A model generated the notes under the pieces. That model was not told where the DNA came from, made no database searches, and worked only from the letters and a program-made list of their open reading frames with translations. A DNA stretch of 64,000 nt from Pseudoxanthomonas indica (GTDB lineage: Bacteria > Pseudomonadota > Gammaproteobacteria > Xanthomonadales > Xanthomonadaceae). Position 1 is the first letter of the stretch. Each line of letters opens with the position of its first letter. A program made the translations under genes and the position numbers. Below are positions 1 through 64,000 of the stretch, one piece after another. Location of the stretch: assembly GCF_900167565.1 (NCBI RefSeq), contig NZ_FUZV01000001.1:1240001-1304000 (forward strand), given 5' to 3'.

Positions 1-443
1 CCCCAGAGTTCGGCGATGACGCGCGGCCCCTCCGCGGAATTCCGCCAGACCGCCAGATACTTGCCGACATAGTCGTAAGCCGGCTGTCCTTCGCGCTGCA
101 GGCGTTGCGTATAGCGGCCTATCTCGATGAGGTGATCGCCCGCCTTGTCCAGACTGTCGGTCTGCCGCTCCCAACGCGTGACGCGTGCCTGTTGCCACCA
201 CTGTTGCAGATAGCCATGGATATCGTCGCGGCCGCGACGCAGCTTGGCATGCTCCGGCATCAGCGTGGCGTCATCGGCGTAACGACTTCCCAGCGCAGCC
301 AGATCCGTCGCGCTGGCGGCGCGCGCCCACTCGGCATTGCGTGCCGCAATCTCCGCTTCGACCGTTTGAGTTGCGTGGGCGCAGGCGCAGGACAGCCAAA
401 GCGCCGCCACCCACAGGATTCTTGTGCGGACCCTGGCGTGCAT
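1..443 (-). CDS. Secreted SnoaL-like/DUF4440 protein (3' end missing)
   Basis: The frame is open from the ATG at 443 to the left window edge, so about 147 residues are visible and the C-terminus is missing. The N-terminus is a signal peptide: basic residues, a hydrophobic run, then a CAHA-type cleavage site near residue 25. The following helix (EAEIAARNAEWARAA) and the pattern DLAALGSRYADDATLMP match the start of DUF4440/SnoaL-like cystatin-fold domains, which include ketosteroid-isomerase relatives. No substrate can be inferred. It lies about 20 nt downstream of the glycoside hydrolase gene on the same strand and is probably cotranscribed with it. The export signal implies a periplasmic location. 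Confidence 0.75.
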   Translation of the reverse strand, partial: MHARVRTRILWVAALWLSCACAHATQTVEAEIAARNAEWARAASATDLAALGSRYADDATLMPEHAKLRRGRDDIHGYLQQWWQQARVTRWERQTDSLDKAGDHLIEIGRYTQRLQREGQPAYDYVGKYLAVWRNSAEGPRVIAELW

Positions 444-463
444 GCTCGCCTCCTGCGCCGATG

Positions 464-1816
464 TCAGGGCGCGGCGCTGACCTGGAACGGAAAGTTGGCG
501 TACGCCGCATGGCCATGGCCATCGCGGACCTCGACGAACAGCCGATAGGCGCCCGGTTCCTGCGGCGCCTGGAACTTCAGCCCGCCCTGACCCTGGAAGG
601 TCATGCGCACGCGTACGGCGGCCGGCACGTCTTCGTGATCGCCGCCGGTGGTGGTGGCGGTGGTCTCGCGCAACACGTACCACTGGAAGCGCAACGGATC
701 CTGCTCGGCATCTTCGGCCTGCACATGCGCCTCGTGCTCGCTGCCCGGCGCCACGCTCACGCTCTTTGTCGCCGCCAGGCCGTCGATCAGGATCGGCTGG
801 ATCGCCGGCGCGCGGTTGTCCGGCCATTGCCCGGTCCACAGATACTGCATGGCATCCACGCTGGGCGTGGACTCGCCGCTCTTGAGGAACAAGCCGTACC
901 AGGTGGGCGTGCGTTCCTGCTTCTGCCCCCACAGGAAGACGTACGAACCCAGGCCCTGGCGCTTGTCCGACGCGATGTAGGACTGATAGCGCTCCATCAG
1001 CCGGCCGGCCTTGCGTGAGGCATCGTCTTCGATGGCCGCGCCCCAGCTTGTCAGTGGGCTTTCCCAATGGCCGGTCGGTCCCCATTCGGTGACCACGTAG
1101 GGACCGGTCCACTTGCTCGCGCGCAGCTTGGCGGGCAATTCGTTGATGTCGCCATACAGTTGCACGCCGATCAGATCCAGCGCCGGCGCGCGCGCCTTGA
1201 TCTCGGCAATCAGCGCGGGCGTGAAGCCGGCCAGCGGCGTCATCACCGGATGGTTGGGATCGAGGCGATGGATGGCCAGGGTGATGTCGTTGACCGCGTT
1301 CCAGACCTTGGGGTTCTTGTGCTCCAGATTGAGCTCGTTGCCCACCAGCCACATCAGCACGGCCGGATGATCCTTGTACAGCGCCACCTCGGTTTCGATG
1401 CGCTTCTGTTGCGCGGCCACGGCGGTGGCGTCGTCATAATCGAAGCCATGGCGCTCGCGGGCCACGTCCAGGCCCATGGCCACCTTCAAGCCATTGCGTT
1501 GCGCACGGTCCAGCATGGCCCGCACCTTGGCGGTGTCATCGCCGGTACTCCAGGTGCGGAACGAATTGCCGCCGCGCGCCAGCAGGGTTTCCTGGTCAAT
1601 GTCGCCGAGTCCGCCGCCCTTGATATAGAACGGCTGGCCATTGACCTGCAGCTGGTAAGAGGCGCCCTGCCTGACAATCTTGACCACGGCCGGCGCCGGT
1701 TCGACCACGGCCGCACCGCTGCTCGTGGAGGCCGGCTGCTGCGCCGCGGCCACGCCGCTGCACGCCAATGCCAGCCCCAGCCACAGCCCTACCCGTCTGC
1801 GCCATGCCTGTCGCAT
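464..1816 (-). CDS. Secreted clan GH-A glycoside hydrolase (GH2-like TIM barrel)
   Basis: A 450-residue protein. The start at 1816 is preceded by a good ribosome-binding site (GGCAGGAGA); the frame upstream is open but has no signal peptide. Residues 1-25 are a signal peptide. A TIM barrel follows, with the GNE motif (WLVGNELN, acid/base Glu about 161) and VTEWGP (nucleophile Glu about 244), the two catalytic glutamates of clan GH-A. A C-terminal beta-rich domain (about 350-450) resembles a carbohydrate-associated Ig-like module. The family level is uncertain: GH2-type TIM barrel or a glucanosyltransferase-like enzyme are both possible. It probably cleaves or transfers a beta-glycan in the periplasm or outside the cell. 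Confidence 0.82.
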   Translation of the reverse strand: MRQAWRRRVGLWLGLALACSGVAAAQQPASTSSGAAVVEPAPAVVKIVRQGASYQLQVNGQPFYIKGGGLGDIDQETLLARGGNSFRTWSTGDDTAKVRAMLDRAQRNGLKVAMGLDVARERHGFDYDDATAVAAQQKRIETEVALYKDHPAVLMWLVGNELNLEHKNPKVWNAVNDITLAIHRLDPNHPVMTPLAGFTPALIAEIKARAPALDLIGVQLYGDINELPAKLRASKWTGPYVVTEWGPTGHWESPLTSWGAAIEDDASRKAGRLMERYQSYIASDKRQGLGSYVFLWGQKQERTPTWYGLFLKSGESTPSVDAMQYLWTGQWPDNRAPAIQPILIDGLAATKSVSVAPGSEHEAHVQAEDAEQDPLRFQWYVLRETTATTTGGDHEDVPAAVRVRMTFQGQGGLKFQAPQEPGAYRLFVEVRDGHGHAAYANFPFQVSAAP

Positions 1817-1973
1817 GCACGTCTCCTGCCAATGGTGGAAGCGCCACGCGCGAACCTGGGGCGCAGGGCCATCATGCCACGCGGTGTCGCCCCCGCAAGC
1901 CTGGCGGCGCAAGCCGGTCGCGGCTGCGCTATGCTCCATACCTGACCGCATTGCCATCCTCGGGAGGGATGTG

Positions 1974-2453
1974 ATGAACGCAACCGCGCAGCGTCCGGTG
2001 GACCGTTGGTTCGCCAGTTACTCGGGTGATCACCAGAACCGCACCAATCAGAAAATCCACATCTTTGCCGTGCCCGCCATCCTGTGGACGGTGGTGGCCT
2101 TGCTGTGGTGCATCCCGGTCTACGGCACGGTCATGAAGAGCGGACTGTGGTCGGGGCTGGCGATGTTCGTGGCGTGGATGTTCTACAACCGCATGTCGCG
2201 CTCGCTGGGCCTGGGCATGTTGGCGATCTTCATCACCATGGCGTGGCTGACCCGCTGGCTGGAATCCTGGCTGGGCGTCGCCAACCTGTTCTACCTGGCG
2301 CTGGGCGTGTTCGTGGTGGCGTGGATAGCGCAGTTCATCGGCCACAAGATCGAGGGCCGCAAACCGAGCTTCCTGACCGATCTGACCTATTTGCTGATTG
2401 GTCCGGCCTGGGTACTGGCCAAGTTCTACCGGGTGATGGGCTGGCGTTACTGA
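1974..2453 (+). CDS. DUF962/Mpo1-like membrane dioxygenase family protein
   Basis: A 159-residue membrane protein with about four hydrophobic segments. The start ATG at 1974 follows GGGAGGGATGTG. The N-terminal pattern with His20, Asn25 and His29 (DHQNRTNQKIHIFAVP) and the later FIGHKIEGRKPSF segment are the conserved histidine motifs of the DUF962 family. In yeast that family contains Mpo1, an Fe(II)-dependent 2-hydroxy fatty acid dioxygenase of phytosphingosine breakdown. The bacterial substrate is unknown. It is a single gene between two leftward genes. Confidence 0.85.
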   Translation: MNATAQRPVDRWFASYSGDHQNRTNQKIHIFAVPAILWTVVALLWCIPVYGTVMKSGLWSGLAMFVAWMFYNRMSRSLGLGMLAIFITMAWLTRWLESWLGVANLFYLALGVFVVAWIAQFIGHKIEGRKPSFLTDLTYLLIGPAWVLAKFYRVMGWRY

Positions 2454-2462
2454 GCGCCCGCC

Positions 2463-3341
2463 TCATGGCAGCGGCACGTCACCAGGCGTGAAAGCGCGCG
2501 GCGCGTAGGCGAAGTCCTCACGCGCCGCGCTTGCATCAAACGCCAGATCCTCGCGCAGTCGCGCCAGCACCGTATCGCTCAAGCCATCGATTTTCCGCAG
2601 CCTGCGCGCCACCGATACCACGCCGCGAAACAACGGCGCCGGCAGCCGGATCAGGCGCGGCGACGGCTGCATCGCCCGCAACAGGCGTTGCACCATCTCG
2701 TCATAGCGCAGCGTTTCGCCGCCGGGCAATGCATAGGCCTTGCCCGCGCTGGCGGCCACGTCGACCACGGCCTCGGCCGCCTGCGCCAGATCCTGCACAT
2801 GCACCGGCTGACGCAAGCCCTGTGCATCACTGGGCAACAGGAAGAAGCCGCTGCGCCGCGCCATCGCGGCAATCCGGCTCAGGTTGCGATCCTGGCCCGT
2901 GCCATAGACCAGAGTCGGACGGAGCACGGTCGCGGCTGCGCCACGTTCGCGCGCCGCTTCAAACAGGGTCTGCTCCGCCACGTGCAGCCGTTGCGCCAGG
3001 TCCCGCTCCTCAGGATCACTGGACGTGGACTTGACCAGCACGCTCGTGGATCCGAAGGCGACCACCCGTGCAGATCGAATCCGGGCATTGGCATACCAGC
3101 GTGCGAAATGATCCAGCGGACCCGTGCTGAAGATGACATCCACCTGCTCCGGCAGTTCCGGCATGGCGGCGAACTCGCCGGGCAACCATCGCATCGCCGC
3201 CGGGCCCGGGGATGGCGCGGGCGGGCGACGCGAGATGGCCAGCAGCGTCCAGTCCTGAACCATCAGCCGCGTCAGCAGGGCGGCGCCAATCGGGCCGCTG
3301 CCGCCGAAAACCAAGGCGCTGCGGGCGTGTTGCAGGGACAT
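2463..3341 (-). CDS. NAD-dependent epimerase/dehydratase family protein
   Basis: A 292-residue extended short-chain dehydrogenase-like protein. The N-terminal VFGGSGPIGAAL is the Rossmann GxxGxxG dinucleotide-binding motif. The usual YxxxK active site is not obvious: the region where it is expected reads DLAQRLHVAEQTLFEAA. It may therefore be an atypical SDR, such as an NmrA- or complex I-associated type. The start at 3341 was chosen because the nucleotide-binding strand begins about ten residues later; the extra upstream residues are not family-like. The start faces the Mrp operon on the other strand, about 110 nt away. Confidence 0.8.
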   Translation of the reverse strand: MSLQHARSALVFGGSGPIGAALLTRLMVQDWTLLAISRRPPAPSPGPAAMRWLPGEFAAMPELPEQVDVIFSTGPLDHFARWYANARIRSARVVAFGSTSVLVKSTSSDPEERDLAQRLHVAEQTLFEAARERGAAATVLRPTLVYGTGQDRNLSRIAAMARRSGFFLLPSDAQGLRQPVHVQDLAQAAEAVVDVAASAGKAYALPGGETLRYDEMVQRLLRAMQPSPRLIRLPAPLFRGVVSVARRLRKIDGLSDTVLARLREDLAFDASAAREDFAYAPRAFTPGDVPLP

Positions 3342-3449
3342 GAGTGGCGTGGGCTCGCAGCAGGATGAATGCGTCAGGATAGCGAGGGCTCGGCCGACTC
3401 GCACCTGCTGTTAAACTCGCTGGACACCCGCCAGAGATGTCGTCGACGA

Positions 3450-6283
<2,834 letters not shown>

Positions 6284-6284
<1 letters not shown>

Positions 6285-6685
6285 TGGAACTGGCCCTGGC
6301 TTCCGCCATCGGAGTGCTGACCGCTGCCGGGATCTACCTGCTGCTGCGCGCGCGCAGCTTCGACGTGATCCTGGGCATGACCCTGCTGTCGTACGCCACC
6401 AACCTGCTGATCTTCGCCTGCGGCCGGGTCGTGGCGGGCAAGCCGCCAGTGCTGCGCGCGTTTGCCCCCACCACCTTGGCGCACTACACCGATCCGCTGC
6501 CACAGGCGCTGGTGTTGACCGCGATCGTCATCGCCTTCGCGATGACCGCCGTCAGCATCGTGCTGGCGATCCGCAGCCGCGCCGACAATGGTAGCGATCA
6601 TGTCGACGGCGCCGAGGGCGAGCGGCTGCAGGAAGCGCGCAACCTGGCGCGCCAGCAGCGGCGCAAACTGAGGCGGCGCGCATGA
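6284..6685 (+). CDS. mrpC: Mrp antiporter subunit C
   Basis: A 133-residue NuoK-like subunit with three transmembrane helices, including LGMTLLSYATNLLIFACG and the helix ending in AIVIAFAMTAVSIVLAI. Its ATG overlaps the mrpA stop by one base (TGATG), so translation is coupled. The C-terminus is a long charged tail after about residue 100, longer than in many MrpC proteins. Confidence 0.93.
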
Positions 6686-8211
6686 TGGCGCACCTGCCGC
6701 TGCTGCCGATCCTGATCCCGCTGTTCGCCGCGGGCCTGGCGCTGCTGGCCGAGCATCGCCGCTTCGGCATGGCGCCGCAGCGCGCGATTGCCGCGGTGTC
6801 GCTGCTGGCGCAGCTGGTGGTGGCGGTGCTGCTGGTGCGCAGCGTCAGCGACGGCAACATCCTGGTCTACCTGCTCGGCGACTGGCCGGCGCGCCTGGGC
6901 ATCAGCCTGATGGTGGATCGCCTGGCCGCGCTGATGGTGATGGTGGCGCTGCTGCTGGCCATCGCCTGTTGGGTGCATGCCTGTGCCGGTTGGGATCGGC
7001 GCGCGCCGCACTTCCAGGCGTTCTTCCAGATCCAGCTGATGGGCTTGAACGGCGCATTCCTGACCGGCGATCTGTTCAACCTGTTCGTGTTCTTCGAAGT
7101 GCTGTTGATTGCCTCCTACGGCCTGCTTTTGAGCGGTGGCCGAGCGGGTCGCATGCGCGCGGGCTTCCACTACGTCAGCGTCAACATCGCCGCGTCTACC
7201 CTGTTCCTGATGGCGCTGGGCCTGCTCTACGGTTTGCTGGGCAGCTTGAACATGGCCGAGATGGCGGCGCGCATCGCCGCCGCGCCGCCGCAGGACCGCG
7301 CGCTGATCCAGGCCGCGGCCAGCCTGTTGCTGCTCGTGTTCTGCACCAAGGCCGCCTTGCTGCCGTTGTCGCTGTGGCTGCCGGAAACCTACGCACATGC
7401 GCCCGGTTCGGTGGCGGCGTTGTTCGCGGTGATGACCAAGGTGGGTCTGTACGCGGTGCTGCGGGTTTCGAGCCTGCTGTTCGGCTCGGCCGCCGGCGCG
7501 CTGGCCGGCTTTGCCGGTTCCGCGCTGCTGGTGGCGGGGGTGGCGACGCTGGCACTGGCGTCGTTGGGGGTCATTGCGGCGACGCGACTGCGCGTGCTGG
7601 CCAGCTACCTGGTGCTCGCCTCGGCCGCAACCTTGTTCGTCGCGTTCGCGCTGGGTCGCCCGGCCACGATCAGTGCGGGCTTGTATTACCTGGTGCACAG
7701 CACCTTCGCCGGCGCCGCGTTGTTCCTGATTGCCCATCACGTGCGCCGCCACCGGCACGGCGACGCGACCGTGGCGGGCTTGTCCGCGCGCGGCTGGATC
7801 GTGGCGGGGCTGATGTTCCTGCTGGCCGCGATTTCGCTGGCCGGGCTGCCGCCACTGTCCGGCTTCCTCGGCAAGCTGGCGTTGCTGGACGCCACACGCG
7901 AGCACAGCGAAATCTGGGTCGCGCTGCTGCTCAGCAGCTTCATCATCCTGCTGGGCCTGGCGCGCGCGGGCAGCCGCGTCTTCTGGAAGCAGGCGCCTGG
8001 CGCCCGGGAAGTCGCCGACGCGGCTCCCGTGCAGTCCAGGCGCCGGCTGGAAGTGGCAGCGACCTTCCTGCTGCTGGCCTATGGCGTGGCCATGAGCGTG
8101 GCGGCGGCGCCGCTGTTTGCCTACACGCGTGCCGCCGCCGAGCAACTGGCCACGCCGCAGCAGTACCTGGAACACGTGCGCGCACAGACGCCCGTGCTGA
8201 GGACGCCGTGA
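6682..8211 (+). CDS. mrpD: Mrp antiporter subunit D
   Basis: A 509-residue NuoM/NuoN-like subunit of about 14 helices. The conserved block GDLFNLFVFFEVLLIASYGLLLSGG contains the membrane glutamate needed for proton transfer; FCTKAALLPLSLWLPETYAHAPGSVAALF contains the conserved lysine. The start ATG overlaps the mrpC stop by four bases (ATGA). It forms the second antiporter-like unit of the complex. Confidence 0.95.
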   Translation: MMAHLPLLPILIPLFAAGLALLAEHRRFGMAPQRAIAAVSLLAQLVVAVLLVRSVSDGNILVYLLGDWPARLGISLMVDRLAALMVMVALLLAIACWVHACAGWDRRAPHFQAFFQIQLMGLNGAFLTGDLFNLFVFFEVLLIASYGLLLSGGRAGRMRAGFHYVSVNIAASTLFLMALGLLYGLLGSLNMAEMAARIAAAPPQDRALIQAAASLLLLVFCTKAALLPLSLWLPETYAHAPGSVAALFAVMTKVGLYAVLRVSSLLFGSAAGALAGFAGSALLVAGVATLALASLGVIAATRLRVLASYLVLASAATLFVAFALGRPATISAGLYYLVHSTFAGAALFLIAHHVRRHRHGDATVAGLSARGWIVAGLMFLLAAISLAGLPPLSGFLGKLALLDATREHSEIWVALLLSSFIILLGLARAGSRVFWKQAPGAREVADAAPVQSRRRLEVAATFLLLAYGVAMSVAAAPLFAYTRAAAEQLATPQQYLEHVRAQTPVLRTP

Positions 8212-8708
8212 TGGGCCGCCTGCGCAGACGCCTGTTTCCTTCCCTGCCGCTCAGCCTGACGGTGTTCTGCTTCTGGCTGCTGCTCAATTCGGAAATCAGC
8301 TGGGGCCACACGCTGATGGCGCTGCTGCTGGCGGTGGTGATTCCGCTGTTCGCCACCCGCCTGGACCGCGAGTTCGCCCGCATCGGCCGGCTGCGCAGGA
8401 TTCCGCGGATGTTGTGGATCCTGGGCTGGGACATCGTACTGTCCAACATCGAGGTGGCGCGTCGCGTGCTCGGCCCGGAGCGCGAGATCACCCCGGGCTT
8501 CATCTGGGTGCCGCTGGATATCGGCAACATCCACGGCATCGCCGCGCTGACTAGCATCATCACCCTTACCCCGGGGACCTTGTCGGCCGTGCTGTCCGAC
8601 AATCGCCGCTACCTGCTGGTACATGTGTTCAACCTGAAAGACCCGCAGGAAGTGATCGATCAGATCAAACGCCGCTATGAGGCGCCGCTGATGGAGATAT
8701 TCCCATGA
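8211..8708 (+). CDS. mrpE: Mrp antiporter subunit E
   Basis: A 165-residue protein with two or three N-terminal membrane helices and a soluble C-terminal part containing the family block ITLTPGTLSAVLSDN. The start overlaps the mrpD stop by one base. MrpE is found only in Mrp complexes and is needed for assembly and full activity. Confidence 0.93.
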   Translation: MGRLRRRLFPSLPLSLTVFCFWLLLNSEISWGHTLMALLLAVVIPLFATRLDREFARIGRLRRIPRMLWILGWDIVLSNIEVARRVLGPEREITPGFIWVPLDIGNIHGIAALTSIITLTPGTLSAVLSDNRRYLLVHVFNLKDPQEVIDQIKRRYEAPLMEIFP

Positions 8709-8989
8709 CCCCCAACCTGCTGGTCGCCTGGGCCATCCTGGTGTCGATGCACGTGGTCGGCCTGGCCATGCTGCTGGCGCTCTACCGGCTGCTGCGCGGA
8801 CCGACCGTGCCGGATCGCATCCTCGCCCTGGACACCTTGTTCGTCGCCACCATCGCCGAGGTGATGCTGTTCGGCATGCATCGCGACACGCCGGTGTATT
8901 TCGAGGCGGCGCTGATCATCGCCATGCTCGGCTTTGTCGGCACGGTGGTGCTGAGCAAGTACATATTGCGCCGGGACATCGTCGAATGA
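8705..8989 (+). CDS. mrpF: Mrp antiporter subunit F
   Basis: A 94-residue subunit of three helices. The motif LLRGPTVPDRILALDTL contains the conserved Asp shared with bile-acid efflux homologues. Its ATG lies inside the mrpE stop region (4-nt overlap). Confidence 0.94.
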   Translation: MTPNLLVAWAILVSMHVVGLAMLLALYRLLRGPTVPDRILALDTLFVATIAEVMLFGMHRDTPVYFEAALIIAMLGFVGTVVLSKYILRRDIVE

Positions 8990-9351
8990 GCTGGTTCGTC
9001 GCCGGGTTGCTGGTCGCGCTGCTGGCGGTGGGCAGCTTCTTCATCCTGCTCGGCTCGTTCGCGCTGGCCAAGTTGAAGGACTTCTTCAAACGTCTGCATG
9101 GCCCGACCAAGGCCACCACGCTGGGCGTGGGCTGCGTGCTGCTGGCCTCGGTGGGCTATCACTTCTTCCTGGGCCAGGATCCCCAGCCACGCGAACTGCT
9201 GGTCACCGCGTTCCTGTTCATCACCGCGCCGATCAGCGCGCACCTGATGGCCAAGGCGGCGCTGTCGTTGAAGATGGCCGAGCGCCCGCCGTTGCCGGGC
9301 GCCAGCGAGGTGGCGGATCTGCCCGTCGCCGACGAGGCCAAGCCCGATTGA
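8986..9351 (+). CDS. mrpG: Mrp antiporter subunit G
   Basis: A 121-residue subunit with three helices. RLHGPTKATTLGVGCVL and FITAPISAHLMAKAAL are the family blocks. It overlaps mrpF by four bases and is the last gene of the operon. Its stop abuts the stop of the convergent Ca2+/Na+ antiporter gene, leaving no room for a separate terminator. Confidence 0.94.
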   Translation: MSWFVAGLLVALLAVGSFFILLGSFALAKLKDFFKRLHGPTKATTLGVGCVLLASVGYHFFLGQDPQPRELLVTAFLFITAPISAHLMAKAALSLKMAERPPLPGASEVADLPVADEAKPD

Positions 9352-10299
9352 TCAGCGCAGCAGCGCGATTTCCAGCACCACCCAGGCGACGAACGCCAGC
9401 GCCAGGATCGCGCCCTCACCGCGACTGATGCGCAGGTCGCCGCGCAGCATCGGATACAGCACCAGCACGAAGGCGATGGCGGCGGGCAGTTCCAGGCGCA
9501 CGAAGGATTCCGGCAGCGGCAGCGGCCGCAGCGCCGCCATGCCGCCGACGATCACCAGCAGGTTGAACACGCTGGAGCCAATCACATGGCCAGCCACCAT
9601 GTCGCCCTGCCCGCGTCGCGCGGCGGCGATGGCCGCGGCCACTTCCGGCAAGGCCGTGCCGATGGCCACCGGCAGCAGGCCGGTCAGCAACGGCGACAGA
9701 TGCAGCGATGCGCCGATGGTGGTGGCCGAGGCGACCACGTAGCGCGCGCCGAAGTGCAGCAATGCACCAGCCACCACGAAGCGCAGCAGGTTCATCCACA
9801 GCGCGCCGCGCGTGGCGGCATAGCCTTCGACGCCGACACGCACGTCGTCGATCTCGCGGCGCGCGCGCGCCAGCAGCAACAGCAGCATCACCACGAAGGC
9901 CGCGAGCAGGAACAGCCCTTCCACCTGGCCGATCACGCCGTCCAGGCCAAACAGCATCAGCAACACGCTGGACAGGCCCAACGCCACCAGCAGCGGCGAC
10001 AGCAGGCGCATGCGGATCACCAGCGGTGCGGCGAGGGCGGCCAGGCCCAGGGTCAGCCCGAGGTTGACGATGTTGCTGCCGACCGCGTTGCCCAGCGCCA
10101 GTTCCTGCGAACCGACCCAGAACGCGCGCGCGTTGACCGCCAGTTCCGGCAGCGAGGTACCAAAGGCAATCAGCAACAGGCCGGCCACGAAGGGCGAAGC
10201 GCCGAGGCGCTGCGCCAGGCCGGAGGCGCCCTTGACTATCGAGTCACCGCCCAGTGCCAGCAGCACCAGGCCCAGTACGAACAGGCCCCAAGCTTGCAT
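9352..10299 (-). CDS. Calcium/sodium antiporter (CaCA family, YrbG-like)
   Basis: A 315-residue inner-membrane protein with about ten helices in two inverted halves. The paired alpha repeats are visible: FGTSLPELAVN with GNAVGSNIVNLG in the first half, IGTALPEVAAA with GHVIGSSVFNLL in the second. These hold the acidic ion-binding residues of the family. It exchanges Na+ (or H+) for Ca2+. Lying tail to tail with the Mrp operon, it may share a role in sodium handling; that is inference. Confidence 0.93.
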   Translation of the reverse strand: MQAWGLFVLGLVLLALGGDSIVKGASGLAQRLGASPFVAGLLLIAFGTSLPELAVNARAFWVGSQELALGNAVGSNIVNLGLTLGLAALAAPLVIRMRLLSPLLVALGLSSVLLMLFGLDGVIGQVEGLFLLAAFVVMLLLLLARARREIDDVRVGVEGYAATRGALWMNLLRFVVAGALLHFGARYVVASATTIGASLHLSPLLTGLLPVAIGTALPEVAAAIAAARRGQGDMVAGHVIGSSVFNLLVIVGGMAALRPLPLPESFVRLELPAAIAFVLVLYPMLRGDLRISRGEGAILALAFVAWVVLEIALLR

Positions 10300-10391
10300 C
10301 CCCAGCCCTCCCGCGTACGCGATGCCGCATCATTTCATGGCCACCCGGTGCCGCGCCAGCATTGCCGCCGGCGCGCTCCGGGCGGCGTCGA

Positions 10392-11060
10392 TCAGGAGCA
10401 GCCTTCGACGTAATCGGCCTGCGGCAACAAGCCCACGCGCCATTCGGTGACCTTGCCCTGGCCATCGACTTCGAACACGAGTTTGGTCGGCGAGGAGCCG
10501 TCGGTGGTGGTGGACAGGTAGCGGCCGTTGGGATCGTACTTGTGCGGCGTCGACTGCAGGTTGGGATAGAGCTGTTTCAACTGCGCCTCGCCCATGCCCA
10601 CCTTGCCGCCACCGGGCGCGGTTTCCTTGTCGACCGAGGTTTCGTAGCGGACAAACTTGCCTTCTTCGATCATGAAGGCCAGTTGCTTGCCGTCCTTGGC
10701 CCATTTCGGCACCAGGTAATGGCAGGGCTCGCTCTCCGCGCCCAGCGCCTTGAGCTCGCCACCCCAGGCCTGCTTGGCTTCGCTGCTGCTACTGCCCAGC
10801 TTCATGTCGCCATAGCCGCTCAGGCTGGCCTGCTGCAGCGGATCGTTGGCGGTGCCCGGACCGCTGGCGGCGGACGCCACGCCGCTGGCGACTGCGCTGG
10901 CCGTGGGCTCACTGGGGGTGGTGTTGGCTGCCGCCGTATCGACCGCGGCGCTGTCCTGGGCCGGTGTGGCGGCGGGCGCGGTGGGCGCTGGCGCGTCGGC
11001 GGGCTTGCAGGCGCAGACCGCCAGGGTCAGGGCAAGGCTCAGCGGCAGGGTCGACTTCAT
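10392..11060 (-). CDS. Lipoprotein of unknown function
   Basis: A 222-residue protein starting at 11060. Residues 1-23 are a lipoprotein signal peptide (hydrophobic LSLALTLAVCAC, lipobox Cys about 25-27). A low-complexity Ala/Pro/Thr/Ser segment to about residue 80 acts as a flexible tether. The remaining globular part (SGYGDMKLGSSSSEAKQAWGG onward) resembles other xanthomonad lipoproteins whose function is unknown. It is transcribed as a single gene. Confidence 0.78.
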   Translation of the reverse strand: MKSTLPLSLALTLAVCACKPADAPAPTAPAATPAQDSAAVDTAAANTTPSEPTASAVASGVASAASGPGTANDPLQQASLSGYGDMKLGSSSSEAKQAWGGELKALGAESEPCHYLVPKWAKDGKQLAFMIEEGKFVRYETSVDKETAPGGGKVGMGEAQLKQLYPNLQSTPHKYDPNGRYLSTTTDGSSPTKLVFEVDGQGKVTEWRVGLLPQADYVEGCS

Positions 11061-11095
11061 CAGGCAGGCTCCACGTGAAAAGAGCATCAGCCTAA

Positions 11096-11117
11096 CGGGC
11101 GCGCGTTAACGCGCCGT
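11096..11117. terminator. Hairpin between hmgA and lipoprotein gene
   Basis: A GC-rich inverted repeat, GGCGCG at 11098-11103 pairing with CGCGCC at 11110-11115 around a TTAA-containing loop, sits just after the hmgA stop. There is no clear T-run, so it may slow rather than end transcription. Confidence 0.35.
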
Positions 11118-11130
11118 GCTCGCGCCCGCG

Positions 11131-12438
11131 TCAGCCGGGCTTGCGGAAATGCTTCTGCAGGCCGGCCCAGCAGGCCTGGTAGTCACGTTGGCGGTGCGCC
11201 GCATCGAAGGCCTGCGCGCTGGGCCGGATCACCGCGCGCGTTTCGAACATGAAGGCCATGGTGTCGGCGATGACATCGGGCTTGGACAGATCCGCAGCGC
11301 TGGCCTTCTCGAACGTGGCCGCATCCGGCCCGTGCCCGGTCATGGAATTGTGCAGCGAGGCGCCGCCGGGCGCGAAGCCCTCGGCCTTGGCGTCGTACAC
11401 GCCGCTGATCAAACCCATGAACTCGCTGGCGATGTTGCGATGGAACCACGGTGGCCGGAACGTGTCCTGCGCCACCAGCCAGCGCGGCGGGAAAATCACG
11501 AAATCCAGGTTGCTGGTGCCGGGGGTGTCGCTGGGCGAATGCAGGACCAGGAAGATCGACGGATCCGGATGATCGAAGCTGATCGAACCGATGGTGTTGA
11601 AGCGGCGCAGGTCGTAACGGTACGGCGCGTAGTTGCCATGCCAGGCCACCACGTCCAGCGGCGAATGCGCGATGGATGCGCGCCACAGGTGGCCCTGGAA
11701 CTTGGCAATCAACTCGAAATCGCCTTCGCGGTCTTCGTACGCCGCGTTGGGCGTTTCGAAGTCGCGCGGATTGGCCAGGCCGTTGGAGCCGATCGGTCCC
11801 AGGTCCGGCAGTTTGAGCGCGGCGCCGAAGTTTTCGCAGACATAGCCGCGTGCCTCGCCATCGGGCAGGGACACGCTGAAGCGCACGCCGCGCGGAACCA
11901 CCGCGATCTGCTGCGGCTCGATGTCGATCACGCCGAACTCGCTGGCAATCGACAGGCGCCCCAGCTGCGGCACGATCAGCAGTTCGCCATCGGCATCGTA
12001 GAAATAGCGGCCTTCCATCGAACGGTTGGCGGCATACAGATGGATGCCGACGCCGTGCTGGCCTTCGGCCGATCCATTGCCGGCCATGGTGTACAGGCCT
12101 TCGACGAAATCGGTCGGCGTGGTGGGTAGCGGCAACGGATTCCAGCGCAGCTGATCCGGCGACACCGGCCCGGCCTGGAAATCGTTGTGAAAATGCGGCT
12201 GCGCGAACGGCGCGAAGCTGCCATGCATGGCCGCCGGACGGATCCGGTACAGCCAGCTGCGACGGTTCTCGCTGCGCGGTGCGGTGAAGGCGGTGCCGGA
12301 CAACTGCTCGGCGTACAGCCCGTGCGCCACCCGCTGCGGCGAGTTGCGCCCCTCGGGCAAGCTGCCCGCCACCGCTTCGGTGGCGAAGTGGTTGCCGAAA
12401 CCCGGCTGGTAACCGTTGCCTTGCAACTTGCTGGTCAT
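11131..12438 (-). CDS. hmgA: Homogentisate 1,2-dioxygenase
   Basis: About 435 residues, normal for the family. It opens the aromatic ring of homogentisate to maleylacetoacetate with Fe(II) and O2, the step after HPPD in tyrosine breakdown. The N-terminus [17 protein letters not shown] and the C-terminal iron-site region ([42 protein letters not shown]) are characteristic. An ATG three codons upstream is possible; 12438 matches the usual N-terminus. It lies about 105 nt downstream of hppD on the same strand and is probably cotranscribed. Loss would cause homogentisate accumulation and pyomelanin. Confidence 0.96.
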
Positions 12439-12485
12439 TGCGCTCACCCAATCCTTGTCCGCATCCGCCTGGCGATTATCCGCAA

Positions 12486-12512
12486 GCCAAGCCTGCTCGC
12501 AGCAGGCTTGGC
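12486..12512. terminator. Hairpin between hppD and hmgA
   Basis: A perfect 12-bp stem (GCCAAGCCTGCT, 12486-12497, paired with 12501-12512) with a CGC loop lies in the 105-nt gap between hppD and hmgA. In the direction of transcription it is not followed by a T-run. It may be an attenuator or mRNA-stability element that sets the ratio of the two products. Confidence 0.5.
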
Positions 12513-12543
12513 CTGAAGCATGCCTTTTTACAGCAACTTCTGC

Positions 12544-13638
12544 TTACAGCACGCCGCGGCGCATCTGGTCGCGTTCGATGCTCTCGAACAGCGCCTGGAA
12601 ATTGCCTTCGCCGAAACCTTCGTTGCCCTTGCGCTGGATGATCTCGAAGAAGATCGGGCCAATCGCGTTCTGGGTGAAGATCTGCAGCAGCTTGCGCTGG
12701 TGGGTTTCCGGGTCGGCGTCGATCAGGATCTTGTTGCGGGCCAGGCGCGCCACGTCTTCGTTGTGGTTGGGCACGCGCTGGTCAATCACATCGAAGTAGG
12801 TCTCCGGCGTGTCGAGGAATTCCACGCCCTGCTCGCGCATGGCTTCCACTGTGGTGTAGATGTCGTCGGTGAAGCAGGCGATGTGCTGGATGCCTTCGCC
12901 CTGGTAGGCGTCCAGGTATTCGTTGATCTGCGACTTCGGGTCCGACGACTCGTTGAGCGGGATGCGCACGATGCCGTCCGGCGCGGTCATCGCCTTGGAC
13001 AGCAGGCCGGTCTTGGCGCCCTTGATGTCGAAGTAGCGGATCTCGCGGAAGTTGAACAGGCGCTCGTAGTAATCCGACCACTTGTCCATGTTGCCGAAGT
13101 ACAGGTTGTGGGTCAGGTGATCGATGAAGGTCAGGCCGAAGCCCTGCGGATTCTGGTCGGCGCCCTGCACCGGCAGGTAGTCGCCTTCGTAGATGCTGCC
13201 GGCGCCGCCGTAGCGATCCACCAGGTACAGCATGCAGTCGCCAATGCCTTTGACCACCGGCGCGCTGACCGCGCGGGTCTCCGGCTTGTGATCGATGGCT
13301 TCGCCGCCATTGCCCAGCACCGTGTCGAACACCAGCTCGGCCGGCTTGCTGAAGCGGATGGCGAAGCCACAGGCCGAGGGGCCATGCGCGCGGGCGAAGT
13401 CGGCGGCGAACGAATCCGGGTCTTCGTTGAGCAGGAAGTTCACCCCGCCCTGGCGGTAGACCGTGATCGGCCGCGACTTGTGGTGCAGCACGGCGGTGAA
13501 GCCGAGCTTGCGGAAGTAGTCATGCATCGCCTCGCCCTGGCCATCCGGAGCGGCGAATTCGACGAATTCGAAGCCGTCGATGCCCATCGGATTCTCGAAG
13601 GTGGTGACCTGCATGCCGAGATTGGGTTGTGCGTTCAT
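12544..13638 (-). CDS. hppD: 4-hydroxyphenylpyruvate dioxygenase
   Basis: A 364-residue two-VOC-domain enzyme that turns 4-hydroxyphenylpyruvate into homogentisate, Fe(II)-dependent. The C-terminal domain shows the iron-ligand regions (GLTFIDHLTHNLYFGNM, GIQHIACFTDDIY, GPIFFEIIQRKGNEGFGEGNF). The start at 13638 fits the family N-terminus (MNAQPNLGMQV); the frame stays open upstream by chance. Its promoter region, shared with the divergent MarR gene, holds a 22-bp palindrome. Confidence 0.96.
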   Translation of the reverse strand: MNAQPNLGMQVTTFENPMGIDGFEFVEFAAPDGQGEAMHDYFRKLGFTAVLHHKSRPITVYRQGGVNFLLNEDPDSFAADFARAHGPSACGFAIRFSKPAELVFDTVLGNGGEAIDHKPETRAVSAPVVKGIGDCMLYLVDRYGGAGSIYEGDYLPVQGADQNPQGFGLTFIDHLTHNLYFGNMDKWSDYYERLFNFREIRYFDIKGAKTGLLSKAMTAPDGIVRIPLNESSDPKSQINEYLDAYQGEGIQHIACFTDDIYTTVEAMREQGVEFLDTPETYFDVIDQRVPNHNEDVARLARNKILIDADPETHQRKLLQIFTQNAIGPIFFEIIQRKGNEGFGEGNFQALFESIERDQMRRGVL

Positions 13639-13677
13639 GGGGCGGCTCGCTAGGCTGGCAACTGGACAGACTGCCTT

Positions 13678-13699
13678 TATAGTTTCAGCTGAAACTATA
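13678..13699. promoter_or_regulatory. 22-bp perfect palindrome, probable MarR operator
   Basis: The half-site TATAGTTTCAG is followed directly by its exact reverse complement. It lies 39 nt upstream of hppD and 41 nt upstream of the divergent MarR gene. MarR-type dimers bind palindromes of this size, so this is the probable operator for autoregulation and control of hppD/hmgA. TATA-like sequence at each end could form part of a -10 element. Confidence 0.75.
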
Positions 13700-13740
13700 T
13701 GCAAGCTGCGCCGCGCCATTCCCTTCCCAGACCAGCCCCG

Positions 13741-14277
13741 ATGAGCGATCCCAGCCAGCCAGTCGACCCCGCTTCCGCCGCCGAAGAGTCCCATGCCGGC
13801 CATCCCCATGCCGTGCTGGAACTGGAACGCTTCCTGCCCTATCGCCTGAGCGTGCTGTCCAACCGGGTCAGCCAGACCATTGCCGGGCTCTACGAGCAGC
13901 GCTTTGGCCTGGCCATCACCGAATGGCGGGTGATGGCGGTGCTGGGCCGGTTTGCGGATCTGTCCGCCGGCGAAGTGGCCGAACGCACCGCGATGGACAA
14001 AGTAGCGGTGAGCCGCGCCGTGGCCAAGCTGCTCGAGCGTGGCTTGATCCAGCGCGACACCCATGGCGACGATCGCCGCCGTTCGGTACTGGCGCTGTCG
14101 GAGGTGGGTTACTCGGTGTACGACGAAGTGGCGCCGATGACCCTGGAATGCGAACGCCGCCTGCTGACCGAACTGACCGATGAGGAGGCCGACCAGCTCA
14201 GCCGCCTGATCGACAAGCTGTCCGAGGGCGTGGGCCACATGACCGGCTCGACGCCGTGGAAGCAGCCGGGCGAGTAA
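13741..14277 (+). CDS. MarR-family regulator, probable regulator of tyrosine catabolism
   Basis: A 178-residue winged-helix protein. After a disordered N-terminus (1-30), the core holds helices (LPYRLSVLSNRVSQTIAGLYEQRFGLAITEWRV), a recognition helix (MDKVAVSRAVAKLLERGLI) and the wing (DTHGDDRRRSVLALS). It is divergent from hppD and shares a palindromic operator with it. Homologues beside hpd genes repress or activate them in response to tyrosine metabolites. The ligand here is inferred, not shown. Confidence 0.88.
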   Translation: MSDPSQPVDPASAAEESHAGHPHAVLELERFLPYRLSVLSNRVSQTIAGLYEQRFGLAITEWRVMAVLGRFADLSAGEVAERTAMDKVAVSRAVAKLLERGLIQRDTHGDDRRRSVLALSEVGYSVYDEVAPMTLECERRLLTELTDEEADQLSRLIDKLSEGVGHMTGSTPWKQPGE

Positions 14278-14315
14278 GCGGCCTCCACCCTGCAAAAAAA
14301 TGCGCATGGCAATAC

Positions 14316-14345
14316 AAAAAGGCGACCCGAAGGTCGCCTTTTTCT
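14316..14345. terminator. Bidirectional rho-independent terminator
   Basis: AAAAA, then GGCGACC (14321-14327), loop CGAA, GGTCGCC (14332-14338), then TTTTTCTTTT. The A-run before and T-run after the stem let it work in both directions. It lies between the convergent MarR and peptide-transporter genes. Confidence 0.9.
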
Positions 14346-14363
14346 TTTCCGCTGCAGCAGCGC

Positions 14364-15866
14364 TTACTTCACGCCGTGCATCAGCTTCTGCACCAGCGGT
14401 GCAATCAGGAACAGCAGCGCGCCGGAGATGATCAGCGTCCAGAAGCCGAACGTATAACCGGACAGCGCCGAGTCTACGTTCATGCCCTGCTCGCCGCTGA
14501 CATGGCTGGCGAAGATGCCGGACAGGTTGTTGCCGATGCCGGTGGACAGGAACCAGCCACCCATGCCGAAGCCGACCAGGCGCACCGGCGCCAGCTTGGT
14601 CACCATCGACAGACCAATCGGCGACAGGCACAACTCGCCGATGGACTGGATCCAGTACACGGCGAACAGCGTCCAGAACGGAATCTTCAATTCCGCGCTG
14701 ACCAGGTGCGAGAGCGCGAACATCAGCAGCAGGAAGGCCAGGCCGTTGAAGATCAGGCCGAGCGAGAACTTGCGCGGAATCGAGGGATTGCGCTTGCCCA
14801 TCTTCACCCAGATCCAGGCAATGATTGGCGCCAGCACGATGATGGCGATCGAGTTGACCGACTGGAACCAGCCCACCGGGAAGATCCAGCCGCCGAAGTC
14901 GCGGTTGACGATCTTGTCGGCGAGGAAGCTGAAGGAGCTGCCGGCCTGTTCGAAGAAGCACCAGAACAGCACGTTGAAGGCAAAGATGATCAGCATCGCG
15001 ATGGTCATGTCGCGCTGCTTCGGCCCGTTGCGGATGCCTTCGACCAGCAGCAGCACGCTCAGGCCGATGAACATCGCCGTCAGGATCCACTGCAGCGAAT
15101 CGGCGCCCATGCTGAGCAGGAAGTAGAACGCCGGGATGGCCGCCACTGCACAGATCGCGGTCAGGGCCAGTCTACCCACGCTTTCGCCACCCACCGGCGG
15201 CGTGCCGATGCCCTTGAGCTGGGCGCGGCCAAACCAGAACCACACCAGGCTGATCAGCATGCCCACGCCCGAGGCGATGAACACCATCTTGTAGGCCGGC
15301 ATGGCTTCGGTGCCGAAGATCTTGGAGGCCAGCCAGCTGGTCAGCAGCGGCGAGGCCATCGCACCCAGGTTGATGCCCATGTAGAACAGGGTGAAGCCCG
15401 AGTCACGGCGCTCATCGCCCACGCTGTAGAGCTTGCCCACCATGGTGGAGATGTTGGGCTTGAACAGGCCGTTGCCGGCGATGATCGTGGCCAGGCCCCA
15501 CTTGAAGATCTGCTGGTCGGGCACCGAGATCATGAAGAGACCCGCGGCCATGATGGTGGCCCCGAGCAGAATCGAGCGCTGGTAACCGATGACGCGGTCA
15601 GCGATGTAGCCGCCGAAGATGGCCGCGGCGTAGACCAGCGCCAGGTAGGCGCCATACAACTGGTTGGCCGGGGCTTCACCGGTGCCGCTGCCGCCGTAGA
15701 ACTGCGCCACGATGTACAGCACGAGGGCCCAGCGGATGCCGTAGAACGCAAAGCGCTCCCAGAATTCGGTCATGAACAGCATCCACAGGGGCTTGGGATG
15801 GCCCAGCGTGGTCTTGAATTCCGGTATGGGCTGATTGGGCGTAGCTGTATCGACGGCACCGCTCAT
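14364..15866 (-). CDS. POT/PTR family proton-coupled peptide transporter
   Basis: A 500-residue protein of about 14 membrane segments. The motif EFWERFAFYGIR (about residues 35-46) is the ExxERFxYYG signature of POT transporters, which use proton symport to import di- and tripeptides. The block FTLFYMGINLGAMASPLL is the second PTR signature. Imported peptides would supply tyrosine and tryptophan for the neighbouring catabolic genes; this link is inference. Confidence 0.94.
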   Translation of the reverse strand: MSGAVDTATPNQPIPEFKTTLGHPKPLWMLFMTEFWERFAFYGIRWALVLYIVAQFYGGSGTGEAPANQLYGAYLALVYAAAIFGGYIADRVIGYQRSILLGATIMAAGLFMISVPDQQIFKWGLATIIAGNGLFKPNISTMVGKLYSVGDERRDSGFTLFYMGINLGAMASPLLTSWLASKIFGTEAMPAYKMVFIASGVGMLISLVWFWFGRAQLKGIGTPPVGGESVGRLALTAICAVAAIPAFYFLLSMGADSLQWILTAMFIGLSVLLLVEGIRNGPKQRDMTIAMLIIFAFNVLFWCFFEQAGSSFSFLADKIVNRDFGGWIFPVGWFQSVNSIAIIVLAPIIAWIWVKMGKRNPSIPRKFSLGLIFNGLAFLLLMFALSHLVSAELKIPFWTLFAVYWIQSIGELCLSPIGLSMVTKLAPVRLVGFGMGGWFLSTGIGNNLSGIFASHVSGEQGMNVDSALSGYTFGFWTLIISGALLFLIAPLVQKLMHGVK

Positions 15867-16036
15867 GCGGTCTCCCCTGTTGGTTCAGTAATGAGAAATC
15901 CGCGCGAAAACGGCACGGGACGGGGGAGGATTACCGACACCCACGGATCCGTCAACGCGGATTTACTGAACACGCCCCTGCACTGATCGCCGAAAACGCC
16001 GGGCAAAACGCTCAGTTTGGCGCGGCGTACGGATCG

Positions 16037-16909
16037 TCAGTAGCTGCCTTCGGGTTGGCCGTCGATCGAGGTCCGCACCTCGAACAGTTCCGGGAAGAAC
16101 GACAGTTCCAGCGCCTGCTTGAGGAAGCCGACGCCGCTGGACCCGCCGGTGCCGCGCTTGAAGCCGATGATCCGCATCACCGTGCGCATGTGGCGGAAGC
16201 GCCAGAGCTGGAATTGCGACTCCAGGTCGACCAGGTCTTCGCACAGTGAGTACTCGCGCCAGTAGCGATCGGTGTTTTCGTAGATGCGTTCGAACACCGG
16301 CAGCAGCGCGGGGTCGGACACGTGCGGCAACTGCCAGTCGCGCTCCAGGTGGTGCGCCGGCACGGCATGGCCGAAGCGGGCCAGGTAGCGCAGGAATTCC
16401 TCATACAGGCTGGGCGCGTCCAGCACTTCACGCAGCTGCGCCTGGCCGGGTGCGTCGTGGGCAAACACCTTGAGCATGCCGGCGTTCTTGTTGCCGAGCA
16501 GGAATTCGATGGTGCGGTACTGCAGCGACTGGAAGCCGGACGAAGGCCCGAGCAGGTTGCGGAAGCCCATGTATTCGGAAGGGGTCAGCGTTTCCAGCAC
16601 CGACCACTGCTCGGTCAGCTGGCGCAGCACCTGCTTGGCGCGCGCCATCACCTTGCGCGCCTGCCAGACCTGATCCCGCTGCAGGAAGCCGATGGCCGCA
16701 CGCAGTTCGTGGATCATCAACTTCATCCACAGCTCGGACACCTGGTGCTGGACGATGAAGAGCATCTCGTCGTGATGCGGCGGATCGGAAACCAGCTGCT
16801 GCGCGGACAGCAACTTGTCCAGGCGCAGGTAGCCGCCATAGGTCAGGCGTCCCTCCAGATCGGTGTGGATGCCTTCCTCCAGCGCGCGCTGGTTTTTCTC
16901 TACGGTCAT
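16037..16909 (-). CDS. kynA: Tryptophan 2,3-dioxygenase
   Basis: A 290-residue tetrameric haem enzyme of the cytosol. It converts L-tryptophan to N-formylkynurenine, the first step of the kynurenine pathway. Family blocks: [36 protein letters not shown] (distal-side His) and [20 protein letters not shown] (proximal haem His and substrate loop). The start at 16909 has a strong ribosome-binding site (GGAGGAAACC); the longer start at 16921 would lie inside it. It is divergent from the 2-oxoacid dehydrogenase operon. Confidence 0.96.
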
Positions 16910-17230
16910 GGTTTCCTCCATGGGCCGATTCTAACCGGCTGGTCCCAGCGCACCCGTCCAGAGCCGGCGTGCCCATGCTCGTGGCGCCTCGGCCACCCGC
17001 CACGGGTCGCCACCGCAGCGGCGCGAATAGCGGCTCGCCAACCGTCGATCCAGGCCTTGTGCCCGGCGCGTTCCCGGCCATTGGTTGCACTTGCAACGAT
17101 CCGCCAAGCCATTGACACAAAAGGAAATAGGCTTGCCTGTGTTGCAGCGCAGGACGGCAGAACCGCGAGGGTTCTTTAACATCGACGGACTAACATACGC
17201 CGCAACACCTGCACGAGTGACCCGCTGGCA
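16910..17230. other. 321-base divergent intergenic region (kynA / E1alpha)
   Basis: No gene is seen. A TTGACA hexamer is present at 17112-17117 in a locally AT-richer stretch, in the right orientation for the E1alpha operon. No convincing -10 lies 16-18 nt later. TAACAT at 17191 is another -10-like site. The promoter for the E1/E2 operon probably lies in the last 130 bases. Confidence 0.35.
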
Positions 17231-18310
17231 ATGACTATCGCAGCCAAGTTTGAAATCGAATTCCTGCAATACCTGGGCCCGGATGGCCGCCTCGTCCGCG
17301 AGGATCTGCCCGAGGCCGGGCGTGACACCCAGCGCCTGCGCGAACTGTTCAAACAGATGCTGTTCGTGCGCACCTTCGACACCAAGGCGATCGCCTTGCA
17401 GCGCACCGGCAAGCTGGGCACGTACGCCTCCTGCCTGGGCCACGAAGCCACCCATGTGGGCATTGGCGCGTCGATGAAGCCGGACGATGTCTTCGCTCCC
17501 AGCTACCGCGAATACGGGGCGCAGTTCATGCGCGGCGTGCTGCCGCGCGACGTGCTGATGTACTGGGGCGGCGATGAGCGCGGCAACGATTTCAAGGCCG
17601 AGGGCGCGCGTCACGACTTCGCCTGGAGCGTGCCGATTTCCACCCAGTGCCTGCACGCGGCCGGCGCGGCGCTGAAGTTCAAGCTGCGCGGCGAGCCCAA
17701 TATCGCGGTGTCCACCTGCGGCGACGGCGGTTCATCCAAGACCGATTTCTATGCCGCACTGAACTCCGCCGGCGCGTTCGAACTGCCGCTGGTGCTGTGC
17801 GTGGTCAACAACGGCTGGGCGATCTCGGTGCCGCGCAAGGCGCAGACCGGCGCGCAGACGCTGGCGCAGAAGGGCCTGGCCGGCGGCCTGCACTGCCTGC
17901 AGGTCGACGGCAACGACATGATCGCCGTGCTCGAAGCCATGCGCCGCGCGAGTGAGCGCGCACGCAAGGGCCAGGGTGGCACGGTGCTGGAATTCGTCAC
18001 CTATCGCCTGTCCGATCACACCACCGCCGACGACGCGCGCCGCTACCGCGACGACGCCGAAGTCAAAGCCGCCTGGGAACGCGAGCCGATGACGCGCCTG
18101 CGTACCTGGCTCACCGCGCAGGGCGTGTGGAGCGAGGCCGAGGAAGCGGCGTGGAAGGAAGAATGCGGCGCGCGCGTGGACGAGGAGGTCAACGCCTACC
18201 TCAACACGCCGGTGCAGCCGGTCGAAGCGATGTTCGATTTCCTGTATGCCGATGCGCCGCCGGAATTGCTGGCGCAACGGGCCGCCGCCATCGCCGCGGA
18301 GGGCCGCTGA
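17231..18310 (+). CDS. pdhA: 2-oxoacid dehydrogenase E1 component, alpha subunit
   Basis: A 359-residue thiamine-diphosphate-dependent subunit. GTYASCLGHEATHVGIGA and the TPP-binding motif (GDGG at about 163, then VVNNGWAIS about 30 residues later) are clear. With E1beta it decarboxylates a 2-oxoacid and acylates the lipoyl group of E2. It could serve pyruvate or branched-chain 2-oxoacids; the heterotetrameric E1 type does not decide this. It is first in an operon with E1beta (stop and GTG adjacent) and E2. No E3 gene is in the window, so E3 must be supplied from elsewhere. Confidence 0.93.
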   Translation: MTIAAKFEIEFLQYLGPDGRLVREDLPEAGRDTQRLRELFKQMLFVRTFDTKAIALQRTGKLGTYASCLGHEATHVGIGASMKPDDVFAPSYREYGAQFMRGVLPRDVLMYWGGDERGNDFKAEGARHDFAWSVPISTQCLHAAGAALKFKLRGEPNIAVSTCGDGGSSKTDFYAALNSAGAFELPLVLCVVNNGWAISVPRKAQTGAQTLAQKGLAGGLHCLQVDGNDMIAVLEAMRRASERARKGQGGTVLEFVTYRLSDHTTADDARRYRDDAEVKAAWEREPMTRLRTWLTAQGVWSEAEEAAWKEECGARVDEEVNAYLNTPVQPVEAMFDFLYADAPPELLAQRAAAIAAEGR

Positions 18311-19360
18311 GTGAGCACTGTAATGAGCAAAGAACCCGTGGGCGCGGCATCAGCCGCGACCGAAAAAGCCGTTGCCACCCCCACCGCGATCACCCTGATC
18401 GAAGCGATCACCCAGGCACTGGCCTGGGAAATCGCACACGATGATTCGGTGCTCGTGCTGGGCGAGGACGTAGGCGTGAATGGCGGCGTGTTCCGCGCCA
18501 CCGCCGGCCTGCAGCAACGCTTCGGCGCCGATCGCGTGCTCGACACGCCGCTGGACGAGACCACCATCGCCGGCCTCACCGTCGGCCTGGCCGCACAGGG
18601 CATGAAGCCGGTGGCCGAGGCGCAGTTCGACGGCTTCGTCTATCCGATGGTCGATCACATCATCTGCCACGCCGCGCGCATGCGTTATCGCACCCGCGGT
18701 CGCCTGCATTGCCCGATGGTGCTGCGCGTGCCGTGGGGCGGCGGCATCCGCGCGCCGGAACACCACAGCGAAGCCAACGAGGCGATCTTCACCAACGTGC
18801 CGGGTTTGCGCGTGGTGATGCCATCCTCCCCGCAGCGCGCCTATGGCCTGCTGCTGGCGGCGATCCGCGATCCGGATCCGGTGATCTACATGGAGCCCAA
18901 GCGCATCTATCGCCAGTACAAGGAAGTGGTGGCCGATGATGGCGAGGCGCTGCCGCTGGACGTGTGCTTCGTGCTGCGCGACGGCACCGACGTGACCCTG
19001 GTGACCTGGGGCGCGCAGGTGAAGGAAGCGCTGGAAGCGGCCGACAAGCTGGCCGGCGAAGGCATCAGCGCCGAAGTGATCGACGTGGCCACGCTGCGCC
19101 CGCTGGACTTCGACACCATCGCCGAATCGGTCAGCAAGACCGGCCGCTGCGTGATCGTGCACGAAGCCCCGCGCACCGCCGGCTTCGGCGCCGAGATTGG
19201 CGCGCGCCTGGCCGAGCAGTCGATGTACGACCTGCTGGCCCCGGTCGAGCGCGTCACCGGCTACGACACCCACATCCCGCTGTTCCGCCTGGAAATGAAG
19301 TACCTGCCCAGCGTGGACAAGATTGTCGCCGCCGCCAAGCGCACGCTGGCCAACGGCTGA
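18311..19360 (+). CDS. pdhB: 2-oxoacid dehydrogenase E1 component, beta subunit
   Basis: A 349-residue subunit. The GTG at 18311 follows the pdhA stop directly and has GGAGGG seven bases upstream, which favours it over the ATG at 18323. Family blocks: VLGEDVGVNGGVFRATAGL, DTPLDETTIAGLTVGLA and the C-terminal transketolase domain (LVTWGAQVKEALEAA, IDVATLRPLDFDTI). It pairs with the alpha subunit; together they bind thiamine diphosphate. Confidence 0.94.
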   Translation: MSTVMSKEPVGAASAATEKAVATPTAITLIEAITQALAWEIAHDDSVLVLGEDVGVNGGVFRATAGLQQRFGADRVLDTPLDETTIAGLTVGLAAQGMKPVAEAQFDGFVYPMVDHIICHAARMRYRTRGRLHCPMVLRVPWGGGIRAPEHHSEANEAIFTNVPGLRVVMPSSPQRAYGLLLAAIRDPDPVIYMEPKRIYRQYKEVVADDGEALPLDVCFVLRDGTDVTLVTWGAQVKEALEAADKLAGEGISAEVIDVATLRPLDFDTIAESVSKTGRCVIVHEAPRTAGFGAEIGARLAEQSMYDLLAPVERVTGYDTHIPLFRLEMKYLPSVDKIVAAAKRTLANG

Positions 19361-19389
19361 TCACGCGACCCACTTTTCAAGAGAAACCC

Positions 19390-20883
19390 ATGAGCGACAG
19401 CAAGACGTTCTACCTGCCCGACCTGGGCGAAGGCCTGCCGGATGCCACCATCGTGGAGTGGTTCGTCAAGGAAGGCGACGTGATCCGCCTGGACGAACCA
19501 CTGGTGTCGATGGAAACCGCCAAGGCGGTGGTGGAAGTGCCTTCGCCGGTCTCGGGCAAGGTGCTGAAGCTGGCCGGCGGCGCCGGCGACATCATCGTGA
19601 CCGGCAGCATGCTGGCCGAATTCCAGCCTGACCCCAACCTGCCGCAGCGCGCCGAAGGCCAGGACACCGGCCATCACCATGGTCCGCCGAAGCAGGCGGC
19701 TGCGGCGCCTGCTGCCGAGCCACCTCCCCTTCCCCCGCAAGCGGGGAACGTACCTTCTTCCCTTCCCCCGCAAGCGGGGAACGTACCTTCTTCCCTTCCC
19801 GCGCAAGCGGGGGAAGGTGCCCGCAGGGCGGATGGGGGCAAGGCCACCGACCAGGCGTCCGGAGATCGCGCCGACGAAGGCACGGTCGTGGGCAGCATGC
19901 AAAGCTCCAACGCCGTGCACGCCGAACAGGCCGTGGCCGTAGGCGGCGTCAAGGCCATGCCTGCCGTGCGCGCCACCGCGAAAAAGCTCGGCGTGGACCT
20001 GGGCCGCGTGCGCGCCACCGGCGCCGATGGCGCGGTGACCATGGCCGACGTCAAGCAGGCCGCCGAAGCCGGCACCGCCAAGATCGGCGCCGCATCTGCG
20101 GCCGCTGTAGGAGGGGCTTCAGCCCCGACCACCCTCCGCAGCGCTGTCGCGACTGAAGTCGCTCCCACAAGGGATGCGTCTGATCGCACCACGCTGTCCG
20201 CATCCGGCAAACCCATGCGCACCCAGCCGCCGGGCGTGTCGGTCACGGGCCAGCCGGAACAACTCAAGGGCGTGCGCCGCAACATGGCCCGCGTGATGGC
20301 CGATGCCCACGCCAAGGTGGTGCCGACCACGCTCAGCGATGACGCCGATGTGCACGCTTGGACGCCGGGCAACGACGTCACCGTGCGCCTGATCCGCGCA
20401 ATCGTGAAAGCCTGCAAGACCGTGCCGGCGATGAACGCCTGGTTCGATGGCGACAAGCTCACCCGCACCCTGCATCCGCACGTCGACATCGGCATTGCCG
20501 TGGACACCGACGATGGCCTGTTCGTGCCGGCGCTGCGCAATGCCGACATCCTCGATGCCGGCGGCATCCGCCAGGGCATCAACCGCCTGCGCACGCAGGT
20601 GGAAGATCGCAGCATTTCGGCCTCGGAGCTGAGCGGCTACACGATCTCGCTGTCCAACTTCGGCATGTTCGCCGGCCGCTACGCCACGCCGGTGGTGGTG
20701 CCGCCCTGCGTGGCGATTGTCGCGGCCGGTCGTGCACGCCACCAGGTCACGCCGGTGATGGGCGGCTTTGAATCGCACAAGATCATCCCGCTGTCGGTCA
20801 CCTTCGATCACCGCGCCTGCACCGGCGGCGAAGCAGCGCGCTTCCTCAAGGCGCTGATCGACGATCTCGCCCTGTCCGCCTGA
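19390..20883 (+). CDS. pdhC: 2-oxoacid dehydrogenase E2 component (dihydrolipoyl acyltransferase)
   Basis: A 497-residue protein. One lipoyl domain lies at residues 1-80 (lipoyl Lys45 in ETAKA), the E1/E3-binding domain at about 187-225 (AVRATAKKLGVDLGRVRATG) and the acyltransferase domain at about 275-497. The catalytic His474 is in FDHRACTGGEA; the usual DHRxxDG has Thr in place of the Asp. Both linkers are odd. The first holds 33-bp tandem repeats read as an 11-residue unit (PPQAGNVPSSL). The second holds a REP-like palindrome read in frame. Both look like intergenic repeat DNA captured as flexible linkers. It moves acyl groups from lipoate to CoA. Confidence 0.94.
   Translation: MSDSKTFYLPDLGEGLPDATIVEWFVKEGDVIRLDEPLVSMETAKAVVEVPSPVSGKVLKLAGGAGDIIVTGSMLAEFQPDPNLPQRAEGQDTGHHHGPPKQAAAAPAAEPPPLPPQAGNVPSSLPPQAGNVPSSLPAQAGEGARRADGGKATDQASGDRADEGTVVGSMQSSNAVHAEQAVAVGGVKAMPAVRATAKKLGVDLGRVRATGADGAVTMADVKQAAEAGTAKIGAASAAAVGGASAPTTLRSAVATEVAPTRDASDRTTLSASGKPMRTQPPGVSVTGQPEQLKGVRRNMARVMADAHAKVVPTTLSDDADVHAWTPGNDVTVRLIRAIVKACKTVPAMNAWFDGDKLTRTLHPHVDIGIAVDTDDGLFVPALRNADILDAGGIRQGINRLRTQVEDRSISASELSGYTISLSNFGMFAGRYATPVVVPPCVAIVAAGRARHQVTPVMGGFESHKIIPLSVTFDHRACTGGEAARFLKALIDDLALSA
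19726..19840 (+). repeat. 33-bp tandem repeat within the E2 linker
   Basis: Units begin at about 19737, 19770 and 19803 with the core GCAAGCGGGG. The period is exactly 33 bp, so the reading frame is kept (11 residues per unit). The first two copies are nearly identical; the third is diverged and continues as GGGGGAAGGTGCCCGCAGGGCGG. The unit is itself partly palindromic (CCCCCGC AA GCGGGG). It matches the style of extragenic repeats common in xanthomonad genomes. Confidence 0.85.
20106..20169. repeat. REP-like inverted repeat inside the E2 coding sequence
   Basis: Two 24-bp arms, 20106-20129 (TGTAGGAGGGGCTTCAGCCC...) and 20146-20169, are inverted copies with a few mismatches around a 16-base spacer. 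The consensus TGTxGGAGCGxCTTCAGxC is a known type of intergenic palindrome in Pseudomonas and Xanthomonadaceae. Here it is translated in frame as part of the second E2 linker. Confidence 0.8.
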
Positions 20884-20895
20884 CCTGACAGACGT

Positions 20896-20923
20896 GATCC
20901 TTCTCCCTCCTGGGCGAAGGATC
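20896..20923. terminator. Possible terminator after the E2 gene
   Basis: GATCCTTC at 20896-20903 pairs with GAAGGATC at 20916-20923, about 12 bases after the E2 stop. The T-run is absent, so termination strength is uncertain. It lies before the VOC gene on the same strand. Confidence 0.4.
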
Positions 20924-20936
20924 TGGAATCGCCGCC

Positions 20937-21665
20937 ATGCCGAACCGCAGCCGTCTCGCCGGTTTCATCATCGATTGCCAGGGCGAAGGCCATGAAGCCG
21001 CCGCGCAGTTCTGGAGCCAGGCGCTGCGCCTGCCGCGCGGCGAGACCTACCAGGACGGCGACGCGCGCTATACCGATCTGACCCAAGCGCCCGGCGGACT
21101 GCATGTGGAAGTGCAGCAGGTCAGCCATCCGTCGCGCGTGCACCTGGACATCGAGGCCGAGGATCAAGATGCCGAAGCCGATCGCCTGGAAAAACTGGGC
21201 GCGCGCCGGGTGGGCTTCGTCAAACGCTGGTGGGTGATGGAAGCGCCGACGGGCCAGCGCTTCTGCATCGTCCGTTGGCGCGAGCGCGATGCCGTCGCCA
21301 CGCCCCCCGCAGCCTCCGCCAACAGTCGCCTGGCCGGCTTCATCATTGATTGCCAGACCAACGATCTCTCCGCCGCCAGCCGCTTTTGGAGCCAGGCGCT
21401 GGGTCTGGCGATCACCGTCAAGGATGACGGCGGCGTGGGCCTGTACGACCGCCTGCAACCCGCCGCCGGCGGTCTGCACGTGGAAGTGCAGAAGGTCGAA
21501 CACGCCTCTCGCGTGCATGTGGACATTGCGGCCAAGGATCTCGATGCGGAAGTGCAACGCCTGGAAGCCCTGGGCGCGCGCCGGGTGAAGTTTGCCCACG
21601 AACGCTGGTGGGTGATGGAAGCGCCGACCGGCCAGCGCTTCTGCGTGGTCCCCGACGAAGCCTAG
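20937..21665 (+). CDS. Tandem VOC (glyoxalase-like) domain protein
   Basis: A 242-residue protein made of two similar halves of about 115 residues. Each begins with SRLAGFIIDCQ and ends with RWWVMEAPTGQRFC, showing internal duplication. The domain is of the Glyoxalase_6/VOC type. Metal ligands typical of active glyoxalases are not obvious, so it may bind a ligand instead of catalysing. It follows the E2 gene by about 50 bases behind a weak hairpin. The function is unknown. Confidence 0.82.
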   Translation: MPNRSRLAGFIIDCQGEGHEAAAQFWSQALRLPRGETYQDGDARYTDLTQAPGGLHVEVQQVSHPSRVHLDIEAEDQDAEADRLEKLGARRVGFVKRWWVMEAPTGQRFCIVRWRERDAVATPPAASANSRLAGFIIDCQTNDLSAASRFWSQALGLAITVKDDGGVGLYDRLQPAAGGLHVEVQKVEHASRVHVDIAAKDLDAEVQRLEALGARRVKFAHERWWVMEAPTGQRFCVVPDEA

Positions 21666-22591
21666 CGGCGGTCGCGATCCAGCCAGCAGGCCAGACCCTG
21701 CGCATTGAGCTCGATGTCCATCGCCAGCACGCCGATGATTGCCTCATCGTCCAGCGGGCAACGCTGTGCACGCGCACGTTCCAGATACAGCGCGGTCAAC
21801 GCGGCCACCAGGCAACGATGGCGATCCGCGCGCTCGTCGCATTGGCGCGCCAGCGCGCACATCGCATCGATCTGCTCGAACAGTTCGGCAGCCAGCCGAT
21901 CCACGTCGGTGACCCGGCCATAGTGGGTCAGGTACATGGCGGTGGGGCGATACGCCAGCAAACGTGCGATCGAGGTCTTCAGCGCTTCGGGTTCGAACTG
22001 CACCGGTGAACTGGTCGGCAGGATGAACGGTCCTTGCGGCCCGTCCAGTTCGCGATACGACAGGCCGAAGGTGTCGCCGGTGAACCAGCTGCGGCTCTGT
22101 TCGTCCCACACACAAAAGTGGTGGCGCGCATGCCCGGGCGTGTCGATGCATTGCAGGCGGCGTCCGGCCAGTTCCAGGGTGTGGCCGTCTTCGGCCACGA
22201 CCACGCGGTGTTCGGGCACCGGCAGGATGTGTCCGTAGCTGCGCGCCATCTCGGCTTCGCCATACACGGCAGTGGCGCCGGCAATCAGCTTGGTGGGATC
22301 AATCAGGTGTTGCGCGGCGCGCGGATGCGCCACCAGCCGGGCGTTGGGCAAGGCCTGCAACAACGCGCCGGCGCCACCGGCATGGTCAAGATGCGCGTGC
22401 GTGACCAGCAGCCAGTCGATGTCTTCCGCTGCCAGTCCGTTTGCCTGCGCCGCCTGCAACAGCCGCGGTACCGCAAACTGCGTGCCGCAGTCGACAAACG
22501 CGCCGCGACCCTGTTCGACCAGCAGGTACGCGGCATCGAAATGATCGCGCTGAAACGCGGTGTCGATGAGGTGGATGCCAGAAGTGTCCAT
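21662..22591 (-). CDS. Metallo-beta-lactamase-fold hydrolase
   Basis: A 309-residue protein. The Zn-binding motif THAHLDHAGG (HxHxDH) lies near residue 78, with later His and Asp ligands in DTPGHARHHFCVWDE and FTGDTFGLSYRE. It belongs to the glyoxalase II-like group with a longer C-terminal helical domain. The start at 22591 places the first strand normally. It overlaps the convergent VOC gene by four bases at the stops. The substrate is unknown. Confidence 0.85.
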   Translation of the reverse strand: MDTSGIHLIDTAFQRDHFDAAYLLVEQGRGAFVDCGTQFAVPRLLQAAQANGLAAEDIDWLLVTHAHLDHAGGAGALLQALPNARLVAHPRAAQHLIDPTKLIAGATAVYGEAEMARSYGHILPVPEHRVVVAEDGHTLELAGRRLQCIDTPGHARHHFCVWDEQSRSWFTGDTFGLSYRELDGPQGPFILPTSSPVQFEPEALKTSIARLLAYRPTAMYLTHYGRVTDVDRLAAELFEQIDAMCALARQCDERADRHRCLVAALTALYLERARAQRCPLDDEAIIGVLAMDIELNAQGLACWLDRDRR

Positions 22592-22691
22592 ACGCGGGGG
22601 AGAATCGACCACTGCGGCAGATTCTAGCCAGCCCATGACAGCGGCACGATGCGTCTTTGGTCGCAGTCGCAAACCTATGGAACAGCGACAC

Positions 22692-22991
22692 TCAATGCCG
22701 CGCCAGCCACCAGCTGCGCAAGGGGATGGCCACGGTCAGCACGAACAGGAAGGCGCCGTACGCCACCAGCGTAGCCAGCACCTGCTTCCAGATGGCGCCG
22801 GTGCCCACATCGGCCAGGCCCAGCGCATAACCCCATTGCATGCCCAGCACGCTTAGCACGAACGCGATCACCAGCGTGGTGGCATCGAAAGCAGTACGAC
22901 GCGCGTTGCGTGGCTGGCGCGGGAACAACCAGAACAGCGCGCCCAGCAGCAGGAACCACGGCAGGAACAGGACCACGGCCAGGAACGGCAT
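22692..22991 (-). CDS. Small integral membrane protein
   Basis: A 99-residue protein with three hydrophobic segments (about 1-22, 38-58, 72-90). It starts one base after the trpS stop, so it is probably translated from the trpS message. No family is recognised. Confidence 0.65.
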   Translation of the reverse strand: MPFLAVVLFLPWFLLLGALFWLFPRQPRNARRTAFDATTLVIAFVLSVLGMQWGYALGLADVGTGAIWKQVLATLVAYGAFLFVLTVAIPLRSWWLARH

Positions 22992-22992
22992 G

Positions 22993-24303
22993 TCAGGCCT
23001 CCGCTTCGCGCAGATCGCGCAACGCCGACAACACCTCGTCCACTGCGACCTGCAGCACGATCTCGGTGGTTTCCAACTGGTCCGCACGCTCGGCCTGCTT
23101 GAGTACGGCGATCAAGCGGCCGGCATCCTTGGGCGCGTCGAATCCATTGCTCTGGATCAGCAGGCGTCCATCGGCGGCCGTGAACTTGAAGTAGAAGCGC
23201 GCGTCGTTGTCGCGGTACTGCTTGAACACCGGCAGCGCCGCCGACTTGGCGACCGCCGTGGAGGTGGCGGTGTCCTGGCGATCCAGCGGACGCAGGCCCA
23301 CGGCGTCGCGCAATTCGGCCAGGAAGGGCGTGGCATAGGTGGCGCGCAGGCGTTGCGCACCGTCGCGCAGGATCGCTTCGATGTCGGCGGGCCTGGCGAT
23401 CAGGGCTTCGTACTTCTCGCGCAGCGGCGCCACTTCGGCGTCGATGCGTTCGAACAGTTTCTGCTTGGCATCGCCCCAGCCAATGCCCTCGGCAAAGGCC
23501 TGGCGCATGGCGGCGGTTTCCTCGTTGCTGGCGAAGGCCTGGTACAGCTGGAACACGTGCGAGCTGCCCGCGTCCTTGGCCTCGCCGGGCGCGCTCGAAT
23601 CGGTGACGATCGAGGCAATCAACTTCTTCAGCTCGTTGCGCGGGGCGAACAGCGGGATGGTGTTGTCATAGCTCTTGCTCATCTTGCGGCCATCCAAGCC
23701 GGGCAAGGTCGCCACGTTCTCTTCGATCGCCGCTTCCGGCAGGGTGAAGTAGTCCTTGCCGAACAGGTGGTTGAAACGCTGGCCGAAGTCGCGCGCCATC
23801 TCGATGTGCTGGATCTGATCGCGACCCACCGGCACCCGGTTGGCGTTGAAGATCAGGATATCCGCGGCCATCAGCACCGGGTACATGAACAAGCCGGCGG
23901 TGATGCCGGCATCGTCGTCTTCGCCGTCGGCGCGGTTCTTGTCCACCGACGCCTTGTAGGCGTGCGCACGGTTGAGGATGCCCTTGCCCGCCACGCAGGT
24001 CAGGAACCAGGTCAGCTCCGGGATCTCCGGGATATCGCTCTGGCGATAGAACCAGACCTTGTCCGGCTCCAGTCCGCAGGCCAGCCAGGTGGCGGCGATT
24101 TCCAGGGTGGAGCGCTGCACGCGCGCCGGTTCCTGCACCTTGATCAGGGCATGGAAGTCGGCCAGGAAATAGAAGCTCTCGGTGCCGGCGGCACGGCTGG
24201 CGGCAACAGCGGGGCGGATGGCGCCCACGTAATTGCCCAGGTGCGGCGTGCCGGAGGTGGTGATGCCGGTGAGGACACGATTGGCGACAGCAGGGGTGGT
24301 CAT
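22993..24303 (-). CDS. trpS: Tryptophanyl-tRNA synthetase with C-terminal extension
   Basis: A 436-residue class I synthetase; many bacterial TrpS have about 330. The HIGH equivalent GTPHLGNYVG is at about residue 15 and KMSKSYDN at about 205. The extra C-terminal 80-90 residues contain FYFKFTAADGRLLIQSNGF, which resembles the DUF1508/YegP fold pattern, then a helical tail. Similar extensions occur in other beta- and gammaproteobacterial TrpS (recollection, not checked). The start at 24303 fits the family N-terminus (MTTPAVANRVLTGITTSG). Confidence 0.95.
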   Translation of the reverse strand: MTTPAVANRVLTGITTSGTPHLGNYVGAIRPAVAASRAAGTESFYFLADFHALIKVQEPARVQRSTLEIAATWLACGLEPDKVWFYRQSDIPEIPELTWFLTCVAGKGILNRAHAYKASVDKNRADGEDDDAGITAGLFMYPVLMAADILIFNANRVPVGRDQIQHIEMARDFGQRFNHLFGKDYFTLPEAAIEENVATLPGLDGRKMSKSYDNTIPLFAPRNELKKLIASIVTDSSAPGEAKDAGSSHVFQLYQAFASNEETAAMRQAFAEGIGWGDAKQKLFERIDAEVAPLREKYEALIARPADIEAILRDGAQRLRATYATPFLAELRDAVGLRPLDRQDTATSTAVAKSAALPVFKQYRDNDARFYFKFTAADGRLLIQSNGFDAPKDAGRLIAVLKQAERADQLETTEIVLQVAVDEVLSALRDLREAEA

Positions 24304-24412
24304 TGCAACTCGGGGGGCGGGTCTGAACGCAGCCAGTTTAACCGCTGCCGCGTCCAACCCCGAGACCCGGTCCGGCGCGTTTGTCCCGGCGAGCCCCCGA
24401 TAGGAGTCCACC

Positions 24413-25228
24413 ATGTTCCGCACTGCTTCCCTGTTGTTTGCCGCGGCCCTGGCCGCGTTGTCGGCCTGTGACCGCGCTGCCGCGGGCCCGCTGGTGGATG
24501 TGGCGGTGGTGGACCGCGACAGCGGCCAGTGGCTGCCGCAGTATCCGCATCGCGGTGATACCTGGGTGGCCGGCGAGCCCGGCCATCGCTACGCGGTGCG
24601 CCTGACCAACACCACCGGCCAGCGCGTGCTGGTGGTGCTGTCGGTGGATGGGGTGAATGCCGTGACCGGCGAGACCGCCGATCCGCGCCAGGGCGGCTAC
24701 GTCCTGGATCCGTGGGAAAGCACGGAGATCACCGGTTGGCGCAAGTCGCTGGAGGACGTGGCGCAGTTCGTCTTCACCGACGCCCCCGACAGCTACGCCG
24801 CCCGTACCGGCAGGCCGCGCAACGTGGGCGTGATCGGGGTGGCGGTGTTCCGTGAGCGGCGACCGATGCGGGTGATGCCGGCGCCATATCCGCCCTATGC
24901 CGAAGGACAGGCGCGGCGGGAGTCCTCCGCGTCGGCGCCGGCAGCGGCGTCGGCCGATCAAGTGATGGAGTCCGAACGCAGCTCGGCCGGCAACGTCGCT
25001 GCGCAGGCACAACGCATCGGCACGGGCCATGGTCAACGTGAGTGGTCACCGACTGGCACCACCTCGTTCGTGCGGGCGAGCACGACACCGGCGCAGGTGG
25101 AGCAAATTCGCTACGACGAACCCCGACGGCTGGCGGCATTGGGAATCCTGCCGCGCCATCCACGCCACGGCGATCGTGCGCCGCAGGCCTTTCCCTCGGG
25201 ATTCGTGGCGGATCCGCCGCGCTGGTGA
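24413..25228 (+). CDS. Predicted lipoprotein of unknown function
   Basis: A 271-residue protein starting at 24413 with AGGAGT upstream. Residues 1-19 are a lipoprotein signal (LAALSAC, Cys19). The segment at about 25-150 (VDVAVVDRDSGQWLPQYPHRGDTWVAGEPGHRYAVRLTN) is a beta-rich domain found in proteobacterial hypothetical proteins. The C-terminal 110 residues are low complexity and probably disordered. It is divergent from trpS. Confidence 0.78.
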   Translation: MFRTASLLFAAALAALSACDRAAAGPLVDVAVVDRDSGQWLPQYPHRGDTWVAGEPGHRYAVRLTNTTGQRVLVVLSVDGVNAVTGETADPRQGGYVLDPWESTEITGWRKSLEDVAQFVFTDAPDSYAARTGRPRNVGVIGVAVFRERRPMRVMPAPYPPYAEGQARRESSASAPAAASADQVMESERSSAGNVAAQAQRIGTGHGQREWSPTGTTSFVRASTTPAQVEQIRYDEPRRLAALGILPRHPRHGDRAPQAFPSGFVADPPRW

Positions 25229-25243
25229 AAAGAAAACAGCGGT

Positions 25244-25263
25244 CCGATCCCTTTCGGGATCGG
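25244..25263. terminator. Hairpin between convergent genes
   Basis: CCGATCCC (25244-25251), loop TTTC, GGGATCGG (25256-25263). It lies 15 bases after the lipoprotein stop and just beyond the CsbD stop on the other strand. It has a perfect 8-bp stem but no T-run. Confidence 0.5.
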
Positions 25264-25287
25264 CCGCCGCTGGATGACGTGCCCGCC

Positions 25288-25494
25288 TCAGTTGGAACGC
25301 AGGCTGCGCTCGAAATCCTTCACTTCGGTACGGGCGCGATCCTTGTCCCAGCCGTAGCGTTCCTGCAGCCGGCCTTCCAGATACTCGGCATTGCCTTCGA
25401 CCACCTGGAAATCGTCGTCGGTCAGGTCGCCCCACTTGGCCTGGATTTTTCCCTTCAGCTGTTTCCAGTTGCCGGCAATGATGTCCTGATTCAT
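25288..25494 (-). CDS. CsbD family stress protein
   Basis: A 68-residue hydrophilic protein. [21 protein letters not shown] and [15 protein letters not shown] are the CsbD signature. Members are induced by general stress; the molecular role is unknown. It lies downstream of the entericidin-like genes on the same strand, behind a terminator. Confidence 0.93.
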
Positions 25495-25631
25495 GGTCGC
25501 TCTCTAATGGATGACGCGGTGGGGTTACCGCGAGTCCAGCTTGCCAACGCCTGCATTGCGAGAGCATCAACCCTGCGTCAACCTGCGGTTATTCGCACTG
25601 CGTTGACCAAACCCACTGCCACGCAACGCCA

Positions 25632-25668
25632 CAAAAAAAACGGGCCGCTCGCGCGACCCGTTTTTTTC
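25632..25668 (-). terminator. Rho-independent terminator
   Basis: A run of eight A, CGGGCCGC, loop TCGC, GCGACCCG, then seven T. The stem has one G-T type mismatch. The A- and T-runs on both sides make it usable in either direction; it ends the entericidin message before csbD. Confidence 0.85.
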
Positions 25669-25683
25669 GATGCAGCCAGCGGT

Positions 25684-25818
25684 TTACTTGCCGGAAGACT
25701 CTTCGACCTTCTCGCCCACTTTCTGCACATCCTTGCCGACGCCCTTGACGGTGTTGCAACCGGACAGGGTGGCCAGCGAGAACAGGGCGAGCAACATCAG
25801 GACGGCATAACGCTTCAT
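25684..25818 (-). CDS. Entericidin-type lipopeptide (copy 1)
   Basis: A 44-residue precursor: MKRYAVLMLLALFSLA, lipobox LSGC (Cys21), then the short conserved tail CNTVKGVGKDVQKVGEK. Entericidins A/B are small cell-envelope lipoproteins of stationary phase, one toxin and one antidote in Escherichia coli. A similar gene lies 200 bases upstream. Confidence 0.9.
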   Translation of the reverse strand: MKRYAVLMLLALFSLATLSGCNTVKGVGKDVQKVGEKVEESSGK

Positions 25819-25950
25819 GGGCATTCTCCTAGGGAACTTGGGTGGGCGGGTGGCACGCGGGCTCTACTACAGCGAGGATTACAGCATGGCTGACTCCGGC
25901 TGACCACGGATGCAACGCCACCGCTGGTCGAGCGACAAGGCCCGCATAAA

Positions 25951-25978
25951 CGAAAGGGCCGGAAATCCGGCCCTTTCG
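25951..25978. terminator. Strong hairpin terminator between the two entericidin genes
   Basis: A perfect 12-bp stem: CGAAAGGGCCGG (25951-25962), loop AAAT, then the reverse complement (25967-25978). It lies about 45 bases after the stop of the upstream copy. Short A/T runs inside the stem base act as the tail. Confidence 0.75.
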
Positions 25979-26021
25979 CGACGCGCCAGCCTCGTCGCGG
26001 CGCATCAGCGGCGCGTGCCCG

Positions 26022-26174
26022 TCAGCACTTGCCGTCCTTGCAATCCTCGGCCTTGTCCGACACCTTCTCACCGGCCTTCTGTACATCCTTGCCCGCGCCC
26101 GACACGGTGTTGCAACCCGACAGGGCGGCGGTCGAGAACATGGCCAGCATCAGCAGAACCATCCAACGTTTCAT
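26022..26174 (-). CDS. Entericidin-type lipopeptide (copy 2)
   Basis: A 50-residue precursor: MKRWMVLLMLAMFSTA, lipobox LSGC (Cys21), the same CNTVSGAGKDVQKAGEKV core as copy 1, then a tail ending CKDGKC with two extra cysteines. Its start follows GAGGAGATCGCGC. The two genes form a tandem duplication, each with its own terminator. Confidence 0.9.
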   Translation of the reverse strand: MKRWMVLLMLAMFSTAALSGCNTVSGAGKDVQKAGEKVSDKAEDCKDGKC

Positions 26175-26321
26175 GCGCGATCTCCTCATGGTTGAAACCA
26201 CGCGGGCCAGCCTCCTGGCGACCCTGCGCAGCGTGGGATCACGATGGCCCAGACGGCTGTTTAAGGCATGTGAAGTACACCGACGCCGCCCCTCGGCATT
26301 CAGGCAGCGGCCATGCTGGGC

Positions 26322-27245
26322 TCAGTCGCGCATCAGGGTGGATTTGCCGAACAGGCTTTCCACCAGGTCCACGGTGAGCTTGGCGGTGCGGTTGCGACGA
26401 TCCAGCACCGGGTTCAACTCCACGATATCGAGCGAACCCATGCGGCCGGTGTCGGCGATCATCTCCATCACCAACTGCGCCTCGCGATAGTTGGGACCGC
26501 CGGGAACGGTGGTACCCACACCGGGCGCGATGCTGGGATCGAGGAAATCCACGTCGAAACTGACATGCAGATGGGTATCGGCATCCAGTCCCTCCAATGC
26601 GGTTTCCATGGTCCGCTTCATCCCGACTTCGTCGATGTAGCGCATGTCGTACACATCGACGGCGTGATCCTTGATCAGTTTCTTTTCTTCCGGATCCACC
26701 GAACGGATGCCGATCTGGCGCACCTCCGCCGGCGTGATTGCGGGCGCTTCACCGCCCAGCCGGGTCAACTCATCCGGGCCGATGCCGCACAGGCAGGCCA
26801 CCGGCATGCCATGGATATTGCCCGACGGGGTGACCGCACTGGTGTTGAAATCCGAATGCGCGTCCAGCCACAACACCCGCAGCCGCTTGCCCTGCTGGCG
26901 GCAATGGCGCGCGATCGCGGTGATCGAGCCAATCGCCAGGCAATGATCACCACCCAGCATGATCGGCAACCGGCCCTTGGCCAGCTCGGCCGCCGTGGCA
27001 TCCATCAGCGCCCGGTTCCACGCCACCACCTCATCCAGATGGCGATAACCGTGCACCGGCTCAATCCACGGATTGGCGGGCCCCTGCACGTTGCCGGTAT
27101 CGACCACATCCACCCCGCGCGCCAACAGCGCCTCGCCCAGTCCCGCGATGCGCAAGGCATCCGGCCCCATCCGCGCGCCGCGATGTCCGGCGCCGATATC
27201 GGTCGGCACGCCAATCAGGGAAACGGGAGGGAAAGTACGCGGCAT
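26322..27245 (-). CDS. rocF: Arginase
   Basis: A 307-residue ureohydrolase that splits arginine to ornithine and urea with two Mn2+ ions. The metal motifs are clear: GGDHCLAIGS, WLDAHSDFNT and SFDVDFLDPSIAPGVGT. The N-terminus SLIGVPTDIGAGHRGARMGPDALR is typical of arginase rather than agmatinase. ATG at 27245 was preferred to GTG at 27251. Confidence 0.95.
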   Translation of the reverse strand: MPRTFPPVSLIGVPTDIGAGHRGARMGPDALRIAGLGEALLARGVDVVDTGNVQGPANPWIEPVHGYRHLDEVVAWNRALMDATAAELAKGRLPIMLGGDHCLAIGSITAIARHCRQQGKRLRVLWLDAHSDFNTSAVTPSGNIHGMPVACLCGIGPDELTRLGGEAPAITPAEVRQIGIRSVDPEEKKLIKDHAVDVYDMRYIDEVGMKRTMETALEGLDADTHLHVSFDVDFLDPSIAPGVGTTVPGGPNYREAQLVMEMIADTGRMGSLDIVELNPVLDRRNRTAKLTVDLVESLFGKSTLMRD

Positions 27246-27324
27246 CGGCACGGCTCAGGCTTCGGAACGAACTCACAGTTTAGTCCGTTCGCAATGACAC
27301 GCCTGTGGCGGCGCAGCAAGTTTG

Positions 27325-27354
27325 GTTCTACTCGGGTGCACCCGAGTAGAACCC
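27325..27354. repeat. 30-bp perfect palindrome
   Basis: GGTTCTACTCGGGTG is followed directly by its exact reverse complement. It lies between arginase (start side) and the membrane-protein gene (stop side). Further GC-rich hairpin-like sequence follows to about 27440 (CCCCCTTGCCAAGGGGG). It may be an extragenic repeat or a terminator; there is no T-run. Confidence 0.7.
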
Positions 27355-27478
27355 CAAAGTTTGCTCCCGCAAACTTCGGGCCCGTCGCGTGCTACCGATC
27401 CCCCTTCGCACCGGGGGTGCTCGCCCCCTTGCCAAGGGGGCATCAAAAGCAGCGCGATGCACTGCGGCAGACGCGCCC

Positions 27479-27988
27479 TTACCGCGCCGGCGCCATCCCG
27501 ACGGCATCACCCCGCCGCAGCAACCGCCGCGCCTGGAACACCCCGAAGATCGCGAACACCACGAACGTGCCCCCGACCAGCACCAACAACTTGGGATCAC
27601 GCGGCCCGTTGATGAAAGGTTCGCCGACCGGAATCCGCACCAGCGTTTCATTGAATCCCGGAATGAAATGGAAGAACACCGTCAAGGTAAAACACAGCGC
27701 GGCGATGGTCCGGCGACCACCCCGATCCGCGGCGCCACGATCCGCCTTCCAGCCAATCGCCAGCACGATCAGGGTCAGGATGCTGAGGACATGCGCCTCA
27801 TTGAAACCACCATGGCGAAAGATGAAAAGCCCGGTGACGCAGGTGACAATCGTCGCCAGCACATAAGTCTTGCCGCTGCCGCGTGCATAACGGATGTCGC
27901 CGAAACGGAGCAGGCCGTACAGACCGGCGAACAAGGACACCAGACTGACCAACGTATGGAACATGCCGAACGGGGTGATGCCTAACAT
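27479..27988 (-). CDS. Integral membrane protein of unknown function
   Basis: A 169-residue protein with four hydrophobic segments (about 8-28, 40-58, 65-82, 135-155). The motif FRFGDIRYARGSGKTYVLAT and GFNEAHVLS are notable, but no family is firmly recognised. It is a single gene upstream of the arginase on the same strand. Confidence 0.7.
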   Translation of the reverse strand: MLGITPFGMFHTLVSLVSLFAGLYGLLRFGDIRYARGSGKTYVLATIVTCVTGLFIFRHGGFNEAHVLSILTLIVLAIGWKADRGAADRGGRRTIAALCFTLTVFFHFIPGFNETLVRIPVGEPFINGPRDPKLLVLVGGTFVVFAIFGVFQARRLLRRGDAVGMAPAR

Positions 27989-28290
27989 GGGTGCACCTCG
28001 AGCGTGGGTTCCCTGCGGCGGACATCACGAAACCTGGCCACCGCGCGGGAGGGAGGGTCGGAATCATCAGTGACGGAACAACAACTGGCGTGCAGCTTCC
28101 CCTGCCGGCAGACAATGCATGAGCCCGCCCCCTCCTTGCAAGGCATTCCGCGCATTTCCGCGCACCTCGACACCCGATATGCGCGGTGACCGTCGGGTGC
28201 GCTGGCCTGCCTTGTCCTTCAGTGGTTTTACCGAGGCGGGGGCGCCACTCAGGCGCTAGGCTTCCGGGCACCGGACAGAGATGCGTGACC
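27989..28290. other. 302-base divergent intergenic region
   Basis: It separates the leftward membrane-protein gene from the rightward outer-membrane-like gene. No open frame has gene-like features. Short inverted repeats (GCGCATTTCCGCGC and nearby) are present; no clear promoter pair was found. Confidence 0.4.
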
Positions 28291-29058
28291 ATGAGGCGAG
28301 CCCCTGTTTTCTGCGCCCTCCTGCTGTTGCTGGTCCAGACGACCGCCCATGCGCAACAGGCCCAGAAGGAAATCGACAACGGCACCGATCCGACCAAGTT
28401 CACCACCTCGGCCGCGCTGATCTACGAGTACAACGACCTGGCCAATGGCCTGGCACGGCAGGCGCCGCGCGTGGAAGTGATCCTGCCGCTGGGTAAGCAG
28501 CGCCACTACAACCTGCGCCTGACCGTGCCGGTGGTGAGCAATGACGTGGCGGGCAATGACCACTTCGCGCTCGGCGATGTCGCATTGCGCATGAGCCATG
28601 TGTTTGGCGTCACCCGCCAGCGCGGCATGGTCGTGCACGGGGAGATGCTCTTCAACACGGCCAAGCGCGACGAACTGGGCACCGGCAAGGACGTGTTCAA
28701 AGGCACCTTCATCTATGCCCGCTTCCTGCATGGCGGCGCCATCTTCGCGCCGGCGCTGGTGCACAGCCTGGATGTGGCCGGCGATCGCGATCGCGCCGAT
28801 GTGGACATCACCACCATCGACTTCTATTACGTGCCCAAGCTCAAGGATCCGCGCAACTACATCACCTGGGATCCGGCGCTCAACTTCGACTGGGCCAACA
28901 ACAAGGACTACGTCAGCGTGGCGGTCACTTTCGGCCGCACCGTCGGCGAAGCGTTTGGCGGCCACGCCCAGGTCTACATCAAGCCCAGCGTGCTGGCCGG
29001 CAGCGAACGTCCCGGCGACTGGAGCATGGAAGTGGGTTTCAAGGTGCTGGGGTTCTAG
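28291..29058 (+). CDS. Putative outer-membrane or periplasmic beta-rich protein
   Basis: A 255-residue protein with a signal peptide (cleavage after AHA, residue about 21). The body is made of alternating beta-strand segments and ends in the aromatic residue Phe (VGFKVLGF), typical of outer-membrane beta-barrels. It may be a transporter-like barrel of unknown substrate. It lies just before a tRNA gene on the other strand. Confidence 0.7.
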   Translation: MRRAPVFCALLLLLVQTTAHAQQAQKEIDNGTDPTKFTTSAALIYEYNDLANGLARQAPRVEVILPLGKQRHYNLRLTVPVVSNDVAGNDHFALGDVALRMSHVFGVTRQRGMVVHGEMLFNTAKRDELGTGKDVFKGTFIYARFLHGGAIFAPALVHSLDVAGDRDRADVDITTIDFYYVPKLKDPRNYITWDPALNFDWANNKDYVSVAVTFGRTVGEAFGGHAQVYIKPSVLAGSERPGDWSMEVGFKVLGF

Positions 29059-29083
29059 CGCGCGAACTTGTGCCAGCGAAAAG

Positions 29084-29159
29084 TGGTGCCGCTTATCCGA
29101 ATCGAACGGATGACCTACCGCTTACAAGGCGGTTGCTCTACCAGCTGAGCTAAAGCGGC
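29084..29159 (-). tRNA. tRNA-Thr (anticodon UGU)
   Basis: A 76-nt cloverleaf with acceptor stem GCCGCTT/AAGCGGC, D-arm AGCTCAGCTGGTAGAGC, anticodon stem ACCGC-CTTGTAA-GCGGT with anticodon TGT, and T-arm ending GTTCGATTC. The 3' CCA is encoded. It matches the usual bacterial tRNA-Thr(UGU). No integrase or duplicated end lies nearby. Confidence 0.96.
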
Positions 29160-29186
29160 ACGCTGAGGCGTGTGCCGGCGTGGATT

Positions 29187-29852
29187 CTACCGCAGCCCGG
29201 CGCAGTCCAGCGCCGCAATTTCCGCACTGCCGAGCGCTGGGCGCACCTCTTCCCCCGAGCTGCCGGCCGGCGTAGCCAGTTCCAGCCACCACTGCGATAC
29301 CACACCGCGGCCGCTGGCGCGCACCTGCGCATCGAAGCCGGCGGCGATCATTTCATCCTGACGACGCAAGGCCGCTTCGCGGCTGCGATAGCGGCCCAGC
29401 GCCACGCTGTTGGCTTCCTCGCCTTCATTCACGACCAGATAGTCGTTGAAACCAGCGGCGCCCACGCGCTGTGCGAGAGCCAGCGCCTGCTCGCGGCTGG
29501 CGCTGGGCAGCAGCAGGACGCGATAGCCGCTGGCGCCCGCACCCGGCAATTCGCGCGCGCGTGCGCGCAATACTCGCGCGCCGAGCGGACTGGCGCTGCG
29601 TTCGGCGCTGCCCCGATCCGTATACGGGCCAGCGCGGAAGCAGGCGGCGTTGGCAGGCAACGTGGCGATGGTGGCAGGTGCAGGCGCTGCCGGCCTGGAT
29701 GCCTTGGGCGCGCTTGTCACCAGTTCGAGCGTGGCCACGCCCATCGGTGTCGCCCGCGGCGTTTCGGCGACGGGTTCGGCGCGGCTCAACCACCACGCCG
29801 CCACCCCGACGTTGAGGATCACCAGCAGGACAATCAGGGCGCGCATCATCAT
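29187..29852 (-). CDS. SPOR-domain membrane protein
   Basis: A 221-residue protein. One N-terminal transmembrane helix (about 4-22) is followed by a Pro/Ala-rich linker and a SPOR-like region with two repeats (RVLLLPSASREQALALAQRVGAAGF and SVALGRYRSREAALRRQDEMIAAGF). SPOR domains bind denuded septal peptidoglycan. It overlaps coaX by four bases and is last in the birA-coaX operon. Confidence 0.82.
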   Translation of the reverse strand: MMMRALIVLLVILNVGVAAWWLSRAEPVAETPRATPMGVATLELVTSAPKASRPAAPAPATIATLPANAACFRAGPYTDRGSAERSASPLGARVLRARARELPGAGASGYRVLLLPSASREQALALAQRVGAAGFNDYLVVNEGEEANSVALGRYRSREAALRRQDEMIAAGFDAQVRASGRGVVSQWWLELATPAGSSGEEVRPALGSAEIAALDCAGLR

Positions 29853-30622
29853 CCGGGGATTCTATCCATCCGGTCGGCCGCGCCAAGATCCCGCCCCAGT
29901 CGCGCCCACACTGCCACGCCCTCGAGCACCAGCGCCGGCGCGTGTTCGGCGTCCGGCAATTCCGCCAGCAAGGCGTCGACGCCGCCGCCATGCAGCAGCA
30001 AGCGCGGCGCCTGGCCGAGTTCGCGTCCGGCCAGGCGCAGGCTGCGTTCCAGCAAGGCCAGCGCGGCGCCGTCGCAGCCGGAGGCCAGCGCATCTTCGGT
30101 GTCGCGCGCAAACTCGTGGTAGTCGCCACCGAGGAACGGCAGTTGCGCCGCCGCCTGGTGCAGCGCCTGGCGCATCAGCCGTGGCGAAGGCGCAATGCGG
30201 CCACCACGATGCAGGCCGTCCGCGTCGATCAGATCGATGGTCAGGGCGGTGCCGATGCCCGCCAGCAGCCACGGCCCCGGGCCGCGAGCATGCGCCGCCA
30301 ACAGGGCGAGGAAGCGATCCACGCCCAACTTGGCCGGTTGTGCATAGGCAATGCGCACGCCCGCCAGCATCGGCTGCGTGCGCACGCGCGAGATGCGGCG
30401 GAAGCGTTCGCTGAGCACCTGCACGACGGCGGCGGTCAGTTCCGGTGACGCGACACTGGCCAGGCACGCCGAGTCGGCCTGCTCCGGCAGATGTGCGCGC
30501 AAGGCCTGGGCAAAGCCGGCCGCGTCGTGCCCCAGCGCAGTCACGTCGCCCAGTTCACCGGCGTCGTCCAGGCGCGCACACTTGAGACGGGTGTTGCCGA
30601 GATCGAATACCCACTGGCTCAT
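29849..30622 (-). CDS. coaX: Type III pantothenate kinase
   Basis: A 257-residue ASKHA-fold kinase of CoA synthesis. The N-terminal DLGNTRLKCARL is the phosphate-binding motif, and GVDRFLALLAAHARGPGPWLLAGIGTALTIDLID contains the catalytic Asp and second phosphate loop. It overlaps birA (upstream) and the SPOR gene (downstream) by four bases each. Confidence 0.95.
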   Translation of the reverse strand: MSQWVFDLGNTRLKCARLDDAGELGDVTALGHDAAGFAQALRAHLPEQADSACLASVASPELTAAVVQVLSERFRRISRVRTQPMLAGVRIAYAQPAKLGVDRFLALLAAHARGPGPWLLAGIGTALTIDLIDADGLHRGGRIAPSPRLMRQALHQAAAQLPFLGGDYHEFARDTEDALASGCDGAALALLERSLRLAGRELGQAPRLLLHGGGVDALLAELPDAEHAPALVLEGVAVWARLGRDLGAADRMDRIPG

Positions 30623-31590
30623 GATTTCCTCACGCTGACATCGCCGGCATACACCGATTGCAGTTCGTTGTCGAAGCGCACGCGCAGCGCGCCATCTTCG
30701 CCCAGCCCGGCCGCCTCGCCATGGCGGACGCCGCGCGCGTCGTTCACGCTGACTGGCTGGCCGGCCAGCAGATCCAACGCGGCGTAGCGCGCCAGGAACG
30801 GCGCCAATCCGTCGGCGTCAAAGGCTTCCAGCGCCGGCAACAGCCGCGACAGCACGGCGGCCGCCAGCACATTGCGGCTGGGCGCCGTCGGCATCAGGGC
30901 CTGCAGGTCAATCCAGGGTTGGTCGATCCGTTCGCCCTGCGCCTGCGGCATGCGCACGTTGAGGCCAATGCCGATGACCGCGCGCACCGGGCCACCGTGC
31001 TCGCCGCCGCCTTCGATGAGGATGCCGCTCAGCTTGCGATCGCCCACCAGCAAATCATTCGGCCACTTCAGGCCCACGGCCGCAAAGCCCAGCGCATGCA
31101 GCGCCTCGGCCACCGCCACGCCGGTCACCAGGCTCAAGCCGCCCAGCCGGGCCAGGCCACCGGAGAATTGTCGCGACACCGACAGGTACAGATTGCTGGC
31201 AAGCGGCGAGGCCCAGCTGCGCCCGCGCCGGCCGCGCCCGCCGGTCTGCTGTTCGGCCAGCAACACCTTCGCGCCCGCCGCATCGGCGGGCTGGCGCAGC
31301 AGTTCGGCGTTGGTCGAATCAATCGACCAGGCCACCTGCAAGGCGACCAACAAGGTCGATGCCTGGCGGGATATCTGCGTCTGGATGCTGGTCGCGTCCA
31401 GCAAGTCCAGCGGTTGGCCCAGTGCGTAGCCCTGCCCGGCGCGGGCATCGATGCGCAGGCCGGCGTCGCGCAGGGCCTGGATGCGCTTCCACACCGCCGC
31501 GCGGGTCAGTCCGGCGTCACGCGCCAGCACATCGCCGGACACCGGCCCGCCTGCCAGGCGGCGCAGCAGTTCGCGCTCATCACCGCTCAT
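30619..31590 (-). CDS. birA: Bifunctional biotin-protein ligase / biotin operon repressor
   Basis: A 323-residue protein. The N-terminal winged helix (LAGGPVSGDVLARDAGLTRAAVWKRIQ) binds the biotin operator. The ligase core has the GGRGRRGRSWAS biotinyl-AMP motif and GLKWPNDLLVGDRKLSGIL. It attaches biotin to carboxylases. It is first in the birA-coaX-SPOR operon. Confidence 0.95.
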   Translation of the reverse strand: MSGDERELLRRLAGGPVSGDVLARDAGLTRAAVWKRIQALRDAGLRIDARAGQGYALGQPLDLLDATSIQTQISRQASTLLVALQVAWSIDSTNAELLRQPADAAGAKVLLAEQQTGGRGRRGRSWASPLASNLYLSVSRQFSGGLARLGGLSLVTGVAVAEALHALGFAAVGLKWPNDLLVGDRKLSGILIEGGGEHGGPVRAVIGIGLNVRMPQAQGERIDQPWIDLQALMPTAPSRNVLAAAVLSRLLPALEAFDADGLAPFLARYAALDLLAGQPVSVNDARGVRHGEAAGLGEDGALRVRFDNELQSVYAGDVSVRKS

Positions 31591-31786
31591 CGGCGGATGC
31601 CTGTCGCCGCGGCGGCAAGCCGGCGCCGGGCCGACCAGCGGCCGCGGTCGGGGGGAACCAAACCTGGGGTCGTCATGTCATTCATTATGCCGCCGAGCCG
31701 GCCGGCTATTCATGCCGGGCACGGCGATTCGGGCTATAGTCCGGCGGCTGGGCCCCGCCCCGGCTTTCCTGCGACAGGAGTCTCCG

Positions 31787-32113
31787 ATGCTTCGCGCCAC
31801 CATCCTGGTCCTGCTGACTTGTACCTGCCTGCCCGCCCTGGCGCAGAACGGGCGCGTCATGAATGGCTCCAGCGCGACCGCCTGCCAGGAAATCGCCGAC
31901 AAGGCCGTGGAAGCGGCACATGCCAGCGATGCCACCCGTGGCAAGGCGGTGGTGCGCAACAAGTACTCGCTGCCCACCGTGACCACCCATACGGTGACGC
32001 CGTCGGCCCCCACCAGCCGCGGCGGTGGCGACGATGGCGATGCCACCGCGCCGGTGTTGTCGCGCCCGCGTGGTCCGAAGTGGCACAGCTTCCTGCCGGG
32101 GATGTTCCGCTAG
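31787..32113 (+). CDS. Small secreted protein of unknown function
   Basis: A 108-residue protein with a good ribosome-binding site (CAGGAG). The signal peptide ends at LAQ (residue about 20). The mature part is short and low in predicted structure. It lies seven bases upstream of mtfA and is probably cotranscribed with it. Confidence 0.68.
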   Translation: MLRATILVLLTCTCLPALAQNGRVMNGSSATACQEIADKAVEAAHASDATRGKAVVRNKYSLPTVTTHTVTPSAPTSRGGGDDGDATAPVLSRPRGPKWHSFLPGMFR

Positions 32114-32119
32114 GCAGCT

Positions 32120-32863
32120 GTGCGGTCACGATTGCGACGGCTGCGTGCGCCCGTCATTGAAGACGCACTCTGGCAGCATCTCTGCTCACATACTCCCTGG
32201 TTCGCCGGCCTGGACGATCTGCGTCGCTGGCATCTGCGCCGGTTGAGCGAGCGCTTCCTGCAGGAAAAAACCATCACCCCGGTCGCCGGCCTGTCGCTGG
32301 AGCAGCAGGACGTCGCGCACCTGGCCGCGCTGTGCTGCCTGCCGCTGATTGATCTGGGCGCCACCGCCTGGCGTGGCTGGTCGCAGGTGATCGTCTATCC
32401 CGATGCCTTTCGCGTGCAGCGTTCGCACGTGGATGCCGCCGGGGTCATGCACGAATGGGAAGACGAACTGGCCGGCGAGTCGTGGGAGGCCGGTCCGCTG
32501 ATTCTGTCGTGGGCGGACGTGCAGGCCGATCTGGCCGAACCGGATGCGGGCTTTTGCGTGGTCGCACACGAGATGGCGCACAAGATTGATGCGCTCGATG
32601 GCGAGCTGGATGGCACGCCGCCATTGCCCGCCCGCTGGTTGCGGATGTGGGCGCGCGACTTCCAGCAGGAGTATGAGCAGTTGTGCAAGGCGGTGGACGC
32701 CGGCCAGGACACGAGCATCGACAGCTACGCCGCCGAAGCGCCCGAGGAGTTCTTCGCGGTGGTCAGCGAATACCACTTCTCCGCGCCCAAACGCCTGCGC
32801 CAGGCCATGCCGGAAGTCGCCGCGCACCTGCGCCGCTTCTATGGGCCACCGCCGGAATTCTGA
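32120..32863 (+). CDS. mtfA: MtfA-type zinc peptidase
   Basis: A 247-residue protein from a GTG start. The motif HEMAHKID (about residue 150) is the HExxH zinc site, with the distal glutamate in APEEFFAVVSEYHF. In Escherichia coli MtfA inactivates the glucose repressor Mlc/DgsA; whether an Mlc partner exists here is unknown. It acts in the cytosol. Confidence 0.9.
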   Translation: MRSRLRRLRAPVIEDALWQHLCSHTPWFAGLDDLRRWHLRRLSERFLQEKTITPVAGLSLEQQDVAHLAALCCLPLIDLGATAWRGWSQVIVYPDAFRVQRSHVDAAGVMHEWEDELAGESWEAGPLILSWADVQADLAEPDAGFCVVAHEMAHKIDALDGELDGTPPLPARWLRMWARDFQQEYEQLCKAVDAGQDTSIDSYAAEAPEEFFAVVSEYHFSAPKRLRQAMPEVAAHLRRFYGPPPEF

Positions 32864-32866
32864 GCC

Positions 32867-34315
32867 TTACAGGGTTTGCGGCAGGGTGACGCTGAAGTGC
32901 GCCCCGCCCAGCTCTTCGGAACGCTTGACCTGCAACTCGCCGCGGTAGTCGCGCACGATGTCCTGCACGATCGACAGGCCGATGCCGTGGCCGTGCACGC
33001 GTTCGTCGCCGCGCACGCCACGCTGCAGCACCACCGGGATGTTTTCATCGGTGATGCCCGGGCCGTCGTCTTCCACTGACAGGTACAAGCCGGCACGCCG
33101 GTTGGCCGGTGCCGGCAGGGAATTGACCGTCAGCAGCACCCGCGAGCGCGCCCATTTGAAGGCGTTTTCCAGCAGGTTGCCCATCAGTTCCTGCAGGTCA
33201 CCCGGCTCGCCGTAGAAGCGCGCGCGCGGATCGATTTCAAACTCGCACAGCACGCGCTTGCCGGCGTAGACCTTTTCCAGCCCGCGCACGATTTCTTCGG
33301 CATGCGGCTCGATCACCACCGGCGCCGAGAACAATTTGTGGCCACTGGAGGCCGCACGCGCCAGCTGATAGCTCACCAGGCCGTTCATGCGCTTGAGCTG
33401 CACGTCCAGTTCGTCGCGCAGGGCGCCACCGTCGCTGCCCGCGTCCAGCTGCGTGCGCAGCACGGCAATCGGCGTTTTCAGGCTGTGCGCCAGATCGGCG
33501 AGCGTGTTGCGCTGGCGCTCCAGGTTTTCGCGCTCACTTTCGATGAAGGCGTTGATGCTGTCGGTCAGCGGCTCCAGCTCACGCGGATGGCGTTCGCTCA
33601 TGCGCACGATTTCGCCGCGCTGCACGCGGGTCAGTTCGCTGACCACGCGGCGCAGCGGATGCAGGCTCCAGCGCAACACCGCCATCTGCAGCAACAGCAG
33701 GATCAGGCCGGCGCTGCCCAGGTACACCCAGAGCGCACCACGGAACACGCGCATCTGCGCGTTGAGCGATTGCGCGTCTTCCAGGATGTAGATGCTGTAG
33801 GGAAATTCCGCCTCCGGCCCGCGCTCGGCCCAGATGAAACCCACACCGTAGCGGTACACCTGGCTTTCTCCGCCATCGGCGCGGCGGAACGGCACCGGCC
33901 CGTCGAAGGTTTCCTCCAGCGGCCCGAGCATCGGCGAGTTGGGCAAGGCCGGGCCGAGCGTGGAGTTGGAACCCCAGCGCCCGTTGGGCAGGATCACTTC
34001 GGCGTACAGGCCGCTGTCGGGCATGTCGAAGCGCGGATCCGGCGTGTCGAACGGCGGAATCAGCGCGCCGCCGCGGGTGAAGTCGATCTCGTCGGTGTAC
34101 TTGAGCGCATACGCCTTCAGACGCTGGCGCAGGTTGTCTTCCGCGGTTGCCACGAAGGCGCGATCCAGCGCGTAGCCGGCCAGCGCCAGGAACGCGACCA
34201 GGCCCAGACTCGCAGCGAGCAGCTGGCGCGCGCGCAGCGAGCGCGGGCGCCAGCCTTCAAAGGGCTTGCGTCGCGTCGGTCCAGCCGGTTTCCCGGCGTC
34301 CGCCGCGGACGCCAT
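32867..34315 (-). CDS. phoQ: Sensor histidine kinase, PhoQ-like
   Basis: A 482-residue inner-membrane kinase. Transmembrane helices lie at about 33-53 and 194-214, flanking a 140-residue periplasmic sensor domain. A HAMP region follows, then the H-box LAHSLKTPIAVL (His277), N-box ELMGNLLENAFKWA and G-boxes VEDDGPGI and GHGIGLSIV. The start overlaps the phoP stop by one base. The PhoQ name follows family resemblance; the signal sensed is not visible. Confidence 0.88.
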   Translation of the reverse strand: MASAADAGKPAGPTRRKPFEGWRPRSLRARQLLAASLGLVAFLALAGYALDRAFVATAEDNLRQRLKAYALKYTDEIDFTRGGALIPPFDTPDPRFDMPDSGLYAEVILPNGRWGSNSTLGPALPNSPMLGPLEETFDGPVPFRRADGGESQVYRYGVGFIWAERGPEAEFPYSIYILEDAQSLNAQMRVFRGALWVYLGSAGLILLLLQMAVLRWSLHPLRRVVSELTRVQRGEIVRMSERHPRELEPLTDSINAFIESERENLERQRNTLADLAHSLKTPIAVLRTQLDAGSDGGALRDELDVQLKRMNGLVSYQLARAASSGHKLFSAPVVIEPHAEEIVRGLEKVYAGKRVLCEFEIDPRARFYGEPGDLQELMGNLLENAFKWARSRVLLTVNSLPAPANRRAGLYLSVEDDGPGITDENIPVVLQRGVRGDERVHGHGIGLSIVQDIVRDYRGELQVKRSEELGGAHFSVTLPQTL

Positions 34316-35001
34316 CAGCTCTCGTTGGTGCGCGGAATGGCGAAGCGGTAACCGCGACCGCGGACGGTCTCAATCGGCTTCAGTTCACTTTCCGGATCCA
34401 GCTTCTTGCGCAGGCGGCCAATGAACACTTCGAGCACGTTGGAATCGCGATCGAAATCCTGCTGGTAGATGTGCTCGGTCAGATCGGCCTTGGAGACCAG
34501 TTCGCCAGCATGCATCATCAGGTACTCGAGCACCTTGTACTCGTAGCTGGTCAGATCGACATTGCTGCCATTGACGCTGACCGTCTGCGCCGCCAGGTCC
34601 AATGCCACGGGGCCGCATTCCAGGGTCGGCTTGCTCCAGCCGGCGGCACGACGCAGCAGCGCGTTGACGCGGGCCAGCAATTCTTCGACATGGAACGGTT
34701 TGACCAGATAGTCGTCGGCGCCCTGCTTCAGGCCTTCCACCTTGTCCTGCCAGCTCGAACGCGCGGTCAGGATCAGGATGGGGAATTTCTTGCCTTCATC
34801 GCGCAGGGCCTTGATCAGTTCCATGCCCGACATCTTCGGCAGGCCCAGATCAATGATGCCCACGTCGAACGGCACTTCGCGGCCCATGTAGAGACCTTCT
34901 TCGCCATCCTGCGCGGCATCGACGGCGAATCCTTCGCGCTTGAGGCGAGCGGCCAGGGTTTCGCGCAGGGGGGCTTCGTCTTCGACCAGCAAGATACGCA
35001 T
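34315..35001 (-). CDS. phoP: Response regulator, PhoP-like (OmpR family)
   Basis: A 228-residue regulator. The receiver domain has phospho-acceptor Asp51 (IIDLGLPKMSG) and conserved Lys (LVKPFHVEEL). The C-terminal winged helix (YEYKVLEYLMMHAGELVSK, NVLEVFIGRLRKKLDPE) is of OmpR type. It is cotranscribed with the kinase. The ATG at 35001 follows AAGGAGAGTCC. Confidence 0.92.
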   Translation of the reverse strand: MRILLVEDEAPLRETLAARLKREGFAVDAAQDGEEGLYMGREVPFDVGIIDLGLPKMSGMELIKALRDEGKKFPILILTARSSWQDKVEGLKQGADDYLVKPFHVEELLARVNALLRRAAGWSKPTLECGPVALDLAAQTVSVNGSNVDLTSYEYKVLEYLMMHAGELVSKADLTEHIYQQDFDRDSNVLEVFIGRLRKKLDPESELKPIETVRGRGYRFAIPRTNES

Positions 35002-35066
35002 GGACTCTCCTTGAAAATGCGGAACGGCAGTGCGCCGCTCAGGCCTACGAACGATTGTACGTAAGA

Positions 35067-35516
35067 CTAGGGGTGTGAAGGGTTATCGCCACGTGGAGAC
35101 GGCGGTGCGGAATCATCGCTGTCGCTGCGCTGCACGTTGCGGCGGCGGCTATTGCCGGCGTCGTCCATGTAACGCACCCGTCCCCGCTCATCCACGTATT
35201 TGATGCGGTTGATGTCGCGACCATCGAAAGGAACGCGCTCGGCACTCAGCACGCGCACGCCCGGCTCACGCTGCTGCACCCGGCGGACCGAATCGGAGAG
35301 CGAGTTGTGGCTGCTTTCGCGCGAGTCGGCACGCGGGAAGTTGGCGCGGGGACGATTGCCTTGGCCCTGCCCCTGCGACGAACCGCCCTGGCCTTGCTGC
35401 CCATGCGAACCCGGCGGGGGTCCGCCGTACTCCTGGGCCTGCAACGCAGCCGCTCCCACCACCGAGGCGATGGCCAGGAATCCGGCAGACAAGAAAGTGG
35501 AGAGTGTGCGATGCAT
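35067..35516 (-). CDS. Secreted protein with Gly/Gln-rich linker, unknown function
   Basis: A 149-residue protein: signal peptide (1-28), a Gly/Gln-rich stretch (about 30-55), then a charged C-terminal part with RRVQQREPGVRVLSAERVPFDG, which looks like a short PepSY-related unit. It lies 65 bases upstream of phoP on the same strand and may share its message. Genes of this kind beside two-component systems are common, but the role is unknown. Confidence 0.72.
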   Translation of the reverse strand: MHRTLSTFLSAGFLAIASVVGAAALQAQEYGGPPPGSHGQQGQGGSSQGQGQGNRPRANFPRADSRESSHNSLSDSVRRVQQREPGVRVLSAERVPFDGRDINRIKYVDERGRVRYMDDAGNSRRRNVQRSDSDDSAPPSPRGDNPSHP

Positions 35517-35664
35517 AACAGAATCGTAACGGATATCCGCCTGCCAAACTGAACGGAACCCCAAACCTTTCCTAGACCAATGGAGGCAAAGTTTTGGCGT
35601 CCGGCAGTGAATCCGGTCTGAACTTATCCACAAGCTGGGCCGACCCGTTCAGGTTTCCTGCCGC

Positions 35665-36579
35665 TCAGAAAATCTCGGCCACACAACACCTTAGCGAGCC
35701 CCCGCCATGCTCGAGGGCGGCCAAAGGCACGCACCCCACGGCAAAGCCCGCCCCCTCCTGGAGTTGCCGGCGATGCCCCGCCGTGAGGGCGGTCGAGGCC
35801 GCTTCGCTCATCCAGACCCGCCGCTCTGAAAGCGCGATGGCATTGCCGGCAAACGCAGCTTGCTCATTCACGTTCAAGCTCACGGCAAGGTCCCCGTAGA
35901 GCTCGGCGATCACCCCCGGGATGCGCGGATCGGCGAAGCCCGCCGGGCAGATCAGCGCCGCCCGGCCGGCCAGGACGGCCAGCAGGACATTGGTGTGGTA
36001 CTCGCCCGGCGCGAGCGGGAACATCAGCGTCGCGCGCAGCCCGAAGGCCTCATGCATCAACGCCGCGCCGGCCTCGTCGCAGCGCTCGGACAGGCCGCAG
36101 AAGCCCAGGCCCCGTGCCCGGTCGATGACCAGCGAGCCGGTCAATTCGCAGGGATGCGGCTGGCCGGAAAGATCACGTTCGGCATAGCCCATGACGTCAG
36201 TGAAGTAACGCCGGATGTCGGGCCGCTCCGCTTCGCGCTGGCGCACCGGATGACGCATGCGCCCCACGATCAGCTGCCCGGGCGTGGTCGCGAAGACATT
36301 GTTGGGGAACACCGCATCGGGCGTGGCGGGGTTGCCGGCAAAGGCGATCACCGGGACATCCTGGGCCAGCGCTGAGTGCAGTTGACGATGCTCGGCCAGG
36401 GCCGCGTCCGCATCGAATCGCTCGGCCGCGGCCATGTAGCGATTGTCCCGGGCCGACTGCTCGGCGCGTTGGAATCCTTCGGGACTGACCAGAAAGGCCG
36501 CGCGCGCAGTGGCCGGGCCGAAGTCCGCCGCACAGTGGCGGGCGAAGCCGAGGAACGCGTCCGCATCGCGGGTCAGCAT
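35665..36579 (-). CDS. Amidinotransferase-fold (arginine deiminase-related) enzyme
   Basis: A 304-residue protein of the guanidino-group modifying superfamily. DAVFPNNVFAT holds the substrate-binding Asp and Asn, GEYHTNVLLAVL the catalytic His, and GGGSLRC near the C-terminus the catalytic Cys. Members hydrolyse arginine, methylated arginine or related compounds; the exact substrate is not clear. It ends just before the phoP-side gene and begins four bases from the dusA stop, so it may be cotranscribed with dusA. Confidence 0.83.
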   Translation of the reverse strand: MLTRDADAFLGFARHCAADFGPATARAAFLVSPEGFQRAEQSARDNRYMAAAERFDADAALAEHRQLHSALAQDVPVIAFAGNPATPDAVFPNNVFATTPGQLIVGRMRHPVRQREAERPDIRRYFTDVMGYAERDLSGQPHPCELTGSLVIDRARGLGFCGLSERCDEAGAALMHEAFGLRATLMFPLAPGEYHTNVLLAVLAGRAALICPAGFADPRIPGVIAELYGDLAVSLNVNEQAAFAGNAIALSERRVWMSEAASTALTAGHRRQLQEGAGFAVGCVPLAALEHGGGSLRCCVAEIF

Positions 36580-36583
36580 GGGA

Positions 36584-37618
36584 TTACGCCGCCGTGCGGT
36601 CGGTCATCGTGGTCGCCGCCAGCGCCTGCTCGATCAGGGACCAGTCGGCGCCGGGACGATGCGCGCCCTCGCTCAGGATCTGGCGGAACAGCCGCCCCCC
36701 GGGCTGGCTATGGAACAGTCCCAGCACATGCTTGCTGAGATGCTTGAGCGCAATGCCGCGCGCCAGGCAATGCTCCACGTAGGGTCGCAGCGTTCGCAGC
36801 AGCTGCTCGCGGCTTTGCAGTTCGCCGCCCCACAACGCCACTTCCAGCTCGTGCAGCAGATAAGGCTCGTGGTACGCGGCACGACCGAGCATCACGCCAT
36901 CGGTATGGCGAAGCTGCTCGCGCACGCCCTCGACCGTGGCGATGCCGCCATTGATCGCAATGGTCAGCTGCGGAAGTTCCTGTTTGAGCTGATGCACCCA
37001 CTCATAGCGCAGCGGCGGAATCTCGCGGTTTTCCTTCGGCGACAGCCCCTGCAGCCAGGCCTTGCGCGCATGCACGAAGAAGGTGGTGCAGCCTGCTGCG
37101 GCCACCGTATCGATGAAGGCGCGGAAGCGGTCGTAGTCTTCCAGCTCATCCACGCCCAGCCGGCATTTCACCGTCACCGGAATGTCCACCGCGGCGATCA
37201 TTGCCGCCACGCTGTCGGCGACCAGTGACGGCTCTTTCATCAGGCAGGCGCCAAAACGCCCTGCCTGCACGCGATCCGACGGGCAGCCGACGTTGAGATT
37301 GACCTCGTCGTAGCCCCACTCCTGCGCGATATGCGCGGCCTGCGCCAGCAACGCCGGCTCGCTGCCACCCAACTGCACGGCCACCGGATGTTCGACCTCG
37401 CTGAAACCCAGCAGGCGATCGCGATCGCCATGGATCACCGCCTGCGCATGGACCATCTCGGTATACAGGCGCGCGTGGGGTGACAGCAGGCGATGGAAGA
37501 CCCGACAGTGGGAGTCGGTCCAGTCCATCATCGGGGCCACTGACACCGCCAGGGGCCCGGGAATGCTTGCGGCAGCTGCCTCTTCGCCAGAAATATCAGT
37601 GTTTTCAGCTTGTTGCAT
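36584..37618 (-). CDS. dusA: tRNA-dihydrouridine synthase A
   Basis: A 344-residue FMN enzyme that reduces uridine 20/20a in the tRNA D-loop. Conserved blocks: SVAPMMDWTDSHCRVF, YDEVNLNVGCPSDRVQAGRFGACLM (catalytic Cys) and INGGIATVEG. The frame continues upstream, but the start at 37618 is the first that fits the family. The 5' end is the known target of one group of phage integrases, and an integrase of that type starts 83 bases away on the other strand. The first codons and the leader may therefore be phage-derived. The gene itself is intact. Confidence 0.94.
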   Translation of the reverse strand: MQQAENTDISGEEAAAASIPGPLAVSVAPMMDWTDSHCRVFHRLLSPHARLYTEMVHAQAVIHGDRDRLLGFSEVEHPVAVQLGGSEPALLAQAAHIAQEWGYDEVNLNVGCPSDRVQAGRFGACLMKEPSLVADSVAAMIAAVDIPVTVKCRLGVDELEDYDRFRAFIDTVAAAGCTTFFVHARKAWLQGLSPKENREIPPLRYEWVHQLKQELPQLTIAINGGIATVEGVREQLRHTDGVMLGRAAYHEPYLLHELEVALWGGELQSREQLLRTLRPYVEHCLARGIALKHLSKHVLGLFHSQPGGRLFRQILSEGAHRPGADWSLIEQALAATTMTDRTAA

Positions 37619-37660
37619 TATGTGGTGTTTCCGGTGGATTCTCGGCTTTTGAGCCAGTGA

Positions 37661-37699
37661 AGTGCTACGCTCAGTGCTACAAACGAGGCCATGTAGCAC
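37661..37699. repeat. Short repeats upstream of the integrase
   Basis: AGTGCTAC occurs at 37661 and 37673 (12-bp spacing), and GTAGCAC, its inverse, at 37693. They lie between dusA and the integrase start. They may be integrase arm-binding or att-core sites. Confidence 0.5.
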
Positions 37700-37701
37700 C
37701 G

Positions 37702-38775
37702 ATGGGAACGATCACGGCACGCCGCCGCTCCGACGGCTCGACAGGATACACCGCGCAGATCAGGCTCAAGCAGGATGGCCAAGTCGTCCACAGCGAGTCC
37801 GAAACCTTCAACACGAAGGTCCTGGCCAAGGAATGGCTGACGCGGCGCGAGGCTGCGCTCGATGCCCAGCGCGCCCGCGGCGGGCCCGTTGGCAAGCGCA
37901 TGAAGCTGGGCGACCTGGTCGCCTGGTACGAGACACGCGAGCGTTCTGGCGAGCCGTGGGGCAGGACGAAGAAGGCCGACCTTCAGCGACTGCGTACCGG
38001 CGCACTTCGTGAGCGCTGGCTCGATACGTTGACGCGTCGCGACTTCGTGGATTTCATCGACCAGCGCCGGCGTGATGGGGCTGGGCCCGCAACTGCCGGC
38101 AACGACATCATTTGGATGAGAGGTGTATTCAAGGCCGGCGCCGCTGCTCTGCATATTGCAGTGCCCCTGCAGGAGCTCGAGCTCGCCGCTGAGTTCCTCA
38201 GAAGTGATCGCGCCATCGGTAAGTCCGGTCAGCGCGACCGCCGCATGTTGGCCGACGAAGAAACTAAGCTGCTGGACCATTTCGACGGCCGACGCGGCAA
38301 GATTCCGATGGTAGATATCGTTAGGTTCGCCGTGCTGACGGGACGCCGACAGGAGGAGATCACCCGCCTCTTGCGATCAGACTTGGATAAGAGCAACGGT
38401 GTGGCGTTATTGCGTGATGTAAAACATCCACGCAAAAAAATCGGTAACCACAAACGCTTTCGATTGCTGAGCGATGCTTGGGCGATAATTGATGCTCAGC
38501 CAATTCTCAGAATCGTTAACCAGGACGGCACTTCTCTGGAAGACCCGAGGGTTTTCCCGTTTGACCCGAAGTCAATCGGTTCTGCTTTCACTCGCGCAAC
38601 GCGCTTGCTGGGCATTGAAGATCTGCACTTCCACGATCTGAGGCACGAGGCCACTTCTCGATTATTTGAACGGGGTTATAGCATCCAAGAAGTCGCCCAG
38701 TTCACGCTTCACGAGTCTTGGACTACGCTCAAAAGATATACGCACCTGAAACCCGAACAAGTTCCGGAACGATGA
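37702..38775 (+). CDS. int: Tyrosine recombinase (dusA-targeting integrase family)
   Basis: A 357-residue integrase. The start MGTITARRRSDGSTGYTAQIR is the typical N-terminal arm-binding domain of this family. The catalytic set is complete: Arg in LTGRRQEEITRL, a Lys in the beta-hairpin, HDLRHEATSRL, and the tyrosine in TLKRYTHLKPEQV. Integrases of this type insert in the 5' part of dusA. It is divergent from dusA, and its message runs into the cargo zone. Confidence 0.93.
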   Translation: MGTITARRRSDGSTGYTAQIRLKQDGQVVHSESETFNTKVLAKEWLTRREAALDAQRARGGPVGKRMKLGDLVAWYETRERSGEPWGRTKKADLQRLRTGALRERWLDTLTRRDFVDFIDQRRRDGAGPATAGNDIIWMRGVFKAGAAALHIAVPLQELELAAEFLRSDRAIGKSGQRDRRMLADEETKLLDHFDGRRGKIPMVDIVRFAVLTGRRQEEITRLLRSDLDKSNGVALLRDVKHPRKKIGNHKRFRLLSDAWAIIDAQPILRIVNQDGTSLEDPRVFPFDPKSIGSAFTRATRLLGIEDLHFHDLRHEATSRLFERGYSIQEVAQFTLHESWTTLKRYTHLKPEQVPER

Positions 38776-38956
38776 AAAGCTGCTGGATTTCGGGCGAGTG
38801 CGCGACTCCAGAGGAAGATTAAAAGTCTCGCCGGGATTCGTTGAGTTTCCACATGTTACGTATGAATGCATTCCGCAAACGCAACTTATTGAGTGCTATC
38901 AAACCGCAGCGTTTTCGCCCGTTCCCTGCTTTTTGCGGAAAGCCCGCCGCCACTTC

Positions 38957-39634
38957 TTACGTGTGCAGCTGAATGCCCATCCGAGACTTCGGCAAGGGAG
39001 GTAACGGTTTCGTCCCGACGCTACGCGCGATGAACAGCCGAAGGTGTTCGCGATCTTCAACGATTTCCGAAAGCGCGTCATCAAAGTCTGTCTTCGAGAT
39101 CTGGCTGTTCGAAAACTTCTTGAGCAGCTTCGCTTCCTGGTTATTCAGTTCAAGCACGTCCAACTGAACTCGATTCACTACAGACATCAGGGTCCGCCTA
39201 AATTCAACCCGGTCAGGGTCGTTAAGCTGCAATAGCTCTTCCATATGCTCTCCGTGCTCAGAGTGCGGATGCATCATGCCGTTCTTTGAGTTGAACCGAA
39301 GGTGCTCGGACATCACGTCGTCGCACGGGTTCACTACGCGCTTGGACGTAGCAGTTGCAGGCCAGTCATTGCTTTTACGCGAGTTGCAGTTGGCGCAGCA
39401 GTAGTAGAGATTCGAGTACTCGCAAAGAAGGTGCGCGAACTGAGGAAGACCTTTTGGTCGGTAGTGGTCGACCGAAAAGATTAGGCTGGGCACGCTCGAA
39501 TCCGCCTGTCGGCAATATACGCAAAGCCGCGAGAATTCGTTTTGTAGGTACTTCTTGTACGTGCTGTACTTCTTGAACTTACGCGGACGGAGCGTCCGCA
39601 CGTGACGCGTGCCGGGATACTCGAAGAGGCCCAT
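38957..39634 (-). CDS. HNH endonuclease family protein
   Basis: A 225-residue protein. The HNH core lies at about 38-90: CVYC (zinc pair), SVDHYRPKG (catalytic His57), YYCCANCNSRKSN (second zinc pair and metal-binding Asn). The rest is helical and not recognised. It starts three bases after the stop of the upstream unknown gene, last in a three-gene operon with a TIGR04255-type protein. HNH proteins of this kind are often toxins or effectors of defence systems. Confidence 0.85.
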   Translation of the reverse strand: MGLFEYPGTRHVRTLRPRKFKKYSTYKKYLQNEFSRLCVYCRQADSSVPSLIFSVDHYRPKGLPQFAHLLCEYSNLYYCCANCNSRKSNDWPATATSKRVVNPCDDVMSEHLRFNSKNGMMHPHSEHGEHMEELLQLNDPDRVEFRRTLMSVVNRVQLDVLELNNQEAKLLKKFSNSQISKTDFDDALSEIVEDREHLRLFIARSVGTKPLPPLPKSRMGIQLHT

Positions 39635-39637
39635 TTT

Positions 39638-40102
39638 TCAAATTCCCCAGCGCTCGCCCCTAGCCTTGCGCTTCGCCGCCAACTCTTCCCGAGTTGCCAC
39701 GGCTGCTTCCAAGTAATTGATTTGCTCTTGGGTTACCAATGGTGCGTGGTGCTTGATGCGCGCATTGAGTTGCTCGAGTCTCGCGATGATCTCTACAGAC
39801 GGTTTTGCCGTTCCATTTCGGGCAGCCAGGATCGCTACGCGGCGGCGAGCGATCAGCGCCAACTCGTCAGAGTTTGACGTTGCTTCGCTTGTTTGGACTT
39901 CACTCCTCGTCAACGCGCTTGCACGCGCATTCGAAGAGTCGGCTGGCTGAGAACTTCCCGAAAAATGGGCGCGCAATCGACCTACATCACCATACCCTTC
40001 CATGACAAGGAACTGACTGAAGTAGGGAGGACTGCTTCCTGCTGCGGAGGTAGGCGCCATGATGCTTGTGACTAATTCCGGGGGGAATGTTACGTCATAC
40101 AT
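39638..40102 (-). CDS. Unknown protein, middle gene of the HNH operon
   Basis: A 154-residue protein starting two bases after the TIGR04255 stop. The central part is rich in Ser, Ala and Pro and is probably disordered; the C-terminal 70 residues form a charged helical region (IARLEQLNARIKHHAPLV). No domain is recognised. Its place between two conserved proteins suggests an adaptor or regulator. Confidence 0.72.
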   Translation of the reverse strand: MYDVTFPPELVTSIMAPTSAAGSSPPYFSQFLVMEGYGDVGRLRAHFSGSSQPADSSNARASALTRSEVQTSEATSNSDELALIARRRVAILAARNGTAKPSVEIIARLEQLNARIKHHAPLVTQEQINYLEAAVATREELAAKRKARGERWGI

Positions 40103-40104
40103 AG

Positions 40105-40866
40105 TCAATCCTTTGCCTGCAAGTACGACTTGGCTCGTTCTCCGAGCGTCCACTGAAAGAGCGCGAAAGATCGTTCGTGAAGTTTGTCCAAGACCTCGAA
40201 CGTATCGGTTACCGAAACGGCGGCTTGAAAGACATCGAGGTCAATGACATAGGAGACGGTGCTCACGTCGCCGCCCTGGTGATTCGTTACCAGCGCGAGC
40301 TGATGTCGCAATAGTGCACCCTCTTCAAGCGTGCCCACCTGCAGAGCGCCTCCGAAGCTGTTGACGGGGCGAAGGAGCTCCTGACCTATCGGGCCAACAA
40401 GATCACGATTGACCCACCCGTCCGCCGGATCGCCATAGATTGTGTTGATGTAACGAAGCCCGACTCGTGTCCAAATATCCGAATCAATGATTGGAGCAGC
40501 TGCTGCTACCAGTTGTTCGACTCGACTGCGCAAATCGGCATAGCCGTCGTAGGAGTTTCCTTCAATCGAAACTGAGCTCTGTTTCAATGTTGCGAGCCAA
40601 CCTCCGCGAACTTCCCGCAAGATGTGAGCCTGCGTTGTCTCAGACGTACCGCCGAAGCTGATGTTGACTTGCTGACCTGCTTCGAGGTTTGGGTACTTTT
40701 TCCGGAGAGCAGTGACGAAGGAAGCAGGGGGCCGGGAATTGCCGAACTCGAGGATCGTTGGGAACTTGAGTTCGCAAACAATCTGAGTGACGAAGCTTCG
40801 GGCGTACTCTCTCGCCCCTTGAGGGGTGGAGTCCTTTCCAGATGCGCTCTTTGACTTCGAGTTCAT
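40105..40866 (-). CDS. TIGR04255 family protein
   Basis: A 253-residue protein. Blocks such as QIVCELKFPTIL, WTRVGLRYINTIYG and ISFGGTSETTQAHI resemble the TIGR04255 family, whose function is unknown. The ATG at 40866 is the first reasonable start; a TTG lies 11 codons upstream. It is first in the operon with the unknown protein and the HNH nuclease. Confidence 0.75.
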   Translation of the reverse strand: MNSKSKSASGKDSTPQGAREYARSFVTQIVCELKFPTILEFGNSRPPASFVTALRKKYPNLEAGQQVNISFGGTSETTQAHILREVRGGWLATLKQSSVSIEGNSYDGYADLRSRVEQLVAAAAPIIDSDIWTRVGLRYINTIYGDPADGWVNRDLVGPIGQELLRPVNSFGGALQVGTLEEGALLRHQLALVTNHQGGDVSTVSYVIDLDVFQAAVSVTDTFEVLDKLHERSFALFQWTLGERAKSYLQAKD

Positions 40867-41019
40867 GGCCAAATCCGGTTCCCATTGTCCATGGTTCAAG
40901 GGATCGGTGAATTCTACACGGCCTCCCTCAATGTGTTGTTATATGCCATTGCGTTTCATTGCGCGCAACTGCCCCCTCTCCTTTTAGACGAATGTCCGCC
41001 TGAGCCCCTCAGCGGTCGC

Positions 41020-41355
41020 CTAAGAGGCTCGGCAGGCCTTGGCTACCCCCCTATTGCAAGAGGGGTTGGCGTCTCTTGACGTGTACCTGGACAGAACTTC
41101 GGCCCTTCCTGGTCCTTGAACCAAGATTGCGTCCCGGATCGCCATTTCCCACTTGCCCGCCCAGGCTTCCATATAAGCCATGGCGCCCGCTTCGCTGGCC
41201 ACGAAGTGATACCGCGGACCGCTATACGGGAAGCAGATGCGCCAGGGGGCGCCGGAATCGTTGTTAGCAGGCGTAGCCGAGGCCACCAGATGCTCACCCA
41301 CCCGAAGGGCCGGGCCGTCGATGTGGCGGGTCCAATTGAAGCCTAGCGGGAGCAT
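41020..41355 (-). CDS. Conserved hypothetical protein
   Basis: A 111-residue protein without a known domain. The block SGPRYHFVASEAGAMAYMEAWAGKWE looks conserved-protein-like with an even helix pattern. It faces the DUF1508/HEPN pair. The coding call rests on composition, not on a family hit. Confidence 0.5.
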   Translation of the reverse strand: MLPLGFNWTRHIDGPALRVGEHLVASATPANNDSGAPWRICFPYSGPRYHFVASEAGAMAYMEAWAGKWEMAIRDAILVQGPGRAEVLSRYTSRDANPSCNRGVAKACRAS

Positions 41356-41528
41356 GCCGAATAGCCTATTCCCCCACGGGGAGGGCGGCTAGGTGAAAAG
41401 GTTGAGGCAGATGGATGGCGGCTCAAATTGCCAACCGGTTATCCACAGGCTTACCTGCAACCGCTTGCGAAGGGATGGATGTAGGGTGTGCGCACCGGCA
41501 GGTGATCTGCCCTTCAACCGAGGCGACC

Positions 41529-41738
41529 ATGGCTGAGATTCCGAAACAGTTTGCGTTGTATAAGGACAGAACTGGCGAGTGGCGTTGGCGGCTTCACGCG
41601 GCCAACGGCAAGATCATTGCAGACAGTGCTGAAGCCTATACCACGAAAGCAAACTGCATCCACGGAGCGCGACTCGTCGCCTCTGTAGCCACCGGGGCCG
41701 GCATCTGGAATGTGGTGGATCAGAAGTGGGAAGCATAG
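41529..41738 (+). CDS. DUF1508/YegP-like protein
   Basis: A 69-residue protein. FALYKDRTGEWRWRLHAANGK and the later SAEAYTTKANC fit a single DUF1508 unit. The role of the family is unknown. Its stop overlaps the start of the HEPN-like gene, so the two are probably coupled. Confidence 0.82.
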   Translation: MAEIPKQFALYKDRTGEWRWRLHAANGKIIADSAEAYTTKANCIHGARLVASVATGAGIWNVVDQKWEA

Positions 41739-42241
41739 CTGGCCCGGAAACCCCAGTGAACCATCCCGGCGTGACCTCGCCGTTCGGCATGCTGAGATAC
41801 GCGCATGAGTATTTGAGAGCAGCTCGAATCGTTGAGGAAAATCGCAACGATGAGTTAGTGCCTCCCTTGTACATGCTACTTGGGCAATCTATCGAGCTCT
41901 CGCTCAAAGCGTACTTATTGGCGCGGGGCGCCAGCCTTCGCGATCTGAGATTTTCGTATGGTCACGACCTGCGAAAGCTGCTTGATGCCGCGCTCCAAAA
42001 ACGCATCGACCGACTGGTCCCGCTACAAGAGTTCGACCTTTCAACGATTCGCGTTCTCGGCGACGCATACATTACGCATGAGCTTCGCTACATCGTTACC
42101 GGCTTCCGAACCTTGCCGAACTGGTCATTCAGTCAACGAGCTGCCGCGCTTTTGACGGATGGTCTGCACGACTATTTGTTGCGCCAGCGAATAGGCAAGA
42201 TCGCCGCATCGGTGCGTATTGAACAAAAGGGACGGTTCTAG
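41726..42241 (+). CDS. HEPN-like domain protein
   Basis: About 171 residues from a GTG; an ATG at 41789 would give a shorter form. The sequence is all-helical: QSIELSLKAYLLARG followed by GHDLRKLLDAAL is the pattern of HEPN nucleotidyltransferase/RNase-associated domains. The RxxxxxH-type active pair is not clearly kept. HEPN proteins often act as toxins or RNA binders in defence systems. Confidence 0.65.
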   Translation: MGSIAGPETPVNHPGVTSPFGMLRYAHEYLRAARIVEENRNDELVPPLYMLLGQSIELSLKAYLLARGASLRDLRFSYGHDLRKLLDAALQKRIDRLVPLQEFDLSTIRVLGDAYITHELRYIVTGFRTLPNWSFSQRAAALLTDGLHDYLLRQRIGKIAASVRIEQKGRF

Positions 42242-42356
42242 GGCGCGGTCGGCTGCTGACGTTGTCAGCCACGGCAGTCGGCACTTCGCTTGGCGAGGGT
42301 GCCGGGCTGGCACTGGGGCAGGTGCAAAGCAGCGCCACGGGTGGGATAGTTCGGCC

Positions 42357-42590
42357 ATGAGACCAGACCTGTTCGACGCAGACGATTGGGAGCACTTCCT
42401 CAAGGGGATCACCTCCATCAGGGAAGAGGCCCTGGCCGGCGACAAACTGCTTGAGCGCTTGGAGCATGCGTGGGCGCCATTGTTCGAGGGACACGACGAG
42501 GATGTCTGCGGCGAGATCTACAAGGAAGTGATGGCCACGCTGTTGCGGGAAGGTGTCGTGCCTCCAGACTGGTCCGCGTTGACGAAGTAG
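42357..42590 (+). CDS. Small acidic hypothetical protein
   Basis: A 77-residue acidic helical protein (LFDADDWEHFLKGITSIREEA). The ATG at 42357 was chosen over upstream frames that are less protein-like. The function is unknown. Confidence 0.5.
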   Translation: MRPDLFDADDWEHFLKGITSIREEALAGDKLLERLEHAWAPLFEGHDEDVCGEIYKEVMATLLREGVVPPDWSALTK

Positions 42591-42698
42591 CGGGTCTCCC
42601 AGCCGATACCGCGCAACTCCACCGAAACCCCGCGACCACCGGTCGTGCCGCGGCATTGCCGGTGGCCACTCATTCCGATTCGGTGGCACAGTGCGCCC

Positions 42699-42905
42699 AT
42701 GCATGCCACGCTGCACCCGAAATCCGATGCACTGCTGGACATCCTGTCTGTGCGATTGGGCGAGATCCGCGAGACTTATCCCCTCGAGGATGTCTACCAG
42801 GTGTTCGCCGGCGAAGTCCGGGCGCGGACCTACGGACTGACGCCGGAAGAAGAGCGGCAGGTGCGCCTGGGCGCCGAGGCCTTGCAGATGACGTCAGGGC
42901 TGTAA
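42699..42905 (+). CDS. Small hypothetical protein
   Basis: A 68-residue helical protein (LLDILSVRLGEIRETYPLED). It follows the previous small gene on the same strand. No family is recognised. Confidence 0.5.
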   Translation: MHATLHPKSDALLDILSVRLGEIRETYPLEDVYQVFAGEVRARTYGLTPEEERQVRLGAEALQMTSGL

Positions 42906-42933
42906 GTCGCGGCTGCATCGCGCGCGCGGCGAC

Positions 42934-43116
42934 TCACTTATTGCGGTCGAGCCAGGCTTCCACGTTCTGAGCGGAATTGCCCACAGCCTTCACCGCCGCC
43001 TGCAGCCTCTCTTCGGTGATCCCGAATTTTTTGGTCCAGTAGCGCACTTCGTGTTCTTCACCCAACGCGATGCGGCTGCGGTCCGGTTCGCCGCGCTTGG
43101 TCAGATCGTCGGACAT
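42934..43116 (-). CDS. DUF3606 family protein
   Basis: A 60-residue protein with a strong ribosome-binding site (GGAGGAAACC). The pattern LTKRGEPDRSRIAL, EVRYWTKKFGI and VGNSAQNVEAWL is the DUF3606 signature. The function is unknown; members are usually chromosomal, so its presence here may be cargo. Confidence 0.88.
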   Translation of the reverse strand: MSDDLTKRGEPDRSRIALGEEHEVRYWTKKFGITEERLQAAVKAVGNSAQNVEAWLDRNK

Positions 43117-43163
43117 GGTTTCCTCCAGGGAGTGGGTCAGGACGTAGTGATAGGCCAAGCATT

Positions 43164-43191
43164 GTGGAGGGCGCGTCTATGCGCGCCCCAC
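43164..43191. terminator. Hairpin after the late operon
   Basis: GTGG/GGGCGCG pairs with CGCGCCC/CAC around a TCTATG loop, about 30 bases past the stop of the last tail gene (43221). There is no T-run on the minus strand. Confidence 0.45.
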
Positions 43192-43220
43192 CCCTTCAAT
43201 TCACTTTCGAGCGCGTGTCG

Positions 43221-43841
43221 CTACCCCCAAGGAACGAAGCCAGCCGGTGGTGCATACGATTGCGAGCCCGTGTCGGTGCGAATGGTCACCTGTGCCGTCA
43301 TGGATGAGGTGACCATCGCGGTAGGCTGCTTGTTCCCAGCCACACCGCTAAACGCCGGGCTCGTTCCCGCAGCAGGATTGCCGCCACCTTGCCACACGTT
43401 GTTCTTGGCATACCAGATCTGGCCGGCCGCAAAATCGACGGCCACGCCAATGATGTCGCCCGTGGTGAAGGACGCGCCGAAGGACGAGCTGGACCCAGCG
43501 TTCCCGCGCTTTTCGCCGTTGCTGAGGTAGCCATAGTCGCCTGCCAGGCCCCCCAGGTTGGTGATGGCAGTGGCACCGCCCGAGATGCCAAGGGCCGGCC
43601 GGTACAGCGTTGCCCCGGAACCCAGGTCCACCAGGAACTCGAAGTAGTACTTGCCGGTCGTGCTCCGTACCTGGGACCCGTGCGCGCGGCGCGTCGTTGC
43701 GGTGGTGTCGAATGCGGCAGTGCGGTTCCCGTTGCTCAGGACGACATTCGAGCCCAGGTTCGTGGCCGTAAAGCCAGAGCCCACTCCACCACTGATGGCA
43801 GCGGGCTTGACCGCGCCCATGCCAGCCGGAAGCAACATCAT
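43221..43841 (-). CDS. Tail fibre/tip protein with SPRY-like domain
   Basis: A 206-residue protein starting inside the previous stop (ATGA overlap). GKYYFEFLVDLG and GVAVDFAAGQIWYAKNNVWQ form a SPRY/B30.2-like beta-sandwich known from phage tip proteins. It is the last gene of the late operon and may bind a surface receptor. Confidence 0.78.
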   Translation of the reverse strand: MMLLPAGMGAVKPAAISGGVGSGFTATNLGSNVVLSNGNRTAAFDTTATTRRAHGSQVRSTTGKYYFEFLVDLGSGATLYRPALGISGGATAITNLGGLAGDYGYLSNGEKRGNAGSSSSFGASFTTGDIIGVAVDFAAGQIWYAKNNVWQGGGNPAAGTSPAFSGVAGNKQPTAMVTSSMTAQVTIRTDTGSQSYAPPAGFVPWG

Positions 43842-44764
43842 GACGCGCTGTCTCCGGACATCACGTACTCCGCGGCGCTGCCGCCGCTGTTGGCGCGCAC
43901 ATACGTCGAGAGCCATCCCCACTGCCCGGCCGTCTTCGTGTGCGACTGGCGGTTGCGCAGCGTGGCGCCGGACGCCGCACTAAGGGTGACCTGCCCGGAA
44001 CCGGCCTGCACGATGGAGCAGGTGAAGTGCGCCGCCAGGTTGTTGGGCAAAGTCACCGTGACGGCGCTGCTGTTGGTGAATTCAACCACCTTGCCGCAGT
44101 CCGACGCCTGCAGCGTATAAGTGGTGCCGGTCTGCACATTCACATTCGCTTTGTAGCCGGCCAGCTCATCCGAGTCCGTCACCGTGACGCCGCTCCCCTG
44201 CAGCGTGTTGCCACTGGTGCCATCAAAGCGTGGCAGTGAGTTGTCCGTGCTGCTGACCGGCCCGGTGACGACGCCGGCGCCGGCGGTGGCCGGTTGCTGG
44301 ATGGTCAGGATGAGGGGTGTGTCATCGGCGATCGCGCCGGCCCCGGCTTCCCAGATCACGGTCAGGTCCAGGTAACCGGCTGCATCCGTCACCGCGGACA
44401 CCTTCCAGACCTCGAACACATCCAGGTTATCGGCCTTCCACAGGTAGACCCAGCCACCGGCGACCAGGGTGGCCCACAAGGCCGACAGATCGTGCGCGTC
44501 CGCATCGCTGTCATCGATGTACAGGTGAGTCGCGGAGGCGTGCGTGGCGTGATTCCAGCGCAGGTTGCCGGCGCCCGGGTCACCCGCGGACGTGCTGGCC
44601 GTATCGGCCACATAGTTCGCCCGCCGCACCAAGATGGCACCGCGCGGAACCTCGCCGATTTCGGCGAGCATGACGCCGATGGCAGCACTGCCCTGCAAGG
44701 ACGGAAGCAGCTCACGCCCGGTCAAGCGGGTCGTGGTCTTGGGCATGGTGGAAAGTTCGGCCAT
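43838..44764 (-). CDS. Tail fibre protein
   Basis: A 308-residue protein starting five bases after the hub stop. The C-terminal part has the sequence TLQASDCGKVVEFTNSSAVTVTL, a beta-rich repeat found in phage fibre proteins. The N-terminal part may attach to the hub. The exact role is inferred from its place. Confidence 0.75.
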   Translation of the reverse strand: MAELSTMPKTTTRLTGRELLPSLQGSAAIGVMLAEIGEVPRGAILVRRANYVADTASTSAGDPGAGNLRWNHATHASATHLYIDDSDADAHDLSALWATLVAGGWVYLWKADNLDVFEVWKVSAVTDAAGYLDLTVIWEAGAGAIADDTPLILTIQQPATAGAGVVTGPVSSTDNSLPRFDGTSGNTLQGSGVTVTDSDELAGYKANVNVQTGTTYTLQASDCGKVVEFTNSSAVTVTLPNNLAAHFTCSIVQAGSGQVTLSAASGATLRNRQSHTKTAGQWGWLSTYVRANSGGSAAEYVMSGDSAS

Positions 44765-44769
44765 TGCGG

Positions 44770-47700
44770 CTACTCCATGTAAATCGGATCGGAAGAAAGG
44801 GTTTGGATTTCATTGTTGAGCGTCAGGATGTCGCGCTCCACAACGGTGTAGTGCAGTTCGCGCACGTGCATCTGGTAGCTGGTTTCGCCATCGCGGACCG
44901 CCTCCACCTCGATGCGCAGCCGCCCATCGGCACTGGCTGTGTACGTGGTCGAGAGGCCGGAAACGCCGCTGTCGGTGTGATCAAGGACGCCGTCGATGTA
45001 CCAGCGCACGGTGTAAGTCGTGCCAGGCTCCGGCGCCACCGGGCCCATGGCTTCATGCTCTACCAGCTGATCCGCCTGCAGGAGGCGATCACGGTGTTGC
45101 CAGCTGACGGTGATGGCCCCAAACAGGTACTCGGGCAGGATCTCGTCATTGATGCGCAGCCGCCCTGGCAGATAGGGCCTGAACGGGCGTGCGACGATGC
45201 CCAGCGTCAGAGTCGGGGCTTCGTCAGGGTCTTGTACCTGGCTGGCCGTGCGGGTCAGCAGCTTGGCCGTGACCACCTCGCCGTCCGCATACTCGCGGCC
45301 ATCCACCGCGTGCGCATCCTCGTAGAAGTAGGCCACCGTGCCGGGCGCGTGCGGCACCGGAGCGGTGTCGGCACAGCCGCGCGCCAGGGTGACCGTGCCG
45401 GCTTCGGTGTCCTGCGCGTCCAGGCGGCACTCTTCCCGTTCCCACAACACACGGCTGCCGATGGCGGCGCGCGACAGGCCGGACTGGCCAGCCACCTGCA
45501 GGACCGTCGTCGTGAGCCCGGCGTCATCCTCGAAGGTCGCCGCCGGCGCCCAGTTGCCAATGGTGCCCTCGCCGTACTCCTCGCCTTCGGCCTTGGTGTA
45601 GAGCGCGAAGTTGGTGCCCACCCGCGGAGCCGTGGCGATCGCGCCGACATAGCCAACGCCATCAGGCATGGCCTCCAGGTCCGCGTGGGACATCGTCGCG
45701 GCCAGTTCGACATACGGCAGCTCCACCAGGCGTTGCTGGGGTGCGCCTTGCGGGGCTTCGTCCGGTTCCTCGCCCGGTACCTGGGGCCGAATGTAGGTGG
45801 TGGCCGGCATGCTGTAGAAGTCCTGCAGCGCCACCATGCGCACCGCGCCGGAGCGCAGGGTGCCGGCGTCAATGTCACCGACCATGCAGACCATGTCGCC
45901 AATGCCGCGGCGCGGCGCCTGCAGGCGGAAGCGCGTTCCCATGCGCAGCGCGTAGGGCGCACGGCTGCAGACCAGGTCAAAGCGCCGCGGGGGACGCGAC
46001 TTGGCCCACAGGTCGCGCTGGCCAGCCCGCAACGCCAGCGGCTCGATGGGGATTTCCGGATACTCGAGCACTTCCGCGTTGACGCCGCCTGCGGCCATGA
46101 TGGCGCCCAGGGCCTGCAGCGGCGCCGTGGTTCGATCTTCCTTGCGCTGCGGATCAAACCATTTGACGCTGATCTGGTTGACCGCATCATCCAGCGTGCT
46201 GCCCTGCTCCTTGAAGTCCAGGATGTCGTCGTCGGTCAGGATCGGGAGCGCGGCCAGGCTGTAGTCGGCGCGGATGAGGTCCAGGTACCACAGGCCATCG
46301 ACGCGACTGCGCGAACACTGCGCGCCGATCACGTTGCAGATGCGCTGCCGGAACTGCTCGACGGTTTCCGCGTCAGGGTCGTACTCGGTGCACAGCCCAA
46401 AGCGCTCCCGGTACAGGCGGTAGGCCGCGGAACGGAAGCTGCCCTGGTGAATGCTCGCCGGCGGCTCGCCTTGCATGCTCTGGGACACCAGGCTGTCGTA
46501 GATCATGTGGGCAGGATTCATGCCCAGCAAATCGGCCTCGCCATAGGCCGGCAACTGTCCGTGGCCGACCGACAACGCATAGACCGGGGTGTTGTTGACG
46601 TTCGGAACATGGCCCGACACCAGGAAGGTGATGCCGCCGGCTGACAGCTCGAAGAAATCGGGCGCCGAACTGGTCTCGGAACCATCCGTGCTGGGTCGAA
46701 GGATTTTCTCGAATCCGCTGTAGCTCGGCTGCCGGACCTGATCGAAGATCATGCGCTGATGCAGTTCGTTCGCCGAGAACGTCAGCAGCATCTCCGGTTG
46801 CTGCCCGATGGTGACGTTGAAGGGCGTCGCCGTGGTACCGACGTACGAGAACGCTTTGATGATGCCCTCGTTGGCCGCGTCATGCGCGAACACGAAGGCG
46901 ACATAGTGCACGCCCAACGCGTTGGGCGCGCTCGGCCCCACGCCCACCGTAAAGGCTTGCTCGGTGGGATTGGTGTTGTTCCAGTACTGCGTGCCCGTGT
47001 TGACGTCACCCGGTCCATTGAGCGTCAAACGCGCCCCGGGCCCGAGATCGCGGTGGTAGCAGGACCAGCTCTCGCTCGCATCGAGCGACTTGATCATCAT
47101 CAGGCCAACCGGGGCCTGCACGTTGTGCGGGACAACCTGGACGGCGCCGGTACCGGTGTACTCCACGATGTCCAGGAAGCGCGGGGTCTTCTGGAAAGCC
47201 CAGTTGACGTACGTGGCACTGGCCACGTTCATGGCCGCGTTGGTCAACGTCGTACCTTGCACGCCGAAGGTGGACGCAGCCGGGCTGGCCACGTTGGTGG
47301 TCGAGGAATTCAACTGGCGCGGAGCTTCGCCCTTGACCGAAAACTGCACGGCGTGGGTGCCGTTCGCGTCCCGCCGTTTGATCCACGAAATGCCGCCGGC
47401 GGAAAGATCGATGCTGGGAATCAGGCGCGAGGCCGCGCCATCACCCTCATACGTGGTCGTCGCGTACACCTGGTCCAGCAGCGGCGCAGGAAAGCCCTCG
47501 GCCATGAGGATCTGCGCAGTCTCCGGATACCACGCGATGTCATCGTCCCAGCCCTTCAGGATGCGCCGGCCTTTGAATGACGCCGGCTTGGGGTATGGGT
47601 TCATGGCGCCGTAGCGACCACCCTTGAACACCAGCGTCGATACCGCGCGCCAGGCAGGTTGCTTATCGCCAAAGGTCTGGGCCAGCCAGGCATTGGGCTG

Positions 47701-47943
47701 CTGGTCGGCTTCACCCAGCATCAGATCGCAATAGCCGGCGATGCCGCCCTCGGAGGCCTCGCCGCCCCACAGGTTCAGGGCATTGATGTAGATCTGCCCG
47801 CTCTCGGTGGCCATGCCTTTCCAGGCCGTGCGATCACCGCCGCGGAACTCGAGGAACGCATCGAGCTCGGCACCCCACAGGCCGAAGTGGATGCCCGGGC
47901 GGTACCAGTAGCCGATGGTTTGGGCTTTGCTCTTACCGCCCAT
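44770..47943 (-). CDS. Tail tip/hub protein with an inserted fibre-like domain
   Basis: A 1057-residue protein; the ATG at 47943 follows CAGGAGGT. Residues 1-150 (GYWYRPGIHFGLWGAELDAFLEFRGG) and 470-1057 are a gpJ-type tail-tip protein. Between them (about 165-465) sits a domain resembling DUF7483 (ISWIKRRDANG, PRFLDIVEYTGTG, HYVAFVFAHDAANEG) that is normally part of fibre proteins. The insertion restores the hub sequence on both sides. The C-terminal 120 residues are beta-rich (VRWYIDGVLDHTDSG). Confidence 0.85.
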   Translation of the reverse strand: MGGKSKAQTIGYWYRPGIHFGLWGAELDAFLEFRGGDRTAWKGMATESGQIYINALNLWGGEASEGGIAGYCDLMLGEADQQPNAWLAQTFGDKQPAWRAVSTLVFKGGRYGAMNPYPKPASFKGRRILKGWDDDIAWYPETAQILMAEGFPAPLLDQVYATTTYEGDGAASRLIPSIDLSAGGISWIKRRDANGTHAVQFSVKGEAPRQLNSSTTNVASPAASTFGVQGTTLTNAAMNVASATYVNWAFQKTPRFLDIVEYTGTGAVQVVPHNVQAPVGLMMIKSLDASESWSCYHRDLGPGARLTLNGPGDVNTGTQYWNNTNPTEQAFTVGVGPSAPNALGVHYVAFVFAHDAANEGIIKAFSYVGTTATPFNVTIGQQPEMLLTFSANELHQRMIFDQVRQPSYSGFEKILRPSTDGSETSSAPDFFELSAGGITFLVSGHVPNVNNTPVYALSVGHGQLPAYGEADLLGMNPAHMIYDSLVSQSMQGEPPASIHQGSFRSAAYRLYRERFGLCTEYDPDAETVEQFRQRICNVIGAQCSRSRVDGLWYLDLIRADYSLAALPILTDDDILDFKEQGSTLDDAVNQISVKWFDPQRKEDRTTAPLQALGAIMAAGGVNAEVLEYPEIPIEPLALRAGQRDLWAKSRPPRRFDLVCSRAPYALRMGTRFRLQAPRRGIGDMVCMVGDIDAGTLRSGAVRMVALQDFYSMPATTYIRPQVPGEEPDEAPQGAPQQRLVELPYVELAATMSHADLEAMPDGVGYVGAIATAPRVGTNFALYTKAEGEEYGEGTIGNWAPAATFEDDAGLTTTVLQVAGQSGLSRAAIGSRVLWEREECRLDAQDTEAGTVTLARGCADTAPVPHAPGTVAYFYEDAHAVDGREYADGEVVTAKLLTRTASQVQDPDEAPTLTLGIVARPFRPYLPGRLRINDEILPEYLFGAITVSWQHRDRLLQADQLVEHEAMGPVAPEPGTTYTVRWYIDGVLDHTDSGVSGLSTTYTASADGRLRIEVEAVRDGETSYQMHVRELHYTVVERDILTLNNEIQTLSSDPIYME

Positions 47944-48151
47944 GCGCGACCTCCTGGCGGGCCCAGTTGGCCAGCGCGGCGCCCAGGCCGCAGCCGGTGG
48001 CTTCCAGCTGCGACGCAGGGATGCCGTCGCGCACGAAGGCACGAAAATCCAGCCCGTGGCGCTGGAACCACGCGCGCGCGCCGCTGACGCAGAAGCCGCG
48101 GCGGGTCGTGTAATGCGGGATGCTGCGCAGGTGCGCGGCCGTCACGCGCAC
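47933..48151 (-). CDS. Small tail-region protein
   Basis: A 72-residue protein with GTG start at 48151 (another GTG two codons later), two bases after the upstream stop. Its end overlaps the hub start by 11 bases. The segment FCVSGARAWFQRHGLDFRAF resembles short proteins found before phage tip genes. The function is unknown. Confidence 0.7.
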   Translation of the reverse strand: MRVTAAHLRSIPHYTTRRGFCVSGARAWFQRHGLDFRAFVRDGIPASQLEATGCGLGAALANWARQEVAHGR

Positions 48152-48152
48152 G

Positions 48153-48719
48153 TCAGGGGCTGTCGGGATCGAAGTCATCGTCATCGTCGGGATAGTGGTT
48201 ACCGCCGCCCAGCGGGTCGTCGACGTCGGCCAGGCCGGAAACATTCCATTTGTCATCCAACCAGGACTCAATCGGGTTCGTGGTGCCCGGCAGCAGGCCC
48301 GGCTTCCATTTCTTGCCGCCCTTGCTCTTGATTGGCTCGGTGCCCAGGTTTCGCCACGCCAGAATCGTGGAGTCGTCGCACCACACCGTGCCGTAAGGCC
48401 GGCGCATGGCCTTGCCGTCTTCGACCTGGGGAATGGAGCCTTCCTGTGGCTTCATCTGCTCGGTCTTGGGCCGCATGGCATAACTGATGGCCAGCGAGAT
48501 CACGAACAAGATGATCTGGATGATGATGGTCGCGCCGCCATCGGCGGTGACCACCGGCGGATGGGCCGCGGCCTCGCGCATCGACCATGCCAGCGAAGCG
48601 ACCAGTGCCACCGTCAACGCCGATGCCGCGAAGAAGACCGCCAGCCGCAAGCGTTCGTGGTACTTGTCCAGCACCCAGTAGCGCAGCAACCAGCTCCAGC
48701 GATGCAGGCGCCTCACCAT
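48153..48719 (-). CDS. Tail tip assembly protein with membrane-like segments
   Basis: A 188-residue protein with hydrophobic segments at about 25-45 and 62-82 and the block FVISLAISYAMRPKTEQMKPQEG, which is typical of the first part of some phage tip assembly proteins (gpI-like place). The C-terminus is highly acidic (YPDDDDDFDPDSP). It overlaps the upstream gene by seven bases. Confidence 0.72.
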   Translation of the reverse strand: MVRRLHRWSWLLRYWVLDKYHERLRLAVFFAASALTVALVASLAWSMREAAAHPPVVTADGGATIIIQIILFVISLAISYAMRPKTEQMKPQEGSIPQVEDGKAMRRPYGTVWCDDSTILAWRNLGTEPIKSKGGKKWKPGLLPGTTNPIESWLDDKWNVSGLADVDDPLGGGNHYPDDDDDFDPDSP

Positions 48720-49564
48720 ACGGGGCTGCCTCCCATCGGATTCTTGATGGGCAGGTACACGGCACCGCCGAAGTTGTCGGTGTTGTCGAAGTCCTCGCAG
48801 GCCTCCCAGTCATGCGCGCAGCCGGGGAAGGCGTCGCCGGCCAGGCCCGGAGCGAAGTCCGTGGCGCCGTAGCTGACCACGATGCTGTCGCCGTTGTGGG
48901 CTTCGATGGTGCGGTAGTCCTGCAGGCCATCCTCCCGCGTCCAGACCCACATGCCGCCGGCCAGGTTGCCGGCCGGCAGGACGAACGATGGCGATCGCAG
49001 CGTGAGCCCCTCCACGCCCGTCAGCGTGGCCGGGATGGCGTGCAGCGCCTGGTCGACGTTGCACATGCCATCGCCCTGCGAATAGAGCTGCTTCCAGCAG
49101 GCACGCTGCCAGCGCTTCTGCTGGCCGCTGCGCCGGCCCGTGGAGTTGCTGGGCTCGCACGTCAGTACGCACTCGGCGTCGGTGAACTCCGGCCCGATGA
49201 CGCGGCCGGTCCACTCGATGGCCGCATCCGAATCCCCGCGGTGGTAGGCCAGACAACTGACGAAAATGCGATCGCTGGGCGGATACGGCCGCCAGATGTC
49301 GCCCAACCCTTGCGTGGGCGGGTAGACTCCGTCCGGCGGTGTCAGCAGCAGGTACGGGAACCGGATCGTGATGTTGTTTTTCAACGACTCGGTGCTGTCG
49401 CGCAGGTTGCTGCGTGTGATGCCGGCGGCGGCAAACGTCTCGCCGCCGAGCACGATCGGACGCTCGGCATTGGCGAAACGCGTGATCTGCATCTGCCGCT
49501 GGAAGATGAAAAGGTGTGTCGGCCGGGCACCCCAGCGGCTGCGTTCGAGCACGTCAAAGGGCAT
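48713..49564 (-). CDS. Phage BR0599-type (DUF2163) tail protein
   Basis: A 283-residue protein. The C-terminal GCAHDWEACEDFDNTDNFGG is the conserved Cys-containing end of the DUF2163/BR0599 family, tail-tip components. Its start overlaps the previous stop by 11 bases. Confidence 0.85.
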   Translation of the reverse strand: MPFDVLERSRWGARPTHLFIFQRQMQITRFANAERPIVLGGETFAAAGITRSNLRDSTESLKNNITIRFPYLLLTPPDGVYPPTQGLGDIWRPYPPSDRIFVSCLAYHRGDSDAAIEWTGRVIGPEFTDAECVLTCEPSNSTGRRSGQQKRWQRACWKQLYSQGDGMCNVDQALHAIPATLTGVEGLTLRSPSFVLPAGNLAGGMWVWTREDGLQDYRTIEAHNGDSIVVSYGATDFAPGLAGDAFPGCAHDWEACEDFDNTDNFGGAVYLPIKNPMGGSPVW

Positions 49565-50732
49565 GGACTTCCCCCTTGAGCACCAGCTCGCACTGCACCG
49601 TGGCGTGGTCGAAATGCCGCAGGACGTTGATGTCGCTCTCCTGTCGGCAGAGTGTCAGGAATGACACCAGCGCCACCTGGTTGGCCGCAAACCCCGAGGC
49701 GATGGGCGTATCCAGGGTCAGCCGGTCCGCAGTGGGCGATTGCAGGACAGCAGCGGTGATGCGGCGGTAGTGGACAGTACCGTCAGCCAGTTCTATGCGG
49801 ATGTCGCGGCGGTTGCTGGTCAGGGCGTGCTCCGACATGAGCGGACCTTCGACATCCAGCGTGGTGGCGCCATCGGCGACGGTGGCCACCACGCGCAGGT
49901 CAGAGGCCCACGTCGGCACCCACGCCGGCGACCAGCGCCCTGCCATCGCGTAGAGCAGCCCGCGGAATGCCTGGACCTCTGCCATGCCCACCAGGGCGAA
50001 CTGCAGCACCACGCGCGGCGTGGCCGCACCCACCAGGTCAAAGACCTGCGCGGGCGCGGCATCATGATCGGCGGTCGTCAGGGTGCGCTCCGGCGACCAG
50101 CGCGGATCCGACGTCCACACCGGTCGGCGGTCCAGCACCGGCAAGGACCGGTAGGTCGTGGGCCCAAAGTCGGCCGGCGACTCCAGCGGCGCCTGCAGGC
50201 GAAAGCGCACCTGGTAGACATCCGTGTGATCGCTGGTGAATCGGCCCAACAAGGGCTGGCCATCCAGCGTGGCCAGGCGCAGGGGTGACAGGCGCGTGCC
50301 GGCCGGCCAGGTACGCGCCGTCTCCTCCGCCAACAGCAGCTCGCCATCACCCACGGACTCGATGGACAGCACTTCGAAATCGCGCGGGTTGTCACCGCAC
50401 AGCAGCGCCTGTCCGTCCGCCACAAAGCGCGCATGGGCCGTGTCAGCCGGCACTGTGGCGCTTCCACTTGCCAGTGGCGCTGCCAAGGCCTGTGCGTCCA
50501 TCACCAGCGGCGCGAGCCAGGGACCGGCACCCACGTGCCACAGCTGGGCTTCCAGCCACCGACGACGGGTCGTTGCTTCCAGGCCGCTGAACGCCAGCGT
50601 GACCAGCGGCGCCTCGCGCAGGCGGCGCGTCTGGATCGGTCCGGTGGCGGCAGCCAGGGTGTCCGTCAACCAATCCAGTTGCTCGCTGACTTCGCCGCCG
50701 GTGGCAAACGTCCAGGCTACGGGGTCGGTCAC
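49554..50732 (-). CDS. Minor tail protein
   Basis: A 392-residue beta-rich protein that starts in the tape-measure stop (ATGA). No strong family is seen; repeats such as VATVADGATTLDVEGPL and VLSIESVGDGELLLAEE suggest beta-sandwich domains. By position it lies between tape measure and tip protein, as gpM or gpL in lambda. Confidence 0.78.
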   Translation of the reverse strand: MTDPVAWTFATGGEVSEQLDWLTDTLAAATGPIQTRRLREAPLVTLAFSGLEATTRRRWLEAQLWHVGAGPWLAPLVMDAQALAAPLASGSATVPADTAHARFVADGQALLCGDNPRDFEVLSIESVGDGELLLAEETARTWPAGTRLSPLRLATLDGQPLLGRFTSDHTDVYQVRFRLQAPLESPADFGPTTYRSLPVLDRRPVWTSDPRWSPERTLTTADHDAAPAQVFDLVGAATPRVVLQFALVGMAEVQAFRGLLYAMAGRWSPAWVPTWASDLRVVATVADGATTLDVEGPLMSEHALTSNRRDIRIELADGTVHYRRITAAVLQSPTADRLTLDTPIASGFAANQVALVSFLTLCRQESDINVLRHFDHATVQCELVLKGEVHAL

Positions 50733-53371
50733 TGCGCACCTCGGCTCAGGCCTTCCCAGTTCTCCTTGACCACGGTCAGAATCACGTTGGTGCCGGCGGC
50801 GCTGGACATGGCGTCCGCGATCGCCGACTCACCAATGGCCACGATGGGCGTCGTGACCAAGCCCGGCCGGCCGCCTTGCGCGCTGTCCAAGCGCGCGGAC
50901 AGAGCAGCTTCCTGCTGCTCGGTGCGCACGGTTTCGCCGCGGCGAAGCACGGCCGCCACCTCATCGTTGGCAAGACCGGTGAGGCCGGCTACACCGCCGC
51001 CGTGATAGTGAGGAGCCTGACCGAACACCAAGGGGTTGATGTTGTGCCGGGCCATCTGCAGAGCACCGACAATGCCACCGCGATGGGCTGCTGGCACCGA
51101 TGCCCCACCCCCACCCGCTCCACTTCCGAATGCCGACAATGCCGACCTGATGGCGCGAAGTGCCAGTTCCTGCGCAATCATCTTCGCCACACCAGCGGCG
51201 AAGCTACGAACCATGTCTTGGAAGGCATCCTTGAAGGACTTTGTTCCTTCGATCAGGTCATCGATGGCTGAAACAAAAGCACTGGAGCCGATGTCTTCGA
51301 TGTCCTGGCGAAAATTTTGCATCGAACTACCCACGTCGGCGATGTTGCCGTCCAACTGAGTCAGGAATGCAAGGACGGATGGATCCTTTGTCTTGGCATA
51401 GAAATCCGTCACTGCGTCCCGCAAAGATCGCAGCTGGCCAAGGGATTGCTTTCGTAGATCCAACAACCGACGCTCACCTTCGCCCATGCCAAGCGCGCCG
51501 GCTTCCATTTGTGACGAAATCGACGACTCCCCACCCTGCAAGTTTCCAAGGATCTTGCTCGCTTCCTCGCGAAACTGCTCAAGTTGTGCCTTGGCTACCT
51601 CGGTGTTGATATACAGATCAATTTCGGCCACGGCTTCCGTATTACCGTTTGCAAGGAGCAGCGCCTTTTGGTCGCGGAACTCATCTTCAAGTTGTTTCCG
51701 CCTCGCCTCGGCCGCATCGCCGTTCAGGGCGGCGAGGCGACTGCGAACGCTCTCCACGTGACGAGCAAGATCCTTTTCCGCTTCGGCCTGCTCGCGAGCG
51801 GCAGTTTCACCAGCCTCCGCCCGGTCGCGCTGCAATACGATGATCTGTTCCTCCAGGTTCCTCCGGGAGCCCAGATCAGTCGCCACGGCCAGTTCGTTCC
51901 TGGTCTGTTGGATTTGCGCATCTATCGCTTGTTCCTGCACACCCTTCCGGCGCCGGAAATACTCCTCGATACCAATTTGGTGCTCCGCGTAGAGGCGCTC
52001 AACCTCGGCCAGTGATCGGCGCAGTTCGTCCTGTAACAGTGCGTTAGACTCGGCAATCTGCTTGACCTTCGCCCCGCCAGCGGCGACGGCGGCGGTCGTC
52101 TTCTCCGTCGCTTGCGCGGTAGCTTCCTCCGCCGCCACCGACCGCCCACGCAGAGACGCGCCTGTTCGCAGCTTCGCGTTCTCCTTGTCGATCTCTCCTT
52201 GGAGCCGGCGAAGCACAGTCTCACGCTTGCTGAAGAGGTCGCCCGGCGTCAGTTCGCTTGCGCTTAGCAGCGAGTCACCCTTCCTGACAAGATTCCAAGC
52301 CGTGTCCGAGTTGGCTTTGCGCACGACGTCCATGGTTTTCCGGAGGCGTTGAAGACGCTCTTCGATCCGAATGGTGTCTTCCAGTGCGGGACCGCCGAAG
52401 CGCGCTGCGAATTCCTCTCCGACAAACTTACTAACGCTGGCAGCAGTGGACCCGAGCCGCAACAGGACCGAAATCGCGTTTGAGACACCCTGCACGAAAG
52501 CAGAGAATCCTTCGCGAACGCCAGGAGATTGCAGAGTAGTGGCGAGATCGCTGATAGCCTTCGCCAGACCTTTGGACGCGCCTGTGGCCTCATCAGTGCC
52601 GCCGACGAGCCCGATTAGCGCATTGCGTACTTGCTGGATGGCCCGCGATACGGTTAGTGGCAGCTTTCCAAACTCATCGGCAATGCTATCTCCAGCCCTA
52701 TCCAAGGCATTGATCAAATCCTGAGTGGATACCTTGCCATCGTTGACCAAGCTCCGCACCTTGCCGAAGGCAATGCCGAAGTGGTCGGCCAAGGCCTGCA
52801 CGATGCGCGGGCTCGTCTCGATGATCGAGTTGAATTCTTCAGCTCGCAGAGTGCCCCCCGCGATCGCCTGCGTCAGCTGCCTGATGCCGTTGGCAGTGTC
52901 CTGCGGTCCGGCGCCGGATACCTGGAAGGCTTGGCTGATAGTCTCAGTCAGCCCCAGAATCTCTCGCTGACCAAGTGTGGTCGACTGTGACAGGCGGGAG
53001 TAGAGACCGACAACCGAGTCCCATTCGGCTGCAGTTCGTTGTGCGATGTCGAAAGTGCCACGATACGCACCTTCGAACTCTTCTTGGTTCCTCGTGGCCA
53101 GCTTCAGCCGTGCCGCCAAATTGGCAGCTTGGTCTGCAAGCTCCGAGTACACACGAACGCCACGCAGGGCGGCATACGCCGATACAACGCCTGCGAGCTG
53201 GTTGCGAATGTTGCGAAGGCCTGTTGCCCACCTGTTGTCATTCGGAGCGGCTTGAGCAGCATCCTTCTTGACCTTTGCGAACTCGCCGCGCAAGAGCGCG
53301 AGACCTTGCTTGATATCGGCCAAGTCAGCAGAAACACGGACACGCAGGTTGGCGCTGCCATTGGTACTCAC
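50729..53371 (-). CDS. Tail tape measure protein
   Basis: An 880-residue protein that sets tail length. The N-terminal domain (YSRLSQSTTLGQREILGLTE, LVNDGKVSTQDLINALDRAG) is the tape-measure domain of TMP_3 type. The centre is long coiled coil (LIVLQRDRAEAGE region). The C-terminus is Gly/Ala-rich with hydrophobic stretches. The start overlaps the stop of the frameshift partner by four bases. Confidence 0.93.
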   Translation of the reverse strand: MSTNGSANLRVRVSADLADIKQGLALLRGEFAKVKKDAAQAAPNDNRWATGLRNIRNQLAGVVSAYAALRGVRVYSELADQAANLAARLKLATRNQEEFEGAYRGTFDIAQRTAAEWDSVVGLYSRLSQSTTLGQREILGLTETISQAFQVSGAGPQDTANGIRQLTQAIAGGTLRAEEFNSIIETSPRIVQALADHFGIAFGKVRSLVNDGKVSTQDLINALDRAGDSIADEFGKLPLTVSRAIQQVRNALIGLVGGTDEATGASKGLAKAISDLATTLQSPGVREGFSAFVQGVSNAISVLLRLGSTAASVSKFVGEEFAARFGGPALEDTIRIEERLQRLRKTMDVVRKANSDTAWNLVRKGDSLLSASELTPGDLFSKRETVLRRLQGEIDKENAKLRTGASLRGRSVAAEEATAQATEKTTAAVAAGGAKVKQIAESNALLQDELRRSLAEVERLYAEHQIGIEEYFRRRKGVQEQAIDAQIQQTRNELAVATDLGSRRNLEEQIIVLQRDRAEAGETAAREQAEAEKDLARHVESVRSRLAALNGDAAEARRKQLEDEFRDQKALLLANGNTEAVAEIDLYINTEVAKAQLEQFREEASKILGNLQGGESSISSQMEAGALGMGEGERRLLDLRKQSLGQLRSLRDAVTDFYAKTKDPSVLAFLTQLDGNIADVGSSMQNFRQDIEDIGSSAFVSAIDDLIEGTKSFKDAFQDMVRSFAAGVAKMIAQELALRAIRSALSAFGSGAGGGGASVPAAHRGGIVGALQMARHNINPLVFGQAPHYHGGGVAGLTGLANDEVAAVLRRGETVRTEQQEAALSARLDSAQGGRPGLVTTPIVAIGESAIADAMSSAAGTNVILTVVKENWEGLSRGAQ

Positions 53372-53972
53372 TTTCTGCGCTCCAAGGTGTCGAGGAAGGA
53401 TTTGAAGGTGTTCGCGTCGTACTGCGTTGCCCGCATCGCGCGGGTCAGGTCACACAGGTTCCTTCGTTCAGCGCGTTGAGCCGCGTCGCTGAAGGCCCGG
53501 GCTTGCGCCAAAGTGAACGCGCGCACCTCCGTGAAAGAGTGCCCGTGCTGAATCAGGAGCTGGAGGCTGTCCGCCCAAGTCCAGGCGCCGGCAGCCGCAG
53601 GCCGCCCAGGAGCGGCGCGATTCTCCGCGTAAAAAAATCTCGGTTCACCTCCAGCACCGCCATGGCCAAATCCATGAATTCCGCAGCATCGGACCCAGAC
53701 ACCCATAGTGGGTCCCTGCCGATAGCCAACGCGACCGCTTCCCAGAGTGCTTCGCCGTGATCTGCAATCAGTCCCAGAATGCCGTCCAGCGTTTGGGCAT
53801 CGGTCGCCTGTTCGTCAATAAGCCATGGCGCCTGCATCAAGGCATCGATCAATCCGCTGGCTTTTCTCACAATGCCTGGGACCGAACCGATGGTGAGCGG
53901 CCGGATCTCCAGCCGCTCACCCCGGAACTCGACGACGCGAGCCTGTGGCTCGATGACGTCCATGTCCTGCAT
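53368..53972 (-). CDS. Tail assembly chaperone, frameshifted long form (GT-like)
   Basis: The long product reads the G-like frame to codon 114 and then shifts -1 at T TTT TTT (53631-53637) into the frame that ends at 53368. The total is about 201 residues. The added part (FFYAENRAAPGR onward, ending TFKSFLDTLERRK) is helical and charged, as in lambda gpGT. The T domain is expected to bind the tail tube, and the G part the tape measure. Confidence 0.82.
53553..53972 (-). CDS. Tail assembly chaperone, short form (G-like)
   Basis: A 139-residue protein. The start overlaps the tail-tube stop by one base (TGATG). The protein is helical with an acidic centre (LIDEQATDAQTLDGILGLIADHGEALWEAV). The position between tail tube and tape measure and the slippery site near the 3' end fit lambda gpG. 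Confidence 0.86.
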   Translation of the reverse strand: MQDMDVIEPQARVVEFRGERLEIRPLTIGSVPGIVRKASGLIDALMQAPWLIDEQATDAQTLDGILGLIADHGEALWEAVALAIGRDPLWVSGSDAAEFMDLAMAVLEVNRDFFTRRIAPLLGGLRLPAPGLGRTASSS

Positions 53973-54715
53973 CAGTTCACCTGCTCCACAGTGAAGTACT
54001 GCGACAGGCCCACACCCTTGGCGGTATCGGCCAGCAGACCACCATTTACGGTGCCGGCGCCGTACTCTTCGCCAATGAGGCCGAGCTGCTCGATGACGCC
54101 GCCGCTGACCTTGTGCGCATGCACGCGGACGGCTTTGCCGCTCTGGGCTTCGTTCAACCCCAGGAAAAGCATCTCGTACTGCTTGGCCGAGGTCACGAAG
54201 GCCTGCGTCACGTCCTGGGCGCCATGCGTGTAGGTGACTTGGATGTTCGCCGCGCCACCAACCGGGTTGGTAATGGTGCTGGTCGACGGGATGTAAATGC
54301 CGCCGTCCTGGAACACGTAATCCGTGCCAGCGGTGTAGGCGGTCCCGCCGGCTGCGGGTTCGACCGTGGTGATCGCGTTGGCGATTTTGTCCAGCGGCGT
54401 GAAGCCGCCCTTGTAGGCCACCAGAGCTTCGTCGGTGACGGTGCCCGCGGCCACTGTGGTCACGCTGCCACGCATGAAGCGGGAGAAGTTGGCACCGGCG
54501 AAGTCGTGGAAAGTCAGACTCGTCTGCACCTCGGTGACGCGATCCACGCGGTTGCGAGTACCGCCGCCGGGCTTGGTGAAGTCCTGCAGGCTCAGGGTGT
54601 TGACCTGCGGGCTGAACGTCAGAAGCGAGCAATTGCCAACTTCCTCGAACGGAGCAGCGGAGCCGAATTCCCGCATCAGGATTTTGCCGCTGCCCAGGTA
54701 GCTTTGGTCTTGCAT
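53972..54715 (-). CDS. Major tail tube protein
   Basis: A 247-residue protein. The beta-rich sequence with NTLSLQDFTKPGGGTRNRVD and DVTQAFVTSAKQYEMLFLGLNEAQ matches tube proteins of long-tailed phages (gpV place). It forms the hollow tube around the tape measure. Confidence 0.88.
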   Translation of the reverse strand: MQDQSYLGSGKILMREFGSAAPFEEVGNCSLLTFSPQVNTLSLQDFTKPGGGTRNRVDRVTEVQTSLTFHDFAGANFSRFMRGSVTTVAAGTVTDEALVAYKGGFTPLDKIANAITTVEPAAGGTAYTAGTDYVFQDGGIYIPSTSTITNPVGGAANIQVTYTHGAQDVTQAFVTSAKQYEMLFLGLNEAQSGKAVRVHAHKVSGGVIEQLGLIGEEYGAGTVNGGLLADTAKGVGLSQYFTVEQVN

Positions 54716-54751
54716 GATGGTGTCCTCGAGTAATGCCGCTTGGGCGGCGGG

Positions 54752-55192
54752 TTATTGCTTGGGGATGTTGCTGGTGAAAGTGACGGCGGCACCGACATAT
54801 CCCGCCTCGGGCTCGGCCGCCAGGGGTTCCGCGAACTGATACACCGGAGCCGAGTAGCGAGGCGGAAACTCAGCCTGTTGTCCGTCCAAGGCCCTTTCGA
54901 TATCGCTGACAAGCGCGTCTACCCGCTCCTGAGCTTCATCCATGTCGGCGGGAATCTTGGCCACAACGCGGAACGTAGTAAGGCGGTGGGTCCTGAGCAC
55001 GGCGGAGTCGACGGGGCGTTCCTGCCGCAACCAGACCACCGTCAGCAGGCCAATCGGCTTTTCCGAAGCAAGTGCGGGCGCCGGCTCCAGCGTCACGTCC
55101 GAGCCGACGTCGGTGCGGTAGCCGTCAGCTACCTGGATACGCGCCAGGCATGCCTCCACGGCTTGCAGCAATACCGTGCGAGGGCTAGCCAC
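54752..55192 (-). CDS. Tail terminator/minor tail protein (gpU place)
   Basis: A 146-residue protein that overlaps the upstream gene by eight bases. The pattern VLLQAVEACLARI at the N-terminus and the strand-rich end resemble tail terminator proteins. The role rests on order and size. Confidence 0.75.
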   Translation of the reverse strand: MASPRTVLLQAVEACLARIQVADGYRTDVGSDVTLEPAPALASEKPIGLLTVVWLRQERPVDSAVLRTHRLTTFRVVAKIPADMDEAQERVDALVSDIERALDGQQAEFPPRYSAPVYQFAEPLAAEPEAGYVGAAVTFTSNIPKQ

Positions 55193-55508
55193 GGCGGGCT
55201 ACCCATTCACTGCGCGAGTCATCGCTAAGCGGTGTCCGCTTCACCAGGTAATAGGTGTCAGACCCAACGGCAACGACACCCCCTGTTTCGGGTGACACCT
55301 GCTCCAGGAACAGCGTAACCAGCGCCTTGTCATACGAAATCGGCGCCAGGTCGTCGCCAAAGTCGTCTGTCGCCGGGTCCACCAGCACATCGACGGCCGT
55401 TTCTGCACCTGCCTGCGACGTGTAGGTGCCAGAAAGGCCGCCTGTAGCGACGCCCCATGCCGATAAGAACGCGCGATCGAAGTTGCGACGAAAGAGGGCC
55501 TCGCTCAT
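55185..55508 (-). CDS. Head-tail joining protein (gpFII place)
   Basis: A 107-residue protein starting in the upstream stop (ATGA). The beta-rich sequence with GDDLAPISYDKALVTLF fits a small connector. The role rests on position and size. Confidence 0.72.
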   Translation of the reverse strand: MSEALFRRNFDRAFLSAWGVATGGLSGTYTSQAGAETAVDVLVDPATDDFGDDLAPISYDKALVTLFLEQVSPETGGVVAVGSDTYYLVKRTPLSDDSRSEWVARRG

Positions 55509-56284
55509 GCCCCTCTCCGGAACCGGGAGGACTGCACGGCCTTTTTCAACTCGCGGGCGAAGTGAAAGGGCATGAGCTTTTGCCACGTGCGCTGAGCGAG
55601 ACCGAAAATGTCGTAACGCGGGCGGTAGCGGACATTGGGCACAAACACAAAGATGCTGCGAACGGCAGAGCCAAAGCCCGTCACCAAGCGTTCGTAGATG
55701 CCGGGCAGCAAGCGACCTCGCTTGGCGCGAATCGCAAAGAAATTTCCACCTCTTACGCCTTTCTTGGCGGCACGGGCCTGCCGCCGCTGCCGACTGGCTT
55801 CAGTCTCATTCTGCAGGGCGTCATTGCGGGCACCCAGCTGCGACAGAATCTGGTTTACCTGCTTGGCTCGCACGTTCCCGTAACCGTCCAGGTCGGCGCC
55901 CTTGCCTGCGACCGCGAACGAGCCGGCGGACATTGCCCCTTTCGCCTGGAGAAGTCTTTCCATGCCCTTTTTTCGGCGCGTCCCACCTTCCACTTGGGGA
56001 AGCAGGTAGCGAGCCGGCGGAGTGCCATTGCTGGCCTCATCGCGAAGCTTGATGACCGCGTATGGCTTTTGCTTGGTCGCGCGCTCGTACTGCGCTGCTT
56101 TCACCGTGATCGGCACGGGTCGATCAAATACGCGGGAAGCGGTTCTTGCCCAGATACTGCGAATCTCGACGGCGGTCGCGTTCGCTGCCTGGGCGGCAGC
56201 AAACGGCAGCTGGTTGCGTTCCACCGCAGTGAACTGCCGGACCAACAAGTTGTCGGCGTCCACCTCGATTCTCACCATACTCAC
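55505..56284 (-). CDS. Tail completion protein (gpZ-like place)
   Basis: A 259-residue basic protein. The N-terminal half (LPFAAAQAANATAVEIRSIW) fits the minor tail protein Z type; the C-terminal half is Arg-rich. It starts in the Rz1 stop (ATGA). Confidence 0.75.
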   Translation of the reverse strand: MSMVRIEVDADNLLVRQFTAVERNQLPFAAAQAANATAVEIRSIWARTASRVFDRPVPITVKAAQYERATKQKPYAVIKLRDEASNGTPPARYLLPQVEGGTRRKKGMERLLQAKGAMSAGSFAVAGKGADLDGYGNVRAKQVNQILSQLGARNDALQNETEASRQRRQARAAKKGVRGGNFFAIRAKRGRLLPGIYERLVTGFGSAVRSIFVFVPNVRYRPRYDIFGLAQRTWQKLMPFHFARELKKAVQSSRFRRGA

Positions 56285-56568
56285 GGCTTCACCTCAGTCC
56301 CTTCGATCGTTGCGATCTCGGCCGCACGGGCGTTCTGGCGCTCAATCACAGCACGGCGCGCCGCAGCGACGTCGAAGCACTGTGCGATGGGGCCCTCGGG
56401 AACCGCTTCCTGCTTGGTCAGGCGTTCGGGAATCTTGACGTACACAATGCGCTCCACGATCTGCACTTTGGGCAGGACTGCGGTGGACGCTTCAGGAAGG
56501 TCGGGGCGGACTCCGCTCCTGCAAGCAGAGAGCAAGGCGCTCACGATCAAGACGATGAGGATGCGCAT
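56281..56568 (-). CDS. Rz1-like outer-membrane spanin lipoprotein
   Basis: A 95-residue lipoprotein with signal MRILIVLIVSALLSAC (Cys16). The mature part is Pro-poor and helical. The start overlaps the Rz stop by one base, so the two are separate rather than embedded. It joins Rz to bridge the periplasm in the last step of lysis. Confidence 0.88.
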   Translation of the reverse strand: MRILIVLIVSALLSACRSGVRPDLPEASTAVLPKVQIVERIVYVKIPERLTKQEAVPEGPIAQCFDVAAARRAVIERQNARAAEIATIEGTEVKP

Positions 56569-57011
56569 CAGTAGCCCCCCAGTGCCGGGCAAAGGCGCTG
56601 TATTGTGCTGAGCGCCTGGGCGCAATCGGGTACGCGCACTTGCTGGGCGTATCGCTCCATGAAGGTCTTAAGTACACGATCGGCCTCGTCCGCTTTGGCC
56701 TGCGCGGCAGCAACAGCGCGATCACCCTCCGCATTCAACCGCGCGGTCTCCCCTTGAGCGAGCTGCAGCTCTTTCGCCAGGCGGGAGTACTCTGCGTCGT
56801 ACACGCGATTGGCAGCCGTCAACTCTCCCACGCGAACTTTGTAGGCGTCCTTCGAAGTGGCAAGCACTGCTCGATCAGCGACAGCCACGTCACGCTCGCT
56901 CGACAAGACGCTCGCGCGCACCCACCAACCAGCGTTGCTGGTCAGCAAGGCGACCAGGCAGATCGTCAGTGCGATCAGCAGCGGCTTGACGGAGAGTGCA
57001 GAGAGGCCCAT
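56568..57011 (-). CDS. Rz-like inner-membrane spanin
   Basis: A 147-residue protein with one N-terminal membrane helix (about 8-26) and a long periplasmic coiled coil (AEYSRLAKELQLAQGETARL). The C-terminus holds two Cys. It is the inner-membrane part of the spanin pair. Confidence 0.88.
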   Translation of the reverse strand: MGLSALSVKPLLIALTICLVALLTSNAGWWVRASVLSSERDVAVADRAVLATSKDAYKVRVGELTAANRVYDAEYSRLAKELQLAQGETARLNAEGDRAVAAAQAKADEADRVLKTFMERYAQQVRVPDCAQALSTIQRLCPALGGY

Positions 57012-57014
57012 CGC

Positions 57015-57347
57015 TCAGGCGCCGGCGCCGTCGGTGCTGTCAAACTTCGGAAGGTCCGGCCGTTTGAGCTGATTCAGGCTGCGCAGCAGGAAGGTTGCGC
57101 CCGCCCCGATCCGAATCCACCAGGAAAACTCTTCCGAGACCGGTGTGCCGGCCAGATAGTCACCGGCCAGGAGCGCGTTGAAGATGTCGGGCATCGCAGC
57201 AAGCAAGATCAGGCCGTAGGTGCTGTACCAGCGCCACGCCTTCTTCCAGTCTTCCACCAACGTGATGTTGCCACCGATGGCGCGCACGCCCAGGGCGGCT
57301 GCGACGACGAATGCAACGATGAGAGCGACGAGTAGCAGCAGGTTCAT
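57015..57347 (-). CDS. Putative holin
   Basis: A 110-residue protein with three hydrophobic segments (about 2-24, 43-62, 76-92) and a charged end. The segment LVEDWKKAWRWYSTYGLILL is seen in phage holin-like proteins. It lies between endolysin and Rz. Confidence 0.72.
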   Translation of the reverse strand: MNLLLLVALIVAFVVAAALGVRAIGGNITLVEDWKKAWRWYSTYGLILLAAMPDIFNALLAGDYLAGTPVSEEFSWWIRIGAGATFLLRSLNQLKRPDLPKFDSTDGAGA

Positions 57348-57349
57348 AG

Positions 57350-57871
57350 TCAGTTGTCCTCGGAAGCAAATCGAAGGTTGCTGGCAATCCGGCGCATCCA
57401 GCCAGCGCCATGGACAGGCCAGTTCTTTAACCGGGTCATAAAATCGATACGCGCTGCGTTGAAGCGAAGTACCAAGTCGTTGGCATCCGCCTCCCGGACA
57501 GCCTTGAGGGTAGCCGGCCCGATGAACCCATCGTCAGCTGCGCCAACGGCCCGTTGCAGCCAACGGGATGCCTGGGCGATGCCGCTGTTGACCGCCCCAT
57601 CCAGAAGTTGGAACGCCACGGCGTTCGGCAGCTTGGAACACTGAGCCCGGTCCCAGAAGTCACGCCGATAGATAGCCACTGCCTGGTCGCGCGTCAGATT
57701 GCGGATGTCGATCTGCGGATACGTGTTGGCAGCGATGCCGAATTTGGTTCCCTTGAGCTGACCGACGCCAACGGCTCCGCCCGTCCAGTTGCCCGGATCA
57801 CGGCGATCATCGGTGAAGCCCCCTTCGTGCGAGAGCAGCCGGTTGATGAAGGTGGGAAAGGAATCGGTCAC
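57350..57871 (-). CDS. GH108-type endolysin (N-acetylmuramidase)
   Basis: A 173-residue enzyme that cuts peptidoglycan. The catalytic motif HEGGFTDD (Glu16) and the core LLDGAVNSGIAQASRWLQ are GH108 features; the C-terminal part has the peptidoglycan-binding fold (DDGFIGPATLKAV). There is no signal peptide, so export needs the holin. It overlaps the upstream gene (ATGA). Confidence 0.93.
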   Translation of the reverse strand: MTDSFPTFINRLLSHEGGFTDDRRDPGNWTGGAVGVGQLKGTKFGIAANTYPQIDIRNLTRDQAVAIYRRDFWDRAQCSKLPNAVAFQLLDGAVNSGIAQASRWLQRAVGAADDGFIGPATLKAVREADANDLVLRFNAARIDFMTRLKNWPVHGAGWMRRIASNLRFASEDN

Positions 57872-58170
57872 GGGGTCTTTGTCGCCTGCTCAACGCGGTC
57901 AACGCGCTTTTCAAGTTCGTCCAGGCGGCGTACCGCCATCACGTCGAAACGGGTATTGAGGTCTCGCACATCGGACGCGATCGCGGTCGTCTTGCGCGAC
58001 TGTTGTGCCTGTTCTTCAGCCAGGCTGTCCTGCTTGGTCTCGATTGCCGAGAGCTGACGGGCACCCAGCCACGCAATCAGGCCCAGCAAGACGGGCGTGA
58101 TCAGTTGCACGACGAATCGTGCAAGCGTGTTCTCGGCGGCCTTTTCCAGCTTCATGTTTTGCTCGCTCAT
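57868..58170 (-). CDS. Membrane protein with coiled coil, first gene of the lysis block
   Basis: A 100-residue protein: one membrane helix (about 20-40) then a coiled coil (LDELEKRVDRVEQ). Such proteins precede endolysins in many phages and may help the holin. The precise role is unknown. Confidence 0.75.
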   Translation of the reverse strand: MSEQNMKLEKAAENTLARFVVQLITPVLLGLIAWLGARQLSAIETKQDSLAEEQAQQSRKTTAIASDVRDLNTRFDVMAVRRLDELEKRVDRVEQATKTP

Positions 58171-58189
58171 CGCCCCTGCTCGATGGAGT

Positions 58190-58241
58190 GAAAAAGGAAC
58201 TCGTCACCGCACGCGCCATCCCGGTCCCGCGTGCGGTGACG
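58190..58241 (-). terminator. Terminator between capsid and lysis genes
   Basis: A perfect 14-bp stem, CGTCACCGCACGCG (58202-58215) with 58228-58241, and a 12-base loop. In the direction of transcription the stem is followed by TTCCTTTTTC. It lies about 10 bases after the decoration-protein stop. Confidence 0.8.
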
Positions 58242-58249
58242 GTCCTGTC

Positions 58250-58627
58250 TTACGCCTTCGCCGCGTTGCCGGGCGTCAGCTTCACCGTGGCTGTGGTCTG
58301 GCCATCGCTGCCAGCGGCCCAAGCAACCGCGCCGCCGGTGATGTCACCGGTAGCCGGTGTCGCAGCGGAGTCATCGAACGCGCCAGCGCCGCTGTTGGCG
58401 CTGACGTCAAAGACGAGCTTCTCGCCCTGGACGAAAACCGCCGCAGAGACCTTCGGCACGGTAAATACGCCCTCCACCGCCACGCTTCCGGTTGCTCCGG
58501 CCGCGATCGCTGCGAGCACCACGCCGATGCAGTGCCCCAGCGCCACTACCTGTCCACTGACGACCGCGTTTCCGGTGCTGTTGGTCCAAGGGATAACGTC
58601 ACCCTTGCTCACGTAGTTCTTTGCCAT
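58250..58627 (-). CDS. Capsid decoration protein (DUF2190)
   Basis: A 125-residue beta-rich protein. VSKGDVIPWTNSTGNAVVSGQVV is the DUF2190 signature; members cement the phage capsid. It follows the capsid fusion gene and precedes a hairpin. Confidence 0.9.
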   Translation of the reverse strand: MAKNYVSKGDVIPWTNSTGNAVVSGQVVALGHCIGVVLAAIAAGATGSVAVEGVFTVPKVSAAVFVQGEKLVFDVSANSGAGAFDDSAATPATGDITGGAVAWAAGSDGQTTATVKLTPGNAAKA

Positions 58628-58690
58628 GTTCCTGTCCTCGATTCGTGCGAGGCCCGAAGACCGCGCTTGTTTGGAATGGGGCTTGCTGCC

Positions 58691-60952
58691 TTATGCGCCC
58701 GGGTTCTTGTTGATTCCGCGGAATCCGATCGCCGCGACGCCGTAGCGGTGAACAACCTTCCAGGACAGGCCATCCGTTCGGAAATTCTTCTCCTGTTCCA
58801 GCGTGGGTTCCTGCACGCCGTCCAAGAATGCAACCTCGAAAACGGGCTCAATGCCGGGCGCGGCGAGCATGTACCAGGCAGTGCCCGACAGGCGGACGGA
58901 ATCAATGACATCCGAGAAGATGCCGCGCACGACGTTCGGCTTGCGCTGATGCTTCTGGCTTTCATCGTTGTATTCCTGGGCGTTGATCTCGCGCGCAGTG
59001 CTGCCCAGCGAAAGCGGGCCCAGAAACAAGTCCGGAACGATGTCGAGGTAGTCATTGCCGCCGACATCCATCTGCTGGGCCATTTGCTGGCGCCCGGCAT
59101 CGATCAAGGAAATCGTCGGAGCACCACCTGTTCCGGCGATGTTCCCGTGGCTGGCATGGAACAGCGGGTTGCCATCGCTCATCGTCGGGCCGTTGCCGCT
59201 GTTCAAGGCGAACAGCGCGTACACGTCCTTCTCGATCGTCCGACCTGCGGCTTGGCCCAAGGCCTGCGTCGGGGTCGTGAAAGCGCCGAGGTCATCATTG
59301 ACCAACACTTCCGGGGTGATCTGCAGGATGCGACCACGGCGCTTGCCTTGGATGGTTTCCTTGGCGCCGTCCGACAAAACGCCATTCTCGTACTCACCGG
59401 CTTCGTTCACCGGCTTCAAGTCCGAGAACGAACCCATGTGGTAGCGGTTGTGGGGCCGGTAATCCGACAGCGTGCCCGTCGCGCAGAAGCGACGCCAGGT
59501 GAACGGCTGCGTACGGTAAGCGGCCAACAGCATCTTGTGGAGGGTGTTCTCCAGCAAGATCGGGAAGTCGCTGGTGGTTTGGGCTGCCAAGACCTGGGCG
59601 GCGATCTGGTCGCGCGTCATGCTGCGCGTATTGATGCCCGCGCGAATGAGGGAATCCTCGGCCAGACTGATCAACGAAGACCGCGCTGCGGGATTACCCT
59701 GGCGGGCTTCATCGGCTTCGCGACCAGAAAGATGGCCGGCGCGCGCCAGAATGCCCTGCACGGTCCGTGCCATCACGGCGTCGCGCTCATCGCGGCCCGC
59801 TTCAACGCGCGGACTGCCAGCGGCTGCAAGCGGGGAAGCGCCGTTGCCCATTCGGCCAAGCAAACGCGCCTGCGCCTGCTCGATGGTCATGCGCGGGTCG
59901 GCCAGGCAGTCCGCCTCGAGCTCCCGGATGCCGGGAATGTCATGGAACCCGGCAAACACGCCACGAAGGGCGGTGTTACGGGATTGGAGCGAAGCGATCA
60001 CGTCCTCGGTGCCGGTTGTCGCCGGGGACTGAGAAACGGGGGCTGCAGTGGCTTGCGCAGGCGGAGTGGCAGGAGCCGGCGCGCCATTGTTGCCCGCCTG
60101 CGCCAGGATCAGATGGCACTTTTGTTTCATGGTCGATTCCTCGAGATGGGCATAGATGGCCCGCTGGTGGCCCTCGCGGAGCGAGGCAAAGGCAGACGGC
60201 GTGGTCGTCGTCTGGATTCGGTGGCGCAACGTCTGGGCGAGCGGCGCGGGTGTGCTGGTGATGGCCTGCACATAGGAAAGAAGGGCCGCCGCTGCTACGG
60301 CATCACTGGTTGCCGCTTGCTCCGCTGCGATCACCTGATCAGCCAAGCCGGCGGCCACAGCCTCAGCAGCTGTGAACCAATGATCTTTGCGGTCGTTCAG
60401 CATCGCAGAAATGCTGGCAGGATCAGCCGCACGCGCAGCGTAGTTCGTCTGCATGGATGCGGCATACGTATCGAGGACGTCCGCGCGGTCACGAAGGTCC
60501 CCAGCAAAGCCCCAGGCGCCAGACTGGGGACCGTGCAGCATCATCATCGTATTCGCATGCATGCGGCGCGTAGCGCCAGCCATGACAATCAGCGACGCGA
60601 TGCTTGCCGCGATCCCATCGACCGTGACATTCACAGTCGCACGGTGCTGAGTGAGCGCGTTGTAGATGGCCAAACCATCAGTGACCACTCCACCGTCCGA
60701 GTTGACTCGAACGTTGATGGTGCTGGCATTGATCGCTGCCAACTTTTCGACGACGCTTGCGGCGGTGACGCCGTCGCCCCAGAAATAGTCTCCTATGGGA
60801 CCGTAGATCAGGAGCTCGGCCTCGCCAGCGTCGTTTGTGCTCAAGGCCAGTACTGACTTGCCGCGTGCCTCGGGCGCGACGGTGTCCAGATCGATGTTGT
60901 CGAGCGCGAAGATGGCGCCCAGGATGCAAATGCTCAGGGTGCTGCGTTTCAT
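58691..60952 (-). CDS. Prohead protease/major capsid protein fusion
   Basis: A 753-residue protein. Residues 1-240 form a ClpP-type protease (VDGIAASIASLIVMAG with Ser117; MMMLHGP with His140). Residues about 275-400 are Ala/Pro-rich with helices, like a scaffold. Residues about 400-753 form the capsid protein (TLHKMLLAAYRTQPF, YGVAAIGFRGINKNPGA). An in-frame ATG at 60130 with GAGGAA upstream would give a 479-residue scaffold-capsid product without the protease. The start overlaps the portal stop by four bases. Confidence 0.92.
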   Translation of the reverse strand: MKRSTLSICILGAIFALDNIDLDTVAPEARGKSVLALSTNDAGEAELLIYGPIGDYFWGDGVTAASVVEKLAAINASTINVRVNSDGGVVTDGLAIYNALTQHRATVNVTVDGIAASIASLIVMAGATRRMHANTMMMLHGPQSGAWGFAGDLRDRADVLDTYAASMQTNYAARAADPASISAMLNDRKDHWFTAAEAVAAGLADQVIAAEQAATSDAVAAAALLSYVQAITSTPAPLAQTLRHRIQTTTTPSAFASLREGHQRAIYAHLEESTMKQKCHLILAQAGNNGAPAPATPPAQATAAPVSQSPATTGTEDVIASLQSRNTALRGVFAGFHDIPGIRELEADCLADPRMTIEQAQARLLGRMGNGASPLAAAGSPRVEAGRDERDAVMARTVQGILARAGHLSGREADEARQGNPAARSSLISLAEDSLIRAGINTRSMTRDQIAAQVLAAQTTSDFPILLENTLHKMLLAAYRTQPFTWRRFCATGTLSDYRPHNRYHMGSFSDLKPVNEAGEYENGVLSDGAKETIQGKRRGRILQITPEVLVNDDLGAFTTPTQALGQAAGRTIEKDVYALFALNSGNGPTMSDGNPLFHASHGNIAGTGGAPTISLIDAGRQQMAQQMDVGGNDYLDIVPDLFLGPLSLGSTAREINAQEYNDESQKHQRKPNVVRGIFSDVIDSVRLSGTAWYMLAAPGIEPVFEVAFLDGVQEPTLEQEKNFRTDGLSWKVVHRYGVAAIGFRGINKNPGA

Positions 60953-62481
60953 TGAGTATCCTCGTCAGATGCTGATGTGGGCTTTGCCACCTGGTTCTGT
61001 TGGGCTGTGCCGCTGTCGGCAACCAAAGCCGGATCCGTGTCCAGCACGATTCCCAGTTCGCGTGCCCACCGGCGCTCATGCTCAATCTGCTCGAATGTGT
61101 CGTACATCCGACCACCGCGTTCCGCGATCACGGCGGTCGCGCTCTTGAATCCGGAGCGGACCATCGTTCGCAACGCTTGTGCTTCATGCACGGGGTTTAT
61201 CCAGGGCATTGGCGGCGGCAGGTAGTCGGCACTGGCCGCGCTCTGCGGCGTCACCCCTGGCGGCAAGATGAGTTCACCTGACGCCACCGCGATGTGCACG
61301 AATCTCTCGTATACCGGCCGGAGCATCTGAGAGACAAATTCGTACGCCAGCACGCCATAGGCGCCGTACTGTTCAACCAGCTCTTGTCGTTGCGCGCTGT
61401 AGGTCCCGTTGTAATTCTTCGCCAGCGTGGAGAAGGAAATGCGCATCGGAGCCGCGATGGCTCGCAGCTGACCGTTGCGATACGGTTCCAGATTGGGATT
61501 TGGCCGCTGCGAGTCGATCGATTTGACGTCCTCGCCAGACACCAGATTGTCGAACACCATTCCCGGCTGAAAGCGCATCCTTCGGTCGGCCTTGGGCGCG
61601 GTCTCCGGGTCATACATCGTCGGATCGCCCTTGATGATGACGGCGGCCATGCTCGCTGCGATCTTTGCAGCAATGCGCTCACTCTCTTCGTAGTCTTTGA
61701 GGTCTTCGATGCGAGTGAATGTGCTCGCCAAGATACTGATCCCGCGAACCTGGCCGATGCGATCGACTGTTCGAAGGTGACGGATTAGGTCGGCAGAAAC
61801 GCGCTTGGTTTCCGGGACGTATGAATCGGGGTCGCCTGGATGCTGCCGGTACACGTGATACGCCACCGGCCGGCCCCACGCATTGCGCTCGACGCCTTGG
61901 GTGATGCGCCGTGCCCTGTCATCAAGCTCGAGGGGCACGAGGTCTGGCTCCAGCAACTCGAGCGAGAACGGGACTGCAGAGCCGTGCTCGAGATACGGAA
62001 CGCTACCCCGCAGCTCCTGGACAAAGCATTCTCCATCTCTGAGCCAAGTTCGGCCGAGTAGCCTTTGGCAACTCGCCCAATCATGCATCCAGGTCACTTC
62101 GGGCCGCTTCGACCAAGCCGCATAGAGCGGCATAATCTGATCCACAACGCCCTCGAGGATGTTCCCTTCCGCGTCCCGCGGCGTCGGCACGACATTGATT
62201 CCGGCGGGACCGATGATGTTCTGGATCACCGAAGAGAGTCCGCCGCTGATGATGTCGTGGTTGCGGTCTAGATGACGCGCCTGGTTGCGGAGGCGCGTTC
62301 CGGTCATCTGCACAACATTGTTCCCGCTGCCCATCTCACGCGATTGACGGCGCAGGTGAGTCGTTTCCGCAGCCTCATAAGCTTGGCCATAGGCCATCGC
62401 GCGCATACGACTGCGCGCGCGCGCAGCTGCCCAACCAGGTGCAAGCTGCATGAGTACGCGATCGAACGCGCTAGGCTTCAT
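60949..62481 (-). CDS. Portal protein (lambda gpB-like)
   Basis: A 510-residue protein. The start at 62481 overlaps the gpW stop (ATGA). Blocks QARHLDRNHDIISGGLSSVIQ and RISFSTLAKNYNGTYSAQRQELVE are typical of lambda-type portals. It forms the DNA gate of the head. Confidence 0.93.
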   Translation of the reverse strand: MKPSAFDRVLMQLAPGWAAARARSRMRAMAYGQAYEAAETTHLRRQSREMGSGNNVVQMTGTRLRNQARHLDRNHDIISGGLSSVIQNIIGPAGINVVPTPRDAEGNILEGVVDQIMPLYAAWSKRPEVTWMHDWASCQRLLGRTWLRDGECFVQELRGSVPYLEHGSAVPFSLELLEPDLVPLELDDRARRITQGVERNAWGRPVAYHVYRQHPGDPDSYVPETKRVSADLIRHLRTVDRIGQVRGISILASTFTRIEDLKDYEESERIAAKIAASMAAVIIKGDPTMYDPETAPKADRRMRFQPGMVFDNLVSGEDVKSIDSQRPNPNLEPYRNGQLRAIAAPMRISFSTLAKNYNGTYSAQRQELVEQYGAYGVLAYEFVSQMLRPVYERFVHIAVASGELILPPGVTPQSAASADYLPPPMPWINPVHEAQALRTMVRSGFKSATAVIAERGGRMYDTFEQIEHERRWARELGIVLDTDPALVADSGTAQQNQVAKPTSASDEDTQ

Positions 62482-62729
62482 TCGATCCACCCCTGCCCTT
62501 CGCATCCGCCGGATCGACCGGAGAAGTCAGCGATAACGACACCGGGGGTTCCACCCGCTGCTGCCACGGCTTCGTTGGATGCTTTTCGGAGCCACTTATC
62601 CAACTCGCTGCTAATCCAACTGGCGTCCGCAAGGGTGAGAACGCGTTCGCCAAGGCGCACGGACTGGCCTTCGAGCACGCGTGTGTACGCGGACTTAAGG
62701 AGAGCGACTTGATCGGTGGCGAAGGACAT
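62478..62729 (-). CDS. gpW-like head-tail joining protein
   Basis: An 83-residue protein. The pattern MSFATDQVALLKSAYTRVLEG and LTLADASWISSELDKWL is typical of gpW, which joins head and tail. It comes just before the portal gene, as in lambda. Confidence 0.9.
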   Translation of the reverse strand: MSFATDQVALLKSAYTRVLEGQSVRLGERVLTLADASWISSELDKWLRKASNEAVAAAGGTPGVVIADFSGRSGGCEGQGWIE

Positions 62730-62750
62730 GGGACAGCATGCTGATAGGCC

Positions 62751-62784
62751 GAGTGCGGGAGTTCTTGGGGAAACTCCCGCACTC
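62751..62784. terminator. Hairpin between the Mor-like gene and gpW
   Basis: A perfect 13-bp stem: GAGTGCGGGAGTT (62751-62763) with 62772-62784; the loop is CTTGGGGA. It directly follows the stop of the Mor-like gene. No T-run follows, so it may be a regulatory structure. Confidence 0.6.
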
Positions 62785-63111
62785 CTAGCAGGCTGGCTGC
62801 GTCGGCTCGTCTAGCAGGCGGTAGAGTGTTCGGCGGTCGATCCGATACTTCTGGCAGAGCTTTCGGATGGACATTCCGGAGGCCATGTCAGCGCGAATCT
62901 GCTCGACTGGGTAGGTCACACCGGAAGGGATGTATAGGTCTTGAGACGGGTACTCTTCAACGAGGTAGGCCACCACCGCGTCGACGATGTGCCGAATGCT
63001 GTCTGTATCTGCGCGAAGTCGAAATGCAGCGGCTACGGTGAGCTCGTCGGCCAACTCATTCACCCTCGCCTTTTTTCTGGCCGTGTTCCGGCTCACAGGC
63101 GGGAACTCCAC
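62785..63111 (-). CDS. Mor-like helix-turn-helix protein
   Basis: A 108-residue protein. The C-terminal SVRKLCQKY-type helix (here SIRKLCQKYRIDRRTLYRLL) is a DNA-binding helix-turn-helix, and DLYIPSG resembles the strand in Mor/C activators of Mu-like phages. It lies between terminase and gpW, an unusual place. It could instead be a terminase small-subunit-like protein. It overlaps the terminase end by 19 bases. Confidence 0.65.
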   Translation of the reverse strand: MEFPPVSRNTARKKARVNELADELTVAAAFRLRADTDSIRHIVDAVVAYLVEEYPSQDLYIPSGVTYPVEQIRADMASGMSIRKLCQKYRIDRRTLYRLLDEPTQPAC

Positions 63112-64000
63112 CGATCCGAACCAAGGGCTTCCTCTTCCCGACTCGTGGGCAATGTTCCACGGGAATCCGCGACCTCCCCCACGGAACGAGTTGGGTGTGT
63201 TGTTTCACGGGAATCAGACACTGCTGGTGGAACCGCAGTAAATAGGTCGTCCTCAGGCTGCACCTGTGCCTCCAATTGGTCCCACCATTTCGCCCGCCGC
63301 GGCGACCAGAGGTCCAGCCGTTCTTCCAGCCAGATGGCGTAGGTGACGCAGTCTTTGACCTCCACGCGTTTGCGGTCGGGCGTCCATCGAGTAGCGGTGC
63401 CTCCGCGACCCCGAACCGTTGCGCGGGCCTCGCCCGCCAACTGCTTGAACCACTCGTCACTGCACTGGTTAGAAAAGTGGACGTAGCCTGGACCTGGCGC
63501 TACGACCTCAAGGCGCGCCTGGAAGCGGTCTTTCGCCAGGTTGGTGCCGACATGCCACAGAATGGGCCCATGCTTCTCACTCCGGCCGTTCCACTTGTAG
63601 CCCACCCTCGTGTTGCCATTGTCGATGCTGCGCTCGGTGCCGCTGGCCCCCTTGATCGCGTGGACGCGCAGGGCCTTGAGCTTGTGCGCGAACGCGTACA
63701 CGGCATCTGTATGGTGGCCGCCCGAGTCGATAGCGGTGGCGAAGATGCGTTGTGGCCGGCCGCATGCGTGGGTGTACTCCTGGGTTCGGAGAAATTCCTC
63801 CGTCTCATCCCAAACCTCTTGCTGTGCGGGATTTCCGAAGAACACGCGGTGATCGATCGTCCACATCTGACCGCCACGACCGAGGCCCCAAACGCCCAGC
63901 TCGATTCGATTGTCCTGGGTGTCGGCACCTGCGAGCAGGAGTAGGCAATCGCGAGGAATATGGCGGAGCGAGAAAGGTTCAGCCCTATTCTTGAGCTCTT
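63093..64000 (-). CDS. Terminase large subunit (5' part outside the window)
   Basis: The reading frame is open to the window edge, so at least 302 residues are visible. LLLAGADTQDNRIELGVWGLG is the nuclease-domain motif of gpA-type terminases (catalytic Asp), followed by WTIDHRVFFG. The protein cuts and packs phage DNA. The C-terminus holds a Ser/Thr/Arg-rich tail of about 60 residues. Confidence 0.92.
   Translation of the reverse strand, partial: ELKNRAEPFSLRHIPRDCLLLLAGADTQDNRIELGVWGLGRGGQMWTIDHRVFFGNPAQQEVWDETEEFLRTQEYTHACGRPQRIFATAIDSGGHHTDAVYAFAHKLKALRVHAIKGASGTERSIDNGNTRVGYKWNGRSEKHGPILWHVGTNLAKDRFQARLEVVAPGPGYVHFSNQCSDEWFKQLAGEARATVRGRGGTATRWTPDRKRVEVKDCVTYAIWLEERLDLWSPRRAKWWDQLEAQVQPEDDLFTAVPPAVSDSRETTHPTRSVGEVADSRGTLPTSREEEALGSDRWSSRL

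Follow-up and report, generated by a model that had tools for sequence, protein, structure and literature searches.

A prophage of Pseudoxanthomonas indica carries, beside its integrase gene, three small genes packed on one strand, which raises the question of whether they act together and, if so, to what end. In this study, the 64,000-nucleotide stretch of DNA that holds them (the window) was analyzed together with related loci on genome and viral contigs. A sequence-only reading had interpreted the trio as a candidate undescribed defence module, in which a TIGR04255-like protein is the sensor, the middle protein an adaptor and an HNH nuclease the effector. The trio is probably an undescribed defence or toxin system. 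In the reading preferred here, to which a chance slightly short of even is given, the prophage carries the trio as cargo and the trio is a conflict system of three parts built around a nuclease, with the TIGR04255 protein as the control or sensor part, the middle protein as the link and the HNH protein as the effector.

Layout of the operon and its prophage setting

The operon lies on the minus strand. It opens with the TIGR04255 gene (P0003; 40105-40866, 253 amino acids from an ATG), which is followed after 2 bases by the middle gene (P0002; 39638-40102, 154 amino acids from an ATG) and, after a gap of 3 bases, by the HNH nuclease gene (P0001; 38957-39634, 225 amino acids); an alternative GTG start at 40153 gives the longest frame of the middle gene. 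No promoter-like or terminator-like sites were found around the operon. The tyrosine integrase gene of the prophage occupies 37480-38775 of the plus strand when taken as its longest frame (62.9 bits with Pfam Phage_integrase and 153.6 bits with the integrase family PHROG 1), and its true start is probably further in. It is convergent with the module, reading toward the HNH gene from the opposite strand. The shared strand, the short gaps and the orientation against the integrase are as the sequence-only reading had described them, and the lower GC content that it had claimed relative to the late operon was also found: 0.544 for the module compared with 0.657 and 0.60 for two late genes, the integrase having 0.585 and the window 0.645.

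A scan of ten long frames in the 43.8-63.9 kb region identified tail, portal and terminase proteins as well as a head protease, which places the module within the prophage, between the integrase and the tail genes. Two further small cargo genes at 41415-42241 of the plus strand are divergent from the module. The first (41415-41738, plus) encodes a DUF1508 protein (50.1 bits, Pfam), and the second (41726-42241, plus), which overlaps it, encodes a HEPN-domain protein with a score of 22.0 bits, exactly the Pfam cut-off.

The prophage has genes for tail, head, portal and terminase proteins, and the module might also be an ordinary phage gene set, in which the HNH protein would serve packaging, homing or another step of the phage cycle. 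HNH proteins are common in phages, and P0001 weakly matches several phage HNH families in PHROGs. However, the module sits at the integrase end of the prophage, away from the terminase gene, and is lower in GC; this explanation is considered very unlikely, and further points that bear on it are given below with the relatives.

On the other side of the integrase, a minus-strand gene at 36584-37699, which we take to be dusA from a motif, overlaps the integrase frame with its 5' end, and this end is the probable insertion site of the prophage. A DNA search with window positions 36700-41000 gave a match in 37 of 41 genomes (the own genome and 40 relatives). The matches of the relatives fall in the dusA part and, in two genomes (G816 and G822), also in the integrase part, and none of the relatives' matches listed reaches the module. 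Similarity to the query stops at about window position 37545 in most relatives, and at 37545 itself in the four that were checked. Integration of islands into the 5' end of dusA has been described (PMC4482086).

The three proteins and their possible roles

The HNH protein scores 73.3 bits with the PADLOC model of PtuB and lies below the curated cut-offs of the NCBIfam PtuB family NF041761 (41.4 bits; cut-off 150) and of TIGR02646 (35 bits; cut-off 52.15), as well as under the Pfam HNH cut-off. A complete HNH zinc and catalytic set had been read in this gene, and the nine motif positions C38, C41, D56, H57, N75, C80, C83, N84 and K87 are the same in all 40 family members of an alignment that includes the window protein; the assignment of these residues to zinc binding or catalysis is a reading of the motif, in which the catalytic set reads H-N-N with Asn in the third position. 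The protein is predicted to be a PtuB-like effector nuclease. The subtype is rare, since only the own genome exceeded 77 bits with the HNH profile among 398 genomes, in a first look that scored at most seven candidates per genome.

An effector of the PtuB kind is the feature that the operon shares with Septu (PtuA-PtuB) and with retron-Eco7/Ec78 (RT-PtuA-PtuB). However, the scores below both curated cut-offs set the window protein apart from these systems, and the operon has no PtuA-like ATPase, the partners of the nuclease being the TIGR04255 protein and an unmatched middle protein. Unlike the retrons, it has no reverse transcriptase, which protein family scans did not detect in the module, in the integrase or in the nearest ORFs covered. 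In one report, PtuAB of retron-Eco7 leads to the loss of tRNA-Tyr and PtuAB of an E. coli Septu system is described as DNA-degrading (PMC11555353). In another, a different Septu system is reported to cleave tRNA-Tyr with a requirement for the H-N-H residues, and its defence is lost when the H-N-H motif of PtuB or the Walker motifs of PtuA carry substitutions (PMC13096335). As the reported targets of PtuAB differ, DNA and tRNA are both possible targets of the HNH protein of the window.

The first gene had been called TIGR04255-like, and its product is a member of the NCBIfam family TIGR04255 (sporadTIGR04255), with 96.8 bits against a cut-off of 30. Its AlphaFold2 model (mean pLDDT 86) has an alpha+beta fold, which may be read as two similar halves, and no convincing structural relative was returned by the fold search. 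PADLOC models matched neither this protein (E up to 1) nor the TIGR04255 proteins of four other loci (E up to 0.1). No paper naming TIGR04255 was found in 5.39 million open-licence full texts, a collection that mostly excludes subscription papers and preprints and in which the family may go by other names. We infer that the protein is a conserved control or sensor part.

The TIGR04255 protein might instead recognise foreign or modified DNA, to which the middle protein would bring the HNH protein to cut. Such direct restriction is regarded as improbable: the resemblance of the fold to TBP is within the range that the fold tool calls a common arrangement, not all TBP folds bind DNA, and the operon contains no helicase or methylase.

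For the middle protein, no match beyond chance was found in Pfam, NCBIfam, PADLOC or PHROGs, with PADLOC models considered at E up to 1. In its predicted structure (pTM 0.34), most of residues 1-67 are under pLDDT 50, and helices are predicted at 72-96, 103-119 and 125-151. This predicted shape, a mostly disordered first part followed by three helices, suits an adaptor. The role of an antitoxin fits about as well, and we infer that the protein is one or the other.

The antitoxin role belongs to the main rival of the preferred reading, a system of the toxin-antitoxin-chaperone kind. The HNH protein would be the toxin, the middle protein an unstable antitoxin and the TIGR04255 protein a chaperone-like stabiliser that acts through the exposed tail of the middle protein; the main job of the system would be retention of the prophage, with phage sensing perhaps second. 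It is consistent with the small size of the proteins, with the compactness of their prophage-borne operon and with the predicted disorder in the first part of the middle protein. It also fits that 17 of 20 middle proteins have an aromatic residue within positions 2-5, compared with 103 of 363 background ORFs. A precedent is provided by CmdTAC, a toxin-antitoxin-chaperone system with a sensing chaperone (PMC11618068). Both systems have three small genes, and the likeness would extend to function if the middle protein restrains the HNH protein and the TIGR04255 protein senses phage. However, the effector of CmdTAC is an ADP-ribosyltransferase and that of the window an HNH protein. Furthermore, the middle protein of the window has no DNA-binding domain match in Pfam or NCBIfam, and SecB is not among the 50 fold-search entries listed for the TIGR04255 protein, a result that excludes nothing. 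This rival is considered unlikely as a whole, and it predicts nearly the same genetics as the defence reading.

Recurrence and joint divergence of the trio

Searches with the HNH alignment gave 14 loci on genome contigs and eight on viral contigs. TIGR04255 lies upstream in every case (14 of 14 on genome contigs, on the same strand, and 8 of 8 on viral contigs), so that all 22 HNH-anchored loci carry it, one of them as a disrupted copy. Eight of the nine loci that were found on viral contigs with the TIGR04255 alignment are on the same contigs as those of the HNH search; the ninth (L039) is a distant relative with no match to the HNH family. A homologous middle protein is encoded between the two other genes in 19 of 19 intact non-duplicate relatives, and the gaps across modules range from -4 to 40 bases (TIGR04255/middle) and from -4 to 8 bases (middle/HNH). 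That homologous trios occur in the same order in these 19 relatives places the association beyond chance, and the expectation that the genes would be found together elsewhere was thus borne out.

When the distance matrices of the three proteins were compared in pairs for 20 modules, the correlations were 0.82 (TIGR04255-middle), 0.87 (TIGR04255-HNH) and 0.87 (middle-HNH), and none of 2000 permutations, which ignore shared ancestry, was as high. The correlations show that the trio is inherited jointly. The three genes form one compact recurring operon that diverges in step and is present on genome contigs of other bacteria and on viral contigs. The middle-protein alignment and the distance tests left out L007 (from the genome of L006, cut by a contig end), L032 (the L003 module), L015 and L017/L029. 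L040-L047 lie on the eight contigs already represented by L031-L038, and L001, L016, L048 and L083 all correspond to the copy in the window. On the Cupriavidus pSym plasmid, the module L015 is disrupted: TIGR04255 and the middle gene are separated by extra sequence, and the HNH frame is split; L017/L029 (G174) is an HNH-type module with a split TIGR04255.

An integrase adjoins the module in L033, L038 and L035 and is convergent with it in L033 and L038, as in the window. Other modules have as neighbours type I restriction-modification genes (L009), an MmeI-type gene (L011), PDC-S21 (L004) or PDC-S31 (L002). The ten neighbours scanned with PADLOC were picked by eye and illustrate rather than measure enrichment; four of the ten had no match at E up to 1e-10. 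The copies on genome contigs beside restriction genes argue against an ordinary phage gene set, as does the scarcity of TIGR04255 in phage records, where one match, at 23% identity, was found among 50,697. The interpretation of the trio as a defence module therefore stands in part: the trio recurs, its HNH protein is of the defence-associated PtuB-like kind and some copies have an integrase or restriction genes next to them, whereas neither of the other two proteins matches a PADLOC model at E up to 1.

Other TIGR04255 operons and a possible mechanism

Of 397 genomes sampled from the phylum, 26 gave a TIGR04255 match, and none of 14 control genomes did. One genome (G091) has three TIGR04255 genes on different contigs (L073, L096 and L099). 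At 40 of 42 other TIGR04255 loci, a second gene on the same strand follows within 100 bases, and at 36 a third gene does so too; these counts are from crude ORF calls, and some loci end too soon for a third gene. The second proteins (n = 40) form six clusters with eight singletons, and so do the third proteins (n = 36). For the 26 of 42 loci at which both proteins belong to clusters of at least two, the second and third gene types are associated, none of 10000 shuffles being as strong. TIGR04255 usually opens a compact operon in which the second and third genes change together.

Several pairings make up this association. Helix-turn-helix-like second proteins are paired with 'QG..CD' third proteins (nine of cluster a, one of cluster b), short second proteins (two plus two) with third cluster b, and 'WDGYG' second proteins with two third clusters (three and two loci). 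Second proteins of another type (n = 4) are paired with a third protein that reads as cysteine-hydrolase-like from its motif and had no Pfam match in the members scanned, and those of a fourth type (n = 3) with a third cluster of their own. The third protein of L073 is a PIN domain (35.8 bits; Pfam cut-off 23.6). A single cluster accounts for 12 of the 40 second proteins, and its scanned member, from L024, has weak helix-turn-helix and antitoxin-family matches, which favours the toxin-antitoxin-chaperone explanation.

Some details of these loci may be recorded. The family with a 'QG..CD' start is the commonest third gene (9 of 36: L022, L024, L027, L028, L072, L075, L080, L081 and L095), and its members from L024 and L075 have no Pfam match at E up to 0.1. 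In L018, L019 and L070, the longest frame of the second gene overlaps the end of TIGR04255 by 116, 101 and 107 bases, respectively; the overlap may be real, the overlapped N-terminal part being alike by eye. The third gene of L098 (1575-1946) looks HEPN-like by eye, yet has no HEPN match in Pfam.

In a tree of TIGR04255 proteins (52 rows), the 11 HNH-type proteins form one group (support 98/94), nested in a supported group of 20 rows (99/94) in which the remaining proteins have different or unclassified partners. The partner labels require 16 changes, compared with a least possible number of 7 and a shuffled mean of 33.8; one label, M32B, pools several third-gene clusters by judgement. The tree used 11 of the 20 HNH modules, window included, and left out L093, a fragment. 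Its deep placements are unsure and many branches are long.

One of these partner types recalls PDC-M32, in that L026 encodes second and third proteins with weak similarity to PDC-M32A (30 bits, over positions 256-356 of the profile) and PDC-M32B (21 bits). PDC-M32 is reported from Sinorhizobium prophages (PMC12429752). The window differs in that neither its middle protein nor its TIGR04255 protein has a PADLOC match at E up to 1. For P0001, the 25 PADLOC matches listed, of 63, do not include PDC-M32B.

The matching of second and third gene types suggests that the second protein contacts the third, and would suit an adaptor role for the middle protein of the window; the constancy of the first gene suggests TIGR04255 as a shared control part. 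A broader proposal, put forward tentatively and with the balance somewhat against it, is that three-gene operons opened by TIGR04255 make up an unrecognised immune family. TIGR04255 would be its invariable part, serving control or sensing, and would be combined with adaptor-effector pairs that are matched to each other and can be exchanged (HNH, PIN, 'QG..CD', PDC-M32-like and possibly a cysteine-hydrolase type); the HNH module of the window would be one prophage-carried subtype.

For the window itself, the roles of sensor, adaptor and effector may fit the trio as follows under the preferred conflict-system reading. The TIGR04255 protein would keep the system off until an infection or a competing mobile element makes it react. 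As the link between the other two, the middle protein would have its disordered first part touching the TIGR04255 protein and its helical second part holding the HNH protein. Upon triggering, the PtuB-like nuclease would be released or activated and would cut nucleic acid, either DNA or tRNA, and phage production would stop, probably at the cost of the cell. Points that count against this reading are the scores of the HNH protein below the curated PtuB and TIGR02646 cut-offs, the negative search for promoter-like and terminator-like sites, the by-eye choice of defence neighbours and the rarity of the subtype.

Operons of three parts with a nuclease are familiar among conflict systems, but the one studied here combines a PtuB-like nuclease with two families for which no function was found. 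If the wider pattern is true, TIGR04255 would be explained as what the versions of a modular system, immune or toxin-antitoxin, have in common, and it would offer a simple handle for finding effectors.
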